DNA of 64,000 nt, taken from NCBI GenBank assembly GCA_913055785.1, contig CAJXLJ010000007.1:1-64000 (forward strand), read 5' to 3'. Numbering within the stretch: the first letter of the stretch is position 1; each line of letters starts with the position of its first letter. Position numbers and translations under genes: made by a program. The notes beneath the pieces were generated by a model. That model was not told the DNA's origin. It was given only the letters and a program-made list of their open reading frames with translations, and did not search any database. Of the stretch, positions 1 to 64,000 are shown piece after piece. The DNA comes from an uncultured Parvularculaceae bacterium (lineage in GTDB: Bacteria; Pseudomonadota; Alphaproteobacteria; Caulobacterales; Parvularculaceae).

Positions 1-894
1 CCCGCCCGCCGCGCCTTCTGGGAAGCTTTTTTCAGCGGACCGATCGCGGCGGCGGTTCTCGCCGGCGACGACGCCAGGGCCCATGAGACGATGCTCGAAG
101 CGGTTAACCGTCCGCAGACGGATCGAAAGACCGGCGTCGTGCATATTGTCGGCGCGGGACCGGGCGACCCCGATCTCCTGACCGTCAAGGCGCTGCGTCT
201 TTTACAGAGCGCAGACGTCATTCTTCATGACCGCCTCGTCAGCGACGAAATCCTGTTGCTCGCCAGGCGCGACGCCGAACGGTTTTATGTCGGCAAGGCG
301 AAAGCGAACCACGCCGTTCCCCAGCGCGAAATCGAAGCGCGAATGATCGCGCTCGCGCGGGAAGGCAAAACCGTCGTCCGTCTCAAGGGGGGCGATCCAT
401 TCATATTCGGCCGCGGCGGGGAGGAACTCGATGCGCTTCGAGAAGCCGGCATACCCGCCCATGTCACCCCCGGCGTCACCGCCGCGACCGGATGCGCCGC
501 CAGCGCAGGCCTTGCTCTCACCCATCGCGAGCACTCCCTAGCGGTCACGTTTGTGACCGGCCACGCAAAGGGTGATGAGGACCCCGCCCTCGACTGGGCC
601 GCGCTGGCGGCGCTTCAAAATACGCTCGTCGTCTATATGGGCGTCGGCAAGGCTGGCGCGATCGCCGAACGGCTGATCGCCCATGGCCGCGATGGCGCGA
701 CCCCGGCGGCGGTGATCGAAAATGGAACGCGCGCGGATCAGAAAGTCGTCAAGGGAACGCTGGGCGATCTCGGCCGCCTGATCGACGCCGGGCATGTCTC
801 GGGTCCCGCCATCCTCGTGATCGGTGAGGTTGCGGCGCTCGCTGACGGCGAAACGCTCGCCGACCTTGCGCAACGGGAAAGGCGCGTCGCATGA
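1..894 (+). CDS. cysG: Siroheme synthase CysG / uroporphyrinogen-III C-methyltransferase (5' truncated)
   Basis: The frame is open from base 1, so the N-terminal part lies outside the window. The first ~30 codons (RRAFWEAFFSG...) resemble the end of the precorrin-2 dehydrogenase/ferrochelatase module of CysG, which suggests the full bifunctional enzyme rather than stand-alone CobA. The visible remainder is a SAM-dependent methyltransferase with VGAGPGDPDLLT, YDRLVS-like HDRLVS, RLKGGDPFIFGRGGEE and the PGVTAA loop. It methylates uroporphyrinogen III on the way to siroheme, the cofactor of the sulfite reductase encoded just downstream. The stop overlaps the next start (ATGA). The methyltransferase assignment is very secure; the bifunctional form is inferred from a short stretch. 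Confidence 0.93.
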   Translation, partial: PARRAFWEAFFSGPIAAAVLAGDDARAHETMLEAVNRPQTDRKTGVVHIVGAGPGDPDLLTVKALRLLQSADVILHDRLVSDEILLLARRDAERFYVGKAKANHAVPQREIEARMIALAREGKTVVRLKGGDPFIFGRGGEELDALREAGIPAHVTPGVTAATGCAASAGLALTHREHSLAVTFVTGHAKGDEDPALDWAALAALQNTLVVYMGVGKAGAIAERLIAHGRDGATPAAVIENGTRADQKVVKGTLGDLGRLIDAGHVSGPAILVIGEVAALADGETLADLAQRERRVA

Positions 895-1178
895 AAGCCG
901 TTACTGCAAACCGGCTCGATGACGGAGCCGTCGTTTATCTCGGCGACGATGATCAATGGACGCCGCATCTTTGCGCCGCCGCCCGGTTCGACAATGCGGA
1001 CGCCGCGCCGGTGCTCGCGGCCGCAAAGAGCCGAACCGCAGAAATCACCGACGCTTACCTCATCGAAATCGACGGCGAAGGCGCGCCGGCCGGCCGCGAG
1101 ACCTTGCGCGAAACGATCAGAACATCCGGACCGACCGTAAGGCCGGACCTTGGGCTTCAGGCGGGAGCATCGCAATGA
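891..1178 (+). CDS. DUF2849 family protein
   Basis: A 95-residue protein overlapping cysG by 4 nt. It contains the YLGDDDQWTPHLCAAARFDN segment typical of DUF2849 proteins, which in alphaproteobacteria commonly sit between cysG and the sulfite-reductase gene. No catalytic motif, signal peptide or membrane segment is visible. The biochemical role is unknown; the conserved position suggests an accessory role in siroheme or sulfite reduction, but that is inference. The stop overlaps the next start (ATGA at 1175-1178). Confidence 0.85.
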   Translation: MKAVTANRLDDGAVVYLGDDDQWTPHLCAAARFDNADAAPVLAAAKSRTAEITDAYLIEIDGEGAPAGRETLRETIRTSGPTVRPDLGLQAGASQ

Positions 1179-1789
1179 ACAGGCTTTCGATCTATGGCGA
1201 TTCAATCAGCGGCAATTGCCTCAAGGTCAAATGGATAGCGGATTACATCGGGCTCGATTACGACTGGGTCGAGACCAGCGTGTTGAAGCGCGAAACGCGC
1301 ACGCCCGAGTTTCTGAAAATCAATCCGGCGGGGCAGGTTCCGGCCGTCATTCTTCCCGGCGGCCGCAAACTGTCGCAATCGAATGCGATCATTCTTTATC
1401 TCGCGGCCCTTAACGACAGCCCGCTGCTGCCGAGCGACCTTTATGTCCGCGCGCAACTCGATGAGTGGCTGTTCTGGGAGCAATATTCCCATGAGCCGTC
1501 TATTGCGGTGCGTCGGTTTCTCAAGGCGTTCCTGAAAAAACCGGATGAAGAGATCGATCCCGGGCTCATGAAGAAGGGACTTGATGCGTTGACCAGGCTG
1601 GAAGATGCGCTTGCTGACGCTTCCTATCTCGCCGGTTCGTCGCTGACCCTCGCGGACATATCACTCGTCGCCTATACGCGCATGGCCGGAGACGGCGGCT
1701 TTGATCTTGGCGATTTCCCCGCTGTTGAGACGTGGATCGCGCGCGTCGAAAACGACCTGTCGCTTTCTCCCTATGAGGGGGCGGCCTGA
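1175..1789 (+). CDS. Glutathione S-transferase family protein
   Basis: A 204-residue protein of normal GST length. The N-terminal thioredoxin-like half has the cis-proline loop (AGQVPAV) and a QSNAI turn in place of the usual ESxAI glutathione gamma-Glu contact. The C-terminal half is the all-alpha domain, including SLTLADISLVAY. I chose the ATG at 1175, which overlaps the DUF2849 stop and opens directly with the thioredoxin strand; the same frame is open upstream but that part has no GST similarity. The gene overlaps cysI by one base, so it is embedded in the sulfite-reduction operon, an unusual place for a GST. The substrate cannot be read from sequence. Confidence 0.88.
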   Translation: MNRLSIYGDSISGNCLKVKWIADYIGLDYDWVETSVLKRETRTPEFLKINPAGQVPAVILPGGRKLSQSNAIILYLAALNDSPLLPSDLYVRAQLDEWLFWEQYSHEPSIAVRRFLKAFLKKPDEEIDPGLMKKGLDALTRLEDALADASYLAGSSLTLADISLVAYTRMAGDGGFDLGDFPAVETWIARVENDLSLSPYEGAA

Positions 1790-3444
1790 TGTATCGCTAC
1801 GACGAATTCGACGCGACACTGGTCGCCGAACGGGTCGCGCAGTTTCGCGGCCAGGTGGCGCGGCGCCTTTCCGGCGCGCTGAGCGAAGACGAGTTCAAGC
1901 CCCTGCGGCTGATGAACGGGCTCTATCTGCAGCTTCACGCCTATATGCTGCGCGTTGCGATTCCTTACGGGACACTGTCGTCGAAACAGATGCGCCGTCT
2001 CGCTCATGTGGCGCGCAAATACGACAAGGGCTACGGCCATTTCACGACGCGCCAGAACATTCAATACAACTGGCCGGCGCTGGTCGATACGCCGGATATT
2101 CTCGATGATCTCGCCGATGTTGAAATGCACGCCATCCAGACATCAGGCAACTGCATCCGCAACGTCACATCCGACCCTTACGCCGGCGCAACGGCGGATG
2201 AGATCGAGGATCCGCGCCCCTATGCGGAGATGATCCGTCAGTGGTCGACCTTTCATCCCGAATTTTCGTTCCTGCCGCGCAAGTTCAAGATCGCCGTCAC
2301 GGCGTCGGATCACGACCGCGCTGCCGTGAAGGTTCATGACATCGGTTTGCGCCTTTACCCCAACGAGGCGGGCGAGGCTGGTTTTGAAGTGCTGGTCGGC
2401 GGCGGGCTCGGGCGAACGCCCTATGTGGGCCATGTGATCCGCCGGTTCCTGCCGAAGGAGCACCTGCTTTCCTATCTTGAGGCGATCTTGCGTGTTTATA
2501 ACACGCAAGGCAGGCGCGATAATCTTTACAAGGCGCGCATCAAGATTCTCGTCAATTCGGAAGGCGCTGATCGGTTCGCCGACCTTGTCGAGGCGGAATG
2601 GACGAAGATCAAGGGCCGGGGTGTCGATCTCCCGGCGGAGGAGGCGGCGCGTATTCGCGCGTACTTCGCCCCGCCGGATTTTGAAGACCTGTCTGATAGG
2701 AGTGAAAAGCTTGAGGCCGCCCGCGCCGCCGATGAGGATTTCGCGCGCTGGCTGCGGGTCAACACGAAGCCGCACAAGGCGCCGGGTTACGCCATCGTCA
2801 ACATTTCCCTCAAGAGCATTGGCGGCGTCCCCGGCGACATTTCCGATATGCAGATGGAAGCGGTCGCCGATCTCGCTGAGGCGTATTCCTTCGATGAAAT
2901 CCGCGCGACCCATGAGCAGAACCTCGTTCTGCCGCATGTGAAAAAGGATGATCTTCACGCCGTCTGGTCGGCGCTCGGCGGAGCGGGGCTGGCGACCGCG
3001 AATATCGGCCTTGTCAGCGACATCATCGCCTGCCCGGGACTCGATTACTGCACCCTCGCCAATGCGCGCTCGATCCCGATCGCTCAATCCATTGCGGAAC
3101 GGTTCGCCGATCTCGGCGTGCAGGAAGACCTCGGCGAGCTCAAGATCAAGATTTCGGGCTGCATCAACGCCTGCGGCCATCATCATGTGGGCCATATCGG
3201 CATTCTCGGCGTCGATAAGAAGGGCGAGGAATTCTACCAGATCACTCTCGGCGGCTCCGGCGCCGAGGACGCGTCGCTCGGCGAAATCGCCGGACGCGGC
3301 CTGTCGTCGACCCAAGTGGTCGATGCGGTTGAAAAGCTTGTCGGCTTTTATCGCGGCAATCGTCAGGACGGGGAACGTTTTCTCGACACGTATCGGCGCC
3401 TCGGCGCCGGGCCTTTCAAGGAGGCTTTGTATGAAGCTGCTTAA
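1789..3444 (+). CDS. cysI: Sulfite reductase hemoprotein (nitrite/sulfite reductase, siroheme and 4Fe-4S)
   Basis: A 551-residue siroheme reductase that reduces sulfite to sulfide. The siroheme-[4Fe-4S] ligands are visible as CPGLDYC (Cys415, Cys421) and GCINACGHHHVG (Cys458, Cys462). The duplicated ferredoxin-like halves are recognisable (TTRQNIQYNW early, THEQNLVLP later). Context with cysG, DUF2849, DUF934 and cysH indicates assimilatory sulfite rather than nitrite reduction. The start overlaps the GST stop by 1 nt (TGATG) and the 3' end overlaps DUF934 by 14 nt, so translational coupling is likely. No flavoprotein CysJ is encoded in the window, so the electron donor may be ferredoxin or an unlinked partner. 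Confidence 0.95.
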   Translation: MYRYDEFDATLVAERVAQFRGQVARRLSGALSEDEFKPLRLMNGLYLQLHAYMLRVAIPYGTLSSKQMRRLAHVARKYDKGYGHFTTRQNIQYNWPALVDTPDILDDLADVEMHAIQTSGNCIRNVTSDPYAGATADEIEDPRPYAEMIRQWSTFHPEFSFLPRKFKIAVTASDHDRAAVKVHDIGLRLYPNEAGEAGFEVLVGGGLGRTPYVGHVIRRFLPKEHLLSYLEAILRVYNTQGRRDNLYKARIKILVNSEGADRFADLVEAEWTKIKGRGVDLPAEEAARIRAYFAPPDFEDLSDRSEKLEAARAADEDFARWLRVNTKPHKAPGYAIVNISLKSIGGVPGDISDMQMEAVADLAEAYSFDEIRATHEQNLVLPHVKKDDLHAVWSALGGAGLATANIGLVSDIIACPGLDYCTLANARSIPIAQSIAERFADLGVQEDLGELKIKISGCINACGHHHVGHIGILGVDKKGEEFYQITLGGSGAEDASLGEIAGRGLSSTQVVDAVEKLVGFYRGNRQDGERFLDTYRRLGAGPFKEALYEAA

Positions 3445-3892
3445 ACTCGCCCATGGACGGCTCCTGCCCGCGCTGGAAGAAGCGCAAGAGGAAGTCTCTC
3501 TTGAGGACTGGCGCGCCAATCCTCAGGCGCATGCAGGGGCGACAGCGCTTGTCATCTCGAACGACGTCCCGCTCGCTGATGTAAGATGCGATCTTTCCGG
3601 GTTCAGCGTCATCGTCCTCGATTTCCCGACATTCAAGGACGGGCGGGCCTATTCCCAGGCGCGCCTGTTGCGTGAGCGCTACGCCTATACGGGCGAGATC
3701 AGGGCGCGGGGCGAGGTCTTGCGCGATCAGCTCTCCTTTATGGCGCGCTGCGGATTTGACGGGTTTGAGTTTGCGGGCGCCGCCGGGGACGCCGAAGCGG
3801 CGCTTGAAGAGTTTTCCTTCGCCTATCAGCCGGCGGCGGACGGCGCTCTTCCGGTTTGTCGCCGCCGCATCGCGGCAGCCGAGGCGGCGTGA
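3431..3892 (+). CDS. DUF934 family protein
   Basis: A 153-residue protein starting at an ATG inside the end of cysI (14-nt overlap). The core FPTFKDGRAYSQARLLRERYAYTGEIRARGEVLRDQLSFMARCGFDGFEF is diagnostic for DUF934, a family nearly always found between sulfite-reductase and APS/PAPS-reductase genes in proteobacteria. The longer open frame upstream of 3431 is a shadow of cysI. Function is unknown; the fixed gene order suggests a role in assembly of, or electron supply to, the reductase, which is inference. Confidence 0.88.
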   Translation: MKLLKLAHGRLLPALEEAQEEVSLEDWRANPQAHAGATALVISNDVPLADVRCDLSGFSVIVLDFPTFKDGRAYSQARLLRERYAYTGEIRARGEVLRDQLSFMARCGFDGFEFAGAAGDAEAALEEFSFAYQPAADGALPVCRRRIAAAEAA

Positions 3893-3897
3893 CGCCG

Positions 3898-4638
3898 ATG
3901 ACCGCCAATGTGATCCCCTTAAGGCGCATAGAACCGCCGGAGACCGATGCGCTGGACGCCGAAGCGCGCCGTTACGCCATGCGCTTCAACGCGGCTCCGG
4001 CCGAGGAAATATTGCGTTTCGCGATAGAAGAGGCGTTTCCCGGGCGCATCGCGCTGGTCTCCTCCTTCGGCGCGGAATCGGCGGCGCTCCTGCATCTTGT
4101 CGCGCAAATCGATCCGTCGACGCCGGTGATCTTTCTCGATACTGGCAAGCATTTCGCACAGACCCTGAGCTATCGGACAAGGCTTGCGAACAGGCTGGGC
4201 CTTACGGATGTTCGCGACATTCATCCGTTAGCGGAGGAAATGGAAAGCCGCGACTCAGATGGCGATCTCTGGAAGCGCGACGCTGACGTCTGCTGTACGC
4301 TCAGAAAGGTCGAGCCGCTTTCGGCGGCGCTTGCCGGTTTCGATGCGTGGATTACCGGGCGCAAACAGTTTCACGGCGGCGGGCGCGCCAATCTCCCTTC
4401 CTTTGAAGCCAACGCAACGCATATCAAGGTCAATCCGCTGATCCGCTGGACGAGCGGCGACGTCGCCGATTATGCGCAACAGCATGAGTTGCCGTCGCAC
4501 CCGCTGGCGGCGCAGGGATATCCGTCGATCGGCTGCTGGCCTTGCACCCATCCCGTTGCGCAAGGCGAGGACATCCGCGCCGGGCGCTGGCGCGGCGCCG
4601 CCAAAACCGAATGCGGTATTCATGGGCGGACGGTTTAA
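3898..4638 (+). CDS. cysH: Adenylyl-sulfate reductase, thioredoxin-dependent (assimilatory APS reductase type)
   Basis: A 246-residue PAPS/APS-reductase-family protein that reduces activated sulfate to sulfite. It has the P-loop-like SSFGAES (55-61) and the C-terminal catalytic ECGIH (Cys239). It also carries Cys132-Cys133 and Cys213-x-x-Cys216, the CC...CxxC set that ligates a [4Fe-4S] cluster in APS-using enzymes and is absent from PAPS-only E. coli CysH. I therefore call it an APS reductase. The ATG at 3898 was chosen over an upstream in-frame extension that overlaps DUF934. The stop codon is shared in antisense with the convergent hydrolase through TTAA at 4635-4638. Confidence 0.93.
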   Translation: MTANVIPLRRIEPPETDALDAEARRYAMRFNAAPAEEILRFAIEEAFPGRIALVSSFGAESAALLHLVAQIDPSTPVIFLDTGKHFAQTLSYRTRLANRLGLTDVRDIHPLAEEMESRDSDGDLWKRDADVCCTLRKVEPLSAALAGFDAWITGRKQFHGGGRANLPSFEANATHIKVNPLIRWTSGDVADYAQQHELPSHPLAAQGYPSIGCWPCTHPVAQGEDIRAGRWRGAAKTECGIHGRTV

Positions 4639-5486
4639 CCGTGCTTTTCGAGGAAGCCTTCGATTGCTTCCCACGCCGCCGGTTCGTTCAACATCGGCGC
4701 ATGGCCGACCCGCGGAACTTCGGCGTAATCGAAATCCGGGTGAACGGCGCGCATTCGCCCGACGATTTCCGGCGACAGGAGATCGCTGAGCCCGCCGCGG
4801 ATCACCAGAGTCGGCTTCTCCTTTAAGCTTTCGAACGCCGGCCACAGGTCCGGCGCCGGGCCGACTTCCGCAAGCGCGCGGGCGATATTCGGGTCGTAAT
4901 CTAGAACCCAGCCTTCTTCAGTCTCCCGGAAGGTCCGATAGGCGAATTTGATCCAGTCTTCCTGCGGCGCATCCGGAAATGCGACGCCGTTGATCGCCTT
5001 GATGCGCTCGGCGGCCTCTTCAATGGTCGCCGCCGGTCCGGCGGTTTTCCCCACATAGCCGGCGATACGGGCGATCCCTTCCGGCGCCAAGTCCGGGCCG
5101 ACATCGTTGATCACGGCGGCCTTCACCCGGTCGCGGGCCGCCTGATTGACCAGCATCGTCGTGATGCCGCCGAGCGACGTCCCGATGAAAACAGCGTCGC
5201 TGACGCCGAGATCGTCGAGGGTTTTGACGACGTCGTCGCGATAGGTGAGGGGGTGATAGTTGAGATAATCGGGGTCGTAGTCGGAGGGGCCGCGGCCGCG
5301 CAGGTTGAGCGCTATAACATCACGACCCAAGTTTATGATTCTATGAGCTAATTCTTCAAAATCGGCGGCGTTGCGAGTGAGGCCCGGGATGCAAACGGCA
5401 GGGGTATTTTTCCCGCCCCGGTAGATGTGAGCGCGTTGACGCAACCCGTTACCAAGGTCTGTTTCATGGACTTTGAATGATTTCAT
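4635..5486 (-). CDS. Alpha/beta hydrolase
   Basis: A 283-residue alpha/beta-hydrolase-fold protein. The nucleophile elbow is GTSLGG (Ser104), the oxyanion region is CIPGLTRNAADFE, the acid is probably the Asp in RGGLSDLLSP and the histidine is in RVGHAPM. There is no signal peptide, so it is probably cytosolic. Sequence cannot separate esterase, lactonase or C-C hydrolase activity. It is convergent with cysH and shares a TTAA stop overlap; upstream lies a 269-bp divergent region shared with the TonB receptor. Confidence 0.88.
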   Translation of the reverse strand: MKSFKVHETDLGNGLRQRAHIYRGGKNTPAVCIPGLTRNAADFEELAHRIINLGRDVIALNLRGRGPSDYDPDYLNYHPLTYRDDVVKTLDDLGVSDAVFIGTSLGGITTMLVNQAARDRVKAAVINDVGPDLAPEGIARIAGYVGKTAGPAATIEEAAERIKAINGVAFPDAPQEDWIKFAYRTFRETEEGWVLDYDPNIARALAEVGPAPDLWPAFESLKEKPTLVIRGGLSDLLSPEIVGRMRAVHPDFDYAEVPRVGHAPMLNEPAAWEAIEGFLEKHG

Positions 5487-5755
5487 CTTCGCCCCTGCGG
5501 TGTCATTAAGCTGTTATTAAGCATGGTTAAAAACCAGCAACCATATTTGTTGTGATATTGCCACACTAACTTTCAGAGTGCGCCCCAACACTCATTGCTT
5601 ATTGACGGAATCGAGCTCACGGCCATAGCTTGTCCCACAATTGCCGGAGTGCAACCGGCGATCATCGTGCCCTTAATTCAACGGGGGGGCGAACGCGTAC
5701 GTGTCCTGACTTCAATCCTCGGGGCCCGTGCATTGTGTTAAACTCGGAGGGATAA
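5487..5755. promoter_or_regulatory. Divergent intergenic region and leader of TonB receptor 1
   Basis: This 269-bp gap separates the divergent hydrolase and receptor genes. It holds the TTAA array described separately, a weak sigma70-like pair (TTGACG at 5602-5607, 17-bp spacer, ATAGCT at 5625-5630), a small GCCGG/CCGGC hairpin near 5645-5660, and a strong ribosome-binding site (CTCGGAGGG) before the ATG at 5756. I see no known riboswitch consensus. Promoter strength is uncertain. Confidence 0.4.
5506..5530. promoter_or_regulatory. TTAA triplet array, possible CtrA-type site
   Basis: Three TTAA tetramers occur at 5506, 5517 and 5527. The first two are spaced exactly N7, as in the alphaproteobacterial CtrA consensus TTAA-N7-TTAA, and the third follows after N6. 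The array starts about 20 bp upstream of the hydrolase ATG on the minus strand, where a bound response regulator could act on its promoter. The terminal C of the full consensus is missing on both strands, so this is weaker than the array near 30.8 kb. Confidence 0.35.
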
Positions 5756-8700
5756 ATGGCTAAATCCATACGTACACGCGCTCTTATGGGCGCAGCCGTT
5801 GCGGCTCTTGCGCCGACGGCGCTTGTGTCGACGGCGGTCATCGCACCGGCTTCGGCTCAGGACTACACGTCGGGCGGCGTCGGCGGCACGGTTGTCGACT
5901 CGAGCGGCAACCCCGTTGCAGGGGCGACGGTTACGATCACGTCGCAAGACCGCGGTTTCTCGCGCACCACGACGACGTCTTCGACGGGCGGCTACCGCTT
6001 CTCGGGTCTGTCGGTCGGTTCCTATGACGTTACGGCGGCCTCTGGCGGCCAGTCGCAGACCATTGAAGGCGTTCGCGTCAGCCAGTCGACGACGGCAAGC
6101 GCAAACCTTCAGCTTGGCTCTGGCGAGAACATCGTCGTTTCCGGCACGCGTCAGAACCTCGACTTCACGTCGACCACGACCGGCGTCAACATCGATGTTC
6201 CGGACCTCGTCAAGGACATCCCGATCGGCCGTAACCTGACCGCGGTCACGCTGCTTGCTCCGGGCACCAGCCTCGGCGACAGCGCCTTCGGTAACCTCGC
6301 CTCCATCGGCGGTTCTTCGGTTGCTGAAAACGCCTATTACGTCAACGGTCTGAACACGACGAACTTCGACAACTACCTGAACTCCGCTCAGGTGCCGTTC
6401 GAGTTCTATCAGTCGATCGACATCAAGACCGGCGGTTATCCGGCTGAATTCGGTCGCGCCACGGGCGGCGTCATCAACGCCGTTACCAAGCAGGGCACGA
6501 ACGACTTCATGGCGGCGATCCACCTTAACTGGACGCCGAACTTCCTGCGTGGCGACGCCGATAACACCGAAACCTGCGCCTACGACAGCGCAGTTCCCGG
6601 CGGTTACAACGGTGGTTCGCTTCCTTCGGTGACCTGCCGTCCGAGCAGCCACACCGAAACCGATACGTCCGACTCTTACTCGGCGATCATCGAAGCGGGC
6701 GGTCCGATCATCGAAGACCGTATCTTCCTCTATGGCTTGCTCGAGCTTCGTGAAAACCGCAGCCTGACCAATGATCCGGTCGGCGGCACGGCGTTCGATC
6801 GTTCGAACAACGAGCCGTTCTGGGGCGCCAAGCTTGACGTCATTCCGTGGGACGATCATCACTTCGAATTCACGATCTTCGACACCCGCAACACGACGGT
6901 TCGTAACGACCTCGAATACAGCTACGACGAAGCGACGGACACGGACACCTACGGCACCGCCAAGTCGGTGAACGAGTTCGAGTTCGGCGGCGTCAACTAT
7001 GTTGCCAAGTACACCGGCAACTGGAATGAGTGGCTGACGGTTTCGGCGTCTTACGGCCGCATGCGCGACCGTTTCGACAACTCCGGTATCGCCGGTTCGG
7101 CTTCCCTGCCGCGTTCTATCAACGCGACCGGCGCCACCAACTATGGCGTGCCGTATCTTGGTCACTACAATGGCCAGACGGTCACCGGTCGTAGCTTCCC
7201 GTACAACACGGAACGCAAGTTCTGGCGTGCGGACGTCGACATGTTCTTCAGCTTTTTCGGCGACCACCACGTTCGCGCCGGCTTCGACATGGAGAACAAC
7301 GCTCTCGAAGAAGCGGCCGTTCGTAACGGCGGTGACTTCCTGATCGGTGCCGGGCACATGACGCCTGAAGCCTACAACTTCGGCTTTGGCGGCGCGGGTA
7401 TCTACTACATCGTCCGCACCCCGACGGAAGTCGAGTTGAACTACTTCAACTCTTCGGGCACGTTCGACGCCAAGAACACCGCTTACTACATCCAGGACGA
7501 GTGGCAGGTCACGGATCAGCTGACGCTGAACCTTGGCGTCCGTCGCGACGACTTCCGGGTGTTCACGTCTGCAGGCGATACGCTTGTTTCGCAGAAGGGC
7601 AACTACGCCCCGCGCGTCGGCTTCGCTTATGACGTGCTCGGTGACGGCCGCGGCAAGCTGTTCGGTTCCTACGGCTGGTACTACCTGCCGTTCGCTTCGA
7701 ACACCTCGTTCCGCATGACCGGTTCGGAAGTCTATTTCCGCGAACGCTGGACCTACACCGGCTTCGACGGCAACGGTATTCCGATCCTCGACAGCCAAGT
7801 CGGCGGTACGGCGCCGTATAACGGCACCTGCCCGTTCGGCCTGACGCCGGGTTCGGCTGGCGCCGGTGCGTCGCTCTGCTCGGTGACGGGTGACGGCTCT
7901 ATTGCTCCGACCGATGCGCTGATCTCGCAGAACCTTGGCGCGACCAAGGAAACCGAGATCGTTGTCGGCTATGAGCATCAGCTGACCGATCTGTGGACTG
8001 TTGGCATCGCCTACACCCACCGTAACCTCAACCGGACGGCTGAAGACGCCGCCATCGATGCGGCCGTGCTCGCTTACTGCGATCGCGAAGGCATCACGGG
8101 TTGTTCGTCGACCTGGACTGGTTTCCACCAGTACACGATCATCAACCCGGGTCAGGAAGCTGTGGTTGTGCTCGACGGTCTTGATGGCCGCACGGTCACC
8201 TTCTCCGGCGATGAGCTCGGCTATCCGGCCGCTGTTCGTAAGTATGACGCGGTTGACCTTACCTTTGAGCGTGCGTTCGACGGTAAGTGGGCTGTTCGCG
8301 GCAGCTACCAGTGGTCTGAGAGCGAAGGTAACTCGGAAGGCTTCGTCCAGTCTGACTTCGGTCAGGACGACGCCGGTATCACGCAGGACTTCGACCAGCC
8401 GACCTTCACGGACGGCGCCTATGGTCTCCTGCCGAACCACCGTCGTCACCGGATCAAGATCTGGGGTAGCTACGCTCTGACAGACGAGCTGCGTCTCGGC
8501 ACGAACATGCAGTTCGCTTCGCCGCGGCCGCTTAGCTGCTTGGGTTACCACCCGTCAGAGAACTACGGTAACTTCGGCAACCTCTACGGCGCAGCGTCGC
8601 ACTACTGCGGCGGCGTCATCAGCCCGCGCGGCACCGCGCAGGAATCTGATTGGCTGATCCAGGTTGACCTGTCGGCGCGTTACAACATCGAAGTTCCGTC

Positions 8701-8899
8701 GGGTCAGACGGTCACCTTCCGTGTTGACGCGTTCAACGTGTTCAACCGTCAGGGCGTTAGCCAGCGGAACGAGATCGGTGATCTTCGGAACCCGGCATCG
8801 AACGGCGACATGGTGCCGGTGCCGAGCCCGAACTTCGGTCTGGCGCAGGTCTACCAGGCCCCGCGTTCGGTCCGTCTCGGTCTGGACATCGAGTTCTAA
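5756..8899 (+). CDS. TonB-dependent receptor with carboxypeptidase-regulatory-like domain (Oar-like), copy 1
   Basis: A 1047-residue outer-membrane receptor. A signal peptide ends at about Ala34 (APASA|QDYTSG). A carboxypeptidase-regulatory-like beta-sandwich follows at about 38-115 (GTVVDSSGNPVAGATVTITS...YRFSGLSVGSYDV). Next come a plug (EFYQSIDIKTGGYPAEFGRATGGVINAVTKQGTN) and a long beta-barrel ending in an aromatic C-terminus (RLGLDIEF), as expected for BAM-dependent insertion. This layout is typical of Oar-like receptors, whose substrates may include peptides or glycans; the ligand here is unknown. A strong terminator follows. It is paralogous along its length to the receptor at 58995-62108. 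Codon use is biased enough to leave an open antisense frame over most of the gene. Confidence 0.93.
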   Translation: MAKSIRTRALMGAAVAALAPTALVSTAVIAPASAQDYTSGGVGGTVVDSSGNPVAGATVTITSQDRGFSRTTTTSSTGGYRFSGLSVGSYDVTAASGGQSQTIEGVRVSQSTTASANLQLGSGENIVVSGTRQNLDFTSTTTGVNIDVPDLVKDIPIGRNLTAVTLLAPGTSLGDSAFGNLASIGGSSVAENAYYVNGLNTTNFDNYLNSAQVPFEFYQSIDIKTGGYPAEFGRATGGVINAVTKQGTNDFMAAIHLNWTPNFLRGDADNTETCAYDSAVPGGYNGGSLPSVTCRPSSHTETDTSDSYSAIIEAGGPIIEDRIFLYGLLELRENRSLTNDPVGGTAFDRSNNEPFWGAKLDVIPWDDHHFEFTIFDTRNTTVRNDLEYSYDEATDTDTYGTAKSVNEFEFGGVNYVAKYTGNWNEWLTVSASYGRMRDRFDNSGIAGSASLPRSINATGATNYGVPYLGHYNGQTVTGRSFPYNTERKFWRADVDMFFSFFGDHHVRAGFDMENNALEEAAVRNGGDFLIGAGHMTPEAYNFGFGGAGIYYIVRTPTEVELNYFNSSGTFDAKNTAYYIQDEWQVTDQLTLNLGVRRDDFRVFTSAGDTLVSQKGNYAPRVGFAYDVLGDGRGKLFGSYGWYYLPFASNTSFRMTGSEVYFRERWTYTGFDGNGIPILDSQVGGTAPYNGTCPFGLTPGSAGAGASLCSVTGDGSIAPTDALISQNLGATKETEIVVGYEHQLTDLWTVGIAYTHRNLNRTAEDAAIDAAVLAYCDREGITGCSSTWTGFHQYTIINPGQEAVVVLDGLDGRTVTFSGDELGYPAAVRKYDAVDLTFERAFDGKWAVRGSYQWSESEGNSEGFVQSDFGQDDAGITQDFDQPTFTDGAYGLLPNHRRHRIKIWGSYALTDELRLGTNMQFASPRPLSCLGYHPSENYGNFGNLYGAASHYCGGVISPRGTAQESDWLIQVDLSARYNIEVPSGQTVTFRVDAFNVFNRQGVSQRNEIGDLRNPASNGDMVPVPSPNFGLAQVYQAPRSVRLGLDIEF

Positions 8900-8923
8900 G
8901 AACTCGACGCAACCAAAGAATGG

Positions 8924-8953
8924 AAGGCGGCCCCTTCGGGGCCGCCTTTTTTT
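8924..8953 (+). terminator. Rho-independent terminator of TonB receptor 1
   Basis: GGCGGCCCC and GGGGCCGCC form a GC-rich stem around a TTC(G) tip, followed by seven T residues. It lies 24 nt after the receptor stop codon. A near-identical stem ends the second TonB receptor on the other strand. Confidence 0.9.
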
Positions 8954-9109
8954 GAGCGCTGGTCGGATTTGCTGGGCGGAATTCATGCGCCTTATTCTGC
9001 CCGCCCGATTCAGGGACGAGCGCTTCGCGCGGCCTCTGTGGAGGAAGCTGTTTTTTGAGTGCTGCGGAGTTAATCAGCAAGCAGTGCGAAAAGGCGGCGA
9101 CTGTTATTG

Positions 9110-10576
9110 TCAGTCTGCGTAATAAACCTTCCGAAACGCATTCATCTGGCTATCGTAAGCTTTCGCGGCGCCGATTCGGTTCGGCGAAATGGGGTTTCTC
9201 ACTTGAGCGACGCTTGCCGTGCGAACGGTTCGTTTCTGCTTGTGAGGTTCGAAGACTTGCGGTTCGAGCGCAAGGTCCGCATGGTTCAGGATTTTCGGAA
9301 TCCAGGTCTCCGGATCACTCGCAAGTTCCTCATAGGGAACGGTGAGAATCCGTTCCGGAAAATGCGTCGTCCAGTGACGGTATAAAAAATCGTCCATGCG
9401 GAAATGCGCGGCAATGTCCTCTAGCGACCAGCACCAGGGCATGGGCTGCGTGAAAAAGCTTCTAAAGCACGAAAGCGCTGAGTCTTCCGGATCCCTTCGC
9501 AGCCATATGATTTTCGCCTTCGGCAAGACATGCAGCAGCAAGCCGATAAACCGGGCATGGTTCAGCGTCTTGTCAACGATGCGGCCTTGCTCCCCGAACC
9601 TGGCGTTCAGCATGGCGAGATAGTCACGTCCCAGTTCCCCCCATGGATCCTGCGCGCCTTGCGCGCGCTGCTGGTAGGAGAGGGCGCCAGAAAAGGAAAA
9701 ATCCCCCGTCGGGATAAGCGCGGCCCGGAATAGATTCAATTCGGCGCCGTCGGAGACGGCGGAATGACTTGTCAGTATCTGTTCAACAAGGGTCGTCCCT
9801 GAACGCGGCAGGCCGTTGATGAAAATGGCGCGTTCGGAAGCACACCCTGAAGGCGTCAGTTTTTGCGCCGCTTCAGGCGTAAACTCTTTCACGAGTCGTT
9901 CGGCGAATGCGCGGTTTTTTTGGGGATCGTAGGGTTCTTCCGCACGCCTTATCGCCGCGCCGGCGGAATAGGCTTCGAAGGCGCGGTCATAATCGCCGGC
10001 GTCATGATGCGCTTTCGCCAGGGCGTAAAGAAACCGCGCATAAACGGAAGGCTCAGCTTTCTCCATCTGAGGTCTGATCCGCGCCATTTCAGCGAGGTCG
10101 GCGTCGTCTGGTTTGAACGTTTTGATCATCGCCAGCGCGAACCATGTCTGTGGCGCGAGCGGCGCTTTTTCAAGCGCTTCGCGATGAAGCGCCTCGGCTT
10201 CGCTGAAGTCACCTTCCTGGGAGGCGATCGTACCCCGAAAATGGAGAATGCCCGGATGCGTCCGCAGGTTCTCCGGAAGGCGCTTGACCTCCTCCAGTGC
10301 GCGGTCGGCCCTTCCGTAGGCTGCGAGCTCACCCCAGTAATGGAGGATCCGCTCAAGCGTTTGCGGTTCTTCCGCGCTATATCGGCGGGCCGCCTCGATG
10401 GCGAGGTCTATTTCGCCAATCGTATCGCAGAGTCTGCCTATACTGCGCCAGCGATGGCCGGGAGCCGTATTAATCCGCATATCTTCGCGGATAAGCGCTG
10501 CGGCGCGGCGGCGATCATGTTGCTGCAGCGCGTCGACAGCTTGCAGTATGAGCGAGGGCGGATTTTCGTTCGTCAA
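9110..10576 (-). CDS. TPR-containing sulfotransferase
   Basis: A 488-residue protein. Residues ~10-230 are TPR-like helical repeats (SIGRLCDTIGEIDLAIEAARRY, HPGILHFRGTIASQEGDFSEAEALHREAL, AKAHHDAGDYDRAFEAYSAG). Residues ~248-480 are a sulfotransferase domain with the 5'-phosphosulfate loop NGLPRSGTT (PRSGTT 257-262) and a 3'-phosphate-binding region around WLRRDPEDSALS. It should transfer sulfate from PAPS to an unknown acceptor. No signal peptide is visible. It is convergent with TonB receptor 1, and TPR-sulfotransferases are often found near such receptors in this group of bacteria. No cysC/cysN homologue for PAPS supply is in the window. Confidence 0.88.
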   Translation of the reverse strand: MTNENPPSLILQAVDALQQHDRRRAAALIREDMRINTAPGHRWRSIGRLCDTIGEIDLAIEAARRYSAEEPQTLERILHYWGELAAYGRADRALEEVKRLPENLRTHPGILHFRGTIASQEGDFSEAEALHREALEKAPLAPQTWFALAMIKTFKPDDADLAEMARIRPQMEKAEPSVYARFLYALAKAHHDAGDYDRAFEAYSAGAAIRRAEEPYDPQKNRAFAERLVKEFTPEAAQKLTPSGCASERAIFINGLPRSGTTLVEQILTSHSAVSDGAELNLFRAALIPTGDFSFSGALSYQQRAQGAQDPWGELGRDYLAMLNARFGEQGRIVDKTLNHARFIGLLLHVLPKAKIIWLRRDPEDSALSCFRSFFTQPMPWCWSLEDIAAHFRMDDFLYRHWTTHFPERILTVPYEELASDPETWIPKILNHADLALEPQVFEPHKQKRTVRTASVAQVRNPISPNRIGAAKAYDSQMNAFRKVYYAD

Positions 10577-10682
10577 AGCGGGCGATTTCTCAGTGATTGT
10601 TGACTGCGCGGCAACCTAGAGCAACCGTTTAGCTAAGCAAAGCCATTCAATAAAGGTCAGCCCCGCCTTCGCCATGCGCCTG

Positions 10683-11216
10683 TCAGGCCGCGAGCGCTTC
10701 CTCGCTGTCGATCACCGCGGCTGCTGCGTGGACGGCGGAAGCAATGCGGATCGCCGCCTGCACCTGCTCGGTTGTGAGCCCCGCCTTGCGCACGACCTTC
10801 TCATGGGAATCAAGGCACAGGCCGCAGCCGTTGATGGCGGAGACGGCGAGCGACCACAGCTCGAAGTCGGCCTTTTCGACGCCGGGATTGGCGAGGATAT
10901 TCATGCGCAGTTTTGCGGGAAGCGTACCGTAGACCTTTTCGCTCATCAGATGCAGGCTGCGGTAATAGACATTGTTCATCGCCATGATTGCGGCGGCGGC
11001 CTTTGCGGCGTTCGCCGCCTCAGGCGAGAGCTTGTCTTCAACCTCGGCCGAAATTTCCCTGATGACGGTTGCATTGCGTGCGGCAAGGGCCGAAGCGAGA
11101 AAGGTGCCGTATTTTTGCTGATCCGTGAGCGTGGTTTCGCCTGCCAGCGAGCCAAGATTGAGGCGGATATCCTTGGCGTAATCGGGAATTCGGTCGCGAA
11201 GGGCGTCGATGCTCAT
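10683..11216 (-). CDS. ahpD: Alkyl hydroperoxide reductase AhpD
   Basis: A 177-residue alkylhydroperoxidase with the active-site motif [10 protein letters not shown] (Cys131, Cys134, His138), closely matching the Cys130/Cys133/His137 arrangement of mycobacterial AhpD. It serves as the disulfide reductant for AhpC and has weak peroxidase activity itself. It lies downstream of ahpC on the same strand. Its upstream partner has the paired C-terminal cysteines of AhpD-dependent AhpC. A large hairpin with a T-run lies in the gap, so expression relative to ahpC may be attenuated. Confidence 0.93.
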
Positions 11217-11243
11217 GGGCGTTTCTCCTTGAGTTAAGGGCGC

Positions 11244-11324
11244 AAAAAAGGGCGCGGCGAAACGCCGGCGGCCAATGTTCGGGAATTATTTCTGAACAGG
11301 CCGCCGGTCTTGCGAACCGCGCCC
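11244..11324 (-). terminator. Long nested hairpin with T-run between ahpC and ahpD
   Basis: Read on the minus strand, an outer stem (GGGCGCGG / CCGCGCCC; arms at 11317-11324 and 11250-11257 on the plus strand), an inner stem (CCGGCGGCC / GGCCGCCGG; 11299-11307 and 11265-11273) and a 3-bp tip stem are followed by six T residues. It could act as a partial terminator or RNA-stability element between two co-directional genes whose products work together. Confidence 0.7.
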
Positions 11325-11340
11325 TCGCTGATTGGGCAGG

Positions 11341-11886
11341 CTAGAGCGTGTCGCCGCCAACCGGACGGTTGCAGGGGCACAGTTCGTCCGTCTGCAGGGC
11401 GTCGAGAATGCGCAGCGTATCCTGCGGATTACGGCCGACATTCAGATTGTTGACGTAGACATGCTGAATGACGTTGTGGGGATCGACCACATAGGTCGCC
11501 CGCAGCGCGACGCCTTCAGGGGCGCGTACGCCAAGGCCGTCGACAAGCGCGCCGGTCGTATCGGCGAATTGCCAGGCGGGGTGTCCTTCTAGATCGGGAT
11601 GGTCGCGCCGCCAGGCGAGCTTGCAGAATTCGTTATCGGTGCTGCCGCCCATGACGACGGCGTCGCGGTCGTCAAATTCCTTGGCGAGGCGGCCGAACTC
11701 GGCGATCTCCGTCGGGCAGACGAAGGTGAAATCTTTCGGATAGAAGTAGATGACTTTCCATTTACCCGGGAAGCTCTCCTGGGTGATGTCTTCAAACGCG
11801 GATTGACCGTCTTCTTCATGGCTGTTGAAGCCCGGTTTTACGCCTGTGACGGTAAAGTCGGGGAGCTTATCGCCGACACCTAGCAT
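11341..11886 (-). CDS. ahpC: Peroxiredoxin AhpC
   Basis: A 181-residue typical 2-Cys peroxiredoxin. The peroxidatic cysteine is Cys57 in FYPKDFTFVCPTE and two C-terminal cysteines lie in DELCPCNRP (Cys170, Cys172), the double-cysteine arrangement of AhpD-reduced AhpC such as the mycobacterial enzyme. I chose the ATG at 11886 because AAAGGAG lies 8 nt upstream; an in-frame extension of 15 codons lacks a site. It reduces H2O2, organic peroxides and probably peroxynitrite. It is divergent from oxyR, which almost certainly regulates it. Confidence 0.95.
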   Translation of the reverse strand: MLGVGDKLPDFTVTGVKPGFNSHEEDGQSAFEDITQESFPGKWKVIYFYPKDFTFVCPTEIAEFGRLAKEFDDRDAVVMGGSTDNEFCKLAWRRDHPDLEGHPAWQFADTTGALVDGLGVRAPEGVALRATYVVDPHNVIQHVYVNNLNVGRNPQDTLRILDALQTDELCPCNRPVGGDTL

Positions 11887-11965
11887 CGAAAATCTCCTTT
11901 TGATCAAAATGAAAACATGCTGCGCCCGCATTGGCGCTGTGTCTTCATAGCGCTCTTGGAAAATT

Positions 11966-12000
11966 AATCAAATAGATTATATAATAAATCAATATCGATT
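11966..12000. promoter_or_regulatory. Candidate OxyR operator in the ahpC-oxyR divergent region
   Basis: In this AT-rich 139-bp gap, AATC/GATT half-sites alternate four times: AATC at 11966, GATT at 11975, AATC at 11987 and GATT at 11997. The two dyads are 21 bp apart, two helical turns, which fits four contacts by a LysR-type tetramer. The element also contains the perfect palindrome ATTATATAAT at 11976-11985. The half-site differs from the E. coli ATAG form, so the assignment rests on geometry and context. Confidence 0.5.
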
Positions 12001-12025
12001 GTTTCGATTTCAGGAAGCGTCCCCG

Positions 12026-12931
12026 ATGACCCCACTGCCGACCCTCAGACAGTTGCAGTTCTTCATGGCTCTCGTGCGCCGGAAATCCTTTTCCAAGGCT
12101 GCCGAGGAGTGCCTGGTGTCGCAATCAACCTTGTCCTCTGCGATCAAGGAGATGGAAGCGCTGCTTGACCGGCAGCTTGTCGACCGTTCAACCCGCGCTT
12201 TTGCGCTGACCCCGGCGGGCGAGGACGTGGCGGCGCGGGCGCCGGCGATATTGGCGGCGTCGGAAGATATGGTGCGCGCCGCTGGCGAAAGACGGCCGCT
12301 CGAGGGGGAATTCCATCTCGGGGTTATTCCGACGATTGCACCGTTCCTTCTGCCGCAGCTAACGACCCGTCTGCAAGAAGCGTATCCGAGCCTGACGCTT
12401 TATCTGCGCGAGGATCTGACCGCGTCTCTCGCCGACCGCCTGGCTGCGGGCCTGATCGATGCGGCGCTGCTCGCGCTCCCGTACAGCCTTCCGGGTACGG
12501 ATGTTATCGAGATCGGCGAGGATCCGTTCTGGTTCGCATGTAATCACGATCACCCCTATGCGCGGCGAAAATCGTTGAAGAAGCAGGACCTGGAAGGATG
12601 CGAGCTATTGCTTCTGGAAGACGGACACTGTCTGCGCGAGCATGCGATTGACGCCTGCGCGCTGGCTGACCACAGCAGGGCCTCGTCCTTTGACGGCACA
12701 AGCTTGTTTACGCTCGCCCAGATGGCGCGATCGGGACTCGGCGCGACGCTGCTGCCGGCGATGGCTGTCAAAGAAGGGCTTGCGGAAGTCTCCGGCCTTG
12801 TCGCGGTGCCGTTCACAAAGCCTGCGCCCTCGCGGCGGGTAGGTGTGGCTTGGCGTCGCGGTTCCGGCCGGAACGAGGAGGCGGCGGCGATCGCCGCCGT
12901 CGCCGCCGAGGCGCTGTCGGCGAAAGGTTAG
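12026..12931 (+). CDS. oxyR: Hydrogen peroxide-sensing LysR regulator OxyR
   Basis: A 301-residue LysR-type regulator. The N-terminal helix-turn-helix is at about 18-45 (SFSKAAEECLVSQSTLSSAIKEME). The effector domain contains LLLEDGHCLREHAIDAC with Cys202 and Cys211 nine positions apart, the peroxide-sensing pair of OxyR (Cys199/Cys208 in E. coli). It should activate the divergent ahpC under peroxide stress. The ATG at 12026 follows AGGAAG; an upstream in-frame extension of nine codons is less likely. Confidence 0.95.
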   Translation: MTPLPTLRQLQFFMALVRRKSFSKAAEECLVSQSTLSSAIKEMEALLDRQLVDRSTRAFALTPAGEDVAARAPAILAASEDMVRAAGERRPLEGEFHLGVIPTIAPFLLPQLTTRLQEAYPSLTLYLREDLTASLADRLAAGLIDAALLALPYSLPGTDVIEIGEDPFWFACNHDHPYARRKSLKKQDLEGCELLLLEDGHCLREHAIDACALADHSRASSFDGTSLFTLAQMARSGLGATLLPAMAVKEGLAEVSGLVAVPFTKPAPSRRVGVAWRRGSGRNEEAAAIAAVAAEALSAKG

Positions 12932-12932
12932 A

Positions 12933-14060
12933 TCAAGCCTCGGCGGTCCCGGGGTGCGGGTGTTTGATGTCGGCGATCTTGCCGTCGTCGGACATCAATA
13001 TCGCGACTGGCCGGGTTGAGCTGAACTGGGTCAATACGATCATTACGGTGACAGTGATCGGCACGCTCAACAAGAGCCCTGCAAATCCCCAGAGCGAGCC
13101 CCAGACGCTTAGCGAAAACAGGATAACCAGCGGGCTCAGATTGAGCGATCCGCCGACGAGGCGCGGTTCAATAACGTTGCTCATCACCTGTTCGGCGCCG
13201 ATCAGACAGACGAAGGCGGTGAGCGCCATTTTGACGCCGCCGCCTTCCGGCTGCACCAGCGCCAGCAGCACGGGTAGCGTGATTGCGGAGGCGGCGCCGA
13301 AGATCGGGATATAATTGAGGACAAAGATCAGGAGCGCCCAAAACCCTGCGAACTGCACGCCGATGATCTTCATGATCACATAGCTGATGGCTGCGGTGAC
13401 CAGATTGCTCGCCGTCTTGATGGTGATGTACTGGCGCACCATCGCGCCGATATCCGAAAGCGTTTCGTTGATGATGCGGCGTTCGCGGGCGTCTGCGCCA
13501 AGCAGGTTAATCTTGCGGAAGATACGACCGCGTTCAATCAGCATGAAGATGAGATAGAGGACAATGGTGATGAAAGTCAGGAAATTCGACGTCAGAGAGG
13601 TCAGGCTGGACGCGGCGCGGGAAAGGAGCGGCCGGATAAGGCTGAGGGCGGACTGCTGCAATTGCTCGACGCCGCCGACAAGCTGCGCCGGGAGATAGTC
13701 CGCTTCCTTCAGGGTCGCCAATCCCTGCCCGGCCAGCGCGCGCAGGCGCGTCTCATAGCTTGGCCACTCCGAAAGCAGTGTTTCCACGTTCGACTTGATG
13801 ATTTCTACAAACAGGACCGCCCCGGCGCCGATCAGAGCGAAGGCGACCATGAAACCGAGCCAGTTGGGTATGTGCTTTCCGATGAACGGCGCCCGGCGGA
13901 CATTTTCCTTCAGCGTGGAAATCAGGAAGCAAAGGAAACCGGCGATCACCAGCGGGATCAGCACGCCGCGACCGATATAGGCGATAAACCCGATCAATAC
14001 GGCGATGGCGAGGCTGTAAAACGTGCGCGCCGCGCCGGATTGGCCCGCTTGCTGGGGCAT
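12933..14060 (-). CDS. AI-2E family transporter
   Basis: A 375-residue membrane protein of the AI-2E/PerM superfamily. Hydrophobic segments cluster at the N-terminus (~13-50 and 68-88) and after residue ~165 (FLTFITIVLYLIFML, VLNYIPIFGAASAITLPVLLAL, ILFSLSVWGSLWGFAGLLLSVPI). The PIFG loop and the WGSLWGFAGLLLSVP segment are family hallmarks. The ATG at 14060 follows AAAGGAG; the longer open frame upstream overlaps the pabB promoter region. Substrates of this family vary (autoinducer-2 export, Na+/H+ exchange), so the role is unknown. Confidence 0.88.
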   Translation of the reverse strand: MPQQAGQSGAARTFYSLAIAVLIGFIAYIGRGVLIPLVIAGFLCFLISTLKENVRRAPFIGKHIPNWLGFMVAFALIGAGAVLFVEIIKSNVETLLSEWPSYETRLRALAGQGLATLKEADYLPAQLVGGVEQLQQSALSLIRPLLSRAASSLTSLTSNFLTFITIVLYLIFMLIERGRIFRKINLLGADARERRIINETLSDIGAMVRQYITIKTASNLVTAAISYVIMKIIGVQFAGFWALLIFVLNYIPIFGAASAITLPVLLALVQPEGGGVKMALTAFVCLIGAEQVMSNVIEPRLVGGSLNLSPLVILFSLSVWGSLWGFAGLLLSVPITVTVMIVLTQFSSTRPVAILMSDDGKIADIKHPHPGTAEA

Positions 14061-14196
14061 GGCGTTCTCCTTTACCAGAGCTTCGTCGATAGAACCGTTC
14101 GCGGCCGTAAACCAGTCCGGATGTGCGGCGGGAAAGCGCGAAAATCCCTTGTAAAACAGCTTTTCAAGCCGGGATTGCCGAACTACGACTAGGCTG

Positions 14197-15537
14197 ATGA
14201 TTTTCCGGGAAATCGACTGGCGGGAGCCGTTTTCTGCTTTTGCGCCGCTTGCCGGAGAGGCGCATGCGCACCTTCTCCATGCGGGGAATATTGCGCCCGG
14301 ACAATGGTCGACGATCGTCGCTTTCCCCGAAAATCGGATCGAGCTTACGGAAGGGAATGCCGATCGCTGGCTGGTCGAACTCGACGCCGCCATTGCGGCG
14401 CGCGCGTCAGCAGTTGCGGCGCCGACACCGGCGCCGTTTCATTCGGGGCTCGTCGGCTTTGTCGGCTATGAAGCCCTTTCCGCGCTCGAACCTGGGCTTG
14501 ATCTCCCGGCGAGTCCTTATGACCTGCCCGCGGCGTCATTCGGCGTTTACAATGCGGCGGCGGTGTTCTCCCGTGACGAACGGCGCGCCTATGTGGCGGG
14601 CCGGTCCGAAGCGGCGATCCTCCGCCTGCAGGAGGCGTTGGGCGACGGTCCTCATTTCCCGCCGCCGCCGCCGTGTTTTTCCGGGCTGCAGTCGAATTTT
14701 ACTCAATCGGCGTATGAAGGCGCGGTGTCGGCGGTGATTGAGCGCATTCGAAACGGCGAATTTTATCAGGCGAATATTGCGCAGACGATGATGTTGACGA
14801 GCGCACAGCCCTGCCTGCCGCTGGCGCTTTTTGAAGCGGTGGCTTCAAACAGCGACGCGGCTTTCGGCGCGCTCTTGCAATTTGAAAGCGGGGCCGTGAT
14901 TTCGAATTCGCCCGAACGGTTTTTCAAGATCGCGCCTGCGACCGGCGGGCGAAGACGCGTCACCACTGAACCGATCAAAGGTACGCGCAGACGAGGCGAG
15001 GATGCAGTGTCGGATGCGCGCCTCGCTCAGGAGCTGATCGGCGACCCGAAGGACCGGGCGGAAAACATCATGATCGCCGACCTGATGCGCAACGATCTTT
15101 CGAAGGTTTGCGAGGACGGCTCCATCTGTGAAGAAGCGATCTGTGAATTGATGACGCTGTCGAAAGTGCATCATCTCGTGTCGCGCATCAGCGGCGTTTT
15201 GCGCCGCGAGGCGACAATCGCCGATGTTTTTCGGGCGCTCTTTCCGGCCGGATCGATTAGCGGCGCCCCGAAAGTCGCCGCGATGGAAGCGATCGGTGAA
15301 ATCGAAAAAACCGGCCGCGGGCCCTATTGCGGGGCCATCGGCTATATCGACGACCGGGGCGGCGCCGATTTCGCAGTGGCGATCCGCACCATGATGATCG
15401 ATGGCGGCGGGCGAAACGCATCCGTTCCGGTCGGCGGCGGGATCACGCTGCGCTCTAACCCCGCGGCGGAATATGAAGAAACACTCGTCAAGGCGCGCGG
15501 CGTGCTGGATGTTCTTTCGCAAGGCGGCGGCCCGTGA
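14197..15537 (+). CDS. pabB: Aminodeoxychorismate synthase component I
   Basis: A 446-residue chorismate-utilising enzyme that makes 4-amino-4-deoxychorismate with PabA. The diagnostic PIKGT motif (Lys261) marks aminodeoxychorismate synthase rather than anthranilate synthase, which has PLAGT. Other signatures are GEFYQANIAQ, LMRNDLSKVCEDGS and FPAGSISGAPK near the C-terminus. It overlaps pabA by 4 nt (GTGA), indicating coupled translation of the two subunits. It leads a pabB-pabA-pabC-ANL operon for p-aminobenzoate and folate. Confidence 0.93.
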   Translation: MIFREIDWREPFSAFAPLAGEAHAHLLHAGNIAPGQWSTIVAFPENRIELTEGNADRWLVELDAAIAARASAVAAPTPAPFHSGLVGFVGYEALSALEPGLDLPASPYDLPAASFGVYNAAAVFSRDERRAYVAGRSEAAILRLQEALGDGPHFPPPPPCFSGLQSNFTQSAYEGAVSAVIERIRNGEFYQANIAQTMMLTSAQPCLPLALFEAVASNSDAAFGALLQFESGAVISNSPERFFKIAPATGGRRRVTTEPIKGTRRRGEDAVSDARLAQELIGDPKDRAENIMIADLMRNDLSKVCEDGSICEEAICELMTLSKVHHLVSRISGVLRREATIADVFRALFPAGSISGAPKVAAMEAIGEIEKTGRGPYCGAIGYIDDRGGADFAVAIRTMMIDGGGRNASVPVGGGITLRSNPAAEYEETLVKARGVLDVLSQGGGP

Positions 15538-16112
15538 TTCTCATCATCGATAATGTCGATTCCTTTGTGCACAATCTCGCCCGCTATTTCCGTGAGGCGG
15601 GCGCGAAGGTCGAAGTCATACGCAACACCGCCACGGTCGGCGATCTTCTCGCCATGAAGCCAACCGGGGTGGTTGTCTCTCCCGGGCCCAGAACGCCGGC
15701 CGAGGCCGGTGTTTCCATGGCGCTGATTGACGCGCTTCCTCCGCAAACGCCTTATCTCGGTGTTTGCCTAGGTCATCAGTGCCTTGTTGAAAATTTGGGC
15801 GGCGCGACAACCCGCGCAAAGCGTCCTCTCCATGGCGAAGCGAGTTTGGTGCGGCACAATGGGGGCGGACTCTTTCGAGGCGTTCCGTCGCCGGCGTCGG
15901 TGGGGCGCTATCACTCGCTGATATCCGTGCTGCAGAAAAACAGCCCCCTTGTTGCGACTGCCTGGAGCGAGGAAGACGAAGTAATGGCGGTCGCTCATCA
16001 ATCGCGGCCGTGGTTCGGCGTGCAGTTCCACCCTGAATCTCTCTTAACGCCCCATGGCAGGATCATCATCGATAATTTCCTAAATCACTGCGCGGGAGAG
16101 GGGGCGCGATGA
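15534..16112 (+). CDS. pabA: Aminodeoxychorismate synthase component II (glutamine amidotransferase)
   Basis: A 192-residue class I glutamine amidotransferase that supplies ammonia to PabB. The catalytic triad is Cys78 (GVCLGHQ), His166 and Glu168 (FHPES); the oxyanion region is VVSPGPRTP. Translation starts at a GTG overlapping the pabB stop. The pairing with pabB and pabC favours PABA synthesis, although such subunits can be shared with anthranilate synthase. The stop overlaps pabC by 4 nt. Confidence 0.93.
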   Translation: MILIIDNVDSFVHNLARYFREAGAKVEVIRNTATVGDLLAMKPTGVVVSPGPRTPAEAGVSMALIDALPPQTPYLGVCLGHQCLVENLGGATTRAKRPLHGEASLVRHNGGGLFRGVPSPASVGRYHSLISVLQKNSPLVATAWSEEDEVMAVAHQSRPWFGVQFHPESLLTPHGRIIIDNFLNHCAGEGAR

Positions 16113-16957
16113 CGTTCTGGCTCAACGGTGAATGGCGTGAAGAGAAAACGGCGATCAGCATCGCCGACCGCGGATTTTTGCTTGGCGACGGGCTGTTTGA
16201 AACGATCTTCATGAAAAACGGCGCGGCGGCGTTCCTCGATGACCACCTCGCCCGGCTCAGCGCGGGACTTCAAATGCTGGGCATTAACGCGTCGTCGCCG
16301 GGCAACATCGCCGCCATTCTCGCCGAACTGGCGGAACGGAACGGGCTAACCGATAAGGTCGCTGCTGCCCGCATCAGCATGTCGAGAGGCGTATCCGAGC
16401 GCGGCCTCCTGTTCCCCGAAGGGAGCGATCCGACGGTGTTGATCACTGCCTCGCCCGCCGCCATCGCCGGCGGTTCCGCCGCGTTGATTGTCAGCGCCTA
16501 TAGGCGATCGCAGCATAGCGTCGCCGCGCGCTGCAAGGCGTCCGCCTATCTCGACAATGTTCTCGCCCGCAACGAGGCCCGAGATAGGAGCGTTGACGAA
16601 GCGATCATGCTCAACGGCGAAGGCCGCGTCGCCTGTGCGTCAAGCGCCAATCTCTTTTTGATCCTGAAAGACGGTTCAGTCGTTACGCCGCCGGTCGGGG
16701 AAGGCGCCCTGCCGGGTATTATCCGCGGGATGTTGCTCGCCGCCGCGCCGGAAATCGGCGCTGAGATTCGCGAAGACGCGATACGCCTCGATGATTTGCG
16801 GCGAGGCGCGCTTTTTCTGACCAACAGCCTGATCGGTCTCAGGCCGGCGTTTCTGCAGGGTGAAAAGCCGCCGGCCAGTGAATTATTCATTCGCTTGTCC
16901 GCATGGTATGAAAACCGCCTCGCCGATTCGCTCCGGGAAGGGTCGTCGCGCCTGTGA
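16109..16957 (+). CDS. pabC: Aminodeoxychorismate lyase (class IV PLP enzyme)
   Basis: A 282-residue fold-type IV PLP enzyme that splits 4-amino-4-deoxychorismate into p-aminobenzoate and pyruvate. It has SIADRGFLLGDGLFET near the N-terminus, the PLP-binding lysine in RCKASAYLDNVLARNEA (Lys143), the EAIMLNGEGRVACASSANLF stretch and GALPGIIRGMLL. Branched-chain aminotransferases share this fold, but the position directly after pabB and pabA decides the call. It overlaps the next gene by 4 nt (GTGA). Confidence 0.9.
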   Translation: MTFWLNGEWREEKTAISIADRGFLLGDGLFETIFMKNGAAAFLDDHLARLSAGLQMLGINASSPGNIAAILAELAERNGLTDKVAAARISMSRGVSERGLLFPEGSDPTVLITASPAAIAGGSAALIVSAYRRSQHSVAARCKASAYLDNVLARNEARDRSVDEAIMLNGEGRVACASSANLFLILKDGSVVTPPVGEGALPGIIRGMLLAAAPEIGAEIREDAIRLDDLRRGALFLTNSLIGLRPAFLQGEKPPASELFIRLSAWYENRLADSLREGSSRL

Positions 16958-18132
16958 AGTCGTTCGTCATTCCAGAAGATCAGGTCGCCAGGGTGATCGG
17001 TGCGGCGCTTGCTGACGAGGCGGCTCGCAGCTTCAACCGGCATTTCGATTTTCTCACGATTGCGTCCTGGTCCGGCGATACGCCGCTCGGAGAAGGCGGC
17101 GTTGCGCTGTCGCCGGATGAAATCAAAATCTGCGGCGTGCGGGTCGCGGAATTCTTCGGTCAGCCGCGCGATCTGCTTGAAGGCGCAGCTTCAGCGCGCA
17201 TCGCCGACTGGGCGGCGGTCGTCGCCGATGCGATAGGAGCGAAGCTCGAGCATTTCACCTTCAAGTCCGCGGCGCGGGATGAAAGAAATGCTGTTTGCCG
17301 TCATCGCGCTGATGAAATTTTTCAGGACGCGGCGGCGGCGGCGAATATTTTGCACGGAAGACGTCGGCTTTTGTCGTTTGTCGCGCCGCACAGCCTGTTG
17401 GGTTTTGAACTCTCCATTCTGACGCCGAATCTGCAAGGCATTGAGTCGATTGACGTGCGCGGCATGCCTCCGGAACAGCTCTCAAAATCCTTGAGCTATG
17501 GCGATGTCCTGGTCGCAACGCCGACTTTGTGGCGTTACATGATGCGGGAAAAGCTGACGGCGCCCGACAACACCATGGCTGTCGCTTTTGGTGAATCGAT
17601 GACGCCAGAACTCGCCGCCCAGATGCGCACCGCCGGTTTCGGGGTCCTCCGCGAACTCTACGGCTCAACGGAAACGGGCCTCATCGGCTGGCGCGATACG
17701 CCGGGCGAACATTTTGTCCTGTTCGATCATTGGCGCGGCGGGGACGGCTTAAAGCGCGTCGGGCCGGGCGGCGTTGAGCGCGATGTCGATGCGATGGATT
17801 TTATCGAGTGGCGGGATGAGCGTTCATTCGGTCTTGGCGGGCGGCGGGATGGCGCGGTGCAGATCGGCGCCGTCAATGTCATTCCCGACGACGTTGCGCG
17901 GCGCCTGTGCGAGCATCCTCTGATCGCAGACTGCGCCGTAAAGGTCGGACGCCGCGGCGATGGCGTTGACAGGCTGATCGCCCACATCGTTCTGAACAAG
18001 GGGCGCCAGCCCGACGACCGTACGGCGCGAGAAATCGACGCCTGGTGCCGCACCACGCTTCGCCAGCAGGAGCGGCCGCGCATCTATCATTTTGAAAAAT
18101 CGCTTGGCGCAAAAGAAAAGGGCGCCGGCTGA
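16954..18132 (+). CDS. Adenylate-forming enzyme homologue (AMP-binding/ANL-like), possibly degenerate
   Basis: A 392-residue protein starting at a GTG that overlaps the pabC stop. The A5 motif LYGSTETG (235-242) and the fold around FVAPHSLLGFELSILTPNLQG resemble aryl-acid-activating members of the ANL superfamily (4-coumarate-CoA-ligase-like). At ~500-600 residues most relatives are longer. The usual Ser/Thr/Gly-rich P-loop (TSGTTGxPK) is replaced by FKSAARDERNAVCRHR (103-118), so ATP chemistry may be impaired or altered. A possible A10-like lysine lies in GAKEKG near the C-terminus. Coupling to pab genes suggests a link with p-aminobenzoate or another chorismate-derived acid, which is inference. 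A hairpin terminator spans its stop codon. Confidence 0.65.
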   Translation: MKSFVIPEDQVARVIGAALADEAARSFNRHFDFLTIASWSGDTPLGEGGVALSPDEIKICGVRVAEFFGQPRDLLEGAASARIADWAAVVADAIGAKLEHFTFKSAARDERNAVCRHRADEIFQDAAAAANILHGRRRLLSFVAPHSLLGFELSILTPNLQGIESIDVRGMPPEQLSKSLSYGDVLVATPTLWRYMMREKLTAPDNTMAVAFGESMTPELAAQMRTAGFGVLRELYGSTETGLIGWRDTPGEHFVLFDHWRGGDGLKRVGPGGVERDVDAMDFIEWRDERSFGLGGRRDGAVQIGAVNVIPDDVARRLCEHPLIADCAVKVGRRGDGVDRLIAHIVLNKGRQPDDRTAREIDAWCRTTLRQQERPRIYHFEKSLGAKEKGAG

Positions 18133-18141
18133 ACGGCGCCC
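18111..18141 (-). terminator. Hairpin terminator between the pab operon and the convergent pilus gene
   Basis: GGGCGCC (18120-18126) pairs with GGCGCCC (18135-18141) around an 8-nt loop that contains the plus-strand stop codon. On the minus strand the stem is followed by CTTTTCTTTT, so it mainly serves the pilus-domain gene read leftward; on the plus strand a weaker CTTC follows. Confidence 0.55.
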
Positions 18142-18163
18142 TTCATTCTAACTGTAAAGCGGT

Positions 18164-18613
18164 TTATTCGCCGGAGCTGTTAGCGGCGTTCTTCGCTTGG
18201 CTGAATTTCTTCGTGACCTGGCTTGAAACGTTTTCAAAGGATTCGCTGTCGTCTCCGACCGTAATCGTCTCATCGCACTTCGTCGTGCAATTATAGGTCG
18301 TGCGCGCCGCGCCGCGGTAGAAAGTCAGCACGCCGTCATGTTGCGTGCGAACGCGGACAATCAGATTCTCAATCGCCTCGCCGGACTCATCGAAGATATA
18401 GATATTCGTCAACCCCGGCGCCTTGCCGAAAAGGAGAAGGCTTTTGTTGTCCTGCACCGTTACATCTGCGATCGCAGGGTTGCCGACGACGATATTCTGG
18501 GCAGGGCGCTCGAGTTTGTAGGGGCGAACCTGGTCCATGGTCAGCCAGACCTGACCGGCGTGAGCGCCAGTCGTCAGCATAAAGAGCGTTGCGAAAGCGG
18601 AAATGAGAACGCG
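18164..18613 (-). CDS. Stand-alone pilus-assembly (secretin) N-terminal-domain protein
   Basis: A 149-residue secreted protein with signal peptide MRVLISAFATLFMLTTGAHA. The next ~75 residues (YKLERPAQNIVVGNPAIADVTV...KSLLLFGKAPGLTNIYIFDESGE) match the N-terminal domain found before the secretin barrel in CpaC/RcpA; compare CpaC at 21333, residues ~55-110. There is no secretin domain here. The C-terminal tail holds two cysteines (YNCTTKC) and a charged end. The ATG at 18613 was preferred because AAGGAC lies 7-12 nt upstream. It is divergent from the Crp/Fnr regulator and beside the pilus locus, so it is probably a periplasmic accessory. Confidence 0.75.
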   Translation of the reverse strand, partial: RVLISAFATLFMLTTGAHAGQVWLTMDQVRPYKLERPAQNIVVGNPAIADVTVQDNKSLLLFGKAPGLTNIYIFDESGEAIENLIVRVRTQHDGVLTFYRGAARTTYNCTTKCDETITVGDDSESFENVSSQVTKKFSQAKNAANSSGE

Positions 18614-18722
18614 CATGGGACATGTCCTTGTAAAATTCATCACCGCCGAACATAGACTTTAGGAGTCAATGATCTGTTAAAACCCTTGGGGGGATTGCGG
18701 TTTTCCCGGGATATTTAACATA

Positions 18723-18736
18723 CCCGGTTTACCGGG
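18723..18736. promoter_or_regulatory. Operator-like dyad CCCGGT-TT-ACCGGG
   Basis: Perfect 6-bp inverted arms with a 2-bp centre lie in the divergent region between the pilus-domain gene and the Crp/Fnr regulator, with another CCCGGG about 15 bp upstream. The position suits a repressor or an autoregulatory site. It does not resemble the CRP (TGTGA) or FNR (TTGAT) consensus. Confidence 0.35.
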
Positions 18737-18794
18737 CCTTAAATCGATTTTGATATTTCTTACCGGCTGGTGGAGATACCGCAACCGAGCTGCC

Positions 18795-19517
18795 ATGTCC
18801 GCAACGCCTGTCGTAATCGTCGAACCTGAAGAAGAGCTTGCGCCCATGCTGGCGAAGTCTCCGCTTTTTCGCGACCTGCCGGATGCGGTCATCAGCGCGG
18901 TCTGCGAAAGCAGCGAGCGCCGTTGCTACAGCGCAGGCCAGACCGTCTATTCCATGGGGCAATATGACGGCGTTGAGTTCTTTGTCGTCCTTTCGGGCCG
19001 GATGCGAACATCCCTGGTCGACCGCGACGCAGGATCAATAATTATCGAGGAGTACGTCCCGGGCGGTGTTTTCGCCATGGAGCTGGTTTTTGGCGGCGCG
19101 GGGCCTGAGGTTTTTCAATGCATATCGGTGACGGCCGAGGACGATCTTGTACTCGCCGCCATCGATGGAGAGGCGTTCCGCACTCTGGCGGCGTCCCGTC
19201 CGACCTTGATGCGTAATATTGCGGGGCGTCTGGCCAGCGAGCTGACAGAGCGACGTTTCCACAGCGCAACGCCGGAATCGGCCCCGGAACAGCGTGTGTT
19301 CGCCGCGCTCTTGAAATTCGTCGAGCGCGATTACGAATCTGGCGAGTGGCGCGTGCCGCGTATGCCTAAACATCGCGAGCTTGCGGATGAAGCCGGCGTT
19401 GAAGAAAGCGTTACGGCGAGTGCAGTCGCCATGCTTATTCAGGAAGGTGTTGCGCGCCGTGACTATCCAGGGTTGTTGATCAACGACATGAGTCGGTTAA
19501 ATCAGCTCGCTAGTTAG
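18795..19517 (+). CDS. Crp/Fnr family transcriptional regulator
   Basis: A 240-residue protein from the ATG at 18795. A cyclic-nucleotide-binding-like beta-roll covers ~20-140 (SAGQTVYSMGQYDGVEFFVVLSGRMRTSL, YVPGGVFAMELVFGG) and a C-terminal helical region ~165-235 contains HRELADEAGVEESVTASAVAMLIQEGVARRD in the winged-helix position. The FNR iron-sulfur cysteines are absent, so it is not an oxygen sensor of that type. It lies just before the Flp pilin gene and probably influences pilus expression, which is inference. An alternative ATG lies at 18750. Confidence 0.8.
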   Translation: MSATPVVIVEPEEELAPMLAKSPLFRDLPDAVISAVCESSERRCYSAGQTVYSMGQYDGVEFFVVLSGRMRTSLVDRDAGSIIIEEYVPGGVFAMELVFGGAGPEVFQCISVTAEDDLVLAAIDGEAFRTLAASRPTLMRNIAGRLASELTERRFHSATPESAPEQRVFAALLKFVERDYESGEWRVPRMPKHRELADEAGVEESVTASAVAMLIQEGVARRDYPGLLINDMSRLNQLAS

Positions 19518-19519
19518 TA

Positions 19520-19549
19520 TTAACAGGCGTTTACCATAATAGGTATACT
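19520..19549 (+). promoter_or_regulatory. Predicted sigma70-type promoter of the Flp pilin gene
   Basis: TTAACA (19520-19525) and TATACT (19544-19549) each match the consensus hexamers at 5 of 6 positions with an 18-bp spacer. They lie about 115 bp upstream of the pilin ATG, leaving a leader of about 110 nt. Confidence 0.5.
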
Positions 19550-19664
19550 GACAAAAATTATCGCGTCGCTTCATGCTTTGTTTACGGGTCGCGTGCAAGA
19601 TGCGCGTGTCTGGAGGATAGAATTCTTTCAGCGGTGCAAGTGAAGAGTAAGCAGGAGTCGACAA

Positions 19665-19832
19665 ATGAAAGCTCTTATCAAGCGTTTTAAGGCCGATGAA
19701 GACGGCGCGACGGCGATCGAATACGGTCTCATCGCGGCTCTTATCGCGGTTGCGATTATCGCCGCCGTGCGTTCGGTTGGTTCTACGCTGAGCGGCACGT
19801 TCAGCGACATTGACAACGAACTCAGCAGCTAA
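19665..19832 (+). CDS. pilA: Flp family type IVb pilin
   Basis: A 55-residue prepilin. The short basic leader MKALIKRFKADEDG is followed by the mature start ATAIEYGLIAALIAVAII, giving the Flp signature: cleavage after Gly14, Glu at +5, Tyr at +6 and a hydrophobic helix. It is the major subunit of the Tad (tight adherence) pilus and is processed by the CpaA peptidase encoded next. AGCAGGAG provides the ribosome-binding site. A strong terminator directly downstream allows high-level pilin transcription separate from the assembly genes. Confidence 0.95.
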   Translation: MKALIKRFKADEDGATAIEYGLIAALIAVAIIAAVRSVGSTLSGTFSDIDNELSS

Positions 19833-19873
19833 TCGCACTGAGTTCCGCGGTTTCGGCCGCAATCAGTAAGCGT

Positions 19874-19903
19874 AAAAAAGGAGGCCTGATGGCCTCCTTT
19901 TTT
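19874..19903 (+). terminator. Rho-independent terminator after the pilin gene
   Basis: GGAGGCC and GGCCTCC form a stem around a TGAT loop, flanked by six A upstream and six T downstream. Read-through would feed the cpaA-tadC operon; termination would favour pilin over assembly proteins. Confidence 0.9.
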
Positions 19904-19975
19904 CATTTATGTCTAACGGAACATTAAGAGGAAGAAGCCTAGCCTCGCCGGCGTGTTGAAGTTGGAGTGGCGCCA

Positions 19976-20482
19976 GTGATCGCTTTTCTCGTCCTTGCTG
20001 TGTTTCCGGCCGCCGTGCTGGTCGCTGCAGCGAACGATATTTACGAGTTTAAAATCCCGAATTGGGTCTCGATTATCCTTATCTGCGCCTATCCCGCAGC
20101 GGGTTTGGCGGTTGGCGCGCCTCCCCGGGTGATTGTCGAAGGGCTGCTGATCGGCGCGGGCGCGTTAACCCTTGGTTTCGGCCTTTACGCCGGAAAAATC
20201 GTGGGTGGGGGCGACGCCAAGCTTTTTGCGGCGATTTCGCCCTGGATCGGCGCCGGCGCCCTCGGTGTTTTCCTGTTCAACACAGCGCTGTCGGGGCTGG
20301 TTCTCGCCTTTGTCATGGCGGCGTTCAGGAAGCTGCCGGTCTTGCCGGTCTACGCCCATGCGCCCTGGTTAATTCAGCTTCACGAACGCAAGAAAGACCT
20401 GCCTTATGCGGTCGCCTTGGCGGCTGGCGGGCTGCTTAGTTTTTCGCAAACGCCGTACTTTCAATTGGTCTTTGGCGGTTAA
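19976..20482 (+). CDS. cpaA: Prepilin peptidase CpaA/TadV
   Basis: A 168-residue polytopic aspartyl peptidase that cleaves Flp prepilin and the pseudopilins. The two catalytic aspartates are Asp21 in NDIYEFKIPNW and Asp80 in the GGGD motif. It lacks the N-methyltransferase domain of PilD, as usual for CpaA. I place the start at the GTG at 19976, eight nt after GGAG; a GTG at 19967 in the same frame is the alternative. It is separated from the pilin gene by a terminator and precedes cpaB by 94 nt. Confidence 0.88.
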   Translation: MIAFLVLAVFPAAVLVAAANDIYEFKIPNWVSIILICAYPAAGLAVGAPPRVIVEGLLIGAGALTLGFGLYAGKIVGGGDAKLFAAISPWIGAGALGVFLFNTALSGLVLAFVMAAFRKLPVLPVYAHAPWLIQLHERKKDLPYAVALAAGGLLSFSQTPYFQLVFGG

Positions 20483-20576
20483 CAAACGAAGTTAACGTAG
20501 TTTTGAGGAGTTTCGCGGATCATCAGGGTGAACACGCCCATAGCCCGGTTAAGCGAAGCAGTCAGGTAGGCTTGAA

Positions 20577-21308
20577 ATGAATGTAAGTCGTTTAGCAATC
20601 CTAGGTATCGCGCTCGTCGCCGGCGCTGCAGCGTTTTTCCTGATGATGGGAAATTCATCGGAAGGTCCGGCCGTCCAGATTGTCGAGCCGGTCCGCGAAG
20701 AGACCGTGCGTGTACTGATCGCAACGCGCGATATCCAGCGCGGCGAGCGCATGGCGCTTGAAGATACAAACTGGATCGCCTGGCCGAAAAAAGCCATCCA
20801 GCCAACATTTATCACCGACGCCAACGCCGCACAGCGCGAAGAAATGACGAGCGCCGTTGCTCGTTCGCTGATTGTCGCCGGCGAGCCGATCGTCAACGCC
20901 AAGATCGTCAAGGCGGGCAATTCAGGGCTGATGGCGGCGATTCTGTCGCCGGGCATGCGCGCGGTGACATTGAGGGTTTCGCCGGAAACGTCTTCGGGCG
21001 GCTTCATTCTTCCGGGCGACCGCGTCGACCTTATGCATACATCAAACGGCCGTACGCGGCTGATGTTCGAAGAGGTCCGTGTTCTCGCCGTCAACACGCT
21101 CTATTCCGAGAATACCGAAACGCCGCATATCGATGGCGTCAACATCACGCTTGAGCTTTCGCCGCGTGATTCGGAAGCCTTCATCACCGCACGCTCGAAC
21201 GGCTCGATGAGCGTCGTTCTGCGCAGCATATTCAAGCCGGAGGGCGGCGTTATCGCCGACGACCGGCGTTCATCCGACGTCAACGTCATCCGTTACGGGC
21301 GTTCTTGA
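20577..21308 (+). CDS. cpaB: Flp pilus assembly protein CpaB/RcpC
   Basis: A 243-residue periplasmic protein anchored by an N-terminal hydrophobic segment (LAILGIALVAGAAAFFLMMG). A SAF-like domain follows (VRVLIATRDIQRGERMALEDTNWIAWP, 44-70), and later the VTLRVSPETSSGGFILPGDRVDLM segment typical of CpaB. It is thought to support the outer-membrane secretin CpaC, encoded next. A GTTAAC direct repeat lies in the upstream gap. Confidence 0.92.
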   Translation: MNVSRLAILGIALVAGAAAFFLMMGNSSEGPAVQIVEPVREETVRVLIATRDIQRGERMALEDTNWIAWPKKAIQPTFITDANAAQREEMTSAVARSLIVAGEPIVNAKIVKAGNSGLMAAILSPGMRAVTLRVSPETSSGGFILPGDRVDLMHTSNGRTRLMFEEVRVLAVNTLYSENTETPHIDGVNITLELSPRDSEAFITARSNGSMSVVLRSIFKPEGGVIADDRRSSDVNVIRYGRS

Positions 21309-21332
21309 GAAATCGGCGAACAGGGGTCTGAA

Positions 21333-22808
21333 ATGACATTCGCAAATAACGTTTCAAAAAAACTGAGCGCCCGTGCCGGCCGTTTCGCCTTCCTTGCGCT
21401 GGCGGGCGTCATCGCGGTCTCAGGCTTCGCGTCGCCGGCTGCGGCGCAGCGCGGCTCCCAGCCTGTTCGTATCGATACGGGCGGCGAAAGCGCGGTCTCG
21501 AAAAGTATTGTGCTGCCGCTCGACAAGGCGGCGATCGTTGAGCTGCCTTACGCGGCTTCCGATGTGCTTGTCTCGCAACCAAGCGTTGTTGACGCAGTCG
21601 TGCGTTCGCCGCGCAGGGTTTACCTGCTGGGGCTCACGACGGGGCAGACCAATGCGTTCTTCTTTGATGCGCAAGGCCGCCAGATCCTCAATCTGGAAAT
21701 TCAGGTTGAACGCGACATGGATGCGCTGAAAGATCTGATGAGACGCATCATGCCGAATTCGCGTATCGAGATTGATGCGGTAAGCGACAATGTAATACTG
21801 CGCGGCACGGTGCAGACGCCGACGGAAGCAGCGAATGCAAGCGCGCTCGCTGGCCGGTTCGTTCAGGATCCCGAGAAAGTCGTGAACATGTTGAAAGTGC
21901 GCGACCCTGAACAGGTGATGCTCAAGGTTCGCATTGTTGAGATGCAGCGCCAGCTGTTAAAGCAGCTTGGCGTGTCGACTGACGGCACCGTTGTGCTGAA
22001 CGACGCTGCGATGACGTTCGCCTCCGCGAACTCCATTGCGACGACTGGCGGCATCGGCCTTGCAGGCACAAAAACCAACACCGGCGACCTCGAGGCGCTG
22101 GATACGTCGCTGCAGGCGTTTGAATCGAACGGCCTCGTGCGTGTTCTCGCCGAACCGAACCTGACATCAGTCTCCGGTGAGTCAGCGAAGTTCCTCGCGG
22201 GCGGTGAATTCCCGGTTCCGGTCGGTCAGGATGACGGCGTCATCACGATCGAATTCAAGGAATTCGGCGTCGGCCTCGGTTTCACGCCGCTGGTCATGTC
22301 CAAAGGGCGGATCAATCTCAAGATATCGACTGAAGTCAGCGAAGTGACGACTGAAAACTCCTTCTTCGTACCGGGCGTGACGACTGTCGACGACGATGGT
22401 AATCTGACGACGACGGCGGGTCTTTCGATCCCCGGCCTTTCGGTGCGCCGCGCCAACACGACAGTTGAACTGCCGTCCGGCGGCAGCCTGGTTATGGCGG
22501 GCCTGCTTCAGGAAGATATGCGCTCGACGATCGAGGGCGTGCCCGGCATGAAAGACGTCCCGATTCTCGGCCAGCTTTTCCGCAGCCGCAATTATCAGAA
22601 CAGCGAAACGGAACTCGTCATCATTGTGACGCCGTACCTCGTTGAGCCGACCCATGAGTCAAAGCTGACAGACCCCGCCAGAGGCATGGTGCCGGCGAGC
22701 GATGCGGAAGCGATTTTGATGGGCAAAATCCTGACAACCTACGGCCTGGCCGGCTCCGGCGCGAAAGAAGCGTCGCTGCAAGGGCCGATGGGCTTCATCC
22801 TGGATTAA
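21333..22808 (+). CDS. cpaC: Tad pilus outer-membrane secretin CpaC/RcpA
   Basis: A 491-residue secretin. A signal peptide ends near GFASPAAA|QRG. A pilus-assembly N-domain at ~48-120 (IVELPYAASDVLVSQPSVVDAVVRSPRRVYLLG), a BON-like region (NSRIEIDAVSDNVILRGTV) and the secretin domain (VRVLAEPNLTSVSGESAKFLAGGEFPVP...VELPSGGSLVMAGLLQ, PILGQLFRSRNYQNSETELVIIVTPYLV) follow in order. It forms the channel through which the Flp pilus leaves the cell. Its N-domain resembles the stand-alone protein at 18164-18613. Confidence 0.95.
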   Translation: MTFANNVSKKLSARAGRFAFLALAGVIAVSGFASPAAAQRGSQPVRIDTGGESAVSKSIVLPLDKAAIVELPYAASDVLVSQPSVVDAVVRSPRRVYLLGLTTGQTNAFFFDAQGRQILNLEIQVERDMDALKDLMRRIMPNSRIEIDAVSDNVILRGTVQTPTEAANASALAGRFVQDPEKVVNMLKVRDPEQVMLKVRIVEMQRQLLKQLGVSTDGTVVLNDAAMTFASANSIATTGGIGLAGTKTNTGDLEALDTSLQAFESNGLVRVLAEPNLTSVSGESAKFLAGGEFPVPVGQDDGVITIEFKEFGVGLGFTPLVMSKGRINLKISTEVSEVTTENSFFVPGVTTVDDDGNLTTTAGLSIPGLSVRRANTTVELPSGGSLVMAGLLQEDMRSTIEGVPGMKDVPILGQLFRSRNYQNSETELVIIVTPYLVEPTHESKLTDPARGMVPASDAEAILMGKILTTYGLAGSGAKEASLQGPMGFILD

Positions 22809-22821
22809 AAAGGACCGAGCG

Positions 22822-23496
22822 ATGTTGAATAAAGTCACTAAATTCACGCTACTTGCTTCCGCCGCTGCGCTCGCCGCGTCCTGCGCCAGCGGCCCATTCA
22901 ACGGTCCGGAGCATGCCAAGACGGTTGCTGAAGCGCACCCGATCTCGGTTGACAGCCAGATCGTCACGCTGACGATCGACTCCGATCCGGGCAAGACTGA
23001 ACTTTCCGGCGTTGACAAAGCGCGCCTGCGTGCTTTCGCTGACGCCTATCTGCGCAGCGGCCACGGCGCCCTGACCATCACGGCGCCGTCGGGCGCAGCA
23101 GATGATTTTGACGGCCAGGAAGCCGCCGCCGATATTCGCCAGGCGCTTCATGATGCAGGCGTTTCGTGGGAAACCCTCGCTGGAGCCACTTACCGTACGG
23201 GTTCGGGCCGCCAGCTTATCGTTTCGTACACGCATTATGTTGCGACACCGAGCGAGTGCGGCATCTGGACCGGTACGACGATGAACAATTATCGCAACCT
23301 GCGTTCGCCGAATTACGGCTGCGCCACGCAAAACAACATCGCGGCTATGCTTGCCGACCCGCATGACCTGATTGCGCCGGCGGATATGTCGCCGCGCGAT
23401 GCGGAGGCGACGGTTCGTGCGTTTGAAGCTTATCGCGAGGGCGAAGTCACTGCCTCAGAGACAGACACTAACATCAACGCCGAGCTTTCGAACTAG
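22822..23496 (+). CDS. cpaD: Tad pilus lipoprotein CpaD
   Basis: A 224-residue lipoprotein with lipobox LAASC (Cys21). The CpaD family is recognised by its position between cpaC and cpaE and by the segment SYTHYVATPSECGIWTGTTMNN...LRSPNYGCATQNNIAAMLADPHDLI, including conserved cysteines. It is thought to assist secretin assembly or pilus biogenesis. The start is 13 nt after the cpaC stop, and RBS-like AAAAGGA precedes the ATG. Confidence 0.92.
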   Translation: MLNKVTKFTLLASAAALAASCASGPFNGPEHAKTVAEAHPISVDSQIVTLTIDSDPGKTELSGVDKARLRAFADAYLRSGHGALTITAPSGAADDFDGQEAAADIRQALHDAGVSWETLAGATYRTGSGRQLIVSYTHYVATPSECGIWTGTTMNNYRNLRSPNYGCATQNNIAAMLADPHDLIAPADMSPRDAEATVRAFEAYREGEVTASETDTNINAELSN

Positions 23497-23544
23497 GCGA
23501 GACCGGACAAGCTGACGCCAAGGGGAAGGCCCAGGGAGACGATA

Positions 23545-25359
23545 ATGAAAAACACAGCTGAAACAGCTTATCAGCGTGAGGATGATGAGGAAGGCGTCGC
23601 TGAAGGCGCCGCGAGCCTCGGTCCTGACGGCGGCCCTCTGGGGGAGGCTGTAGCGCCTGAAGCCGACTCTGATGACGAAGCTGCCGCGCAGCAGGTCGTC
23701 AGCTACGACAGCGACCTCGATGAGCTCGCCGATGAGGGTTGGCTCGACGAAGAGCTTTCCGATGAGGAGCTCGCCGCGCTCGGGGAAGAGGATTTTGACG
23801 ACGAGGATTTCGCCGATCTCGATTTCGACGAGGAAGAGCTCGCAGGAGAAGATCTAAACGCTGAAGACTTTAGCGAAAAAGACTTCGGTGATGAAGGTTT
23901 CGACAGCGAAGCGCTTTCCGCCGAAAGCGCCGGCGCGACTGACTTCACCAGCGAAGAAACCGAAGGCGGCGCTGACGATTTTTCAGTTGAGGCGGAAGAT
24001 CAGGCTGTAGCGGCGGCTTTTCAGGAGACTCCTGTAGAGGAAGAGGCGACGGAAGAAGCCTCCACTCAGGACGGCGGCGCGCTCGTCGCGGCGACCGGCG
24101 CCTTGCTTGACACTGGCGATTACGGCGGAGAAATCACCGATCTTGGCGGCGACGCGGTTGACCATCGTCCTGTGCCGCGCATCTCCATCCATGCGTTTTG
24201 CGAAACGCCGGCGGCGACGGCGCTGCTTGAAAAAGCGGCAATCGACCGCCGCCTGTCGAAAGCGCACCTGACCATTCACATGGGCGGCCTCGCTAAAGCG
24301 GTCGACCAGTTCCAGAATGCAGCGACGCCAAATCTGATCATCCTTGAAACGATGGCGAGCGGCGCGGATATTTTCGCCCAGCTCGGCGAGCTTGCGGAAG
24401 TCTGCGATCCGTCGACCAAGGTCGTCATTATCGGCCAGGTCAATGACATCATTCTTTATCGCGAACTGATCCGTCAGGGCATCAGCGAATATATTGTTCG
24501 CCCGAATTCGCCGCTGCAGATCATCAAGACGATCGCCGATCTTTATGTCGACCCTTCCGCGCCGCCGATCGGCCGCACGGTCGCGTTTGTCGGCTCGCGC
24601 GGCGGCGTCGGTTCGTCGACCATCGCCCACAATGTCGGATGGTGTTCAGCCGAAGAGTACAAGAGCGACACGATCATTCTCGATCTCGATTTGCCGTTCG
24701 GTACGGCCAGCCTTGATTTCGATCAGGAGGCTTCCGCCGGGCTCTTTGAGGCGCTCAGCTCTCCGGAACGTCTCGATGATGTTCTGCTGGATCGCCTGCT
24801 GCAGAAGCATACCGATCATTTGAGCCTTTTCACGGCGCCGAGCGTTCTCGATCGTGACTACGAACTCGATGACCAGGCGTATGAAACCGTGCTCGATGTG
24901 GTGCGCGGTTCGGCGCCGACAGTTGTCGTCGACGTTCCGCATCTCTGGTGCAGCTGGTCAAAGCGGCTGTTAACGACTGCAGATGAGATCGTCATTACGG
25001 CGACGCCTGATCTGGCGAGCTTCCGCAATACCAAGCAGCTTGTCGACATTCTCAGCGCGGCGCGCCCGAACGATGCGCCGCCGCGGCTGGTCATCAACCA
25101 GTTTGATCCGAAAATCTCGGCGGTGCAGCCGGAACAGTTCGTCGAACATGTGGGACTGAAACCGACTGAAGTGTTCTCCTGGGAGCCGCAGATTTTCAGC
25201 GCCGCCGCCACCAATGCGGCGCCGATCGTCGACGTCAGCCCGAAATCGAAAACGGCGCAGGCGTTCCGCGAACTCTCCGCCGAACTCCTTGGCCGCAGCG
25301 AAGCCGCGGTCATCCGCCCGAAATTCAGCCTTGCCGGCCTGTTTAGAAGGAAGCGCTAG
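23545..25359 (+). CDS. cpaE: Pilus localisation ATPase CpaE/TadZ with acidic N-terminal repeat extension
   Basis: A 604-residue protein. Residues 1-205 are strongly acidic; within them residues 82-126 form nine consecutive five-residue repeats of the type E-D-F/L-x-x. A receiver-like domain follows (~210-330: ISIHAFCETPAATALLEKA...KVVIIGQVNDIILYRELIRQGISEYIVRP). The C-terminal MinD/ParA-like ATPase starts with GSRGGVGSST, a deviant Walker A lacking the usual lysine, as is common in CpaE. It directs the pilus machine to a cell pole or site. CpaE is usually shorter; the acidic repeat arm is the odd feature. It is followed by cpaF after 2 nt. Confidence 0.92.
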   Translation: MKNTAETAYQREDDEEGVAEGAASLGPDGGPLGEAVAPEADSDDEAAAQQVVSYDSDLDELADEGWLDEELSDEELAALGEEDFDDEDFADLDFDEEELAGEDLNAEDFSEKDFGDEGFDSEALSAESAGATDFTSEETEGGADDFSVEAEDQAVAAAFQETPVEEEATEEASTQDGGALVAATGALLDTGDYGGEITDLGGDAVDHRPVPRISIHAFCETPAATALLEKAAIDRRLSKAHLTIHMGGLAKAVDQFQNAATPNLIILETMASGADIFAQLGELAEVCDPSTKVVIIGQVNDIILYRELIRQGISEYIVRPNSPLQIIKTIADLYVDPSAPPIGRTVAFVGSRGGVGSSTIAHNVGWCSAEEYKSDTIILDLDLPFGTASLDFDQEASAGLFEALSSPERLDDVLLDRLLQKHTDHLSLFTAPSVLDRDYELDDQAYETVLDVVRGSAPTVVVDVPHLWCSWSKRLLTTADEIVITATPDLASFRNTKQLVDILSAARPNDAPPRLVINQFDPKISAVQPEQFVEHVGLKPTEVFSWEPQIFSAAATNAAPIVDVSPKSKTAQAFRELSAELLGRSEAAVIRPKFSLAGLFRRKR

Positions 25360-25361
25360 GC

Positions 25362-26840
25362 GTGAGTATGTTTGGACGCAGAACCGCACCGCTTGAAAAG
25401 CCGGCGGCGCCGGCGAAAGTCGCTGCGAAACGCCCTGCGGCGCCGGCTCAAAAGCCGAAGCCTCAGGCTGCGGCCAAAAAGACGCCGCCGCCCGCGCCGC
25501 CGCGCGTCGCCAAGCCGGCGAGCGATTCCGGCAAGGCGCAGCAGCCGGTCGAGATCGGCGGGCGGTCGGATGAGTATTTTCAAACGAAGACGACGATCTT
25601 CAATGCGCTGATCGACACTATCGATCTGTCGCAGCTCGCCCAGCTTGATACCGAGACGGCGGCGGAGGAAATCCGCGACATCGTCAACGAGATCATCTCG
25701 ATCAAGAACGTTCAAATGTCGATCGCCGAGCAGGAAGCGCTGTTGCAGGACATCTGCAACGACGTTCTCGGCTATGGCCCGCTTGAGCCACTGCTGGCGC
25801 GTGACGACATCGCCGACATCATGGTCAACGGTTCAAGCCGCGTCTTCATCGAAGTCGGCGGCAAGATCCAGCTCACCAATGTACGCTTCCGGGATAATGC
25901 GCAGCTGATGAATATCTGCCAGCGCATCGTCAGCCAGGTCGGCCGCCGTGTCGACGAAGCCAGCCCGATCTGCGACGCGCGCCTGCCCGACGGTTCTCGT
26001 GTCAACGTCATCGCGCCGCCGCTCGCGATTGACGGCGCCGCGCTCACCATTCGTAAGTTCAAAAAGGACAAGCTGAAGATTTCCGACCTGGTGAATTTCG
26101 GGTCGATCTCGCCGGAAGGCGCGCGCGTCCTTGAAATCATCGGCCATTGCCGGATCAACACGCTGATTTCCGGCGGTACGGGTTCCGGTAAGACCACGCT
26201 TCTCAACTGTATGACCGGCTTTATCGAGCATGATGAACGGATCATCACTTGCGAGGACGCCGCCGAACTTCAGCTCCAGCAGCCGCATGTCGTGCGTCTT
26301 GAAACGCGCCCGCCGAACCTTGAAGGTCAGGGCGAAGTCACGATGCGCGACCTCGTCAAAAACTGTCTGCGGATGCGTCCTGAGCGCATCATCGTCGGCG
26401 AGGTCAGGGGCCCCGAGGCGTTCGACCTGTTGCAGGCGATGAACACCGGTCACGACGGATCGATGGGCACGCTCCACGCCAACAGTCCGCGCGAAGCCCT
26501 GCAGCGTATCGAATCGATGATCACCATGGGCGGCTATAACCTGCCGTCGAAAACCATTCGCGAAATGATCGTCGGTTCTATCGATGTTGTCATTCAGGCC
26601 GCGCGTCTGCGTGACGGCTCGCGGCGCATCACACATGTCACCGAAGTGCTCGGCACGGAAGGCGACACGATCATCACGCAGGATCTTTTCATCTACGATA
26701 TGGATGGCGAGGACGACAACGGCGCGATTGTCGGGCGTCACCGTTCTACCGGCATCGCCCGCCCGGCTTTCTGGGATCGGGCGCGTTATTACGGCAAGGA
26801 AGCGGAACTGGCGGCGGCTCTCGACGCTGCTGCGGAGTAA
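25362..26840 (+). CDS. cpaF: Tad pilus secretion ATPase CpaF/TadA
   Basis: A 492-residue hexameric ATPase that powers Flp pilus extension and retraction. The first ~65 residues are an Ala/Pro/Lys-rich linker. The N-terminal domain follows ([31 protein letters not shown]) and then the ATPase core with Walker A GGTGSGKT (271-278), [16 protein letters not shown]-like Asp-box region and a Walker B region ([38 protein letters not shown]). I favour the GTG at 25362, spaced 8-11 nt from AGAAGGA; the ATG at 25368 is the alternative. Confidence 0.95.
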
Positions 26841-26846
26841 GGGTTG

Positions 26847-27839
26847 ATGGATCAGCAGATCCTCTTTGTGGCGGTCCTGGGCGTCGTATGCTTTGCGGCG
26901 CTCGCTTTCGCTTTGCTTGCGCCGACCGAAAAGGACAAGGCGAAGAAACGCGTCGCCGCGCTGAAAAGCGCCAAGGTCGGCGTGCGCGGCGTCAGCGGCG
27001 CGCAAAGCGAGGCTCAGAACAGGGAGCGCCGCAAGAAACTCACCGAAACGCTTGCGGCTCTTGATAACAAGACCAAGAATCTCAAAAAGAAAAAGCGCAT
27101 CACGATGGACCAGATGCTTGAGCAGGCTGGTCTGCCGATCAAGCGCAAGCATTTCTACATCTCGTCGGTCGTATCGGCGGTGTTTTTCGCCTTTGTCGGC
27201 TTTATTTCCGGCCAGCAGCCCTGGATCACCGGTCTCTTGTTTGTCATCGGCGGCTTCGGTTTTCCGCGCTGGGTGCTGAATTTCCTGCGCAATCGCCGCC
27301 AGAAAAAATTCGCCGACGAGTTTTCGAACGCCATCGACGTCATCGTTCGCGGCGTTAAATCCGGTCTGCCGGTGAACGAATGTCTGAAGATCATTGCGCG
27401 CGAAGCGCCGCGTCCGGTCAATGACGAGTTCCATATGCTGACGGAGTCTTTGCGGATCGGCATGAGCCTCGAACAGGCGCTTGAACGCATGTATGAGCGG
27501 ATGCCTCTGCAGGAAGTCAATTTCTTCGGCATCGTGTTGCTGATTCAGCAAAAGACCGGCGGCAACCTTGCAGAAGCGCTCGGCAACCTTTCGAATGTGC
27601 TTCGTTCGCGCAAGCTGATGGTTGGAAAGGTCAAGGCGCTGTCGGCCGAAGCGAAAGCATCAGCCTATATCATCGGCTCGCTGCCGTTCCTCGTCATGGG
27701 CGCTGTGAAAATGGCGTCGCCGGACTATCTCGATCCGCTGTTCACGACCCGGCCCGGCAATTTCATTCTGATCGCCGCCGGCATGTGGATGCTCACCGGC
27801 GTATTCGTCATGAAAAAAATGATCCAGATCAAGGTGTAG
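26847..27839 (+). CDS. tadB: Tad pilus inner-membrane platform protein TadB
   Basis: A 330-residue type II secretion F-domain protein. A hydrophobic N-terminus precedes a basic cytoplasmic stretch, then paired membrane helices (~110-150) and the F domain (FADEFSNAIDVIVRGVKSGLPVNECLKIIAREAPRPVNDEF...EVNFFGIVLLIQQKTGGNLAEALGNLSNVLR) and two C-terminal helices. With TadC it forms the platform on which CpaF acts. ATG 26847 is preferred over TTG 26844 on spacing from GGAG. Confidence 0.93.
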   Translation: MDQQILFVAVLGVVCFAALAFALLAPTEKDKAKKRVAALKSAKVGVRGVSGAQSEAQNRERRKKLTETLAALDNKTKNLKKKKRITMDQMLEQAGLPIKRKHFYISSVVSAVFFAFVGFISGQQPWITGLLFVIGGFGFPRWVLNFLRNRRQKKFADEFSNAIDVIVRGVKSGLPVNECLKIIAREAPRPVNDEFHMLTESLRIGMSLEQALERMYERMPLQEVNFFGIVLLIQQKTGGNLAEALGNLSNVLRSRKLMVGKVKALSAEAKASAYIIGSLPFLVMGAVKMASPDYLDPLFTTRPGNFILIAAGMWMLTGVFVMKKMIQIKV

Positions 27840-27848
27840 GGCGGGGAC

Positions 27849-28823
27849 ATGGACGGCATCATCAACACCTTGACGGATCGTAGTTTCCAGATTGCGCTGC
27901 TGGTTTCTCTCGCGGCGATTGCGACGATATTCACGGTTCTTGAACCGCTTCTGGTCAAGGACAAGCTGAAAGAGCGCATGAAATCTGTTGGCGTGCATCG
28001 CGACATGCTGCGCCAGCGTCAGCGCGAGCAGCTCGCCCGCAAGACCAACGCCAGCCTGCGCAACGCTTCGCCACAGGGCGCGCTCAAAGAGGTCGTTGAA
28101 AATCTCAAATTGCTCGAGATCTTCGATGCGGAAGCCGCCCGCAAAAAACTGATGATGGCCGGCTATCGCGGTCAGGGGCCGGTATTCACCTTTATGGCGG
28201 CCCGGCTCGGCCTGCCTTTCGTCATGGCGATTGTTGTCGGCGTTTATGTCTATTTGCTTGACGGTTTTGATCTCGACAGCTTCGGACGCCTGCTGGCGAC
28301 CATGGGCGGGTTTCTCGCCGGCTTTTATCTGCCGAACATCTATGTGACCAACACGGTGAAGAAGCGTCAGCAGAAAATTCAGCTTGCCTGGCCGGACGCG
28401 CTCGATTTGATGCTGATCTGCGTTGAATCCGGTATGTCGATCGAGGCGGCTTTCCAGAAAGTCGCTGACGAGGTCGGCCCGAATTGTGCGGAACTGGCGG
28501 AAGAACTTGGGCTCACCGTCGCCGAACTTTCCTATCTGCAGGAGCGCAAACGCGCATATCTGAACCTCAATGAGCGCACCGGGCTCGACTCGGTGAAAGG
28601 CGTCGTGACGGCGCTGATCCAGTCAGAAAAATACGGGACGCCTTTGGGCCAGTCCCTGCGGGTTATGGCCAAGGAGAGCCGCGATATCCGTATGCAGGAA
28701 GCGGAGAAAAAAGCCGCCGCCCTGCCGCCGAAACTCACCGTGCCGATGATCGGTTTCTTCCTGCCGGTGCTGTTCGCGGTCATTCTCGGTCCGGCGATCA
28801 TGCAGGTCATGAATCTCGACTGA
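27849..28823 (+). CDS. tadC: Tad pilus inner-membrane platform protein TadC
   Basis: A 324-residue F-domain protein paralogous to TadB. It has an N-terminal membrane segment, paired helices at ~105-150, the F domain (AWPDALDLMLICVESGMSIEAAFQKVADEVGPNCAELAEEL...GLDSVKGVVTALIQSEKYGTPLGQSLRVMAKESRDIR) and C-terminal helices (MIGFFLPVLFAVILGPAIM). It is the last gene of the locus; no TadD-type TPR gene follows. A GCCAGC/GCTGGC hairpin at 28898-28916 with a short T-run nearby could be a weak terminator. Confidence 0.93.
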   Translation: MDGIINTLTDRSFQIALLVSLAAIATIFTVLEPLLVKDKLKERMKSVGVHRDMLRQRQREQLARKTNASLRNASPQGALKEVVENLKLLEIFDAEAARKKLMMAGYRGQGPVFTFMAARLGLPFVMAIVVGVYVYLLDGFDLDSFGRLLATMGGFLAGFYLPNIYVTNTVKKRQQKIQLAWPDALDLMLICVESGMSIEAAFQKVADEVGPNCAELAEELGLTVAELSYLQERKRAYLNLNERTGLDSVKGVVTALIQSEKYGTPLGQSLRVMAKESRDIRMQEAEKKAAALPPKLTVPMIGFFLPVLFAVILGPAIMQVMNLD

Positions 28824-28937
28824 CGAAGAAGCAATATTTAACTTCAGTCAGTTCGGAATGATCGCCTATATATCGTTTCGCGTTCCATTGCCGACAAGCC
28901 AGCCGATGAAGCTGGCGGGGCGATCGTTTTAGCCTTT

Positions 28938-30695
28938 TTAGTCTTCGGCAATCTGGTCGAGTGCTTCGTAAAGCGGGAGGTTGCCGGCCGCGACCGCTTC
29001 GCGCGACGGCGCCGGTTGGCCGAGGCGGGCGCGGTAAATCCAGAAATTGGTCAGCACCTTTTCGACGAAGTCGCGGCTCTCGCGGCTCGGAATGCTTTCG
29101 ATAAAGAGCAGCGAGTCCTCGATCTCCATTTTCCGTTTCCAGCGCCGGAGGTTGCCAGGTCCGCCATTATAGGCGGCGGCAAGCTGGAAGAGATCTCCAT
29201 CGGCCGCCGTATCGATCAGTTGACTGACATAAGTCTGGCCGAGTGCTATATTATAGGACGGGTCGTATAACCGTTCGCCGCCTTTGCGGTAACGTAAGGA
29301 CCGGTCGCCCGCCACATAGCTTGCGGTGCGCGGCATCAGTTGCATCAGCCCGCGCGCGCCGACGCGGCTCGTCGCCTCGACCTTGAATTTCGATTCCTGA
29401 CGCATCAGCGCGTAAAGCAACGCGCGGTCGACCTTGAAGCCGCCGGTTGGCGTGTAAGCGGGAATCGGGAAGAGGCCCGCCTCGAGATATTTCCCGTCGC
29501 CCGCCAGCGCGATGTCGATTTCCGCCGCCGGCATGTTGAGGGCGTGAGCGACGGCGAGTAGGTCGTAATCGAGTTCGGGCGGAATGGAGCCGTTCGCCCA
29601 GCGCAGTTCTAGATCAGCCTCGACATCACGGCCGGCTTCCGCGAGTGCAATGGCGCGTCTGACGCGTGGCTCGGCCTCCAGAAGTTTTTGCAGCCCGTCT
29701 GCGGTGATGACGGGCGCGTCCCAGTCATAGTCGTATTCCCGGCCAAGCTGGGCGAGTGCGAGCTGGCCGTAAAACGTGAACGGGAACGCCGCCGCGAGTT
29801 CAAGATTGGGCGCAATGTCCGCAGGGACGCCAGCGGCGAGCGCCGTTCTCGCCGCCCAGAAACCGGCCGCCGAACGCAGGCTGTCTTCCTGATAGGGCAC
29901 CGCCGCCATGCGGGTGAAATGGTTGTGGGCCGCGCTCATCTCGCCATCGCGGAACGCGATGAGGCCGGCGATCCAGTGCGCGAGCACCGCCGTTTCGCCG
30001 TTGCGCGCCGCCGCTTCGTCAACGATCGCCCGCGCCGTGTCCACATAACCTTGATAGTAAAGGCTGGCGGCGATCCATGAGCGCATGCGGTCATACTGGC
30101 GTTCGGTGATGACGCCGCGGTCGAAATGCCGGTCGACTTCTTTCAACGCGTCGAGCGCGCGGTTCCGGTTGGCGAGATAACGCGCGCGTCCTTCGATCTG
30201 ACGCAGCCGGGGCGCGCTGGTAGTTTCATAATCGGCGGCCAGATCTGGATGAAGCTCCTTGTCCGCCTTGCTGCTGCGCCATTTGCGCGGGACCGGCCGC
30301 AATGGCGAGGAGGCGCCCCGGGGCCGCCGCTTCAGGGCGAGGCTATAGATTTTGTCCGCCTCCGGATGATCGGCGTAATACGCCATCCAGCGCTTGAGTT
30401 CATCGAAAGACGAGCGATAGGCGGTGGGGTGCATGTAGCGTTGATACTGGACATACCCAAGAAGGATGTCGTTCTCGAGAGCGGCGATTTTCCGGTCCGC
30501 CGCCTGCCACGCGCCATCTTCCTGTAGCTCGAAAATCTCCCGATAAAGCGCTGCGTCGCTGTCGCTCAGAACCGTCAGGGAAGGCGTCGCTTTCTCGGAT
30601 TCAGCGGTAGAAGTGGCCGTTTCATCATCATTCGCCAGCGCCGGCGCCGAGAATAACAACACAACCAACAGCGCCGCTGCGCGAACTGCATTCAT
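28938..30695 (-). CDS. Soluble lytic murein transglycosylase
   Basis: A 585-residue periplasmic enzyme. Signal peptide MNAVRAAALLVVLLFSAPALA precedes a long alpha-helical superhelix (~45-405) and a C-terminal SLT domain with catalytic Glu434 in LMRQESKF, then GARGLMQLMPRTA, YDPSYNIALGQTYV and AAAYNGGPGNL. It cleaves peptidoglycan glycan strands to 1,6-anhydro products and is similar in layout to Slt70. The cleavage point next to the pilus operon could suit envelope remodelling for the pilus, but it is transcribed separately. A CtrA-like TTAA array lies ~130 bp upstream. Confidence 0.92.
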   Translation of the reverse strand: MNAVRAAALLVVLLFSAPALANDDETATSTAESEKATPSLTVLSDSDAALYREIFELQEDGAWQAADRKIAALENDILLGYVQYQRYMHPTAYRSSFDELKRWMAYYADHPEADKIYSLALKRRPRGASSPLRPVPRKWRSSKADKELHPDLAADYETTSAPRLRQIEGRARYLANRNRALDALKEVDRHFDRGVITERQYDRMRSWIAASLYYQGYVDTARAIVDEAAARNGETAVLAHWIAGLIAFRDGEMSAAHNHFTRMAAVPYQEDSLRSAAGFWAARTALAAGVPADIAPNLELAAAFPFTFYGQLALAQLGREYDYDWDAPVITADGLQKLLEAEPRVRRAIALAEAGRDVEADLELRWANGSIPPELDYDLLAVAHALNMPAAEIDIALAGDGKYLEAGLFPIPAYTPTGGFKVDRALLYALMRQESKFKVEATSRVGARGLMQLMPRTASYVAGDRSLRYRKGGERLYDPSYNIALGQTYVSQLIDTAADGDLFQLAAAYNGGPGNLRRWKRKMEIEDSLLFIESIPSRESRDFVEKVLTNFWIYRARLGQPAPSREAVAAGNLPLYEALDQIAED

Positions 30696-30820
30696 TCTTC
30701 GATTTCCCGTCCTGAGGCCGCAAAAAGGGGCGAAAGGCCGATTATAAGCAACCGGACCCGCCGCCGTCGACTTTTGTTTTAAATGCCCCGCTTTGACAAA
30801 GTCTCAACGGAAAGGATGCA

Positions 30821-30845
30821 TTAAGGCGGGTTAACCTTGCGTTAA
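30821..30845 (-). promoter_or_regulatory. Candidate CtrA binding site upstream of the lytic transglycosylase
   Basis: TTAA occurs at 30821, 30831 and 30842. The pair 30831/30842 is spaced N7 and, on the minus strand (the direction of the transglycosylase), reads TTAA-CGCAAGG-TTAAC, a full match to the TTAA-N7-TTAAC consensus. The site lies ~130 bp upstream of the transglycosylase start and partly overlaps the UDG stop codon. Confidence 0.5.
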
Positions 30846-31654
30846 TCCTGATCGAGCCTGCCTTGCAGCGCCTGAAGGTCGGCCCAGGCGAGGCGCTTGT
30901 TGGCGGGCTGGCGCAGCAGGAAGGCCGGATGGAAGATCGGCAAGGCGGGAACGCGCGCGCCGCCGGCGGTCTCGATCTCTCGCCAGACGCCGCGCGCGCG
31001 CATGATCCCGGTGACCCCCAGCAACGCTTGCAACGGCGCGCCGCCGGCGATCATCACGGCTTTGGGGGCGGTTAATTCGATGAGCCGGTCGACGAAGGGC
31101 CGGCAGACCGCGGTTTCGGCCTGCGTCGGCGTGCGGTTGCCCGGCGGGCGCCAGTATATGACGTTGGAGATCAGCGTGTTCTCGGTCCGTGACCGGCCGA
31201 TGGCGGCGAGCATGCGGTCGAGAAGCTGGCCGGCCCTGCCGACAAAGGGCTTGCCGATGCGGTCCTCGTCGCGGCCTGGCGCCTCGCCGATCACTAGTAG
31301 GTCCGCGCCGGGTACGCCATCGGCGAAGACGGTGTTTTTCGCACCTGTCTTGAGGGGGCAGCCTTCGAATGCGGCGACAGCGGCTTCAAGGTCTTCGAAA
31401 GTCGCGCAGCCGGCGGCGATCCGCCCCGCCTCGGCGGCGGCTTCATCCGTAGAGGGACGATCCTGCTCGGCGGCGAAGGCCGGCGTTGCGGCTGCGCGCG
31501 GCGGTCCCGGTACGGGCGCCGGCGGCGCTGTTTTTTTGAAAGCGTAGAAATCCGACGATGCAGGCGCGGTCGCCTCGTCGACACCCATATCCGCATACCA
31601 GCGCAAGAGCGCCAGGGCGGCTTCTTCTTCGGTTGGCGGCGCGGCGGACGTCAT
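30842..31654 (-). CDS. Uracil-DNA glycosylase, family 4-like
   Basis: A 270-residue DNA-repair glycosylase that removes uracil from DNA. Residues 1-95 are a low-complexity Ala/Pro-rich extension. The catalytic domain has GEAPGRDED (123-131), VGRAGQLLDRML, NVIYWRPPGNRTP and the HPAFLLR motif near the C-terminus. Only Cys83, Cys99 and one in TAVCRPF are placed like iron-sulfur ligands, one fewer than the four of classical family 4, so a cluster may be missing. The KRRIH loop of UdgX is not present. Confidence 0.85.
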   Translation of the reverse strand: MTSAAPPTEEEAALALLRWYADMGVDEATAPASSDFYAFKKTAPPAPVPGPPRAAATPAFAAEQDRPSTDEAAAEAGRIAAGCATFEDLEAAVAAFEGCPLKTGAKNTVFADGVPGADLLVIGEAPGRDEDRIGKPFVGRAGQLLDRMLAAIGRSRTENTLISNVIYWRPPGNRTPTQAETAVCRPFVDRLIELTAPKAVMIAGGAPLQALLGVTGIMRARGVWREIETAGGARVPALPIFHPAFLLRQPANKRLAWADLQALQGRLDQD

Positions 31655-31694
31655 TCCATCAGCCTGTTCGTTTAATTAATGGGCGCGGTCGATA

Positions 31695-32417
31695 TCATCG
31701 GCGCGCGAGCCGGTCGATGAGGCTTTCAATCATGCGTTCGCTTCCCATGGCGTTCAGGTCGACCGCAAGGCGTTTTGTGTCCTGAAACGCCGGATTGCTG
31801 AACACGACATTATATTCGCCTGGCGAGGCGATCAATGACGGGACATTCGTCCCGGGGGCGTAGTTTACGGTCTGCGTGGTGGCGAGGTTCAGCAACTCAG
31901 GCAGGCTTCCGAAAAACGGCACAAGCGCAGCAGTCATGGTCTCGCCGGTGACGCCTCCCGCAGCGAGCAGTTCCACCGAATAAAACGACTGTCCGTCACT
32001 CGTGCTGAGTTTCACGAATTTCTGTCTGAGGTTGAACGCATGAATGTCAGCCTGTGCGAAACCGGCCAGATTAACCGGCATGACGATGCCGAGCCCCGCA
32101 AATACGCCGTCCCCAGCGCCGGAATAACCATCATCGATACCCGCCAGAAAAAAGGCGAAAGGCAGGGAAGGCGATGTCACGACGAGGTAGTCGTACCCTC
32201 CTTCAGCTTGCCTTTCCATGACGGTGAAATTCTCGCCATTGAACTTCGTCGTCGCAAAGATCGCTTTCGCCTGTGCGATCGTTACGCCGTCATATATGGT
32301 GCTCGTCCTGACATTTGTTGTGGCTGCGAGGCTGTTCTGCGCCGCCGCGTGACTGCAAGGAAGAACGCCGCACAGGCTGAACGCGACCGCCGCAAGCGCG
32401 CTTTTTCCGAAACCCAT
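31695..32417 (-). CDS. Secreted YbjN-like protein
   Basis: A 240-residue exported protein; signal peptide MGFGKSALAAVAFSLCGVLPCSHAAAQ. The body resembles a divergent YbjN fold: IYDGVTIAQAKAIFATTKFNGENFTVMERQAEGG...LPFAFFLAGIDD, then HAFNLRQKFVKLSTSDGQSFYSVELLAAGGVTGETMTAAL, which matches the N-x-x-N...gGVt pattern of that family. Function unknown. The ATG at 32417 follows AAGG closely; an ATG five codons upstream is the alternative. Compare the clearer YbjN protein at 56869. Confidence 0.6.
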   Translation of the reverse strand: MGFGKSALAAVAFSLCGVLPCSHAAAQNSLAATTNVRTSTIYDGVTIAQAKAIFATTKFNGENFTVMERQAEGGYDYLVVTSPSLPFAFFLAGIDDGYSGAGDGVFAGLGIVMPVNLAGFAQADIHAFNLRQKFVKLSTSDGQSFYSVELLAAGGVTGETMTAALVPFFGSLPELLNLATTQTVNYAPGTNVPSLIASPGEYNVVFSNPAFQDTKRLAVDLNAMGSERMIESLIDRLARR

Positions 32418-32489
32418 AACCTTACCCCTCATGTTTCGAGGATCGTACCGGATTGCCGCGCAATGTCCATGTAAGACGGGTCGCGTTGA

Positions 32490-33128
32490 TCACACGGATA
32501 AGGCGAGAAACGCTTGCGCGCCGTAATAGAGCGGCAGGCCCCAGACCTTGTTTGCAAAGCCCGGGCGGACGAACTGGTCGCGGGCGACAGCGATGTCGGA
32601 GACGGCGAAACCGACCGCGCCGAATACAGCGATCCAGTATGGCGCGCCGCCAGTTGGCGAGGTGGTGGCGAAACTCATTACCGTCATGACGCCGATGATG
32701 ACGCAATAGGCGGCGACCGGCAGGCGGAAAGCGCCAAGATGCGGCCACAACCATCGAAGGATCAGGCTGAACGAAACCGCGACCGCCGCTGCGGCGCCGG
32801 CGGCCAAAGCCGTCAGGCCAGCGCTGATCGTGAAGAAAGCCGCGATATAGGCTGCATGGCCGAGGGCGAAAGCGCCCATACCGGCGAGGAACGTCCGGTC
32901 GGATTTGGGGATCAGGAGAATATCGCCGAGCATGCACAGGGCGAGCCCCGCCGTCACCGCCTGACCGTAGGCGCTGTCGAGCCCGCCGGCGTCGAGCGCG
33001 AGGACAACGAAGGCGAGCGACGCCGCCGGCTTGGCGAGCCATTTAAGCCCCGTCAGCCGCTGTTTTTCAGCCCACAGGAGAGCGGCGACAGCCAGAGCGC
33101 AGAAGATGACAAGGGCGATTGCAGCCAT
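32490..33128 (-). CDS. Lysoplasmalogenase family protein (YhhN)
   Basis: A 212-residue membrane protein with about eight hydrophobic segments. YhhN-family signatures are KWLAKPAASLAFVVLAL, ALCMLGDILLIPKSDRTFLAGMGAFALGHAAYIAAF and FAVSDIAVARDQFV, whose acidic residues (Asp in LGD, SD) are thought to be catalytic. Family members hydrolyse the vinyl-ether bond of lysoplasmalogens or related lipids; bacterial substrates are poorly known. No operon partner is evident. Confidence 0.88.
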   Translation of the reverse strand: MAAIALVIFCALAVAALLWAEKQRLTGLKWLAKPAASLAFVVLALDAGGLDSAYGQAVTAGLALCMLGDILLIPKSDRTFLAGMGAFALGHAAYIAAFFTISAGLTALAAGAAAAVAVSFSLILRWLWPHLGAFRLPVAAYCVIIGVMTVMSFATTSPTGGAPYWIAVFGAVGFAVSDIAVARDQFVRPGFANKVWGLPLYYGAQAFLALSV

Positions 33129-33243
33129 AAATCGGGTTTCCTAACACCGGCGCAGCGAGGGGCGCCGGGCCTCATGGCTTTTTATGGTGATTTTTGCCAA
33201 AACCGCCCAAGACCACGGCCATAAGAACAGAAAGAGACGCAGG

Positions 33244-34923
33244 ATGGATAATACAAGCCTCGAACGCGAGGCCATGGAATTCGACGTCGTGATCGTCGGG
33301 GCGGGGCCCGCAGGCCTTTCCGCCGCCATTCGCCTGAAGCAGCTTGAGGCTGAAAAAGGCAATGAAATCAACGTGGTGGTTGTGGAAAAAGGCTCCGAGG
33401 TCGGCGCTCACATTCTCTCCGGCGCGGTGCTTGATCCGGCGGGCCTCGATCGGCTTTTCCCCGACTGGCGCAATATGGGCGCGCCAGTCTCCGTGCCGGT
33501 GGCATCGGAAAGTTTCAAAATCCTGGGCGCTTCAGGCTCGATTCCGCTCCCGGTTTTCGCCATGCCGCCAATGGTCAAGAACCATGGCTGTTATGTGGTT
33601 TCCATGGGCAATGTCTGCCGCTGGCTCGCTGAGCAGGCGGAAGGTCTCGGCGTTGAAATCTATCCCTCCATGGCGGCTTCGCAGCTTCTCTTCCGCGATG
33701 ACGGTTCGGTGCGCGGCGTGGTCGTCGGCGAGATGGGGATTGGCCGCGACGGGGAGAAGAAAGATTCCTATGAGCCCGGCATGGAGCTCGTCGGCAAGTA
33801 TGTGCTGATCGCCGAAGGCGTGCGCGGATCGCTCGCCAAACAGCTGATAGCGCATTACGGCCTCGATAAAGACAGCGAGCCGCAGAAATACGGCATCGGC
33901 CTGAAGGAACTCTGGGAGATCGATCCGGCGAAATCCCGCCCCGGTCATGTGCAGCACACCTTCGGCTGGCCGCTCGACAACAGCACCGGCGGCGGCTCCT
34001 TCTGTTATCACTATGACGACAATACAATTGCGCTCGGGTTCGTTGTTCACCTCAATTACAAAAATCCGTATCTTTATCCGTATGGGGAGTTTCAGAAATT
34101 CAAGACCCATCCGGAAATCGCCGGCTTGCTCGAAGGCGGCAAACGCATCGCTTACGGCTCGCGGGCGATTACCGAGGGCGGCTATCAATCAGTGCCGGAA
34201 CTGGTGTTCCCCGGCGGTGCGCTGATCGGCTGCTCGGCGGGGTTCGTCAACGTGCCGCGCATCAAGGGCAATCACAACGCGATGCTCACCGGGATGATGG
34301 CTGCGGAGGCCGCTTTTGACGCGGTCGCCGCGGGACGCGAGGGCGATGCGCTCGACGCCTACGCCGCGGCCTATGACGCTTCCCCGGTCAAGGCGGAGCT
34401 CAAAAAAGCGCGCAACGCGAAACCGCTATGGACCCGTTTCGGAACGCTTCTCGGCGGCGTCGCCTTCGCCGGGCTCGATCTGTGGACCAACACGATCATT
34501 CCGGGCTTTTCGATTTTCGGCACGCTCGGCCACGGCAAGACCGATGCGGCCGCCACCGAGCCGGCTGAAAAGCACAAGCCGATCGACTATCCGAAGCCCG
34601 ATGGAACGCTCGCCTTCGACCGTCTCACCAATGTCTCGTTCTCGGCCACCAATCATGAAGAAGACCAGCCGGTTCACCTGAAGCTTAAGGATCCGTCAAT
34701 TCCGATCGGCGTTAATCTGCCGGTCTATGCAGAGCCCGCGCAGCGTTACTGCCCGGCGGGCGTTTATGAAGTCGTCACTGAAGAGGGCGGCGCCGATCCG
34801 AGGTTTCAGATCAATGCGCAAAACTGCGTCCATTGTAAGACTTGCGATATCAAGGACCCGTCCCAAAATATCACCTGGACGACGCCGGAAGGCGGCGGCG
34901 GGCCGAACTATCCGAATATGTAA
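33244..34923 (+). CDS. Electron transfer flavoprotein-ubiquinone oxidoreductase
   Basis: A 559-residue inner-membrane-associated flavoprotein that passes electrons from ETF (fatty-acid and amino-acid dehydrogenases) to ubiquinone. The FAD-binding GAGPAG lies at 19-24. The C-terminal ferredoxin-like domain ligates a [4Fe-4S] cluster through Cys503 (RYCPAGVYE) and Cys528, Cys531, Cys534 (NCVHCKTCDIKDP). ATG 33244 was chosen, preceded by a purine-rich AGAGACGCAGG stretch; a 20-codon extension upstream is basic and unlike the family. Confidence 0.95.
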   Translation: MDNTSLEREAMEFDVVIVGAGPAGLSAAIRLKQLEAEKGNEINVVVVEKGSEVGAHILSGAVLDPAGLDRLFPDWRNMGAPVSVPVASESFKILGASGSIPLPVFAMPPMVKNHGCYVVSMGNVCRWLAEQAEGLGVEIYPSMAASQLLFRDDGSVRGVVVGEMGIGRDGEKKDSYEPGMELVGKYVLIAEGVRGSLAKQLIAHYGLDKDSEPQKYGIGLKELWEIDPAKSRPGHVQHTFGWPLDNSTGGGSFCYHYDDNTIALGFVVHLNYKNPYLYPYGEFQKFKTHPEIAGLLEGGKRIAYGSRAITEGGYQSVPELVFPGGALIGCSAGFVNVPRIKGNHNAMLTGMMAAEAAFDAVAAGREGDALDAYAAAYDASPVKAELKKARNAKPLWTRFGTLLGGVAFAGLDLWTNTIIPGFSIFGTLGHGKTDAAATEPAEKHKPIDYPKPDGTLAFDRLTNVSFSATNHEEDQPVHLKLKDPSIPIGVNLPVYAEPAQRYCPAGVYEVVTEEGGADPRFQINAQNCVHCKTCDIKDPSQNITWTTPEGGGGPNYPNM

Positions 34924-34934
34924 GGAACTTTCCG

Positions 34935-36659
34935 TTGCGCATTAATCTGGCCTCCCTGTCCATCCTCGCTGTCGCCGCTTTCGCCGGCGGATGCGTTCGT
35001 TATGCGCCGGAAGACACGGTTGTCGGCGATTATCTTTCGGGCCGCCTCGCCGCCAAGGAGAACGATCTGCCGGCGGCGGCGCGGGCTTTCTCGAGCGCAC
35101 ATGCAGAGGCTCCGGGATCGGTCGATATTTTGCGCGAGGCGTTTTTCTTCCGTATGGCGTCCGGCGATGTCGATGGCGCAATGCCCTATGCGGAAAAGAT
35201 CGTCGACATAGACAAAGCTGATGACGGCCTTGCGTCGATTGCGCTCGCTGCACATGCAATCAAGTCAGGCGAATATGCGCGCGCGCGTTCCTATCTCGAT
35301 CGGCGGGCCCAGGCGATTTATCTTGCGCCGACGGCGAACATTCTGCGGGCCTGGTCGCTTGAGGCGACGAGCGGGCCGGGTGCGGCGCTGGCCTCTCTGC
35401 GCGACCAGGCGGGCGAAGAATACAAGGGATTTTACCCCCTCCATCAGGCGATGCTGTCTGAAAAGGCGGGCCGTCTCGAAGAGGCGCGCAACGCCTATCA
35501 GCTTTCGGTCATGACCTCTTACGGCGCCATCGAAGCGGCGGCCTATGGCGAGTTCCTGCATCGGTCGGGGGACGAAGCAGCAGCGCGCGAGTTCTTCGAA
35601 CTGCTCGACGGGGAGGGCGGTCCCGCCCATCTCGCTGCGAGCGTCGGTCTGGCGCAGCTTGAAGCCGGGCGGCCCGGCATGCGCTTCGCCAGCGTCACCC
35701 CTGAACGAGGCGCGGCGCTTGCGGTTTTCGCGCTTTCGAACGGAGTCTTGCAACAGACGGCGTCTCAGCGCGAGGCGGCTGAAAAAGCCGGCTTCCGCAT
35801 GCGCGATCCGAATTACAATATGCCATTGGTGCTGACGCAGCTTGCGATCTATCTCGATCCGGATTTTGTCGACGCGCGCCGCCTCGCCGGCTCGATACTC
35901 AATTTCTACGGCGATCATGAACGCGCGATCGCGATGTTGCGCGGGGTTGATCCGTCCTCGCCCTATTTCGAACGCTCGCGCATTGAAATCGCCAGCGCCC
36001 TCAATGCGCTGGGGCGCACTGAAGAGGCCGCCGCCGCGCTTCGCGAAGCGGCCCGCATGAAGCCGGGCGCCGTCGAGGCAAGGCTCGCGCTTGCCGAGCT
36101 CTATGCCTTTCAGGAACGCTATGCGGACGCCGTCAAGGTGCTTGATGCTCTCATCGCCGAAACGCCTGACGCATCGCCGGCGGACGCCTGGCGAATGCAC
36201 CTTTCACGCGGCGCCGCGCTAATTGAAGTCGGGGAATGGCCGCGTGCGGAAGTAGACTTGAAACGCGCCGTCGAGATCGCGCCTGAAGAAGCCTCGGCGC
36301 TCAACTATCTCGGATATTCATGGGCGGAGCGCGGCGAAAATCTCGAAGAGGCTTTCGAGCTCATCGAAAAGGCGATTTCTCTTGAGCCGAACTCCGGGGC
36401 GATTATCGACAGTCTCGGCTGGGCTCATTACCAGCTTGGCGATTACAAGGTCGCGGTGGGGCACCTGGAACACGCCGCCTCGCTTGAGCCGGGCGACCCG
36501 ACGATCACCGATCATCTGGGCGACGTTTACTGGCGTTTGGGACGCGAGATCGAAGCGCAGTATCAATGGCGCCGCGTTCTCGAACTCGAACCGAACGACC
36601 GGCTCAAAACCGCGGTTGAAGAAAAGCTCGCGGGCGGTCTGCCGGAAACCGGCGAATAA
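34935..36659 (+). CDS. TPR-repeat lipoprotein
   Basis: A 574-residue lipoprotein. The TTG start at 34935 follows AAGGAAC by 7 nt and opens a signal peptide with lipobox AFAGGC (Cys20); the longer frame upstream overlaps the ETF-QO gene. Many tetratricopeptide-like helical pairs follow, clearest toward the C-terminus (ALNYLGYSWAERGENLEEAFELIEKAISLEPNSGAIIDSLGWAHYQLGDYKVAVGHLEHAASLEPGDPTITDHLGDVYWRLGR). Comparable TPR proteins sit between ETF-QO and ispE in other alphaproteobacteria. The role is unknown. It overlaps ispE by 1 nt. Confidence 0.85.
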   Translation: MRINLASLSILAVAAFAGGCVRYAPEDTVVGDYLSGRLAAKENDLPAAARAFSSAHAEAPGSVDILREAFFFRMASGDVDGAMPYAEKIVDIDKADDGLASIALAAHAIKSGEYARARSYLDRRAQAIYLAPTANILRAWSLEATSGPGAALASLRDQAGEEYKGFYPLHQAMLSEKAGRLEEARNAYQLSVMTSYGAIEAAAYGEFLHRSGDEAAAREFFELLDGEGGPAHLAASVGLAQLEAGRPGMRFASVTPERGAALAVFALSNGVLQQTASQREAAEKAGFRMRDPNYNMPLVLTQLAIYLDPDFVDARRLAGSILNFYGDHERAIAMLRGVDPSSPYFERSRIEIASALNALGRTEEAAAALREAARMKPGAVEARLALAELYAFQERYADAVKVLDALIAETPDASPADAWRMHLSRGAALIEVGEWPRAEVDLKRAVEIAPEEASALNYLGYSWAERGENLEEAFELIEKAISLEPNSGAIIDSLGWAHYQLGDYKVAVGHLEHAASLEPGDPTITDHLGDVYWRLGREIEAQYQWRRVLELEPNDRLKTAVEEKLAGGLPETGE

Positions 36660-37525
36660 TGATCACCGAGAAGGCGCCGGCGAAGCTCAATCTTTATTTG
36701 CATGTCGGCGCCGTGCGCGATGACGGCCTTCACGACTTAAGAAGTCTTTTTGTTTTCACCGAAGACGGCGACCGCGTCAGCGCCGCGCCGGGGGACGCGG
36801 TGACCCTCGAGATCGCCGGACCTTTCGCGGCGGCGCTTCGCCCGTTTCCGGTCGAGGACAATCTTGTCGTGAAGGCGGCGCGCCTCCTTAAGGAAGAGTG
36901 CGGTGTCGGCGCGGGCGCGGCCCTGCGTCTTGAGAAAAACCTGCCTGTCGCGGCGGGGATCGGCGGCGGTTCCGCCGATGCGGCGGCGGCGCTGCGCGCG
37001 CTGCAAAAGCTGTGGGCGGTCGAGCTCCCGGCTGAAAGGCTTGAAGCGCTCGCCTTTCGTCTCGGCGCCGACGTGCCCGCGTGTCTTTCAGGAGCGCCGG
37101 TCGATGTGTCCGGCGCCGGCGAGACGCTGTCGCCCGGTCCTGAACTGCCGCCGCTTTGGGCATGCCTTGTCAATTCGGGAATTGAGATGCCGACTGGCCC
37201 GGTCTTTCGCGCCTACGACGCAGCGCATCCGGCGCCCGCGGTCCCCTCGGCGCCGCGCCTGCGCGACGCATCCTGTGAGGCGGTTGCGGCGCTGATGAGG
37301 GAGAGCCGGAACGATTTAGAGCGGGCGGCGTTGGAACTCGCGCCGCAAATCCGCGACATGCTCGACGCGCTAGGCCAGACGCCGGGGGTCATTGCGGCGC
37401 GCATGTCCGGCAGCGGCGCCACCTGTTTCGCGCTCTACAAGGCGCATGACGAAGCAAAGGCGGCGGCGGAAGCGATGCGCGCGCGAAGCTGGTGGGCGAT
37501 GGCCTCGAAACTGATCGCTGACTAG
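36659..37525 (+). CDS. ispE: 4-diphosphocytidyl-2-C-methyl-D-erythritol kinase
   Basis: A 288-residue GHMP kinase of the non-mevalonate isoprenoid pathway. The N-terminal APAKLNLYLHV, the glycine-rich ATP loop PVAAGIGGGSADAAAALRAL (~96-115), LGADVPACLSG and the C-terminal ARMSGSGATCFALY are all present. It overlaps the TPR lipoprotein stop (TAATG). The pathway product feeds the polyprenyl diphosphate synthase encoded nearby at 38658. Confidence 0.95.
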   Translation: MITEKAPAKLNLYLHVGAVRDDGLHDLRSLFVFTEDGDRVSAAPGDAVTLEIAGPFAAALRPFPVEDNLVVKAARLLKEECGVGAGAALRLEKNLPVAAGIGGGSADAAAALRALQKLWAVELPAERLEALAFRLGADVPACLSGAPVDVSGAGETLSPGPELPPLWACLVNSGIEMPTGPVFRAYDAAHPAPAVPSAPRLRDASCEAVAALMRESRNDLERAALELAPQIRDMLDALGQTPGVIAARMSGSGATCFALYKAHDEAKAAAEAMRARSWWAMASKLIAD

Positions 37526-37578
37526 GCTATAGGCGACGCGCAGCCCGCTGGATTCGCCCGGCGCTATGGAGATTGTTC

Positions 37579-38712
37579 ATGTCCCCGGCTCTCGACGCGC
37601 CGCTTGTTCTGGCTATCGCAGTCATTCTCACATTGGTGACGGCGCTTTCCCTGAGCCGGCTTGTGATGAACGCCAAGCTGCTGCCCGATAAACCGAATGC
37701 GCGGTCGAGCCATGAGCAGGTGACCTCGCGGGCGGGGGGTGTCGGGATTTTCGCCGCCTGGCTCGCCGGCGCGCTCGTTCTCGCCGTCGCGGCGGGCGGC
37801 CCGGTGCTCGCCGTTTTTATTGTTAAATTATCATCGCTCGCGCTGCTCGCCTTCCTGGTGGGGCTCGCTGACGACAAATGGGCGCTGAGCCCCTTGTGGA
37901 AGTTCTCAGGCCAGCTCGCCTGCGCGTCTCTTTTCGCCTGGAGTTTCGCGCCGCTGGCGAATGCGCCGCTGCCGTTTCTCGGCGAGAGCGCGCTCGGCCC
38001 TTACGGGGTCGCCGTCACGGTCCTGTGGATTGTCGGCTTCATGAATTTCTTCAACTTCATGGACGGGCTCAACGGCATCGCGGCGGGAACGGCGTCTACG
38101 GGGCTTGTCGCGTTTGCGGTCATCGCCGGTTTTTCCGGCGCTGTCGCACCAGCCGCCGCAGCGCTCCTGCTGGCGGTCGCCTGTTTCGGATTCCTGCCGG
38201 CGAACCTCGCCAAGGGACGGCTCTTCATGGGCGACAGCGGCAGTCAGGCGATCAGCTTTATCATCGCCGCGCTCGGGATTTACGCCGCCAATGTTTCGGA
38301 TGGCGCGGTCAGCGCGCTTGTCATGCCGACGATATTCCTGCCCTTTTTGTTCGACACGATCTGGACCCTCGCAGACCGCATGCGCCGCGGTCAGGCGCTT
38401 CTCGTCGGTCATCGCGAACACAACTACCAGCTCTTGAACAGGCTTGGATACTCCCATGCGAAAGTCGCCGCGCTCTATGTGGCGCTGACCGCGCTCGCTT
38501 CGACGGCGGCGATCTTGATGCTGACTTTGGCGCCGGGCGATCAGTGGATTGCGCCGGCTGTGCTGACGGCGCTGTTCCTCATCGCCGCTGTTCTCATTCA
38601 CCGGCAGGCTGCGCGGGCCGGACTGTTCGCCAATAAGGAAAAAGCTTTTACGCCTCGTCAGGACGCGCGCGAGACGGACGTCGCCGCAAGCTCGGCGAGC
38701 GCCGCCGAATAA
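37579..38712 (+). CDS. Glycosyltransferase family 4 / polyprenyl-phosphate sugar-1-phosphate transferase (WecA/MraY-like)
   Basis: A 377-residue integral membrane enzyme with about ten hydrophobic segments. Family motifs are GLADDKW, NFFNFMDGLNGIAAG, the DSGS loop (LFMGDSGSQAISF) and HREHNYQLL. It attaches a sugar-phosphate (for example GlcNAc-1-P) to undecaprenyl phosphate, starting an O-antigen, capsule or teichoic-like polymer; it is not MraY proper, which sits in the mur cluster. GGAG lies 7 nt before ATG 37579. Its last 55 nt overlap the convergent polyprenyl synthase gene. Confidence 0.9.
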   Translation: MSPALDAPLVLAIAVILTLVTALSLSRLVMNAKLLPDKPNARSSHEQVTSRAGGVGIFAAWLAGALVLAVAAGGPVLAVFIVKLSSLALLAFLVGLADDKWALSPLWKFSGQLACASLFAWSFAPLANAPLPFLGESALGPYGVAVTVLWIVGFMNFFNFMDGLNGIAAGTASTGLVAFAVIAGFSGAVAPAAAALLLAVACFGFLPANLAKGRLFMGDSGSQAISFIIAALGIYAANVSDGAVSALVMPTIFLPFLFDTIWTLADRMRRGQALLVGHREHNYQLLNRLGYSHAKVAALYVALTALASTAAILMLTLAPGDQWIAPAVLTALFLIAAVLIHRQAARAGLFANKEKAFTPRQDARETDVAASSASAAE

Positions 38713-39698
38713 GCGTTTTCCGGCGTTTTCAAAAGATCGGCGAGCGCGCGCTCGGCGTAGCGCCGCGCGCAGGATAGCGTATCGGCGACGGCGTCATCCC
38801 GGCGCATCAGTTCATGGGCGCGTTCGAAATCGCCGTCGTTCTGGCGGCCTTCGGAAATGACGCGCCGCCAGAAGGATTTCTCTTCGGGCTTGGCGCGGGC
38901 GACGGCGTAAACCACCGGAAGCGTCATCTTGCCCTCGCGGAAATCGTCTCCGACGCTCTTGCCGAGTTCGGCTTCAAAGCCCGCATAGTCGAGCGCGTCA
39001 TCGATTAGCTGGTAGGCGACGCCGAGATGATAACCGTAACGGCGCAGCGCGTTGACCTGCGTTTCGTCGCCGTCCGCGATCAGCGCGCCGGATTGCGATG
39101 CGGCTGCGAACAGCGCGGCGGTCTTCGCCTCGACGACCGCGAGATACATGTCGAAGGTCGTGTCGATGTTTTTCTGGGTCGCGAGCTGAAGCACTTCGCC
39201 CTCGGCGATAACGCCCGATGCGCGCGAGAGCACCTTCAGTACGTCGAGATTTTTCGCGGCGACCATCAGCTCGAAAGCGCGGGAGAAAATGTAATCGCCG
39301 ACAAGGACGCTTTCCTTGTTGCCCCATATCGTGTTCGCGGTCTCGGCGCCGCGCCGAAGCGCCGAGTCGTCGACGACATCGTCATGGAGCAGGGTTGCGC
39401 CGTGAATGAGTTCGACGGCGGCGGCGAGCTTGACGTGATCGTCGCCGTCAAAATCGAGCAACCGCGCCGCGGCCAGCGTCAGCATCGGCCGGATGCGTTT
39501 GCCGCCTGAATTGATGAGATGGCCGGCGAGATCCGGAATGAGGTGGACCTCGGAGTCCATCCGGGCGAGAATCTGGGCGTTAACCGCCTCGAGATCGCCC
39601 GCCAGCAGGTCGCGCATGGCCGCGACTGCTTCAGGAAACCCCTTCGCGCCGCTCAACCCGGCGTCTTGTTCGGCGATGGCTGTCAGCGTCGGAGACAA
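38658..39698 (-). CDS. ispB: Polyprenyl (octaprenyl) diphosphate synthase
   Basis: A 346-residue trans-isoprenyl diphosphate synthase. First Asp-rich motif LLHDDVVDD and second LIDDALDY are both intact, with GGKRIRPML and FREGKMTLPVVYA. It makes the long-chain prenyl tail of ubiquinone; chain length cannot be read reliably. No suitable ATG is near, and a TTG at 39698 preceded by AGAGGA fits; the open frame continues upstream across the S49 peptidase gene. It overlaps the WecA-like gene 3' end by 55 nt. Confidence 0.92.
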   Translation of the reverse strand: MSPTLTAIAEQDAGLSGAKGFPEAVAAMRDLLAGDLEAVNAQILARMDSEVHLIPDLAGHLINSGGKRIRPMLTLAAARLLDFDGDDHVKLAAAVELIHGATLLHDDVVDDSALRRGAETANTIWGNKESVLVGDYIFSRAFELMVAAKNLDVLKVLSRASGVIAEGEVLQLATQKNIDTTFDMYLAVVEAKTAALFAAASQSGALIADGDETQVNALRRYGYHLGVAYQLIDDALDYAGFEAELGKSVGDDFREGKMTLPVVYAVARAKPEEKSFWRRVISEGRQNDGDFERAHELMRRDDAVADTLSCARRYAERALADLLKTPENAYSAALAELAATSVSRAS

Positions 39699-39839
39699 TG
39701 CGTCCTCTGGCCCAAAACGTCGGCGCAGATTGGGGGCTGGGCGCGCGCCGGTCAAGCGGGACGGGCCCTTCGCCGGGGCGGCTTTTTGGCGCTGAATGTC
39801 TGTTCTGCAATTGAAGCGGGCGCGCTGGCGGCCTATTTC

Positions 39840-40733
39840 ATGGCGATGCCAGAAGAAACATCGATTATACAGAAAATATGGCGCGCGCTGCCCTTTGTCG
39901 GCGGCGGCGAGCTGGTCGTCACCGTGGTTGAGCTCAATGGGGTGATCGGCGGCGGCGGTCCCGGTCGCAAGGGGCTCACGCTGCAGCGTCTTGAAAAATC
40001 CATCGAGGCCGCGTTCAAACCGTCGAAGCTGTCCGCTGTGGCGCTGGCGATCAATTCGCCCGGCGGTTCGCCGGTGCAGTCGCGGTTGATCTTCAACATG
40101 ATCCGCAGGCTGGCGCGCGAAAAGGATATTCCCGTCATTGCATTTATCGAGGATGTAGGCGCGTCTGGCGGCTACATTCTGGCGGCGGCGGGCGATGAGA
40201 TCTACGCCGATGAAAGTTCGATCGTCGGATCGATCGGGGTGATATCCGGCGGTTTCGGTTTTACCGAGGCGATCGCGCGGCTTGGCGTTGAGCGGCGCGT
40301 ACATACCGCCGGCGAGAACAAGTCAACGCTTGATCCGTTCAGGCCGGAAGACCCGGAAGACGTCGCGCGGCTGAAATCCATTCTCGACGAACTCCATCGG
40401 CAATTTATCGATCTCGTTAAGGAACGCCGTCCGGGCAAGCTCGCCGACGACGAGGCGCTCTTTTCCGGCGCGTTCTGGGCGGCGACCAAAGCCAAGGAGC
40501 TGGGGCTTATCGACGGAACCGCTCATCTCGGCGATTTTTTGCGCGCACGCTATGGAAAAGATGTTAGGATCAAACGGATTTCGCCGGAAACCGGATCGCT
40601 GTTGAAAAAGCTGCTTTCCGGGAGCGAAACGGCAGCAGGCGACGGATTCGGCAGCGGGCTGTCGTTAATTGATCCGGACAGGCTGCTCGAAGCCGTCGAA
40701 CGCCGCGCTCTGTGGTCGCGGTTCGGCCTTTAG
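39840..40733 (+). CDS. S49 family peptidase (SppA/SohB-like)
   Basis: A 297-residue ClpP-fold serine peptidase. ALAINSPGGSPVQS and EDVGASGGYILAAAGDEIYADESSIVGSIGVI (the Ser in ASGGY being the nucleophile) are typical of the short SppA/SohB type. It lacks a clear cleavable signal peptide; there is a weakly hydrophobic N-terminus. ATG 39840 was taken, with ATG 39846 as alternative; neither has a strong ribosome-binding site. It probably degrades signal peptides or membrane fragments. Confidence 0.88.
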   Translation: MAMPEETSIIQKIWRALPFVGGGELVVTVVELNGVIGGGGPGRKGLTLQRLEKSIEAAFKPSKLSAVALAINSPGGSPVQSRLIFNMIRRLAREKDIPVIAFIEDVGASGGYILAAAGDEIYADESSIVGSIGVISGGFGFTEAIARLGVERRVHTAGENKSTLDPFRPEDPEDVARLKSILDELHRQFIDLVKERRPGKLADDEALFSGAFWAATKAKELGLIDGTAHLGDFLRARYGKDVRIKRISPETGSLLKKLLSGSETAAGDGFGSGLSLIDPDRLLEAVERRALWSRFGL

Positions 40734-40779
40734 GCGGCGAGCATTGTGCGGCGAGAATTGTAACGGAGGTGATGGTTCG

Positions 40780-40971
40780 ATGGGCGCAGTAACGACATTA
40801 GCCGTAACGCTCGCCGCTGCGGTCGGCGCGGTCGGGGTCTATCGTTTCATCGAACGGCAGAAACGCGAGTTCGGGGAAATTTTTTCGGGCCGCAGCGCTG
40901 ACGCCGGTGGCGAGAAGGTCATCGATTACGAACGCGATCCGGAGAGCGGCGTTTACCGGCCGAAACATTAG
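40780..40971 (+). CDS. Small membrane-anchored hypothetical protein
   Basis: A 63-residue protein. An N-terminal hydrophobic segment (GAVTTLAVTLAAAVGAVGVYRFI) is followed by a charged tail ending in VIDYERDPESGVYRPKH. A strong Shine-Dalgarno (GGAGG at 40765-40769) lies 10 nt before ATG 40780, supporting real translation. The frame runs upstream into the peptidase gene, but that part is a shadow. Its stop overlaps the convergent yjbQ stop. Family unknown. Confidence 0.7.
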   Translation: MGAVTTLAVTLAAAVGAVGVYRFIERQKREFGEIFSGRSADAGGEKVIDYERDPESGVYRPKH

Positions 40972-41378
40972 GCTTCTTTCAAAAAACTCACGACAACGCG
41001 GCGTTGATGGCCGGCGCGGCGATGTTCGAAAACATAAATTCCCTGCCAGATCCCGAGCATCAACGCGCCATTCGCCACCGGAATTGCAAGCGACGTTGCG
41101 GTGAGCGCGGTTTTGATGTGCGCCGGCATGTCGTCAGGACCTTCAGCTGAGTGCGCATAGTCGCCGCCTTCCGGCGCCAGCCGGTCGAAATGATCAATGA
41201 GGTCGCGCCGGACATCGGGATCAGCGTTTTCCTGCACGATGAGCGATGCTGACGTATGCTGAATAAAAAGCTGGACGACGCCGTTTTGCAGATGCGAAGC
41301 GGCGAGCGCCTCTTTGACGGCGTTCGTGATGTCAGTGAGGCTTTTGCCTCGCGTCGCTACCGTGATGATGCTGGGCAT
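40968..41378 (-). CDS. YjbQ family protein (UPF0047; secondary thiamine-phosphate synthase)
   Basis: A 136-residue protein of the YjbQ family with LFIQHTSASLIVQENADPDVRRDL, DDMPAHIK and GIWQGIYVFEHR, where the histidines are thought to bind metal. Weak thiamine-phosphate-synthase activity was reported for some members, but the physiological role remains uncertain. Its stop codon overlaps that of the small membrane protein on the opposite strand. Confidence 0.9.
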   Translation of the reverse strand: MPSIITVATRGKSLTDITNAVKEALAASHLQNGVVQLFIQHTSASLIVQENADPDVRRDLIDHFDRLAPEGGDYAHSAEGPDDMPAHIKTALTATSLAIPVANGALMLGIWQGIYVFEHRRAGHQRRVVVSFLKEA

Positions 41379-41498
41379 GACGTGAAAACTCCTTTATGGC
41401 CCGTGGGTTTCATGGTTAACGGACGACCGTCCGCGCCGCCGGTGGAAATATGATATGAAACGGCGCTGTATGAAATGACGCCGGTTTTGGGAGACGGA

Positions 41499-41990
41499 GT
41501 GGAGAAAATCGCGTTCATCGATCTCGAAGCCTCCGGTCTCGGCCCGGCTTCCTGGCCGATCGAGGTCGGCTGGTGCTTTGAACGCGGCAAGCCCCAGGCG
41601 CATCTCATTCGGCCGGCTGAGGACTGGAAAGCAGAAGCCTGGGACAAGGGGGCTGAGGCCTTGCACGGCATTCCGATCGACAAGCTGAGAAAATCCGGGC
41701 GGACGCCGGAAGACGTTTGCGAGGGGCTGAATCGCGCGCTGGCGGGCGTCAGCGTCTATTCTGATGCGCCGGATTGGGACGGCTTCTGGCTTTATCGCCT
41801 CTATAAGGCGGCGGGCGTCAAACAGGTGTTCGCACTGAACGACTTTGGGGCGATTTTCGCGGGGGCGGCGCCGGCGGACAAGGAAGCGGCGATCGCCGAA
41901 GCGGCGCGCACGACGCCGCACCGTCATCGCGCTTGCGAGGATGTCCTGCATATGCGCGAAGTTTACAGGCTTTTAAAAAACCGCTGCTGA
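41499..41990 (+). CDS. DEDDh 3'-5' exonuclease-like protein
   Basis: A 163-residue RNase-H-fold exonuclease. It shows FIDLEASG (Asp8, Glu10), an Asp in the middle motif (SDAPDWDGFWL) and HRACED near the C-terminus, the DEDDh metal-binding set of DnaQ-type enzymes. The GTG at 41499 starts right before the first motif and has TGGGAG upstream; the ATG at 41475 lacks a site. The substrate (DNA or RNA) is unknown. Confidence 0.78.
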   Translation: MEKIAFIDLEASGLGPASWPIEVGWCFERGKPQAHLIRPAEDWKAEAWDKGAEALHGIPIDKLRKSGRTPEDVCEGLNRALAGVSVYSDAPDWDGFWLYRLYKAAGVKQVFALNDFGAIFAGAAPADKEAAIAEAARTTPHRHRACEDVLHMREVYRLLKNRC

Positions 41991-42060
41991 TGAGGTTTGA
42001 ACTTTCGCCGGGGCTTTGTCAGGAACGGCGCGCCTCTTATCTTGCGAAAGCCTTGTCGAC

Positions 42061-42927
42061 ATGACCGCCGAGCCAGACCCCATCCGATTTACTGTCAGCC
42101 TTGATGACGGCACTCTCGCCGGTCTCCGCTGGAAAAATGATCAGGCGCCGCCATTGCTGTTTTGTCATGCGACCGGTTTTTGCGCGTCGGCGTACAAACA
42201 AATGCTGTCGCGCCTCGCTGCGAATTTCGATGTTTACGCACTCGACATGCGCGGCCATGGCCGAACGACATTGCCGGCCGATGCGCGGTCATTGCGTTCC
42301 TGGCGGCTTTATGCGGCCGACATCGCCCGCTTTCTCGATCTCAAGAGCGAAAGCGGCTGGACACTGGCCGGGCATTCCATGGGCGGCGTTACAGCGACCC
42401 TGGCGGCGCAAAACCGAAAGGATGTGGCCGCCTTGCGTCTGATCGAGCCGGTCGTCATGCCGGCGCTTTATACGATGGCGGCCCATAGCCCGGTCTGGCC
42501 GCTGATCGCCGGGCGCTTGCCGATTGTGCGGCAGGCGGCCCGTCGCCGCAGCCGTTGGCCCGCCCGCGAGGACGCGCTCGCCGCCTATGGGCGCAAAGGC
42601 CTGTTTCGAGGCTGGGCTGAGGGCGTTCTGGCCGATTACCTTGAGGACGGCCTGACGAAAGACAACGAGGGCGTGCGTCTTTCCTGCGCGCCGCAATGGG
42701 AGGCTGCGACTTTCGCGGCTCAGGCGAACGATTTCTGGGGGGCGGTGCGGGGCGCGCCTGCGCCGGTCGCCGCGCTCGCCGCCGCCGATCCCGGATCGAC
42801 CTTTCCGCCTTACGCCCGGCGGCGGCTCGCCCGCGCCGGCTTTCGCATTGAAGAAGCGCCGGGCGTATCGCACCTCATTCCCATGGAACGTCCGGATATC
42901 GCGGCGCAATTCGTCGCAGAGGCGTGA
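42061..42927 (+). CDS. Alpha/beta hydrolase
   Basis: A 288-residue alpha/beta hydrolase. Oxyanion segment FCHATGFCASAYK, DMRGHGRT, nucleophile Ser106 in AGHSMGGV and a C-terminal His in GVSHLIPMERP are clear; the acid is probably in the AAADPGS segment. The family of CHATGF-containing hydrolases includes serine esterases and epoxide-hydrolase relatives; the substrate is unknown. The upstream in-frame extension from 42016 lacks a good start. Confidence 0.86.
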   Translation: MTAEPDPIRFTVSLDDGTLAGLRWKNDQAPPLLFCHATGFCASAYKQMLSRLAANFDVYALDMRGHGRTTLPADARSLRSWRLYAADIARFLDLKSESGWTLAGHSMGGVTATLAAQNRKDVAALRLIEPVVMPALYTMAAHSPVWPLIAGRLPIVRQAARRRSRWPAREDALAAYGRKGLFRGWAEGVLADYLEDGLTKDNEGVRLSCAPQWEAATFAAQANDFWGAVRGAPAPVAALAAADPGSTFPPYARRRLARAGFRIEEAPGVSHLIPMERPDIAAQFVAEA

Positions 42928-43067
42928 TCTAGGGGCAAAAAAACCCGGTTCCGCTAGAGAAAGCTTGGACCTCGTCGGGCTTTTTGCTAAGCGTGCCCGC
43001 GACTGGGCCCGGGCGGGCTGCCAGGCGCGGGGGCCGCGCCGCAAATTCGAGTAAAGAAAGGCCAATC

Positions 43068-43850
43068 ATGAGTGAGACTCAACCGCAGCTCACCGGAAAA
43101 ATGTTCCTGTTCAAAGAGCCGGAACTTCTGAGCGTCGAGCAGCATGGGAGCATTGGATTTAACCCTCCCGAGGAACGTTTCGGTTTCTGCAAAAAGATCC
43201 GCGGCTTCCCCATCAACGCCAATGAAGTTGCGCCGGCGATGAAGCATTATCCGGTGTTTGTCGTGAACTACGACATGCCGATGTTGCTTGCCGCAACAGG
43301 CGTGATCGATGACGAAAACCTGTTCGTCGACGAAAAGGGCGCTTGGGAGCCGAAGACATATGTTCCCGCTTATGTGCGTCGTTACCCGTTCGGCATTGCG
43401 TCAGATAGCGACAGCGACCGTTTCGCGATCGTCATCGACCGCGCCTTTGATGGGCTCGGCGAGGGTGGCGAGATTCCCTTGTTCGAAAATGGCGAACCTT
43501 CGGAAAATACAAAGAAGGCGATCGACTTCTGTCAGGGATATGAGCGCGATCGTTTCATGACGAAACAGTTTTGCGAAAAGCTGAAAGAACTTGAGCTGCT
43601 GGAAGGGCAGAAAGCGAACTTCACAGCTGAGGGATCGTCGGAAGAACATTCTTTTGCTGAGTATATTGGCGTGAGCGAACAAGCGGTCAAGAAATTGACC
43701 GGTGATCAGCTTGCAGAGCTTCGCGACAATGGCATGCTGCCGATCGTATACGCCATGCTGATGTCGCTTGGAAATTGGCCGCTGCTCCTGCAGCGCCGGG
43801 CGGAACGCCATAAACTCAATGGCGTCGATGTGCTGAACCCGATCTCTTGA
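43068..43850 (+). CDS. SapC family protein
   Basis: A 260-residue protein recognised by PELLSVEQHGSIGF, FVVNYDMPMLLAATG, AYVRRYPFGIA and NTKKAIDFCQGYERDRFMTKQFCEKLKELELL, characteristic of the SapC family found widely in proteobacteria. The name comes from a surface-layer context in Campylobacter, but the molecular function is not established. No signal peptide or membrane segment. AAGAAAGG precedes ATG 43068. A strong terminator follows. Confidence 0.87.
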   Translation: MSETQPQLTGKMFLFKEPELLSVEQHGSIGFNPPEERFGFCKKIRGFPINANEVAPAMKHYPVFVVNYDMPMLLAATGVIDDENLFVDEKGAWEPKTYVPAYVRRYPFGIASDSDSDRFAIVIDRAFDGLGEGGEIPLFENGEPSENTKKAIDFCQGYERDRFMTKQFCEKLKELELLEGQKANFTAEGSSEEHSFAEYIGVSEQAVKKLTGDQLAELRDNGMLPIVYAMLMSLGNWPLLLQRRAERHKLNGVDVLNPIS

Positions 43851-43872
43851 TCGAGTCGCCGCCGCTAAACAG

Positions 43873-43908
43873 AAGCCGGGAGCATCGCGCGTCCCGGCTT
43901 TCTTTTTT
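43873..43908 (+). terminator. Rho-independent terminator of the sapC gene
   Basis: AAGCCGGGA (43873-43881) pairs with TCCCGGCTT (43892-43900) and is followed by TCTTTTTT, 22 nt after the stop codon. Confidence 0.9.
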
Positions 43909-43987
43909 GCTCACATTCTCATGACTGGCGCAGTCTCGCGGCGGAAAGCCATTGGCGAGCGTTGCGCGTCCGGTTAATTAGGACTTC

Positions 43988-46081
43988 ATGATTTCTCGCA
44001 GTGTTTTTCGATGGCTGGTTATCGCGCCGCTCGTGTTGTCGGCCGCTTTTGCGGCTTATGCAGATGACGGGGCCGAGGACAGGATCGATACGGAATATAC
44101 GAGCACTGAAATCATCAGCGAAACGAGTGGTTTTGCGCCGGGCGAGACGGTGTGGTTTGCCGTTCGCCAGACTGTCCTTCCTCGCTGGCATGTTTTCTGG
44201 ACCAATCCCGGCGACGCCGGACTGCCGATGGAGCTGACCTGGGCGTTGCCGGACGGATTTGAAGCTGGAGAGCTGCGCCGCCCCGCACCCGAATTCATAC
44301 CGGTTGGTCCGCTCGCCAGTTACGCTCACACTGGCGCGCCGGTGTTTCTTGTGCCGGTGACGGCGCCGTCCGATGTGCGGCCCGGCGATGTCGTCGAGGT
44401 TGACGTCGCCGCCTTCTGGCAAGTTTGCGAAGACATTTGCGTACCGGAAGAGGCGCGGTTTGAGTTCTCAATGCCGGTATTGGCGGCCGCCGAACCGCGC
44501 ATGGAAAGACAAGCGCTTTTTGCGCAGGCGCGGGACGGATTGCCGAAAGCATATGCAGGTTCCGCCCATCTCAAGCGTGTGGGGGAAAACTACCTGATCA
44601 CTCTCGAGGGCTGGGCTGAGAAGAACATTCGGCACGCGTTTTTCTTTTCAGCGCTCGAAGGCTTCACCGCGCCGGCGGCGGCGCAAAAAACGAAGCTTGC
44701 GCGCGACACGCTTCAGGTGCGGGTTAAGCCGGGCTGGGTCGCCTCCCTTGAAGACGGGACCGTCACCGGCGTTCTCACTTATGAAACCGCCGCCGGTGAA
44801 AAAAAGGCTTACGCCATAACGGCGGCTGTCGAGGGATCGCTGGCGCCCTCTGCTGCGTTACCTGGCGCAAATAACGCCGGCATTCTGCTGCTTTTTGCAT
44901 TTCTCGGCGGACTTGTTCTCAACGCCATGCCATGCGTTTTTCCAATCATCTTCGTCAAAGCCGCAACATTCATGCAATCGGCGCATGAGGACCGGGCGGT
45001 GATGCGCGCGCATGGTGGTTTTTACACGCTTGGCGTGCTTGCAACTTTCGCCGTGATGGGCGGCGCGCTGCTGGCGCTGCGGGCCGGCGGAGAGCAGCTC
45101 GGCTGGGGCTTTCATTTGCAGTCGCCCTGGGTGACGGCGCTTTCCGCCTATGCGCTGTTGCTGGTGGGGCTCAATCTTGCGGGTCTTTATACGGTTGGCG
45201 AAAATCTGGCCGGCGCCGGGGACCGCCTGACCAAGGCGGGCGGCGCTGCGGGCGCCTTTTTTACCGGTGCGCTTGCGGTGGTGGTCGCCGCGCCGTGCAT
45301 CGGTCCTCTTCTGAGCGCGCCTATGGGGGCGGCGCTGGCGCAGCCGCCGTTTATCGGTATGCTGATCTTCCTGGCCATGGGGTTTGGCCTCGCCGCGCCT
45401 TACCTCGCCCTGACTTTTGTGCCGCGCCTCGGGCGGCTCCTGCCGAAGCCGGGTCCGTGGATGGCGGTGTTCAAACAGGCGCTGGCCTTTCCTGTATTCG
45501 CCGCCGCCGCCTATTTTCTCTGGGTCTTTATTCGCCAGACCGACGGCGTTTCCGTCGCCGCCATACTGGCGGGCGCGGTTTTGCTTTCCTTCTCCGCGTG
45601 GGCCTTTGAAAACAGCAAGGGCGATGGTCGACGCTCGCTCGCCTTGCGTATTATCTCTGCGCTGGCGGCTGTTCTCGCCCTGGCGCCCCTTACTCGGATC
45701 GAGGCGCGGGCGGCGTCTCCGGAGGGCAGGGCGTATGGATCGCTCTTGACCGAACCTTATGATCCTGCCGCCCTCGCAGCTTACCGCGCGGCGGGGACGC
45801 CGGTGTTTGTCGATTTCACGGCGGACTGGTGCGTAACCTGCCAGTTCAACAAATTAACCGTCCTCAATGCGCCGTCAGTCGCCAAGGCTTTCCGCAAGAG
45901 CGGGACCGTTCTGATGGTTGCAGACTGGACAGTGCGCGATCCTGAGATCACGGCGGCGTTGCGCGCCTTCGGTGCGAGCGGGGTGCCGCTTTATGTCTTT
46001 TATCCGCCGGAAGGCGATGCGGTGATCCTGCCGCAGATGCTTTCGCAGAAAGCGGTTACTCGTGCTCTCGGCGCGCGTTGA
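43988..46081 (+). CDS. Protein-disulfide reductase DsbD family (ScsB-like)
   Basis: A 697-residue thiol transporter that carries electrons from cytoplasmic thioredoxin to the periplasm. A signal peptide is followed by an N-terminal DsbC-like domain with Cys147/Cys151 (VCEDIC). The polytopic DsbD transmembrane domain has Cys316 (NAMPCVFP) and Cys437 (APCIGP), and the C-terminal thioredoxin domain has the Cys615-x-x-Cys618 pair (DWCVTC). All three cysteine pairs are intact. The N-terminal region resembles ScsB/alphaproteobacterial forms more than E. coli DsbD. Targets may include c-type cytochrome maturation or metal-stress proteins. Confidence 0.93.
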   Translation: MISRSVFRWLVIAPLVLSAAFAAYADDGAEDRIDTEYTSTEIISETSGFAPGETVWFAVRQTVLPRWHVFWTNPGDAGLPMELTWALPDGFEAGELRRPAPEFIPVGPLASYAHTGAPVFLVPVTAPSDVRPGDVVEVDVAAFWQVCEDICVPEEARFEFSMPVLAAAEPRMERQALFAQARDGLPKAYAGSAHLKRVGENYLITLEGWAEKNIRHAFFFSALEGFTAPAAAQKTKLARDTLQVRVKPGWVASLEDGTVTGVLTYETAAGEKKAYAITAAVEGSLAPSAALPGANNAGILLLFAFLGGLVLNAMPCVFPIIFVKAATFMQSAHEDRAVMRAHGGFYTLGVLATFAVMGGALLALRAGGEQLGWGFHLQSPWVTALSAYALLLVGLNLAGLYTVGENLAGAGDRLTKAGGAAGAFFTGALAVVVAAPCIGPLLSAPMGAALAQPPFIGMLIFLAMGFGLAAPYLALTFVPRLGRLLPKPGPWMAVFKQALAFPVFAAAAYFLWVFIRQTDGVSVAAILAGAVLLSFSAWAFENSKGDGRRSLALRIISALAAVLALAPLTRIEARAASPEGRAYGSLLTEPYDPAALAAYRAAGTPVFVDFTADWCVTCQFNKLTVLNAPSVAKAFRKSGTVLMVADWTVRDPEITAALRAFGASGVPLYVFYPPEGDAVILPQMLSQKAVTRALGAR

Positions 46082-46087
46082 GCGGAT

Positions 46088-46261
46088 TTAGTGGAGGTCG
46101 GAGGTGTTGGCGGGCGCCATGACGACCTGCGCCGCCGTCGCTTCGGTCACATGCTGGTGTTCCAGCGCTTTCGCGCCGAAAATGATCGATACCGCGGCGA
46201 TGGCGGCAAGGCTTGTGAGGGCGCGGGCGGTGAGATTTTCAGCGATAATGGGCGTTTTCAT
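46088..46261 (-). CDS. Small single-helix hypothetical protein
   Basis: A 57-residue ORF. It begins MKTPIIAENLTARALTSLAAIAA and has one hydrophobic stretch (ALTSLAAIAAVSIIFGA) followed by a short polar tail ending in ANTSDLH. It fills the gap between dsbD and the divergent pgi almost exactly (its stop is 6 nt from dsbD), which supports coding. The ribosome-binding site is weak (AGAAGA). No family recognised. Confidence 0.55.
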   Translation of the reverse strand: MKTPIIAENLTARALTSLAAIAAVSIIFGAKALEHQHVTEATAAQVVMAPANTSDLH

Positions 46262-46348
46262 GCAGGTCTTCTAGCCGGACATCGTTAAAACGCGTTGAGG
46301 AAGTCTGTTAAAATTCCTATCAAGTCCCCGGCGGCGGAAAGGGTCCTT

Positions 46349-48037
46349 ATGAGCGAAATTGCGTCGAGCCAGGAATGGAAAGCGCTTGAAGAAAGCGCCG
46401 CCGAACTCGAAGGCGTTTCCGTGCGGTCGCTTTTTGACGAAGATCCGGCGCGGTTCGGGCGTTACTCGATCGAGGCGGCGGGGCTGTTTCTTGATTTCTC
46501 CAAGAACAAGATCACCGATGACGTGCTCGCCCGCCTTCTTGCGCTGTCGAAAAAGGCTGACGTCGAAGGCGCCCGCAAGCGCATGTTCGCCGGAGAGCCG
46601 GTCAATGTCACGGAGGCTCGTGCGGTGCTGCATCCTGCGCTGCGCGACTTCGCGGCCCGCACCTATCATGTGGGCGGGGAAGACGTTTCGCGGCTGGTGC
46701 GCGCCGAGCGGGATGCGCTGGCGGCGTTTTGCGCAAGTGTTCATTCGGGCGAGTGCCGGGGCTACTCAGGCAAGCCGCTCGACACCATCGTCAATATTGG
46801 CATCGGGGGCTCAGATCTCGGTCCGCAAATGGTTGTCGAAGCGTTAAGGCCTTACTGGATCGACGGGCGTCACGCTTATTTCGTTTCCAATATCGATGGT
46901 CAGCACCTCGCCGATACGCTTGAAAAACTCGATCCCGAACGCACGCTTTTCATCATCGCGTCGAAAACCTTCACGACTGATGAGACGCTTACCAATGCGA
47001 TGAGCGCCAAGTCCTGGTTTCTGGCGAATGGCGGAAGCGAGGCCGCCATCGCAAAGCACTTCGTGGCGCTCTCGACAAATGAGCGCGCCGTTACGGCATT
47101 CGGCATCGATCCCAGGAACATGTTTCGCTTCTGGGACTGGGTCGGCGGGCGCTATTCCTTGTGGTCGTCTATCGGCCTTTCGATTGCGCTGCAGACAGGT
47201 TTCGATCATTTCGAAAGGCTGCTCCGCGGCGCTCACGCGATGGATGAACATTTCCGCGCCGCGCCTTTGCGGGAAAATATGCCCGTCATGCTGGCGCTCA
47301 CAGGCGTCTGGAACCGTAATTTTCTGGGCGCCGCGGCTCATGCGATTTTACCCTATGATCAGCATCTTCATCGCCTGCCTGCCTATCTCCAGCAGGCCGA
47401 CATGGAATCGAACGGCAAGCGCACGGGGGTCGACGGCGCGCCGGTTGGCGCCGCAACCGGACCGGTCATCTTCGGCGAGCCCGGGACGAACGGTCAGCAT
47501 GCGTTTTACCAACTCCTTCATCAGGGAACCGATCTCATTTCCGCGGATTTCATCGCCCCGGCGGTGAGCCAGTCGGAAATGGCGCCGCACCACGAAAAGC
47601 TGCTGGCGAATTTTCTCGCCCAGACCGAAGCGTTGATGCGTGGCCGTACGGAAAAGGAGGCGAGCGACGAACTCGCCCGCGAAGGCCGCCCGGAAGCCGA
47701 GATCAGCCGCCTCGCGCCGCACAAGGTTTTTCCAGGCGACCGGCCGAGCAATTCCATTCTCATGGAGAAATTGACGCCGGAAACCCTCGGCGCGCTGATC
47801 GCGCTTTATGAACACAAGATTTTCTGTCAGGGCGTAATCTGGGGAATCAATTCATTCGACCAATGGGGCGTCGAACTCGGCAAGGCGCTGGCGAAATCGA
47901 TCCTGCCGGAGCTGGCGTCGCTCGGCGAAGAGAAACCGCCGGCGACAGCACATGACGCCTCGACCAACGGGCTGATCAATCGCATCAACGCGGCCCGTTC
48001 GGGCGCGGCAGGCAAACACTCAGCCGGGAGGAAATGA
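46349..48037 (+). CDS. pgi: Glucose-6-phosphate isomerase
   Basis: A 562-residue phosphoglucose isomerase interconverting glucose-6-P and fructose-6-P. Sugar-phosphate-binding and active-site segments are [42 protein letters not shown], the [17 protein letters not shown] region (catalytic Glu/His) and [19 protein letters not shown]. Signature density leaves no doubt. ATG 46349 follows AAAGGG. Overlaps the next gene by 4 nt. Confidence 0.96.
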
Positions 48038-48630
48038 TGAGAGCTGCTGTTGTGGGCGCTTTGTGCGCCGCCGCGATATTGCTTCTCGCGCCGGCCCGCG
48101 CTGAGGATGCGCTCTATGCGAAGATTGAGACAACGATGGGAGACATCGTCGTCGAGCTTTATCCTGACAAGGCGCCGGAGAGCGTCGCCAATTTTCTCGA
48201 ATATGCGCGGTCAGGACAATATGATCGTACGCTGATCCATCGGGTGGTGACCGGACGCATTATCCAGGGCGGCGGCTATTCTCCCTATTTTACGGAGCGC
48301 GTGTTGCGCGATCCGATCCCTTATGAGGGCGGTAACGGGCTTGTGAACAAACGCGGCGCTATCGCTATGGCGCGCGGCGACGATCCCGACGGCGCACAGG
48401 CGCAATGGTTCATCAACCTCGCTGACAACGAGGATCTCGATCATCGTCAGGGGGCGTATGGCCCGATATACGGATATGCCGTGTTTGGTCAGGTTATTGA
48501 CGGCATGGCGGCTGTCGACGCCATCGGCTCGGTGGCTACGGGGCCCGGCGGACAGTTTGACGCTGAAGTTCCTCTCGAACCCGTGATCATCATGCGGATT
48601 GACCCGATTTCCTGGCCGCAGTCAGACTAG
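48034..48630 (+). CDS. Periplasmic peptidyl-prolyl cis-trans isomerase (cyclophilin)
   Basis: A 198-residue exported cyclophilin. Signal peptide ending near APARA|ED, then [53 protein letters not shown] and [14 protein letters not shown], which make up the PPIase core. It accelerates proline isomerisation in exported proteins. It is translationally coupled to pgi (4-nt overlap); GGGAGGAA lies just upstream. ATG 48037 is an alternative start. Confidence 0.9.
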
Positions 48631-48678
48631 AAAAAACTGGAAAAAAGTTCTAGGAAGCGAAAAAAGAGGGGCGTTCGC

Positions 48679-49437
48679 ATGTCAGTAAGAATTACACTCG
48701 CTTTAGCTGCGTTTTTTGCATTGTTTTCGCCGGCCTTCGCTCAGGAAAGCGACGGGCCGCAAACAGGGCAGTACACGGAAATACGAACTGTCGCGTCGGT
48801 TATCGGCGAAACGCAAGCTGCGGCTTTCGGCGAAGCCATCAAGGCTGATCATGATATCGAGTTCGATGTTTACGTGCCGCCGTCCTATGACCCGTCAGCG
48901 CCCGCCGGGATATTCGTCTTTATCAGCCCGTCGGTAATGGGTGAGATTCCCGACGACTGGAAAGTCGTCATGGATAACCGGAACCTCATTTGGGTGAGCG
49001 TCAACAAGTCCGGCAACAAGGTTCCCGCACTCCGCCGTATGGCTGAGGCCGCGATCTCGCCAAGTTTTATCGCACAAAAATACCGGGTCGACCCGACCAG
49101 AATATATGTATCGGGCTTTTCCGGCGGCGGCCGCGTAGCCAGCCAAGTGGCCACGGTTTACCCCGACCTTTTCAATGGCGCCCTGTTTATGTGCGGGGTT
49201 GATCCGTGGGAGCCCAATCCGCCAGCGATGATCGACACAATCAAGAACAACCGCTTTGTCTTTTTGACCGGGTCGGAAGACTTCAACAGGCGTATGACGC
49301 TTAAAGCGTATGGCCTGTACAAAGACGCGGGCGTTGAACAAATCAAGCTGATGGTGGTAACGGCGATGCGTCACCGGCCGCCTGGAACGAGCAAATTCGA
49401 AGAAGCGGTCGAATTTCTGGATGGCGTCGCCGAGTAA
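48679..49437 (+). CDS. Secreted alpha/beta-hydrolase-fold protein (esterase/depolymerase-like)
   Basis: A 252-residue exported protein; signal peptide MSVRITLALAAFFALFSPAFA. It reads as a PHB-depolymerase/feruloyl-esterase-like fold: DVYVPPSYDPSAPAGIFVFIS, nucleophile Ser in GFSGGGRVAS, acid in TGSEDFNRR and a late His in MRHRPPG. The substrate is unknown and I do not recognise a named family. GAAGCGAAAAAAGAGGGG precedes the start. Confidence 0.7.
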   Translation: MSVRITLALAAFFALFSPAFAQESDGPQTGQYTEIRTVASVIGETQAAAFGEAIKADHDIEFDVYVPPSYDPSAPAGIFVFISPSVMGEIPDDWKVVMDNRNLIWVSVNKSGNKVPALRRMAEAAISPSFIAQKYRVDPTRIYVSGFSGGGRVASQVATVYPDLFNGALFMCGVDPWEPNPPAMIDTIKNNRFVFLTGSEDFNRRMTLKAYGLYKDAGVEQIKLMVVTAMRHRPPGTSKFEEAVEFLDGVAE

Positions 49438-49455
49438 CCGTTAGGTTGAGCGCGC

Positions 49456-49932
49456 TTAGGGGGCGTTCTTTTTCATCGCCTCCAGCGCCATCCTGTCGAT
49501 TTCAAATTCCTGCTGAATGGTGATGGTCTCTCCAGCAAGCAGGGCGCCTGTCTCGTTTTCGCCAAGCGCGCGGGAGAAGATCGTCCGCTCCCCCGGATCG
49601 AGCGTGTCGATGATCTCTCCGGTCAATGCGATTTCAAGGGTTGCGAGAAAACGAGGCGCCGGCTCGCCGTCGCTGTCGGTGAGCGCGAGCACAAAAGCGA
49701 CCTCGTTGTCTCCTTCACGCACGAACTGGTTGAGCGGGATTGAAGCGGTCATGGCCCCGCTGTCGCTCGAGGCGAAGTCGTTGTGCTTGCCATTAATCGA
49801 GGTTTGAACGCTGACGTCGGTCGTCGACACCGAGAGCGTCAGATACATATCCCGCGGGACTGGGCCTCCCTGGACGCCGCATCCGAGAAGGCTCAGGAAC
49901 GATCCGGCAAGGAACCATCTGGGTACAGGCAT
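49456..49932 (-). CDS. Putative lipoprotein of unknown function
   Basis: A 158-residue protein with a lipoprotein signal (FLAGSFLSLLGC, Cys18). The body is rich in beta-forming stretches (MYLTLSVSTTDVSVQTSINGKHNDF, NEVAFVLALTDSDGE) and ends in a short charged helix. ATG 49932 has GGGAG seven nt upstream; a 20-codon in-frame extension upstream is less likely. No family recognised. Confidence 0.65.
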   Translation of the reverse strand: MPVPRWFLAGSFLSLLGCGVQGGPVPRDMYLTLSVSTTDVSVQTSINGKHNDFASSDSGAMTASIPLNQFVREGDNEVAFVLALTDSDGEPAPRFLATLEIALTGEIIDTLDPGERTIFSRALGENETGALLAGETITIQQEFEIDRMALEAMKKNAP

Positions 49933-50064
49933 GGCGATCTCCCTTCGCGCGCTTGCGCCTTGCATTGAACGCCGCGTTTCACGCCGGGTCAATCTTGGGG
50001 CGGCGGCTTTGGTTGCGGCGGACCGGGGCTTGCGCTATCCCGCGCACCTTGAAGGACGAGTCTG

Positions 50065-51540
50065 ATGGCTAAAAAACAAAAGACATTCCGGCCCAAAGCG
50101 CGGGTCCCGAGGGGCTTTCGCGACCGTCTCGGCGCGGAAATCGCCGCCGAGCGCGAGATGCTGGCGCGCATCAGCGCCGTCTATGAGGCCTATGGATTCG
50201 ATCCGCTGGAGACCCCGGCCTTTGAATACACAGACGCGCTCGGCAAATTCCTGCCGGATGTCGACCGGCCGAACGCCGGCGTTTTCTCGCTGCAGGACGA
50301 TGACGAGCAATGGATGAGCCTGCGCTATGATTTGACAGCGCCGCTCGCCCGCTTCGTCGCGGAGAATTTCGACGCGCTGCCCAAACCGTTCCGGCGCTAT
50401 CAGGTGGGGCCCGTCTGGCGCAACGAAAAGCCCGGACCGGGCCGTTACCGTCAGTTCACCCAATGCGACGCCGATACAGTCGGCGCGCCCGCGCCTTACG
50501 CCGATGCGGAGATGTGCGCGCTGTTTGCGGAAGTGATCGAGGCGGCGGGGATCGCCCGCGGCGATTTTGTCATCCGGGTTAGTAACCGGAAGATCGTCGA
50601 CGGATTATTCGAGAAGATCGGTCTTGCGGGCGAAGCGGATGCGGAAACGCGTCTCACCGTGATGCGCTCCATGGACAAGTTCGACAAGTTCGGCGCCGAG
50701 GGCGTGGGGCTGCTGCTCGGGCCCGGCCGCAAGGATGAGTCCGGCGACTTTACAGACGGCGCGGGGCTCGACGACGCCAAGATCGCGGCGGTGATTTCGT
50801 TTCTGCAGTCGGGCGCGGGCGAGGGCGATTCCCTTGAAAAGATGAGCGCGCTGCTCGGCGAAACAAAAACCGGCGGCGAGGGGCTCGCCGAACTCGCCGG
50901 CATCAAGGCGTCGATTCCGGACTTCGATCAGCGCCCGATTGTCTTCGACTGTTCGATCATTCGCGGCCTTGAATATTACACCGGCCCCGTCTTCGAGGCC
51001 GACCTCGCCTTTGCGACAGAAGACGAAAAGGGCAGGCCGGTGCAGATCGGCTCAGTCGGCGGCGGCGGGCGTTATGACGGGCTGGTCAAACGCTTCAAGG
51101 GCGTCGAGGTTCCGGCCGTCGGCATATCGGTCGGCGTTTCGCGGTTGCTGGCGGCGCTGGCGCTGCAGCAGAAAACCGGCGCCGGTATGCAGGGGCCGGT
51201 TATCGTGCTGGCGCTCGAGAAGGACCAGATGGCGTCCTACCAGCAAATGGCGACGGACCTTCGCAATGCGGGCCTGCGCGCAGAGGTCTATCTCGGCGGC
51301 TCGAATTTCGGGAAGCAGCTCAAATACGCCGACAAGCGCGCCGCGCCGGTCGCCGTCATTCAAGGCGAGGACGAGCGCCTCAAGAACGAGGTGACGATCA
51401 AGGATCTCATTCTCGGCGCGGAGCTGTCGAAAGACATCGAAGACAACAAGGAATGGCGCGAGGAACAGCCCGCGCAGTTCACCGTGCAGCGAAGCGAGTT
51501 CGTCGACGCGGTGAAGAAGACGCTGGCAAGGCGGCGATAG
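50065..51540 (+). CDS. hisS: Histidyl-tRNA synthetase
   Basis: A 491-residue class II aminoacyl-tRNA synthetase. Motif 1 lies near residues 45-70, motif 2 is RRYQVGPVWRNEKPGPGRYRQFTQCDADTVG, the histidine-binding segments are IIRGLEYYTG and the GGGGRYDGL loop, and motif 3 is AVGISVGVSRLLAAL. The C-terminal anticodon domain follows from ~395. The GPGRYRQF motif-2 loop is the alphaproteobacterial type, from a group whose tRNAHis recognition differs from the usual G-1 rule. An insertion around 190-285 is also typical of the long form. Confidence 0.95.
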   Translation: MAKKQKTFRPKARVPRGFRDRLGAEIAAEREMLARISAVYEAYGFDPLETPAFEYTDALGKFLPDVDRPNAGVFSLQDDDEQWMSLRYDLTAPLARFVAENFDALPKPFRRYQVGPVWRNEKPGPGRYRQFTQCDADTVGAPAPYADAEMCALFAEVIEAAGIARGDFVIRVSNRKIVDGLFEKIGLAGEADAETRLTVMRSMDKFDKFGAEGVGLLLGPGRKDESGDFTDGAGLDDAKIAAVISFLQSGAGEGDSLEKMSALLGETKTGGEGLAELAGIKASIPDFDQRPIVFDCSIIRGLEYYTGPVFEADLAFATEDEKGRPVQIGSVGGGGRYDGLVKRFKGVEVPAVGISVGVSRLLAALALQQKTGAGMQGPVIVLALEKDQMASYQQMATDLRNAGLRAEVYLGGSNFGKQLKYADKRAAPVAVIQGEDERLKNEVTIKDLILGAELSKDIEDNKEWREEQPAQFTVQRSEFVDAVKKTLARRR

Positions 51541-51542
51541 GT

Positions 51543-52475
51543 TTACGCAAGCAACGCCAGCACGCCGGAAATCGTCAGAACGGACAGCATCGTCGTGAGG
51601 CTTACCGCAGCGGCGACCTCGCTTTTCGCGGTGTCGTACTGGCTCGCCATGACGAAGGAGCCGACAGCGCACGGCGTGAATACGAAAAGCGCCAGCGCGC
51701 CGAGATAATGCGGGTCAGTCACGTCGAGGAAATACGCGGCCGAGAGCGCGACCGCCGGCAGGAACGCCATCTTCATGAATGCAATCAGCGAGACCCGGCC
51801 GGCGACGGAACGGAGCGCAGGGAACTGGTGAGTCGCCAGGAAAAGACCGATCGAGAACAGCGCCGTAGGCCCGGCGGCGCGGCCGAGCAGGGAGAAAAAC
51901 GTTTCAACCGGTCCGCCATAGGGAAGGGCTGAAGCCGAATAGACGAACCCTGCGGCCATGCCGATCACTAGCGGGTTGCGCGCCGCGCCGGCGAAATAGC
52001 CTGCGATGCGGGTCGGCCAATGACCGTCCTCGCGGCGCGGGGCCATCAGGGCGGCGCCGATTGCAATCACGAAAATCCCTTCAATCAGCATCAGGACGAT
52101 GAACGGCCGCGCCCAGCCTTCGATCGAAAGCGCGATTGGGAGACCGAGAAACACCGCATTGCCGAGAGTCGATGCGAGGGCGTGCGCGCCTGCTTCCCTT
52201 TTCGTCAGGGGAAAGAGTATTTGCGAACAGAGATAGCCGGCGCCAAGCGCGGCGGCGGCGGCGATCCCGTATGAAGCGGCGAGCGCTACGTCTTCCCTGC
52301 CGGGCGGCGGCGTCGACGCGGCGAGATTGAAGAGCGCCGCCGGCATCGCGAAACGGAAAACGAATTTGTTGAGCGCCTGGGAATCGCCCGCGTCGAGAAA
52401 GCTGAAGCGGCCGGCGGCGAAACCGGCGGCGATAATCCCGAAAACGGGGAGAGCGACAGCGATGACGGGGTTCAT
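51543..52475 (-). CDS. AEC family transporter (auxin efflux carrier-like)
   Basis: A 310-residue membrane protein with about ten hydrophobic helices. PVFGIIAAGFAAGRFSFLDAGDSQALNKFVFRFAMPAALFN at the N-terminus and NPLVIGMAAGFVYS in the middle are typical of the AEC/BART superfamily, which moves organic anions such as malate or malonate. ATG 52475 was preferred to an upstream in-frame ATG that adds a basic 21-residue stretch. It is convergent with hisS, 2 nt apart. Confidence 0.87.
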   Translation of the reverse strand: MNPVIAVALPVFGIIAAGFAAGRFSFLDAGDSQALNKFVFRFAMPAALFNLAASTPPPGREDVALAASYGIAAAAALGAGYLCSQILFPLTKREAGAHALASTLGNAVFLGLPIALSIEGWARPFIVLMLIEGIFVIAIGAALMAPRREDGHWPTRIAGYFAGAARNPLVIGMAAGFVYSASALPYGGPVETFFSLLGRAAGPTALFSIGLFLATHQFPALRSVAGRVSLIAFMKMAFLPAVALSAAYFLDVTDPHYLGALALFVFTPCAVGSFVMASQYDTAKSEVAAAVSLTTMLSVLTISGVLALLA

Positions 52476-52785
52476 GAGACGGCGGCGGGCTTTCCAACAA
52501 TCGCCGCCTGTCCTCGGTCGGTTGCGCGCGAAGGTCAAGGCGGCGCGCCGGCCAAGGGGAAATGCGCCGGACGGGTGACGTGCCTGATCTCCCGGGGGCT
52601 GGGGGCGATGGTTAAAACCGGAAACTCCGGCCGCATCGCCCGTCCGACGGGGTCAGGATGAGCGCCGATTGGGGCGCAGACAGGGATCAATTATGGCTTT
52701 TTTGAGAATGAAACTCCCGCGCGGGTTGTGGAAAAATTACCCTTAGCGCTTGCCGTTTCGCCCGAGCCGGTCGAAAATAACCCCA
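52476..52785. other. 310-bp divergent intergenic region
   Basis: This gap lies between the divergent AEC transporter and DUF2794 genes. It is GC-rich on the left and has an AT-rich part near 52690-52740 that could hold the DUF2794 promoter. I see no convincing hexamer pair, repeat, RNA or coding frame in it. Confidence 0.5.
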
Positions 52786-53127
52786 ATGCGTTCGTTCACT
52801 CCAGCTCCAGCGCCGCGTCCGCGCGCCGCCCCGGTTGCTTTCAGCCGTTCAGAGCTCACCCGCATTCTCGGCGTTTACGGACAGTTCGTCGCCGCCGGCG
52901 ACTGGCGCGATTACGCCATTGATTGTCTTGATGATGCGGCGGTGTTCTCGATCTTCCGCAAGGCGTCGGAGATGCCCCTTTACCGCATCGAAAAACGCCC
53001 GAAGCTGGCGAAGAAGCAGGGCGCCTTTGTGATCGTTTCGATGACCGGCGCGATCCTCAAACGCGGCCACGACCTCGGACAGGTCTTGCGCTATTTCGAC
53101 CGGCGTAAACTGCGGTTGGCGACCTAG
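52786..53127 (+). CDS. DUF2794 domain-containing protein
   Basis: A 113-residue protein with a short Pro/Ala-rich N-terminus and the DUF2794 core FSRSELTRILGVYGQFVAAGDWRDYAIDCLDDAAVFSIFRKASEMPLYRIEKRPKLAKKQGAF...KRGHDLGQVLRYFDRRKLRL. The family is alphaproteobacterial and of unknown function. The ATG at 52786 has no clear ribosome-binding site; a TTG at 52750 is the alternative. The stop shares CTAG with the convergent TPR gene. Confidence 0.85.
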   Translation: MRSFTPAPAPRPRAAPVAFSRSELTRILGVYGQFVAAGDWRDYAIDCLDDAAVFSIFRKASEMPLYRIEKRPKLAKKQGAFVIVSMTGAILKRGHDLGQVLRYFDRRKLRLAT

Positions 53128-54359
53128 GGCAATCTCATATTTGAGCGTACGTCGTTGGCGCACGCCTCGAACGTTTCCACGAACACATGACGCTGCGCGT
53201 GACTGCCGCCGATCTTGTGCAGTTCGGGAAGAATGGGTTGCAGCGCATTCGCCGCATCCGCGCGCCGGCCTGACAAAAACGCGGCGATCGCCTCGGCGGC
53301 GGGAACCGTAATATCGCCCCAGACATGAGCCTTTTCGCCGGTCAGCGTTTCGGCGTGTTTGCGCATGGATGCGAGGAACGCGCCCGCTTCGCCGTCTTCC
53401 CCGGCGCGGGCCAGCGCGTACATGTAATGAAGGTCATGGAACGGGAAGAGATGTTCGCCGGCGCGGCGGCGCGCTTCGCCGACCACCGGCGCCCAGCGCG
53501 CGCCGACATCAACGCCCTTGAGCTCGAGCCGCCACAACATTGAAACGGCGCCGATCTGCTCCTGCGGAAATTCCGGCCAGGCGCCCCAGAGATGCTTGTC
53601 GAAAATCTCGAGCGTTTCCGCTTCGCGCCCGAGCGCCAGATGAAACAGCGCCGCGTGCCACCAGTTATGGTCGCGGATGAAGACGCCTTTCTTCTCCCAT
53701 GTGTGAGCGCAATGTTCCATCCACCGCGCGCCTTCACGGGCGCGGCCTTCGGTTTCGAGAACATGGGCGACGGCGTGATGCGCCCAGGCGTCGTCAATGG
53801 CGATTTCAGCGGCGCGCATGCCTTCGTCTTCGGCTTCTTCGAGACGGTGGTTCTGTTCAAGCGCGAAAGCGATCATACCGTGGGCGTAAGGCGCGTTCTC
53901 ATGGACGACGCTCGCGCGCTGGCCGAGGCGCAAGAGCGCCGGCTGGTCGCCGAGATTGAAGGCGTGATACTGGCCCCATTTGACGGCGCAAAGGTCTGCG
54001 GGCCAGCGCACGGTGAGCTCATCGAGGACGGTCATGGCGCGGTGAAAATCCTTCGCCGACCAGGCCTCGACGGCGGCGCAGAAAAGCCGCTCGCGTTCAT
54101 TGCCGGACGGTTCGGCGGCGCGCATTTTTTCAAGATAGGGTCCTGCATACGCCCACCCTTCCGCCCCTTCAAAGGCGAGATGCAGGGCGGCGGCGTGCGC
54201 GTTCAGCAACGGCGCGCCGGGATTGGCGTCGGCGACGGCGAACAGGGCGCGCAGGTTCGCCCCGTAGCTCAGGAACTCGTTGACATAATCATCATAACCG
54301 GCGGCGGCGGCCGCATCGGCGCCGGACACGGCCAAATCGAACTGGTCTCTTGCTGTCAT
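53124..54359 (-). CDS. TPR protein 38 (TTC38)-like family protein
   Basis: A 411-residue alpha-helical protein. Repeating helical pairs include AVDANPGAPLLNAHAAALHLAFEG-type and ALEQNHRLEEAEDEGMRAAEIAIDDAWAHHAVAHVLETEGRAREGARWMEHCAHTW, and HNWWHAALFHLALGREAETLEIFDKHLWG is characteristic of the TTC38 family. Many conserved His/Trp residues suggest a binding or catalytic pocket, but function is unknown. ATG 54359 was chosen; an in-frame frame extension of 12 residues precedes it. Confidence 0.82.
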   Translation of the reverse strand: MTARDQFDLAVSGADAAAAAGYDDYVNEFLSYGANLRALFAVADANPGAPLLNAHAAALHLAFEGAEGWAYAGPYLEKMRAAEPSGNERERLFCAAVEAWSAKDFHRAMTVLDELTVRWPADLCAVKWGQYHAFNLGDQPALLRLGQRASVVHENAPYAHGMIAFALEQNHRLEEAEDEGMRAAEIAIDDAWAHHAVAHVLETEGRAREGARWMEHCAHTWEKKGVFIRDHNWWHAALFHLALGREAETLEIFDKHLWGAWPEFPQEQIGAVSMLWRLELKGVDVGARWAPVVGEARRRAGEHLFPFHDLHYMYALARAGEDGEAGAFLASMRKHAETLTGEKAHVWGDITVPAAEAIAAFLSGRRADAANALQPILPELHKIGGSHAQRHVFVETFEACANDVRSNMRLP

Positions 54360-54436
54360 GGGCGGGACTTTAGGCGCGGGCGCAGACGGGGGCAAATCGA
54401 AATCGATGCGCCAATGGTCACGCTTCGGTCAGATAG

Positions 54437-54464
54437 AAAAAACCCCCGCCGGATGGCGGGGGTT
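54437..54464 (-). terminator. Rho-independent terminator of the BI-1/YccA gene
   Basis: On the minus strand AACCCCCGCC / GGCGGGGGTT form a 10-bp stem around a 4-nt loop, followed by six T residues (A-run 54437-54442 on the plus strand), 25 nt after the stop. Confidence 0.9.
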
Positions 54465-54488
54465 CGTTCAAGACGGTTAGCGCTGCAT

Positions 54489-55214
54489 CTAGTCGCGCAT
54501 GATCCCGAGAATATTCAGGATGTGCACGAACAGCGTGACGAAGGAGCCGTAAAGCGCGAAGGCGCCGAAGATCGCGGCGCGTTCATTCATCGCGCTGCCT
54601 TCGCGATAGAACGACTTGATCATCTGCGTTTCATAGGCGGTGATGCCGGAGAAGATGAGGACGACGCCGCAAGAAGTCAGCAGGCTCATCATCGTGCTCT
54701 GGAAGATGATGGCGTTGACGACAATTGCAATCAGCAAGCCGATACAGGCCATGAACAGGAAGCTTCCCCAGCCGGAGAGATCCTTCTTCGTGGTGTAGCC
54801 GTAAAGACTCATGGCGCCGAACACCGACGCCGTGATGAAGAAGGCGCGATAAATATCCTGCGCGGCGCCGGCCTGCTGGAAGGCGTAAAGCATCGGCGCG
54901 ATCAGCACGCCCCAAAGCGCGGCGTAAAGCCAGAACATGCCGTGCGCCATGATTTTGGAACCGGAGAACATCACGCGCGGCGCAAACCAGCCAAGCCCGA
55001 GGATGCCGATGAACGCCACCCATTTGAGCGGCGTTGCGGCGATCTGATAGACCAGCGCCGGGTTGCCGGCCATGAGCATGGAAATCAGGCCCGTGCCGGC
55101 GACAGCGAGGGCCATGTAGTTGTAAACGCCGAGCATGTATTGGCGCAGTCCCTGGTCGATCGCGACGCCGGCGCGATCAGCGGTGCTGCCATATTGAATG
55201 CGGGGGTCGTTCAT
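54489..55214 (-). CDS. Bax inhibitor-1 / YccA family membrane protein
   Basis: A 241-residue protein with seven hydrophobic helices. It begins with a short polar stretch (GVAIDQGLRQYMLGVYNYMALA) and has the C-terminal family signature YETQMIKSFYREG before the last helix. Relatives include YccA, which modulates the FtsH protease, and pH-sensitive Ca2+ leak channels. The exact role is unknown. It is monocistronic with its own terminator. Confidence 0.92.
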   Translation of the reverse strand: MNDPRIQYGSTADRAGVAIDQGLRQYMLGVYNYMALAVAGTGLISMLMAGNPALVYQIAATPLKWVAFIGILGLGWFAPRVMFSGSKIMAHGMFWLYAALWGVLIAPMLYAFQQAGAAQDIYRAFFITASVFGAMSLYGYTTKKDLSGWGSFLFMACIGLLIAIVVNAIIFQSTMMSLLTSCGVVLIFSGITAYETQMIKSFYREGSAMNERAAIFGAFALYGSFVTLFVHILNILGIMRD

Positions 55215-55399
55215 AAGGGTCGGTCCTTTCCGTTTCCCGTTCCGGGGTGTTCAAAGCCCCGTTAAATTACGGGACGTAATATCGTGGGCTCCTTCACGCC
55301 AATCAAGGGGCCGCCGGCCGAAATCGGCGCTTTTCGGCGACCCGCAGGCCTTGCTTAATCCTATGGAAATCATGAATTTTTTTGGCGCCGCAACAAAGC

Positions 55400-56719
55400 T
55401 CAGCCGGCGAGAACGAAACGTGCGGCGAAAAACCCGTCCATGCCGCCCTGCGCGCCCAGCATGGAGGGAAGGGTTCTCAAATCGCCCTTGCGGCTCACGG
55501 CGTCGGCGCGCCCGTCGATTTCCTCCGGTTCGACCGGCTTGCGGGAGAGGTTTTGATGCCGCGCCAGTGCAGCCTCCGCCTGCTTTTCGGCTTCTTCCGC
55601 CTGCAGGGAGCAGACACAGTAAACGAGGACGCCGCCGGGTTTGAGAAAGTCGAGCGCATGGGCGATCATTCTCGCCTGCAGCGACGCAAGCGCAGCGATA
55701 TCGGTTTCGGTCTTCGTCCAGGGGATGTCCGGATGGCGGCGAATGGTGCCGGTCGCCGAACAGGGCGCGTCGAGAAGAATGGCGTCGGCCTTTTCATTCG
55801 GCCGCCATTTCAGCATGTCTTCCGCGACGATGGCGGCGCTGAGCCCGGTGCGCGCAAGGTTTTCCGAAACCCGCTCAAGCCGAGGCGGTGAGATATCAAC
55901 CGCGACCACATTTGCGCCCGCGGCGGCGAGCTGGAGCGTCTTGCCGCCGGGCGCGGCGCACAGATCGAACACCCGCTTGCCCATGACGTCGCCCAGCAGT
56001 TTCGCCGGCAGGCTTGCGGCGACGTCCTGCACCCACCATGCGCCCTCGCCATAGCCCTCAAGGGCGCGGACGTCGTGAACGCCGGTAAGGCGCAGGCTTC
56101 CGCCTGGCAACAGTTCCGCGCCGAGCCGCCCGGCCCAGCGTTCGGCTTCCGCCGGATCTTTCAGGGTGAGATCGAGCGGCGGTTCCGTGCGATGCGCTTC
56201 GGCGATCTTTCGGACCGCCTGCGGGCCGTATGCGCGTTCCCAGGCGCGCCACAGCCAGGCGGGCGTGTCGGTGCGGGCGGGCAGTTTTTCGAGCGCCTCC
56301 GGCCCGGCCTTGGCGATTTTACGGGCGACTGCGTTGACGAGCTTTGCATAACCGGCGGTCTCGCGTCGCTCGCCCGCAAGCGTCACGGCGGTCGAGACCG
56401 CGGCGTGGTCAGGGGTGCGGAGAATGAGCGTCTGGGCGGCGGCGAGGCGCAGGACATCCATCACCCGCGCGGCGCGTTTCGGCAGCGGCCGGTCGATATA
56501 GGCGCCGAGCACATGATCAAGCCCGCCGCGGCGGCGCAGGACCGCCGTCGCCAAGGCCCGCGCAAAGCCCCGGTCGGAGCCTTCGAGGTCGCCGAAGGCG
56601 CGGCTTGCGCCCATCGCTTCGTCAAGCGAGGCGCCGCCCGCCATGCGGGTCAGGAGGTCAAGGGCGGCGCGGCGGGCCTCGAGGCCGTCGGCGCGTTCGG
56701 CGGGTGCGGTCTGTTCCAT
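55400..56719 (-). CDS. rsmB: 16S rRNA (cytosine-967-C5)-methyltransferase RsmB-like
   Basis: A 439-residue RNA m5C methyltransferase. The N-terminal NusB-like helical domain covers ~15-150 and the Rossmann SAM domain follows, with FDLCAAPGGKTLQLA, VVAVDISPPRLERV, DAPCSATGTIRRHPD and YCVCSLQAEE, the last two containing the paired catalytic and release cysteines. ATG 56719 was chosen; the open frame upstream runs into the divergent region. The presence of the NusB domain separates RsmB from RsmF/TrmJ relatives. Confidence 0.9.
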   Translation of the reverse strand: MEQTAPAERADGLEARRAALDLLTRMAGGASLDEAMGASRAFGDLEGSDRGFARALATAVLRRRGGLDHVLGAYIDRPLPKRAARVMDVLRLAAAQTLILRTPDHAAVSTAVTLAGERRETAGYAKLVNAVARKIAKAGPEALEKLPARTDTPAWLWRAWERAYGPQAVRKIAEAHRTEPPLDLTLKDPAEAERWAGRLGAELLPGGSLRLTGVHDVRALEGYGEGAWWVQDVAASLPAKLLGDVMGKRVFDLCAAPGGKTLQLAAAGANVVAVDISPPRLERVSENLARTGLSAAIVAEDMLKWRPNEKADAILLDAPCSATGTIRRHPDIPWTKTETDIAALASLQARMIAHALDFLKPGGVLVYCVCSLQAEEAEKQAEAALARHQNLSRKPVEPEEIDGRADAVSRKGDLRTLPSMLGAQGGMDGFFAARFVLAG

Positions 56720-56868
56720 AACCGCCCGCGTAAACCACGAGGGGCCCCGAAAGTCATTAGAAATCAGCGCCGAACCCCGAAACCGGGACGCTTTGCGTGG
56801 CGGCCGCAAATCCCTTATGGTTAACCCTCTGGGGATGCTTGTCGAAAGAACAGGGTAGGGTGAAGACA

Positions 56869-57597
56869 ATGAAGACGTTTCTTATCGGTCTTGGCGCGGC
56901 GGCGCTCATGGTATCCGGCGCGGCGGCGCAGAACAGCCTGTCGAGCGGCCCGGCGAAATCGCCGGTCTCCAATCCTTCGGCTGTCATCAAGAATTTCGAC
57001 CAGACTTCGCTTGGGCCCGTGCTCAGCGAACTTGGCATCACCTGGCAAAGCGGCCAGTTCGATAATGGCCAGAATGTCGTTATCGCGAACGCCTATGGCG
57101 AGATCGGTTTTTACGCCATTCCGACCGCCTGCCGCAGCCAGAACACGAATTGCATCGGCGTCCAGTTCTTTGCGCTGTTTGAAGGCGGGGCCAATCCGCA
57201 GACGGTGAGAGCCTTTAACGATCAGTATCCCTTCACGCAGACCGCCCTCGACCAGAACGGCGATGCCATGATCTCTCGCTATGAGATTGCGGATTACGGG
57301 GTTCCGCGCGGCAATGTCGCCGTTTCGATCATTACTTTCCTTTATGAGGCCGCGACCTTCCGCAACGAACTCGCCTCGGCCGGCCGGACTGTCGCGCTTG
57401 AGGGTTATGCGGACGATCTCGCCGCTTCCTACCTCAACCGGGTTGGTCTGCAGAGTTTCGCCGGCGCAGAAGCGCATTCGGCGTCGCCCACCAGTCATGA
57501 CGACTTGCTGAGCGTCGAAACGACGGATCAGATTCGTAAACTGATTAGCGCGCGAAAAGCGGCCCGCAACAAGATCAAGAATATCACCGGCAAATAA
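56869..57597 (+). CDS. Secreted YbjN domain-containing protein
   Basis: A 242-residue exported protein. Signal peptide MKTFLIGLGAAALMVSGAAAQ, then a YbjN domain: LGPVLSELGITWQSGQFDNGQNVVIANAYGEIGFYAI, a paired-cysteine strand (CRSQNTNCIGVQFFALFEG), FNDQYPFTQTALDQNGDAMISRYEIADYGVPRGNVAVSIITFLYEA. A charged tail ends the protein. YbjN proteins are small regulators or chaperone-like proteins; exported forms have no known role. GGGTGAAG precedes ATG 56869. A terminator follows. Confidence 0.82.
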   Translation: MKTFLIGLGAAALMVSGAAAQNSLSSGPAKSPVSNPSAVIKNFDQTSLGPVLSELGITWQSGQFDNGQNVVIANAYGEIGFYAIPTACRSQNTNCIGVQFFALFEGGANPQTVRAFNDQYPFTQTALDQNGDAMISRYEIADYGVPRGNVAVSIITFLYEAATFRNELASAGRTVALEGYADDLAASYLNRVGLQSFAGAEAHSASPTSHDDLLSVETTDQIRKLISARKAARNKIKNITGK

Positions 57598-57626
57598 CCT
57601 TGTTCAGGGTTTTCAGCTGACGGTTG

Positions 57627-57654
57627 AAAAGGCGCTCCCGGCGAGCGCCTTTTT
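57627..57654 (+). terminator. Rho-independent terminator of the YbjN-like gene
   Basis: AAAAGGCGCTC pairs with GAGCGCCTTTT around CCGGC and ends in a T-run, 30 nt after the stop codon. Confidence 0.88.
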
Positions 57655-57791
57655 GCTATGCGCCTTCCTTTAACGGTAACGTCCGCTTAACCAATAATCC
57701 TGACGCCTCATTAACCGCCAATGGCTAAAAATGTAGCCATCGGAGCGGGCGCGAAACCGGTGTCTTTGCGCCATCGCCGGAGGCAGGGCGA

Positions 57792-58337
57792 ATGAAAAGG
57801 AAGCGGATCGGGGGGATTGGCGGCGACCGGCGAGGCTCGGCGGCGGTGGAGTTCGCCCTCGTGACGCCGCTATTTCTGGCGCTTGTGTTTTCGATACTCG
57901 AAGCCGGCTGGTATTTTTTCGTGAACTCCGCCGTCGAGGAGGCCAATGCGCTCGCAGCGCGCCTCATTCGCACCGGCCAGGCGCAGGACGGCGGCGTTTC
58001 GCGCGACGCGTTTTACGATAAAATCTGCAATGTGGTCGACACGTTCGGCGATTGCTCGGAAACGCTCACCATAGACATCACCAGTTTCAGCAGTTTCGGC
58101 GCGCTGGCGGCGGATCTTTCAAGTCCGGTCTGCCGCGATAAATCCGATCCGACAATTCAGGGCGTTCAGTTCGACGAAACCGATTATGGCGGCCAGCGGG
58201 ATATCGTCCGGGTGCGCGTCTGTTTTCTCTACAAGCCCGTCAACCCGGCGCTGGGCCTCAGTCTTGGAAGAGCGCCCGATGGAAGACGCAAGGTGATTTC
58301 CGTTTCGATTTTCCGCAATGAACCGTTCGACAGTTAA
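57792..58337 (+). CDS. TadE-like pseudopilin
   Basis: A 181-residue Tad-pilus pseudopilin. After a short basic leader, RRGSAAVEFALVTPLFLALVFSILEAGWYFFV gives the TadE signature: processing next to Gly with Glu at +5 and a long hydrophobic helix. The globular rest has four cysteines, probably forming disulfides in the periplasm (CNVVDTFGDC, VCRDKSD, VCFLYK). It should be cleaved by CpaA and act in pilus initiation. It is 29 kb from the main locus and followed 3 nt later by a second pseudopilin. Confidence 0.88.
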   Translation: MKRKRIGGIGGDRRGSAAVEFALVTPLFLALVFSILEAGWYFFVNSAVEEANALAARLIRTGQAQDGGVSRDAFYDKICNVVDTFGDCSETLTIDITSFSSFGALAADLSSPVCRDKSDPTIQGVQFDETDYGGQRDIVRVRVCFLYKPVNPALGLSLGRAPDGRRKVISVSIFRNEPFDS

Positions 58338-58340
58338 GCC

Positions 58341-58919
58341 ATGATGCGCTCATTGAAAAACCGAATTGCCTTTGCGCCGTCCGTTTTTGCCGGCGCGCGC
58401 TCTGGCGTCGCGGCGACGGAATTTGCGCTGATCGTACCGGTGCTGTTGACCTTGTTCTTCGGCGTCGTCGAAGGATCGGATGCGCTGGCGACCAGCCGCC
58501 GCGTGTCGCTGGCGGCGAACACGCTTGCGGACCTTGCGGCGCAGGAATCGGAGCTTTTAATGAGTGAAGTCGATGATCTGTTCGACGGCGTCGTGCAGAT
58601 CGTCGATACCAACGGCGATCCGATGACCGTGCGGCTTGTCAGCGTCATAGCGGACCCGGACGGCGATCCTGTCGTCGACTGGAGCCGCGATAATTCCGGC
58701 GGCGCGCCTTACGCAAAGGGCGCAGCCTATGACGGTCTGCCTGATCCGTCCCTGCTTGACGTCAACGCATCGATGATCATCGCGGAAATATCCTACCCCT
58801 ACACGTCGGGCCTTACTCACTATCTCATCTCGTCGGTGACGTTCGAGAAATCGGCGACGCGCTGGCCCCGCCGCTCGCTCCGCGTCAAGCTTTGCACGTC
58901 GCCCGGCGTTTGCGGCTGA
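58341..58919 (+). CDS. TadE/TadF-like pseudopilin
   Basis: A 192-residue pseudopilin with GARSGVAATEFALIVPVLLTLFFGVVEGSDALA, including Glu at the expected position of the mature helix. It differs from the preceding TadE in its globular domain (acidic loop DPDGDPVVDWSRDNSGG; paired cysteines CTSPGVC at the C-terminus). Length and position suggest TadF. No TadG (longer, VWA-containing) follows; instead a terminator and the TonB receptor gene come next. Confidence 0.85.
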   Translation: MMRSLKNRIAFAPSVFAGARSGVAATEFALIVPVLLTLFFGVVEGSDALATSRRVSLAANTLADLAAQESELLMSEVDDLFDGVVQIVDTNGDPMTVRLVSVIADPDGDPVVDWSRDNSGGAPYAKGAAYDGLPDPSLLDVNASMIIAEISYPYTSGLTHYLISSVTFEKSATRWPRRSLRVKLCTSPGVCG

Positions 58920-58942
58920 CCGTTCCGGCTTTATGCAGAAAC

Positions 58943-58970
58943 AAAAAAAGCGGCCCCGAAGGGCCGCTTT
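58943..58970 (-). terminator. Terminator of TonB receptor 2 (bidirectional)
   Basis: AAAGCGGCCC (58947-58956) and GGGCCGCTTT (58961-58970) form a stem around CGAA. On the minus strand seven T residues follow; on the plus strand TTTCTGTTTGTTG is also T-rich, so it may end the pseudopilin transcripts too. Confidence 0.88.
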
Positions 58971-58994
58971 CTGTTTGTTGGTCGTTAGTAACGA

Positions 58995-61900
58995 CTAGAA
59001 GCCGATGTCGACGCCGAAACGAACGTAACGCGGCTCTTGGTAAGCGGTCGGCTGCCCGTAATACGGGTCGTCGAAAGCGCCTTCCGTTTGCTCGCCCGTC
59101 TCGCGCAACTGCACCGCGCCGGATGCGTTGAAGAGGTTGAACACATCGGCGCGAAGCGTAACGCCCTGGCCGCCAGGCAGCTCCATGTTGTAGCGAATGG
59201 AGGTGTCGACCTGGAAGATCCAGTCCGTCTGGTTGCCGGTGCCCCGCGGAGCCGGTTCGCCGCCGCAATAGTGCGAGCCAGCGCCGTAGCCATTGGCGTA
59301 GTTGTTGTAAGGCTCCGGAACGCCATCAGGCACGCCGCCAGGGCCGGTATCGTCAATCTGCGCCAGCGGATGATAGCCGAAGCAGCTCAGCGGGCGCGGG
59401 GAGTTGACCTGGATCTGCGTACCGAACAGCAGATTGTCAGTCACGTTGTAGGATCCCCACACCTTGATGCGGTGACGACGGTGGTTCGGCAGGAGACCGT
59501 AGGAGTATTCAGTGAACTCCGGCTGGTCGTAGTCCTGCGTGATGCCGGCGTCGTCCTGTTCGAAGTCGGACTGAACGAAGCCTTCCGAGTTACCCTTGCT
59601 TTCCGACCAGGTGTAGGACCCTTGCAGGTTCCACACGCCGTCGCTGGCGCGTTGGAAGGTGAACTCGACCGCGTCATAAGACCGACGCGCTAGCGGATAG
59701 CCGAGCTCTGCAGCAGAGAAGTCCACCGTGCGTTGTTCCATCTCGCCCGGAAGCGGGTCGGCGAAAACGATAGTCGAGTCTGCGCCCGGGTTGATGAGGG
59801 TGTACTGGTGATAGCCGGTCCAGATCGACGAACAGCCAGTGATGCCTTCAGCTTCGCAATAGCGGATGATCGCTGCGTCGACAGCAACGTCTTCCGCCGT
59901 GACAGCGAGATTGCGGTGCGTGTAGTTAACACCGACAGTCCACAGATCGGTGAGCTGATGCTCGTAGCCGACGATGATTTCGTGCTCGCGGGTTGCGCGA
60001 AGATTGCGTGAAATCGAAGCCGTCGGATCCTGAACCGTGCCGTCGCCGGTCACGTTACAGGAAATAGAGCCAGCCCCGGCTGAGCCAGGCTCAAGGCCGT
60101 ATGGGCAGGCGTCGCCGCTCGGGAAGTTAACGAGCTGCTGGTCGAGCGTCGGAATACCGTTCCCGTCGACGCCGGTGTAAGTCCAGTACTCGCGGAAATA
60201 ATATTCCTGAGCGCCCTGACGGTAGCCGGTGTTGCCTGCGACCGGCAGATAGTACCAGCCATAGCTGCCATAGAGGCGACCGCGGCCATCGCCGAACACA
60301 TCATAGGAGAAACCGCCGCGCGGCGCCCACAGACTGTTGAAGTCAATGAACTGCGAGCCATTGGCGGTGAAGTTGTTGAACTGATCGAGGCGTACGCCAA
60401 GATTCAGCGTCAACCGCTCCGTAACGTTCCATTCATCCTGGAAGTAGAAAGCAACGTTTTTGGCGTCGAACGAACCGCCGACCGTGCGGTGGTTGATTTC
60501 GACATAGTCGTCGCCGACCGCCAGCGGCACCGTGGCGCCCATACAACGCAGCGTAGCCGCGCCGCAAGTGCGATAGATATAGGCGCGAGCGAAGTCGCCG
60601 CCGCCCGTCCGGGTGTCGCTGTGGACGAGATTGTTCTTTTCCTGGTCGTAACCGATCCGAATGTGGTGGTCGCCAAGGAGGTTGAAGAACAGGTCCGCAT
60701 CGGCCCGCCAGAATTCGCGGCTGGTGTATTGCGGGAAGTCCTCGGTCGTCGTCGTCTGACCGTTACACAAAGCGAAAAAGCCGCAAGCCGCACCCGTATC
60801 CGTAAGGTCGACAGAATAAGGCAATGCCGCGCTGCCGAATTGCGGGCGGAGTTCGTTACGGTCGTTGTTCTTGCCGTAAGCAACGGAGACTGTGAGCCAT
60901 TCGGTCCAGTTACCCGTATACTTGCCGACAAAGCTTTCGCCGCCCAAGTCGAAGTTTGTGAGGCCGATCGGCGCGGTGCCGAACGTGTCATCGGTGGAAT
61001 CATAATCATATGATGTCCGAGTAACCGTCCGGGCCGTGTCGAAGTAGGTGAACTCAAAGTGGTGGTCGTCGATCGGGATTGCGTCGACCTTGATGCCGAA
61101 GAAGGGCGACTTTTGCGTATCGACCACTTGCGTGCCGGAAAGCAAGCCAGCGTTCTTCGTGATGTTGTCGTTGATTTCAACGAGGCTATAGAAGAACAGA
61201 CGATCCTCTACGATCGGACCGCCAACTTCGAGAACAGCGTCAAAACGACGGCGTTCATCGAGATGGTTCGCCCGCGCGTAGGTGTTTGGCGCATCAGAAC
61301 GAAGCGCGTCCGGCTCGTAGTTCAGGTGGATGGCAGCCATGAAGTCGTTGCTGCCGGATTTGGTGACAGCGTTTACGACACCGCCGGTGGCGCGACCGAA
61401 TTCAGCCGGATAGCCGCCGGTTTTGACGTCCACCGACTGGTAGAATTCAAACGGCACCAGCGAAGAACCGGTGTAGTTGTTGAAGTCGGTGATGTTGAGG
61501 CCGTTGAGATAGTAGGCGTTTTCCGCAACCGACGAACCGCCGAGCGAGGAAAGATTGCCGAAGCCGTCGTCGCCAAGGGTTGTGCCGGGAGCCAGCAGGG
61601 TCAGAGACGTCAGATCGCGACCGACCGGGATTTCAGCGGTCAGCGCCGTAACGTCAAGGCTCACGCCCGTCGTCGTGTTTTTAAAGTCGAGATTTTGTTG
61701 CGTACCCGTAACAACAAGCGTGTCGCCTGTTCCGAGCTGAAGATTGACGCCCGAAGTCGAGGACTGTGAGACGCGAACGCCTTCGCGCGTCTGGGACTGA
61801 CCGCCGGATGTCGCCGTGACGTCGTATTCGCCAACCGACAGGCCCGAAAAACGGTACGTGCCGGCGCTGGTCGTCGTCGCCGAGCGGGTAAATCCGCGAT

Positions 61901-62108
61901 CTCTTGAGGTAATCGTCACCGTCGCGCCGGAGACAGGATTGCCGGAAGAGTCGACAACTGAACCGGCGACAGCGCCAGACGTGTAGTCCTGAGCCGCAGC
62001 TGGCGTCGCGACAGCTGTGGTCAGTAATGCGGCCGGCGCGAGCGCCGCCACCGCTGCGCCCATAAACATTTGTTTACGAACGCTTTTTCTCTTTGTCTGA
62101 AAATGCAT
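58995..62108 (-). CDS. TonB-dependent receptor with carboxypeptidase-regulatory-like domain (Oar-like), copy 2
   Basis: A 1037-residue outer-membrane receptor. Signal peptide of ~39 residues (cleavage TPAAA|QDYTSG), carboxypeptidase-regulatory-like domain (GSVVDSSGNPVSGATVTITS...YRFSGLSVGEYDV), plug (EFYQSVDVKTGGYPAEFGRATGGVVNAVTKSGSN) and beta-barrel ending RFGVDIGF. ATG 62108 has AAGGG upstream; the open frame beyond it is not family-like. It is paralogous to the copy at 5756 over the whole length. It has no N-terminal STN domain, so it is not built like classical FecA, yet a divergent sigma/FecR pair lies beside it. Confidence 0.93.
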   Translation of the reverse strand: MHFQTKRKSVRKQMFMGAAVAALAPAALLTTAVATPAAAQDYTSGAVAGSVVDSSGNPVSGATVTITSRDRGFTRSATTTSAGTYRFSGLSVGEYDVTATSGGQSQTREGVRVSQSSTSGVNLQLGTGDTLVVTGTQQNLDFKNTTTGVSLDVTALTAEIPVGRDLTSLTLLAPGTTLGDDGFGNLSSLGGSSVAENAYYLNGLNITDFNNYTGSSLVPFEFYQSVDVKTGGYPAEFGRATGGVVNAVTKSGSNDFMAAIHLNYEPDALRSDAPNTYARANHLDERRRFDAVLEVGGPIVEDRLFFYSLVEINDNITKNAGLLSGTQVVDTQKSPFFGIKVDAIPIDDHHFEFTYFDTARTVTRTSYDYDSTDDTFGTAPIGLTNFDLGGESFVGKYTGNWTEWLTVSVAYGKNNDRNELRPQFGSAALPYSVDLTDTGAACGFFALCNGQTTTTEDFPQYTSREFWRADADLFFNLLGDHHIRIGYDQEKNNLVHSDTRTGGGDFARAYIYRTCGAATLRCMGATVPLAVGDDYVEINHRTVGGSFDAKNVAFYFQDEWNVTERLTLNLGVRLDQFNNFTANGSQFIDFNSLWAPRGGFSYDVFGDGRGRLYGSYGWYYLPVAGNTGYRQGAQEYYFREYWTYTGVDGNGIPTLDQQLVNFPSGDACPYGLEPGSAGAGSISCNVTGDGTVQDPTASISRNLRATREHEIIVGYEHQLTDLWTVGVNYTHRNLAVTAEDVAVDAAIIRYCEAEGITGCSSIWTGYHQYTLINPGADSTIVFADPLPGEMEQRTVDFSAAELGYPLARRSYDAVEFTFQRASDGVWNLQGSYTWSESKGNSEGFVQSDFEQDDAGITQDYDQPEFTEYSYGLLPNHRRHRIKVWGSYNVTDNLLFGTQIQVNSPRPLSCFGYHPLAQIDDTGPGGVPDGVPEPYNNYANGYGAGSHYCGGEPAPRGTGNQTDWIFQVDTSIRYNMELPGGQGVTLRADVFNLFNASGAVQLRETGEQTEGAFDDPYYGQPTAYQEPRYVRFGVDIGF

Positions 62109-62560
62109 TGGATGCCCTTCTCTACTTAGGATTGATAATCGGCAAACACACCGCGTTGGGTGCGCCCCTCCCAGCAATGCGGCCGCAGGACAGCCGACTG
62201 CCTGAATTTGAGACATTGAGCGGGCGGGCTCCCTCACCGGCGCGACGCTCTAACGGCCGGGATGTGCCCGAAAAGCCACAGACTTTTGAACGGAGGGAGT
62301 TGCGGGAGGCGCAAACGGCGCCCTAAGCTCTTAAAGCTTGAGCAATGTCGGAATGCGCTCAAAGTGCAAAAAAGCGCATTCCGACTTGTTCAATCCTGGG
62401 TTGTTTACGGACTCGGAGGATACGACGCCGTCAACTACCCGACCTTGTTGACACCGGATCAGGGGACTCCCTCACAAATTTTTTGAGGGGCTGCTGGTGG
62501 AGGGACGGGGTCGGCCGCTATCGGGCGCAAAAATTGCGTTTGGTGAGTGTTGGAGTTGTG
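62109..62560. promoter_or_regulatory. 452-bp divergent region between TonB receptor 2 and the ECF sigma gene
   Basis: This is the longest non-coding gap in the window. It contains the long inverted repeat at 62338-62393, and an AT-richer stretch near 62470-62560 with RBS GGAG (62552-62555) for the sigma gene. I see no known riboswitch, small gene or confident promoter hexamers. Confidence 0.5.
62338..62393. repeat. Long inverted repeat upstream of the sigma factor gene
   Basis: A perfect 13-bp inverted repeat, GTCGGAATGCGCT (62347-62359) and AGCGCATTCCGAC (62373-62385), spans a 13-nt loop. The arms extend imperfectly outwards (TTGAGCAA at 62338 against TTGTTCAA ending 62393) with one bulged base. 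It lacks a T-run, so it is not a normal terminator. It may be an intergenic palindromic repeat element or a cruciform/RNA hairpin. Confidence 0.75.
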
Positions 62561-63181
62561 ATGGCGTCAGAAGATCAGGCATTACGCCAGGCGGCGTTAA
62601 CGCGGCGACGCGCCGTGGAACGGGCTGTGCGCAAGCACAACCGGTTGCTCGTCAATTGGCTGACCCAGAAATTCGGCGAGGCGGAAACCGCACAGGATAT
62701 CGCCCAGAACGCCTATCTCCGGGTGCTGCGGTACGCGGAATCCAATGAAATCGATAACCCGCGGGCGCTGATCTTCAAAACAGCCGCCAATCTCGCTGCG
62801 AACGAGTTCCGGTCCCGCCGCCGCTCGCCGGCGCTTCCTGCATCCTACAGCGCCTCGGTCGAAGACTTGCTGGAGGCTGTGCCGTCGGACGCGCCGTCTC
62901 CAGAACGGGCCGCAGAAGCCAAGCAGGAGTTAAAAGCGAGCATGGAAGCGATCTCCCACCTTCCGGACCGCACGCGGCGCGCGTTTATCATGAGCCGGTT
63001 CATGGACAAGAGTTATCGGGAGATTGCGGCTGATCTCAAGGTTTCGGAAAGCAGCGTTGAGAAATACATTATTTCCGCGCTGAAGACGTTGCGGGAAGCC
63101 GTGCAACGTGAAGCGGGGCGGGCGAATGTCATTGACATTACCGGGAAGGTGTCTGCGCACAGAAAGAAAATTGCGCCATGA
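62561..63181 (+). CDS. RNA polymerase sigma factor, ECF subfamily (FecI-like)
   Basis: A 206-residue ECF sigma factor. Region 2 is LVNWLTQKFGEAETAQDIAQNAYLRVLRYAES (core-binding DIAQNAYLRV) through FKTAANLAANEFRSRRR, and region 4 is HLPDRTRRAFIMSRFMDKSYREIAADLKVSESSVEKYIISALKTLRE. ATG 62561 follows GGAG by 5 nt. It is divergent from TonB receptor 2 and overlaps a FecR-type regulator by 4 nt (ATGA), the standard layout of cell-surface-signalling sigma factors. Confidence 0.92.
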   Translation: MASEDQALRQAALTRRRAVERAVRKHNRLLVNWLTQKFGEAETAQDIAQNAYLRVLRYAESNEIDNPRALIFKTAANLAANEFRSRRRSPALPASYSASVEDLLEAVPSDAPSPERAAEAKQELKASMEAISHLPDRTRRAFIMSRFMDKSYREIAADLKVSESSVEKYIISALKTLREAVQREAGRANVIDITGKVSAHRKKIAP

Positions 63182-64000
63182 CCCAAATTCAAAATGATAA
63201 TAGGCAAGACCGAAACGAGGCCGCGATCCGGTGGCAGGCCCGGTTGATGTCCGGCGCGATCACCGAAGCGGAGCGTGCGGAGTTCGAAGGTTGGCTCTCC
63301 GCATCGGAACTGAACCGCCTGGCTTTTGATGAGCTGGAGGATGCGCTTGACGCCGTTGACGGCGCGAGCGCGGAATTGCTTGCGGCTGAGTTTGAAAGCG
63401 AACTGGAGGCCCGGGCCGACGCCAGAAGCGGCGGCTTCGTTCAGTATGCTGCGATTGCGGCGTCCCTCATCCTGATTTGCGCCGCCGTTTTAACGGTAAG
63501 ACTGCAAAATATCTTTCCTCAAGGCGATCTGCAGTATGCAACCGCAGTCGGAGAGATGGAGAAAGTCGGCCTTAAAGACGGCAGCACTGTCGAGTTGAAC
63601 ACCAAAAGCGCCATCGCCGTAGCGTTCAGTCGCGATCGCCGTGAGGTCAGGCTGGACGGCGGCCAGGCGTTGTTTTCTGTAGAACGAGACAATGCCAGGC
63701 CGTTCGTCGTCGCGACGCAGCAGGCGGAGATTGTCGTCACCGGCACGGTCTTTGATGTCGACGTTTTTGAGGGCGAATCCATCGTCAGCGTGGTTTCCGG
63801 CGTTGTCGATGTGCGTCCGAAAGCAGGTAGTCCGGTGACGCTTCTGGCGGGGGACAGGGTCGTCGTTTACGCATCCGGGGCCGCTGGCGCGGTTGAACGT
63901 TTCGACGCCAATCAGGCGCTCGCCTGGCGCATCGGCAAGCTGCGTTTCCGCGATGCGCCCCTCGGCGAAGTCATCGAAGATCTGAATCGCTATTTCGCCA
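63178..64000 (+). CDS. FecR-family sigma regulator (3' truncated)
   Basis: Open to the window end, giving 274 codons of an unfinished protein. The N-terminal cytoplasmic domain (AAIRWQARLMSGAITEAERAEFEGWLSASELNRLAFDELE) is the DUF4880/anti-sigma part, with one transmembrane helix at about 88-106 (FVQYAAIAASLILICAAVL). The periplasmic FecR domain follows (VGLKDGSTVELNTKSAIAVAFS...REVRLDGGQALFSVERD...VTGTVFDVDVFEG...SVVSGVVDVRPKAG), and then the start of a segment ending DAPLGEVIEDLNRYF. It binds and controls the preceding sigma factor in response to an outer-membrane signal. Confidence 0.92.
   Translation, partial: MTQIQNDNRQDRNEAAIRWQARLMSGAITEAERAEFEGWLSASELNRLAFDELEDALDAVDGASAELLAAEFESELEARADARSGGFVQYAAIAASLILICAAVLTVRLQNIFPQGDLQYATAVGEMEKVGLKDGSTVELNTKSAIAVAFSRDRREVRLDGGQALFSVERDNARPFVVATQQAEIVVTGTVFDVDVFEGESIVSVVSGVVDVRPKAGSPVTLLAGDRVVVYASGAAGAVERFDANQALAWRIGKLRFRDAPLGEVIEDLNRYFA

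Follow-up and report, generated by a model that had tools for sequence, protein, structure and literature searches.

In the window, by which we mean the whole stretch of 64,000 nucleotides that was analysed, the pabB-pabA-pabC genes of an uncultured Parvularculaceae bacterium are followed by a gene for an ANL-fold protein related to the 4-coumarate:CoA ligases of the photoactive yellow protein (PYP) pathway, enzymes for the pigment of a light sensor; catalytic motifs of these ligases have been lost in it. The explanation to which we give about half of our confidence is that this protein is a lineage-specific pseudo-ligase, whose gene became the last of the pab operon in the Parvularculaceae ancestor; it would have lost its parts for ligation and been retained because it binds something. 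The observations behind it are the relationship to the ligases, the predicted fold, the losses and gains of motifs, purifying selection, the coupling to the operon and the persistence of the gene after the loss of pab.

Location of the gene

The genes of the region are the following:

14197..15537, + strand: pabB, aminodeoxychorismate synthase component I, by model match
15534..16112, + strand: pabA, glutamine amidotransferase subunit, with a 4-nt overlap with pabB
16109..16957, + strand: pabC, class-IV aminotransferase / ADC lyase relative, with 4-nt overlaps on both sides
16954..18132, + strand: pseudo-ligase gene, encoding a 392-aa ANL-fold protein, relative of the PYP-type 4-coumarate:CoA ligase, with catalytic motifs lost
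18164..18643, - strand: convergent small gene "cpaN", Pfam T2SS-T3SS_pil_N, a frequent neighbour
18750..19517, + strand: Crp-like gene, cNMP_binding, with an HTH match below cut-off

The pseudo-ligase ORF is intact, starts with GTG and runs for 392 codons, the sequence GTGA being common to its start codon and the stop of pabC; the pabB/pabA, pabA/pabC and pabC/pseudo-ligase junctions are each a 4-nt overlap. The three upstream genes matched models for aminodeoxychorismate synthase I and II and for class-IV aminotransferase/ADC lyase, with the equivalog scores of pabB and pabC falling below the model cut-offs. As the only other chorismate-binding match in the genome is TrpE-like (35% identity, the typing being by identity), these genes appear to be the folate pab set. 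Between the operon and the Crp-like gene, cpaN (18164-18643, - strand) heads a cpa (pilus) region, an arrangement found at 52 of 56 loci.

Family and predicted fold

The best NCBIfam model for the window protein was TIGR02372, the PYP pathway 4-coumarate:CoA ligase, matched over the full length with an E-value of 9.3e-51 and 172.7 bits, short of the curated cut-off of 334.7; a PYP-linked relative (L124) scored 355.4 bits on the same model. Pfam recognised no more than the C-terminal domain and, at a score below the AMP-binding cut-off, the stretch around A5. Structure alignments A2 and A3 comprised 59 and 31 of the available sequences, respectively, and all 31 members of A3, including 4 pseudo-ligases, matched TIGR02372 at E <= 1e-20. 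Given the full-length match at E 9.3e-51 and the conservation across the family, the ANL match is not due to chance. The matches of the A3 members and the trees described below indicate that the pseudo-ligase shares common ancestry with the TIGR02372 ligases. These specific relatives, the PYP-chromophore ligases, were missed in the preliminary description of the region.

The structure of the window protein was predicted with confidence (pLDDT 93.4, pTM 0.90), and the model shows the two domains of an ANL fold, in which A5, A7 and A8 are present. The strand-loop-strand that bears the P-loop in ligases is kept in the predicted model, and its loop (105-113) is equal in length to that of the ligase model (113-121). 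The best Foldseek match was the benzoate-CoA ligase 4rm3 (E 3e-16, TMq 0.59), and VIA gave Z values of 17.4-20.4 across the 50 entries listed, plant 4-coumarate:CoA ligase included (3a9v; Z 18.4, rmsd 4.3, 352 aligned). The fold is thus that of the class I ANL aryl-acid:CoA ligases for benzoate, 4-chlorobenzoate and plant 4-coumarate, although identity to them was 11-20% among the matches listed and the motifs of both half-reactions are missing or changed in the window protein. Of the two comparisons proposed at the outset, that with 4-coumarate:CoA ligase supported the ANL fold; EhpF was not named among the sequence and structure matches listed, and no literature joining the subjects of the search was found. 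EhpF-type proteins are short ANL homologues that may resemble the window protein.

Distribution and linkage to PYP

The named relatives place the organism in the family Parvularculaceae, in a genus near Marinicaulis. When 100 related genomes were searched, matches were present in 59 of the 60 Parvularculaceae genomes; G043 had none, and G005, G014 and G034 had pieces only. The other 40 genomes, from four further families of the order, gave weak generic matches only (best E 2.5e-7). A search of 385 genomes of the class gave matches at E <= 1e-30 in six, the organism's own not counted. To these 6 were added 23 named loci outside the family (L111-L133); the named loci, 78 in number, stand for the best 80 of 115 places confirmed. 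Within this set, the relatives outside the family carry the P-loop and are 26-35% identical to the pseudo-ligase, and a PYP-like match lay near 26 of the 29, with 12 of these 26 showing only 24-35% identity; no PYP-like match was found near L118, L133 and L137 in the DNA examined.

In the Parvularculaceae, a PYP match over the cut-off was found in 1 of 62 genomes (G059), adjoining a different ANL copy, and two further matches were weak, below the cut-off and in long frames. G059 holds both types of gene: the copy linked to pab (L040/L097) lacks the P-loop, and near PYP and GvpL/GvpF genes lies a ligase (L039) whose P-loop reads SGTTGRPKK. This rare PYP cluster in the family (L039:6891-9492) belongs to Parvularculaceae DT_81, as named from the pab locus L097, and none of the three reading frames gives its ligase a C-terminal A10 Lys tail. 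PMC3646047 reports PYP near gas-vesicle genes in Rhodobacter capsulatus and in a strain of Loktanella, and our literature search returned no report of PYP in Parvularculaceae. A PYP chromophore function in the window organism was rejected, as its own genome has no PYP match.

Coupling to the pab genes and its loss

The overlap with pabC is not peculiar to the window. With starts assigned by homology, the distance from pabC to the gene was -4 nt in 34 of 48 loci and between -4 and +13 nt in 47, the 48th (L110) being an interrupted copy. At this locus (Parvularcula sp. UBA11161, 6001-7398), the pseudo-ligase gene and pabB are each split in two by a few hundred additional bases, for which assembly error, insertion or decay are possible causes. 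Where room allowed (56 loci), the neighbours were pabC in 48/53, cpaN in 52/56, Crp in 51/56, cpaA in 48/53 and AI-2E in 41/49, the "pabA" counted at L058 being a remnant. Conservation extends to AI-2E, Crp and the cpa genes, so that part of this synteny reflects a conserved chromosomal region.

The pseudo-ligase gene does not accompany the genes of pABA synthesis throughout. In 4 of the 51 scored tree rows pabBAC is absent beside an intact ANL gene, which needs four changes, a number stable between trees (L083 and L098 were unscored for pab loss, and L051 is outside the tree). At L061, L074 and L096 the gene directly follows AI-2E and pabBAC is gone, at L051 it stands by cpa genes without pab, and in Marinicaulis sp. 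OFTM304 (G011; L058:4000-4457) a scar of roughly 450 bp keeps remnants of pabB, pabA and pabC next to the intact ANL ORF. Crp and cpaN remain at all five of these loci.

The pab genes found elsewhere in such genomes differed. G020 and G037 each had a single chorismate-binding match, typed TrpE, and no PabB; that of G011 was also single, with a TrpE-like identity of 35% (again typed by identity). In G012 a PabB over the cut-off is encoded elsewhere in the genome, and in G046 a PabB-type gene (314.8 bits, cut-off 328.4) and a PabC-type gene are; in both, the ANL gene stays behind. The G046 genes form a divergent pabB-pabC pair (L150/L161, C1 about 2310672-2312812), with the pseudo-ligase gene still by the cpa genes, an apparent replacement of the ancestral pab operon. 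In Amphiplicatus (L083/G039), pabC is beside the gene and pabB elsewhere. DHPS was over the cut-off in 9 of the 9 genomes examined. The UbiC-type chorismate lyase (PF04345), considered as a sign of how 4-hydroxybenzoate is supplied for ubiquinone, did not discriminate: it was absent from 10 of 10 Parvularculaceae genomes, with or without pab and with that of the window organism included, and among 14 controls was found in E. coli only.

A single Parvularcula clade (L097, L099, L100 and L101) points back to a link with pab, as pabBAC and the gene are together there, and LysR, AI-2E, cpaN, Crp and cpaA were not found nearby. As the preliminary description had it, then, the gene is closely coupled to pabC, and the survey of neighbourhoods upheld this linkage; the losses of pabBAC contradict constant company of the pab genes and weaken the case for dedication to the pABA enzymes. 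The further idea of dedication to a chorismate-derived acid is not established.

The same data bear on whether the protein could be an accessory of pABA synthesis, binding pABA or ADC from PabABC as a carrier, channel or feedback sensor at a fixed translation ratio. We regard this as a tentative alternative. Like coumarate, pABA is an aryl acid with a para substituent, and this, the -4 nt spacing, the Parvularcula clade in which operon and gene stay together without their other neighbours, and the retention of DHPS in pab-less genomes, which would need imported pABA, all speak for it. However, the gene survives the loss of pabBAC on four branches, once beside a scar, and part of the synteny is regional. 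Although it overlaps pabC, in a genome whose sole pabB-type gene besides the TrpE-like match is that of the operon, the pseudo-ligase gene outlives pabBAC, unlike a fixed component of a PabABC operon. We know of no ANL component of pABA synthesis, and none was named in the titles and abstract starts of the papers listed on pab plus AMP-binding and on Parvularcula plus folate.

Loss and retention of motifs

The motifs of 53 family proteins were aligned with those of 30 PYP-type ligases (29 distinct ones, L116 and L135 being identical); the partial or interrupted copies L080, L084 and L110 were left out of the alignment and the trees. The alignment located the following elements in the window protein:

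17260..17307, + strand: eroded P-loop region (A3), residues 103-118
17380..17403, + strand: A4 region VAPHSLLG, residues 143-150
17587..17595, + strand: FGE, residues 212-214, replacing STA of the PYP ligases
17656..17679, + strand: A5 motif LYGSTETG, residues 235-242, retained
17797..17799, + strand: Asp282, which we take to be the A7 position, conserved in both groups
17839..17880, + strand: A8 hinge GRRDGAVQIGAVNV, residues 296-309, kept except for the canonical Gly, which is Ala306
18094..18132, + strand: C-terminal end, residues 381-392 and stop, with the A10 Lys absent

Residues 103-118 read FKSAARDERNAVCRHR, where PYP-type ligases have TSG(S/T)TGxPK. The P-loop (T)SG(S/T)TG was present in 0 of the 53 family proteins and 30 of the 30 ligases, and its loop (105-113) is variable in the family, with a mean entropy of 2.24 bits vs 0.73 in the ligases. 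No such pattern was found at any other position of the window protein, nor in any of the 52 further family members tested. The A10 Lys tail (GKxxDW), into which intact ligases continue where the family proteins stop, was likewise missing from all 53 and present in 29 of the 30 ligases. Because the exception is the PYP-adjacent ligase L039, loss of this tail alone is not diagnostic. A stray GK within the last 40 residues of L073 and L089 lies outside the A10 motif, and no Lys occupies the A10 column. In A4, the first His (H146) is kept in both groups, whereas the second His of HHIYG, presumably the canonical A4 His, was found in 30/30 ligases and 0/53 family proteins; the window protein has S147 there, and L149 in place of the Tyr. 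The A8 Gly, its canonical position taken from the alignment to 3etc, is present in 30/30 ligases and in 3/53 family proteins, with Ala in 50/53.

Other positions were retained or newly fixed. Among those conserved in at least 90% of both groups are H117, R138, H146, Y236, G237, E240, D282, R297, D299, Q303 and N308, and A5 and A8 are tighter in the family than in true ligases (0.35 vs 0.74 bits of entropy for A5, 0.25 vs 0.43 for A8), with the A7 Asp and A8 Arg retained as well. New invariant residues of the family are N206, G213, E214, R233 and T239; G213 and E214, of the FGE, occur in 53/53 family proteins, and in the ANL enzymes 8biq and 3etc GEP aligns at this place. Judged from these residues, the adenosine site looks intact.

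The roles of the P-loop, the conserved Lys and the A8 Gly in ANL enzymes are set out in PMC6122825. With these three elements missing or changed, the protein should be unable to adenylate and may be unable to form thioesters, although residual or altered chemistry is conceivable; at A8, the mutation published is Gly to Leu, and the Gly to Ala change of the family is milder. The earlier view of an ANL fold with an eroded P-loop and a retained A5 agrees with the alignment and the predicted structure. No P-loop turned up elsewhere in the 53 proteins, and homologues with an intact SGTTG loop and unrelated neighbours appeared only outside the family, at 26-35% identity among the best 80 of the 115 places. 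That the protein is non-canonical and probably non-adenylating is reinforced by the loss of further catalytic positions.

The retained site might alternatively serve an active enzyme of another chemistry, which would hydrolyse or transfer a preformed aryl-adenylate or an adenosine-linked substrate bound by A5, A7 and A8. The stronger conservation of A5 and A8 than in ligases would suit such an enzyme, and N206, G213, E214, R233 and T239 could serve binding or catalysis. No new catalytic-looking set of residues was recognised, however, the family has lost both the second A4 His and the A8 Gly, and we know of no ANL enzyme that hydrolyses or transfers preformed adenylates in this way. We consider this reading distinctly unlikely.

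Chromosomal context, descent and selection

The constancy of the flanking genes raises a function tied to the Crp-like regulator or the pilus (cpa) genes instead of pab. Crp and cpaN are present at 51 and 52 of the 56 loci and at the five without pabBAC; yet at L097, L099, L100 and L101 the gene persists where neither neighbour was found nearby, the synteny is mostly regional, and a convergent gene separates the pseudo-ligase gene from Crp, all of which makes such a function very improbable.

In trees for which five generic ligases of the window organism served as outgroup, all 53 proteins of the family fell into one clade (100/100), as did the outgroup (100/100). The PYP-type ligases were not one clade in the best tree, so that the family protein arises among them; the topology was the same with L039 left out. 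As a single clade of PYP-type ligases was recovered in 31% of the bootstrap trees, or 44% without L039, descent of the pseudo-ligase from a PYP-type ligase is favoured by the sequences, not proved.

In 22 hand-picked pairs, several with saturated dS values, the dN/dS of the pseudo-ligase gene was 0.02-0.26 in the 18 where it was defined; it was below that of pabC in 14/14 pairs, of pabB in 10/12 and of pabA in 7/13. These values argue for a domesticated pseudo-ligase and not for decay. Slow decay of an operon passenger, for which the loss of P-loop, A10 and other catalytic elements and the interrupted L110 copy could be cited, is hardly credible against this dN/dS, the matches in 59/60 genomes, the many new invariant residues and the retention of the gene when pab is lost.

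Discussion

The pseudo-ligase resembles the TIGR02372 ligases in its full-length homology, its short ANL architecture (384-447 aa among the 30 ligases), A5, the A7 Asp and the A8 Arg. It differs from them in scoring below the cut-off, in lacking the P-loop, the second A4 His and the A10 Lys tail, in the Gly to Ala change (50/53), and in following pabC in a family where PYP passes the cut-off in 1/62 genomes. The gene was undescribed in the titles and abstract starts of the papers listed on pab plus AMP-binding, Parvularcula or Marinicaulis plus folate or aminobenzoate, and PYP plus ligase or lyase; a search for inactive ANL proteins found no report, the literature on pseudoenzymes plus adenylate-forming enzymes being unrelated.

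Under our preferred explanation of a pseudo-ligase kept for binding, a gene from the lineage of PYP-type 4-coumarate:CoA ligases would have come to lie last after pabB, pabA and pabC in the Parvularculaceae ancestor. Loss of the P-loop and the A10 Lys would have abolished carboxylate adenylation, and the A8 Gly to Ala change possibly thioester formation. The preserved A5/A7/A8 site would bind AMP, an aryl-adenylate or another adenosine-containing ligand, a small aryl acid, for example pABA, may also occupy the remodelled pocket, and binding may shift the C-terminal domain and so regulate a partner. Because the pseudo-ligase outlives pabBAC, PabABC itself is an improbable partner. With DHPS kept, a function in pABA/folate homeostasis at a step after supply would fit better, as would a wider one in aromatic or energy sensing.

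On the residues conserved, the pseudo-ligase most likely binds AMP or an aryl-adenylate and serves in regulation or as a partner protein. More speculatively, and with rather low confidence, we suggest that it is an ANL pseudoenzyme in primary metabolism, a ligase for a light-receptor pigment that would have become a core regulatory protein and dedicated adenylate or aryl-acid sensor, which would link pABA/folate status or AMP to a partner and be kept in descendants without pABA synthesis. For annotation, caution is advised, as the protein looks like a 4-coumarate:CoA ligase and should not act as one. An adenylating enzyme without its reaction machinery, with more conserved nucleotide-site motifs, has become fixed across a family of marine bacteria. 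Identifying what it binds would show by what route ANL folds become sensors or partners, and might uncover an unrecognised control point in pABA/folate metabolism.
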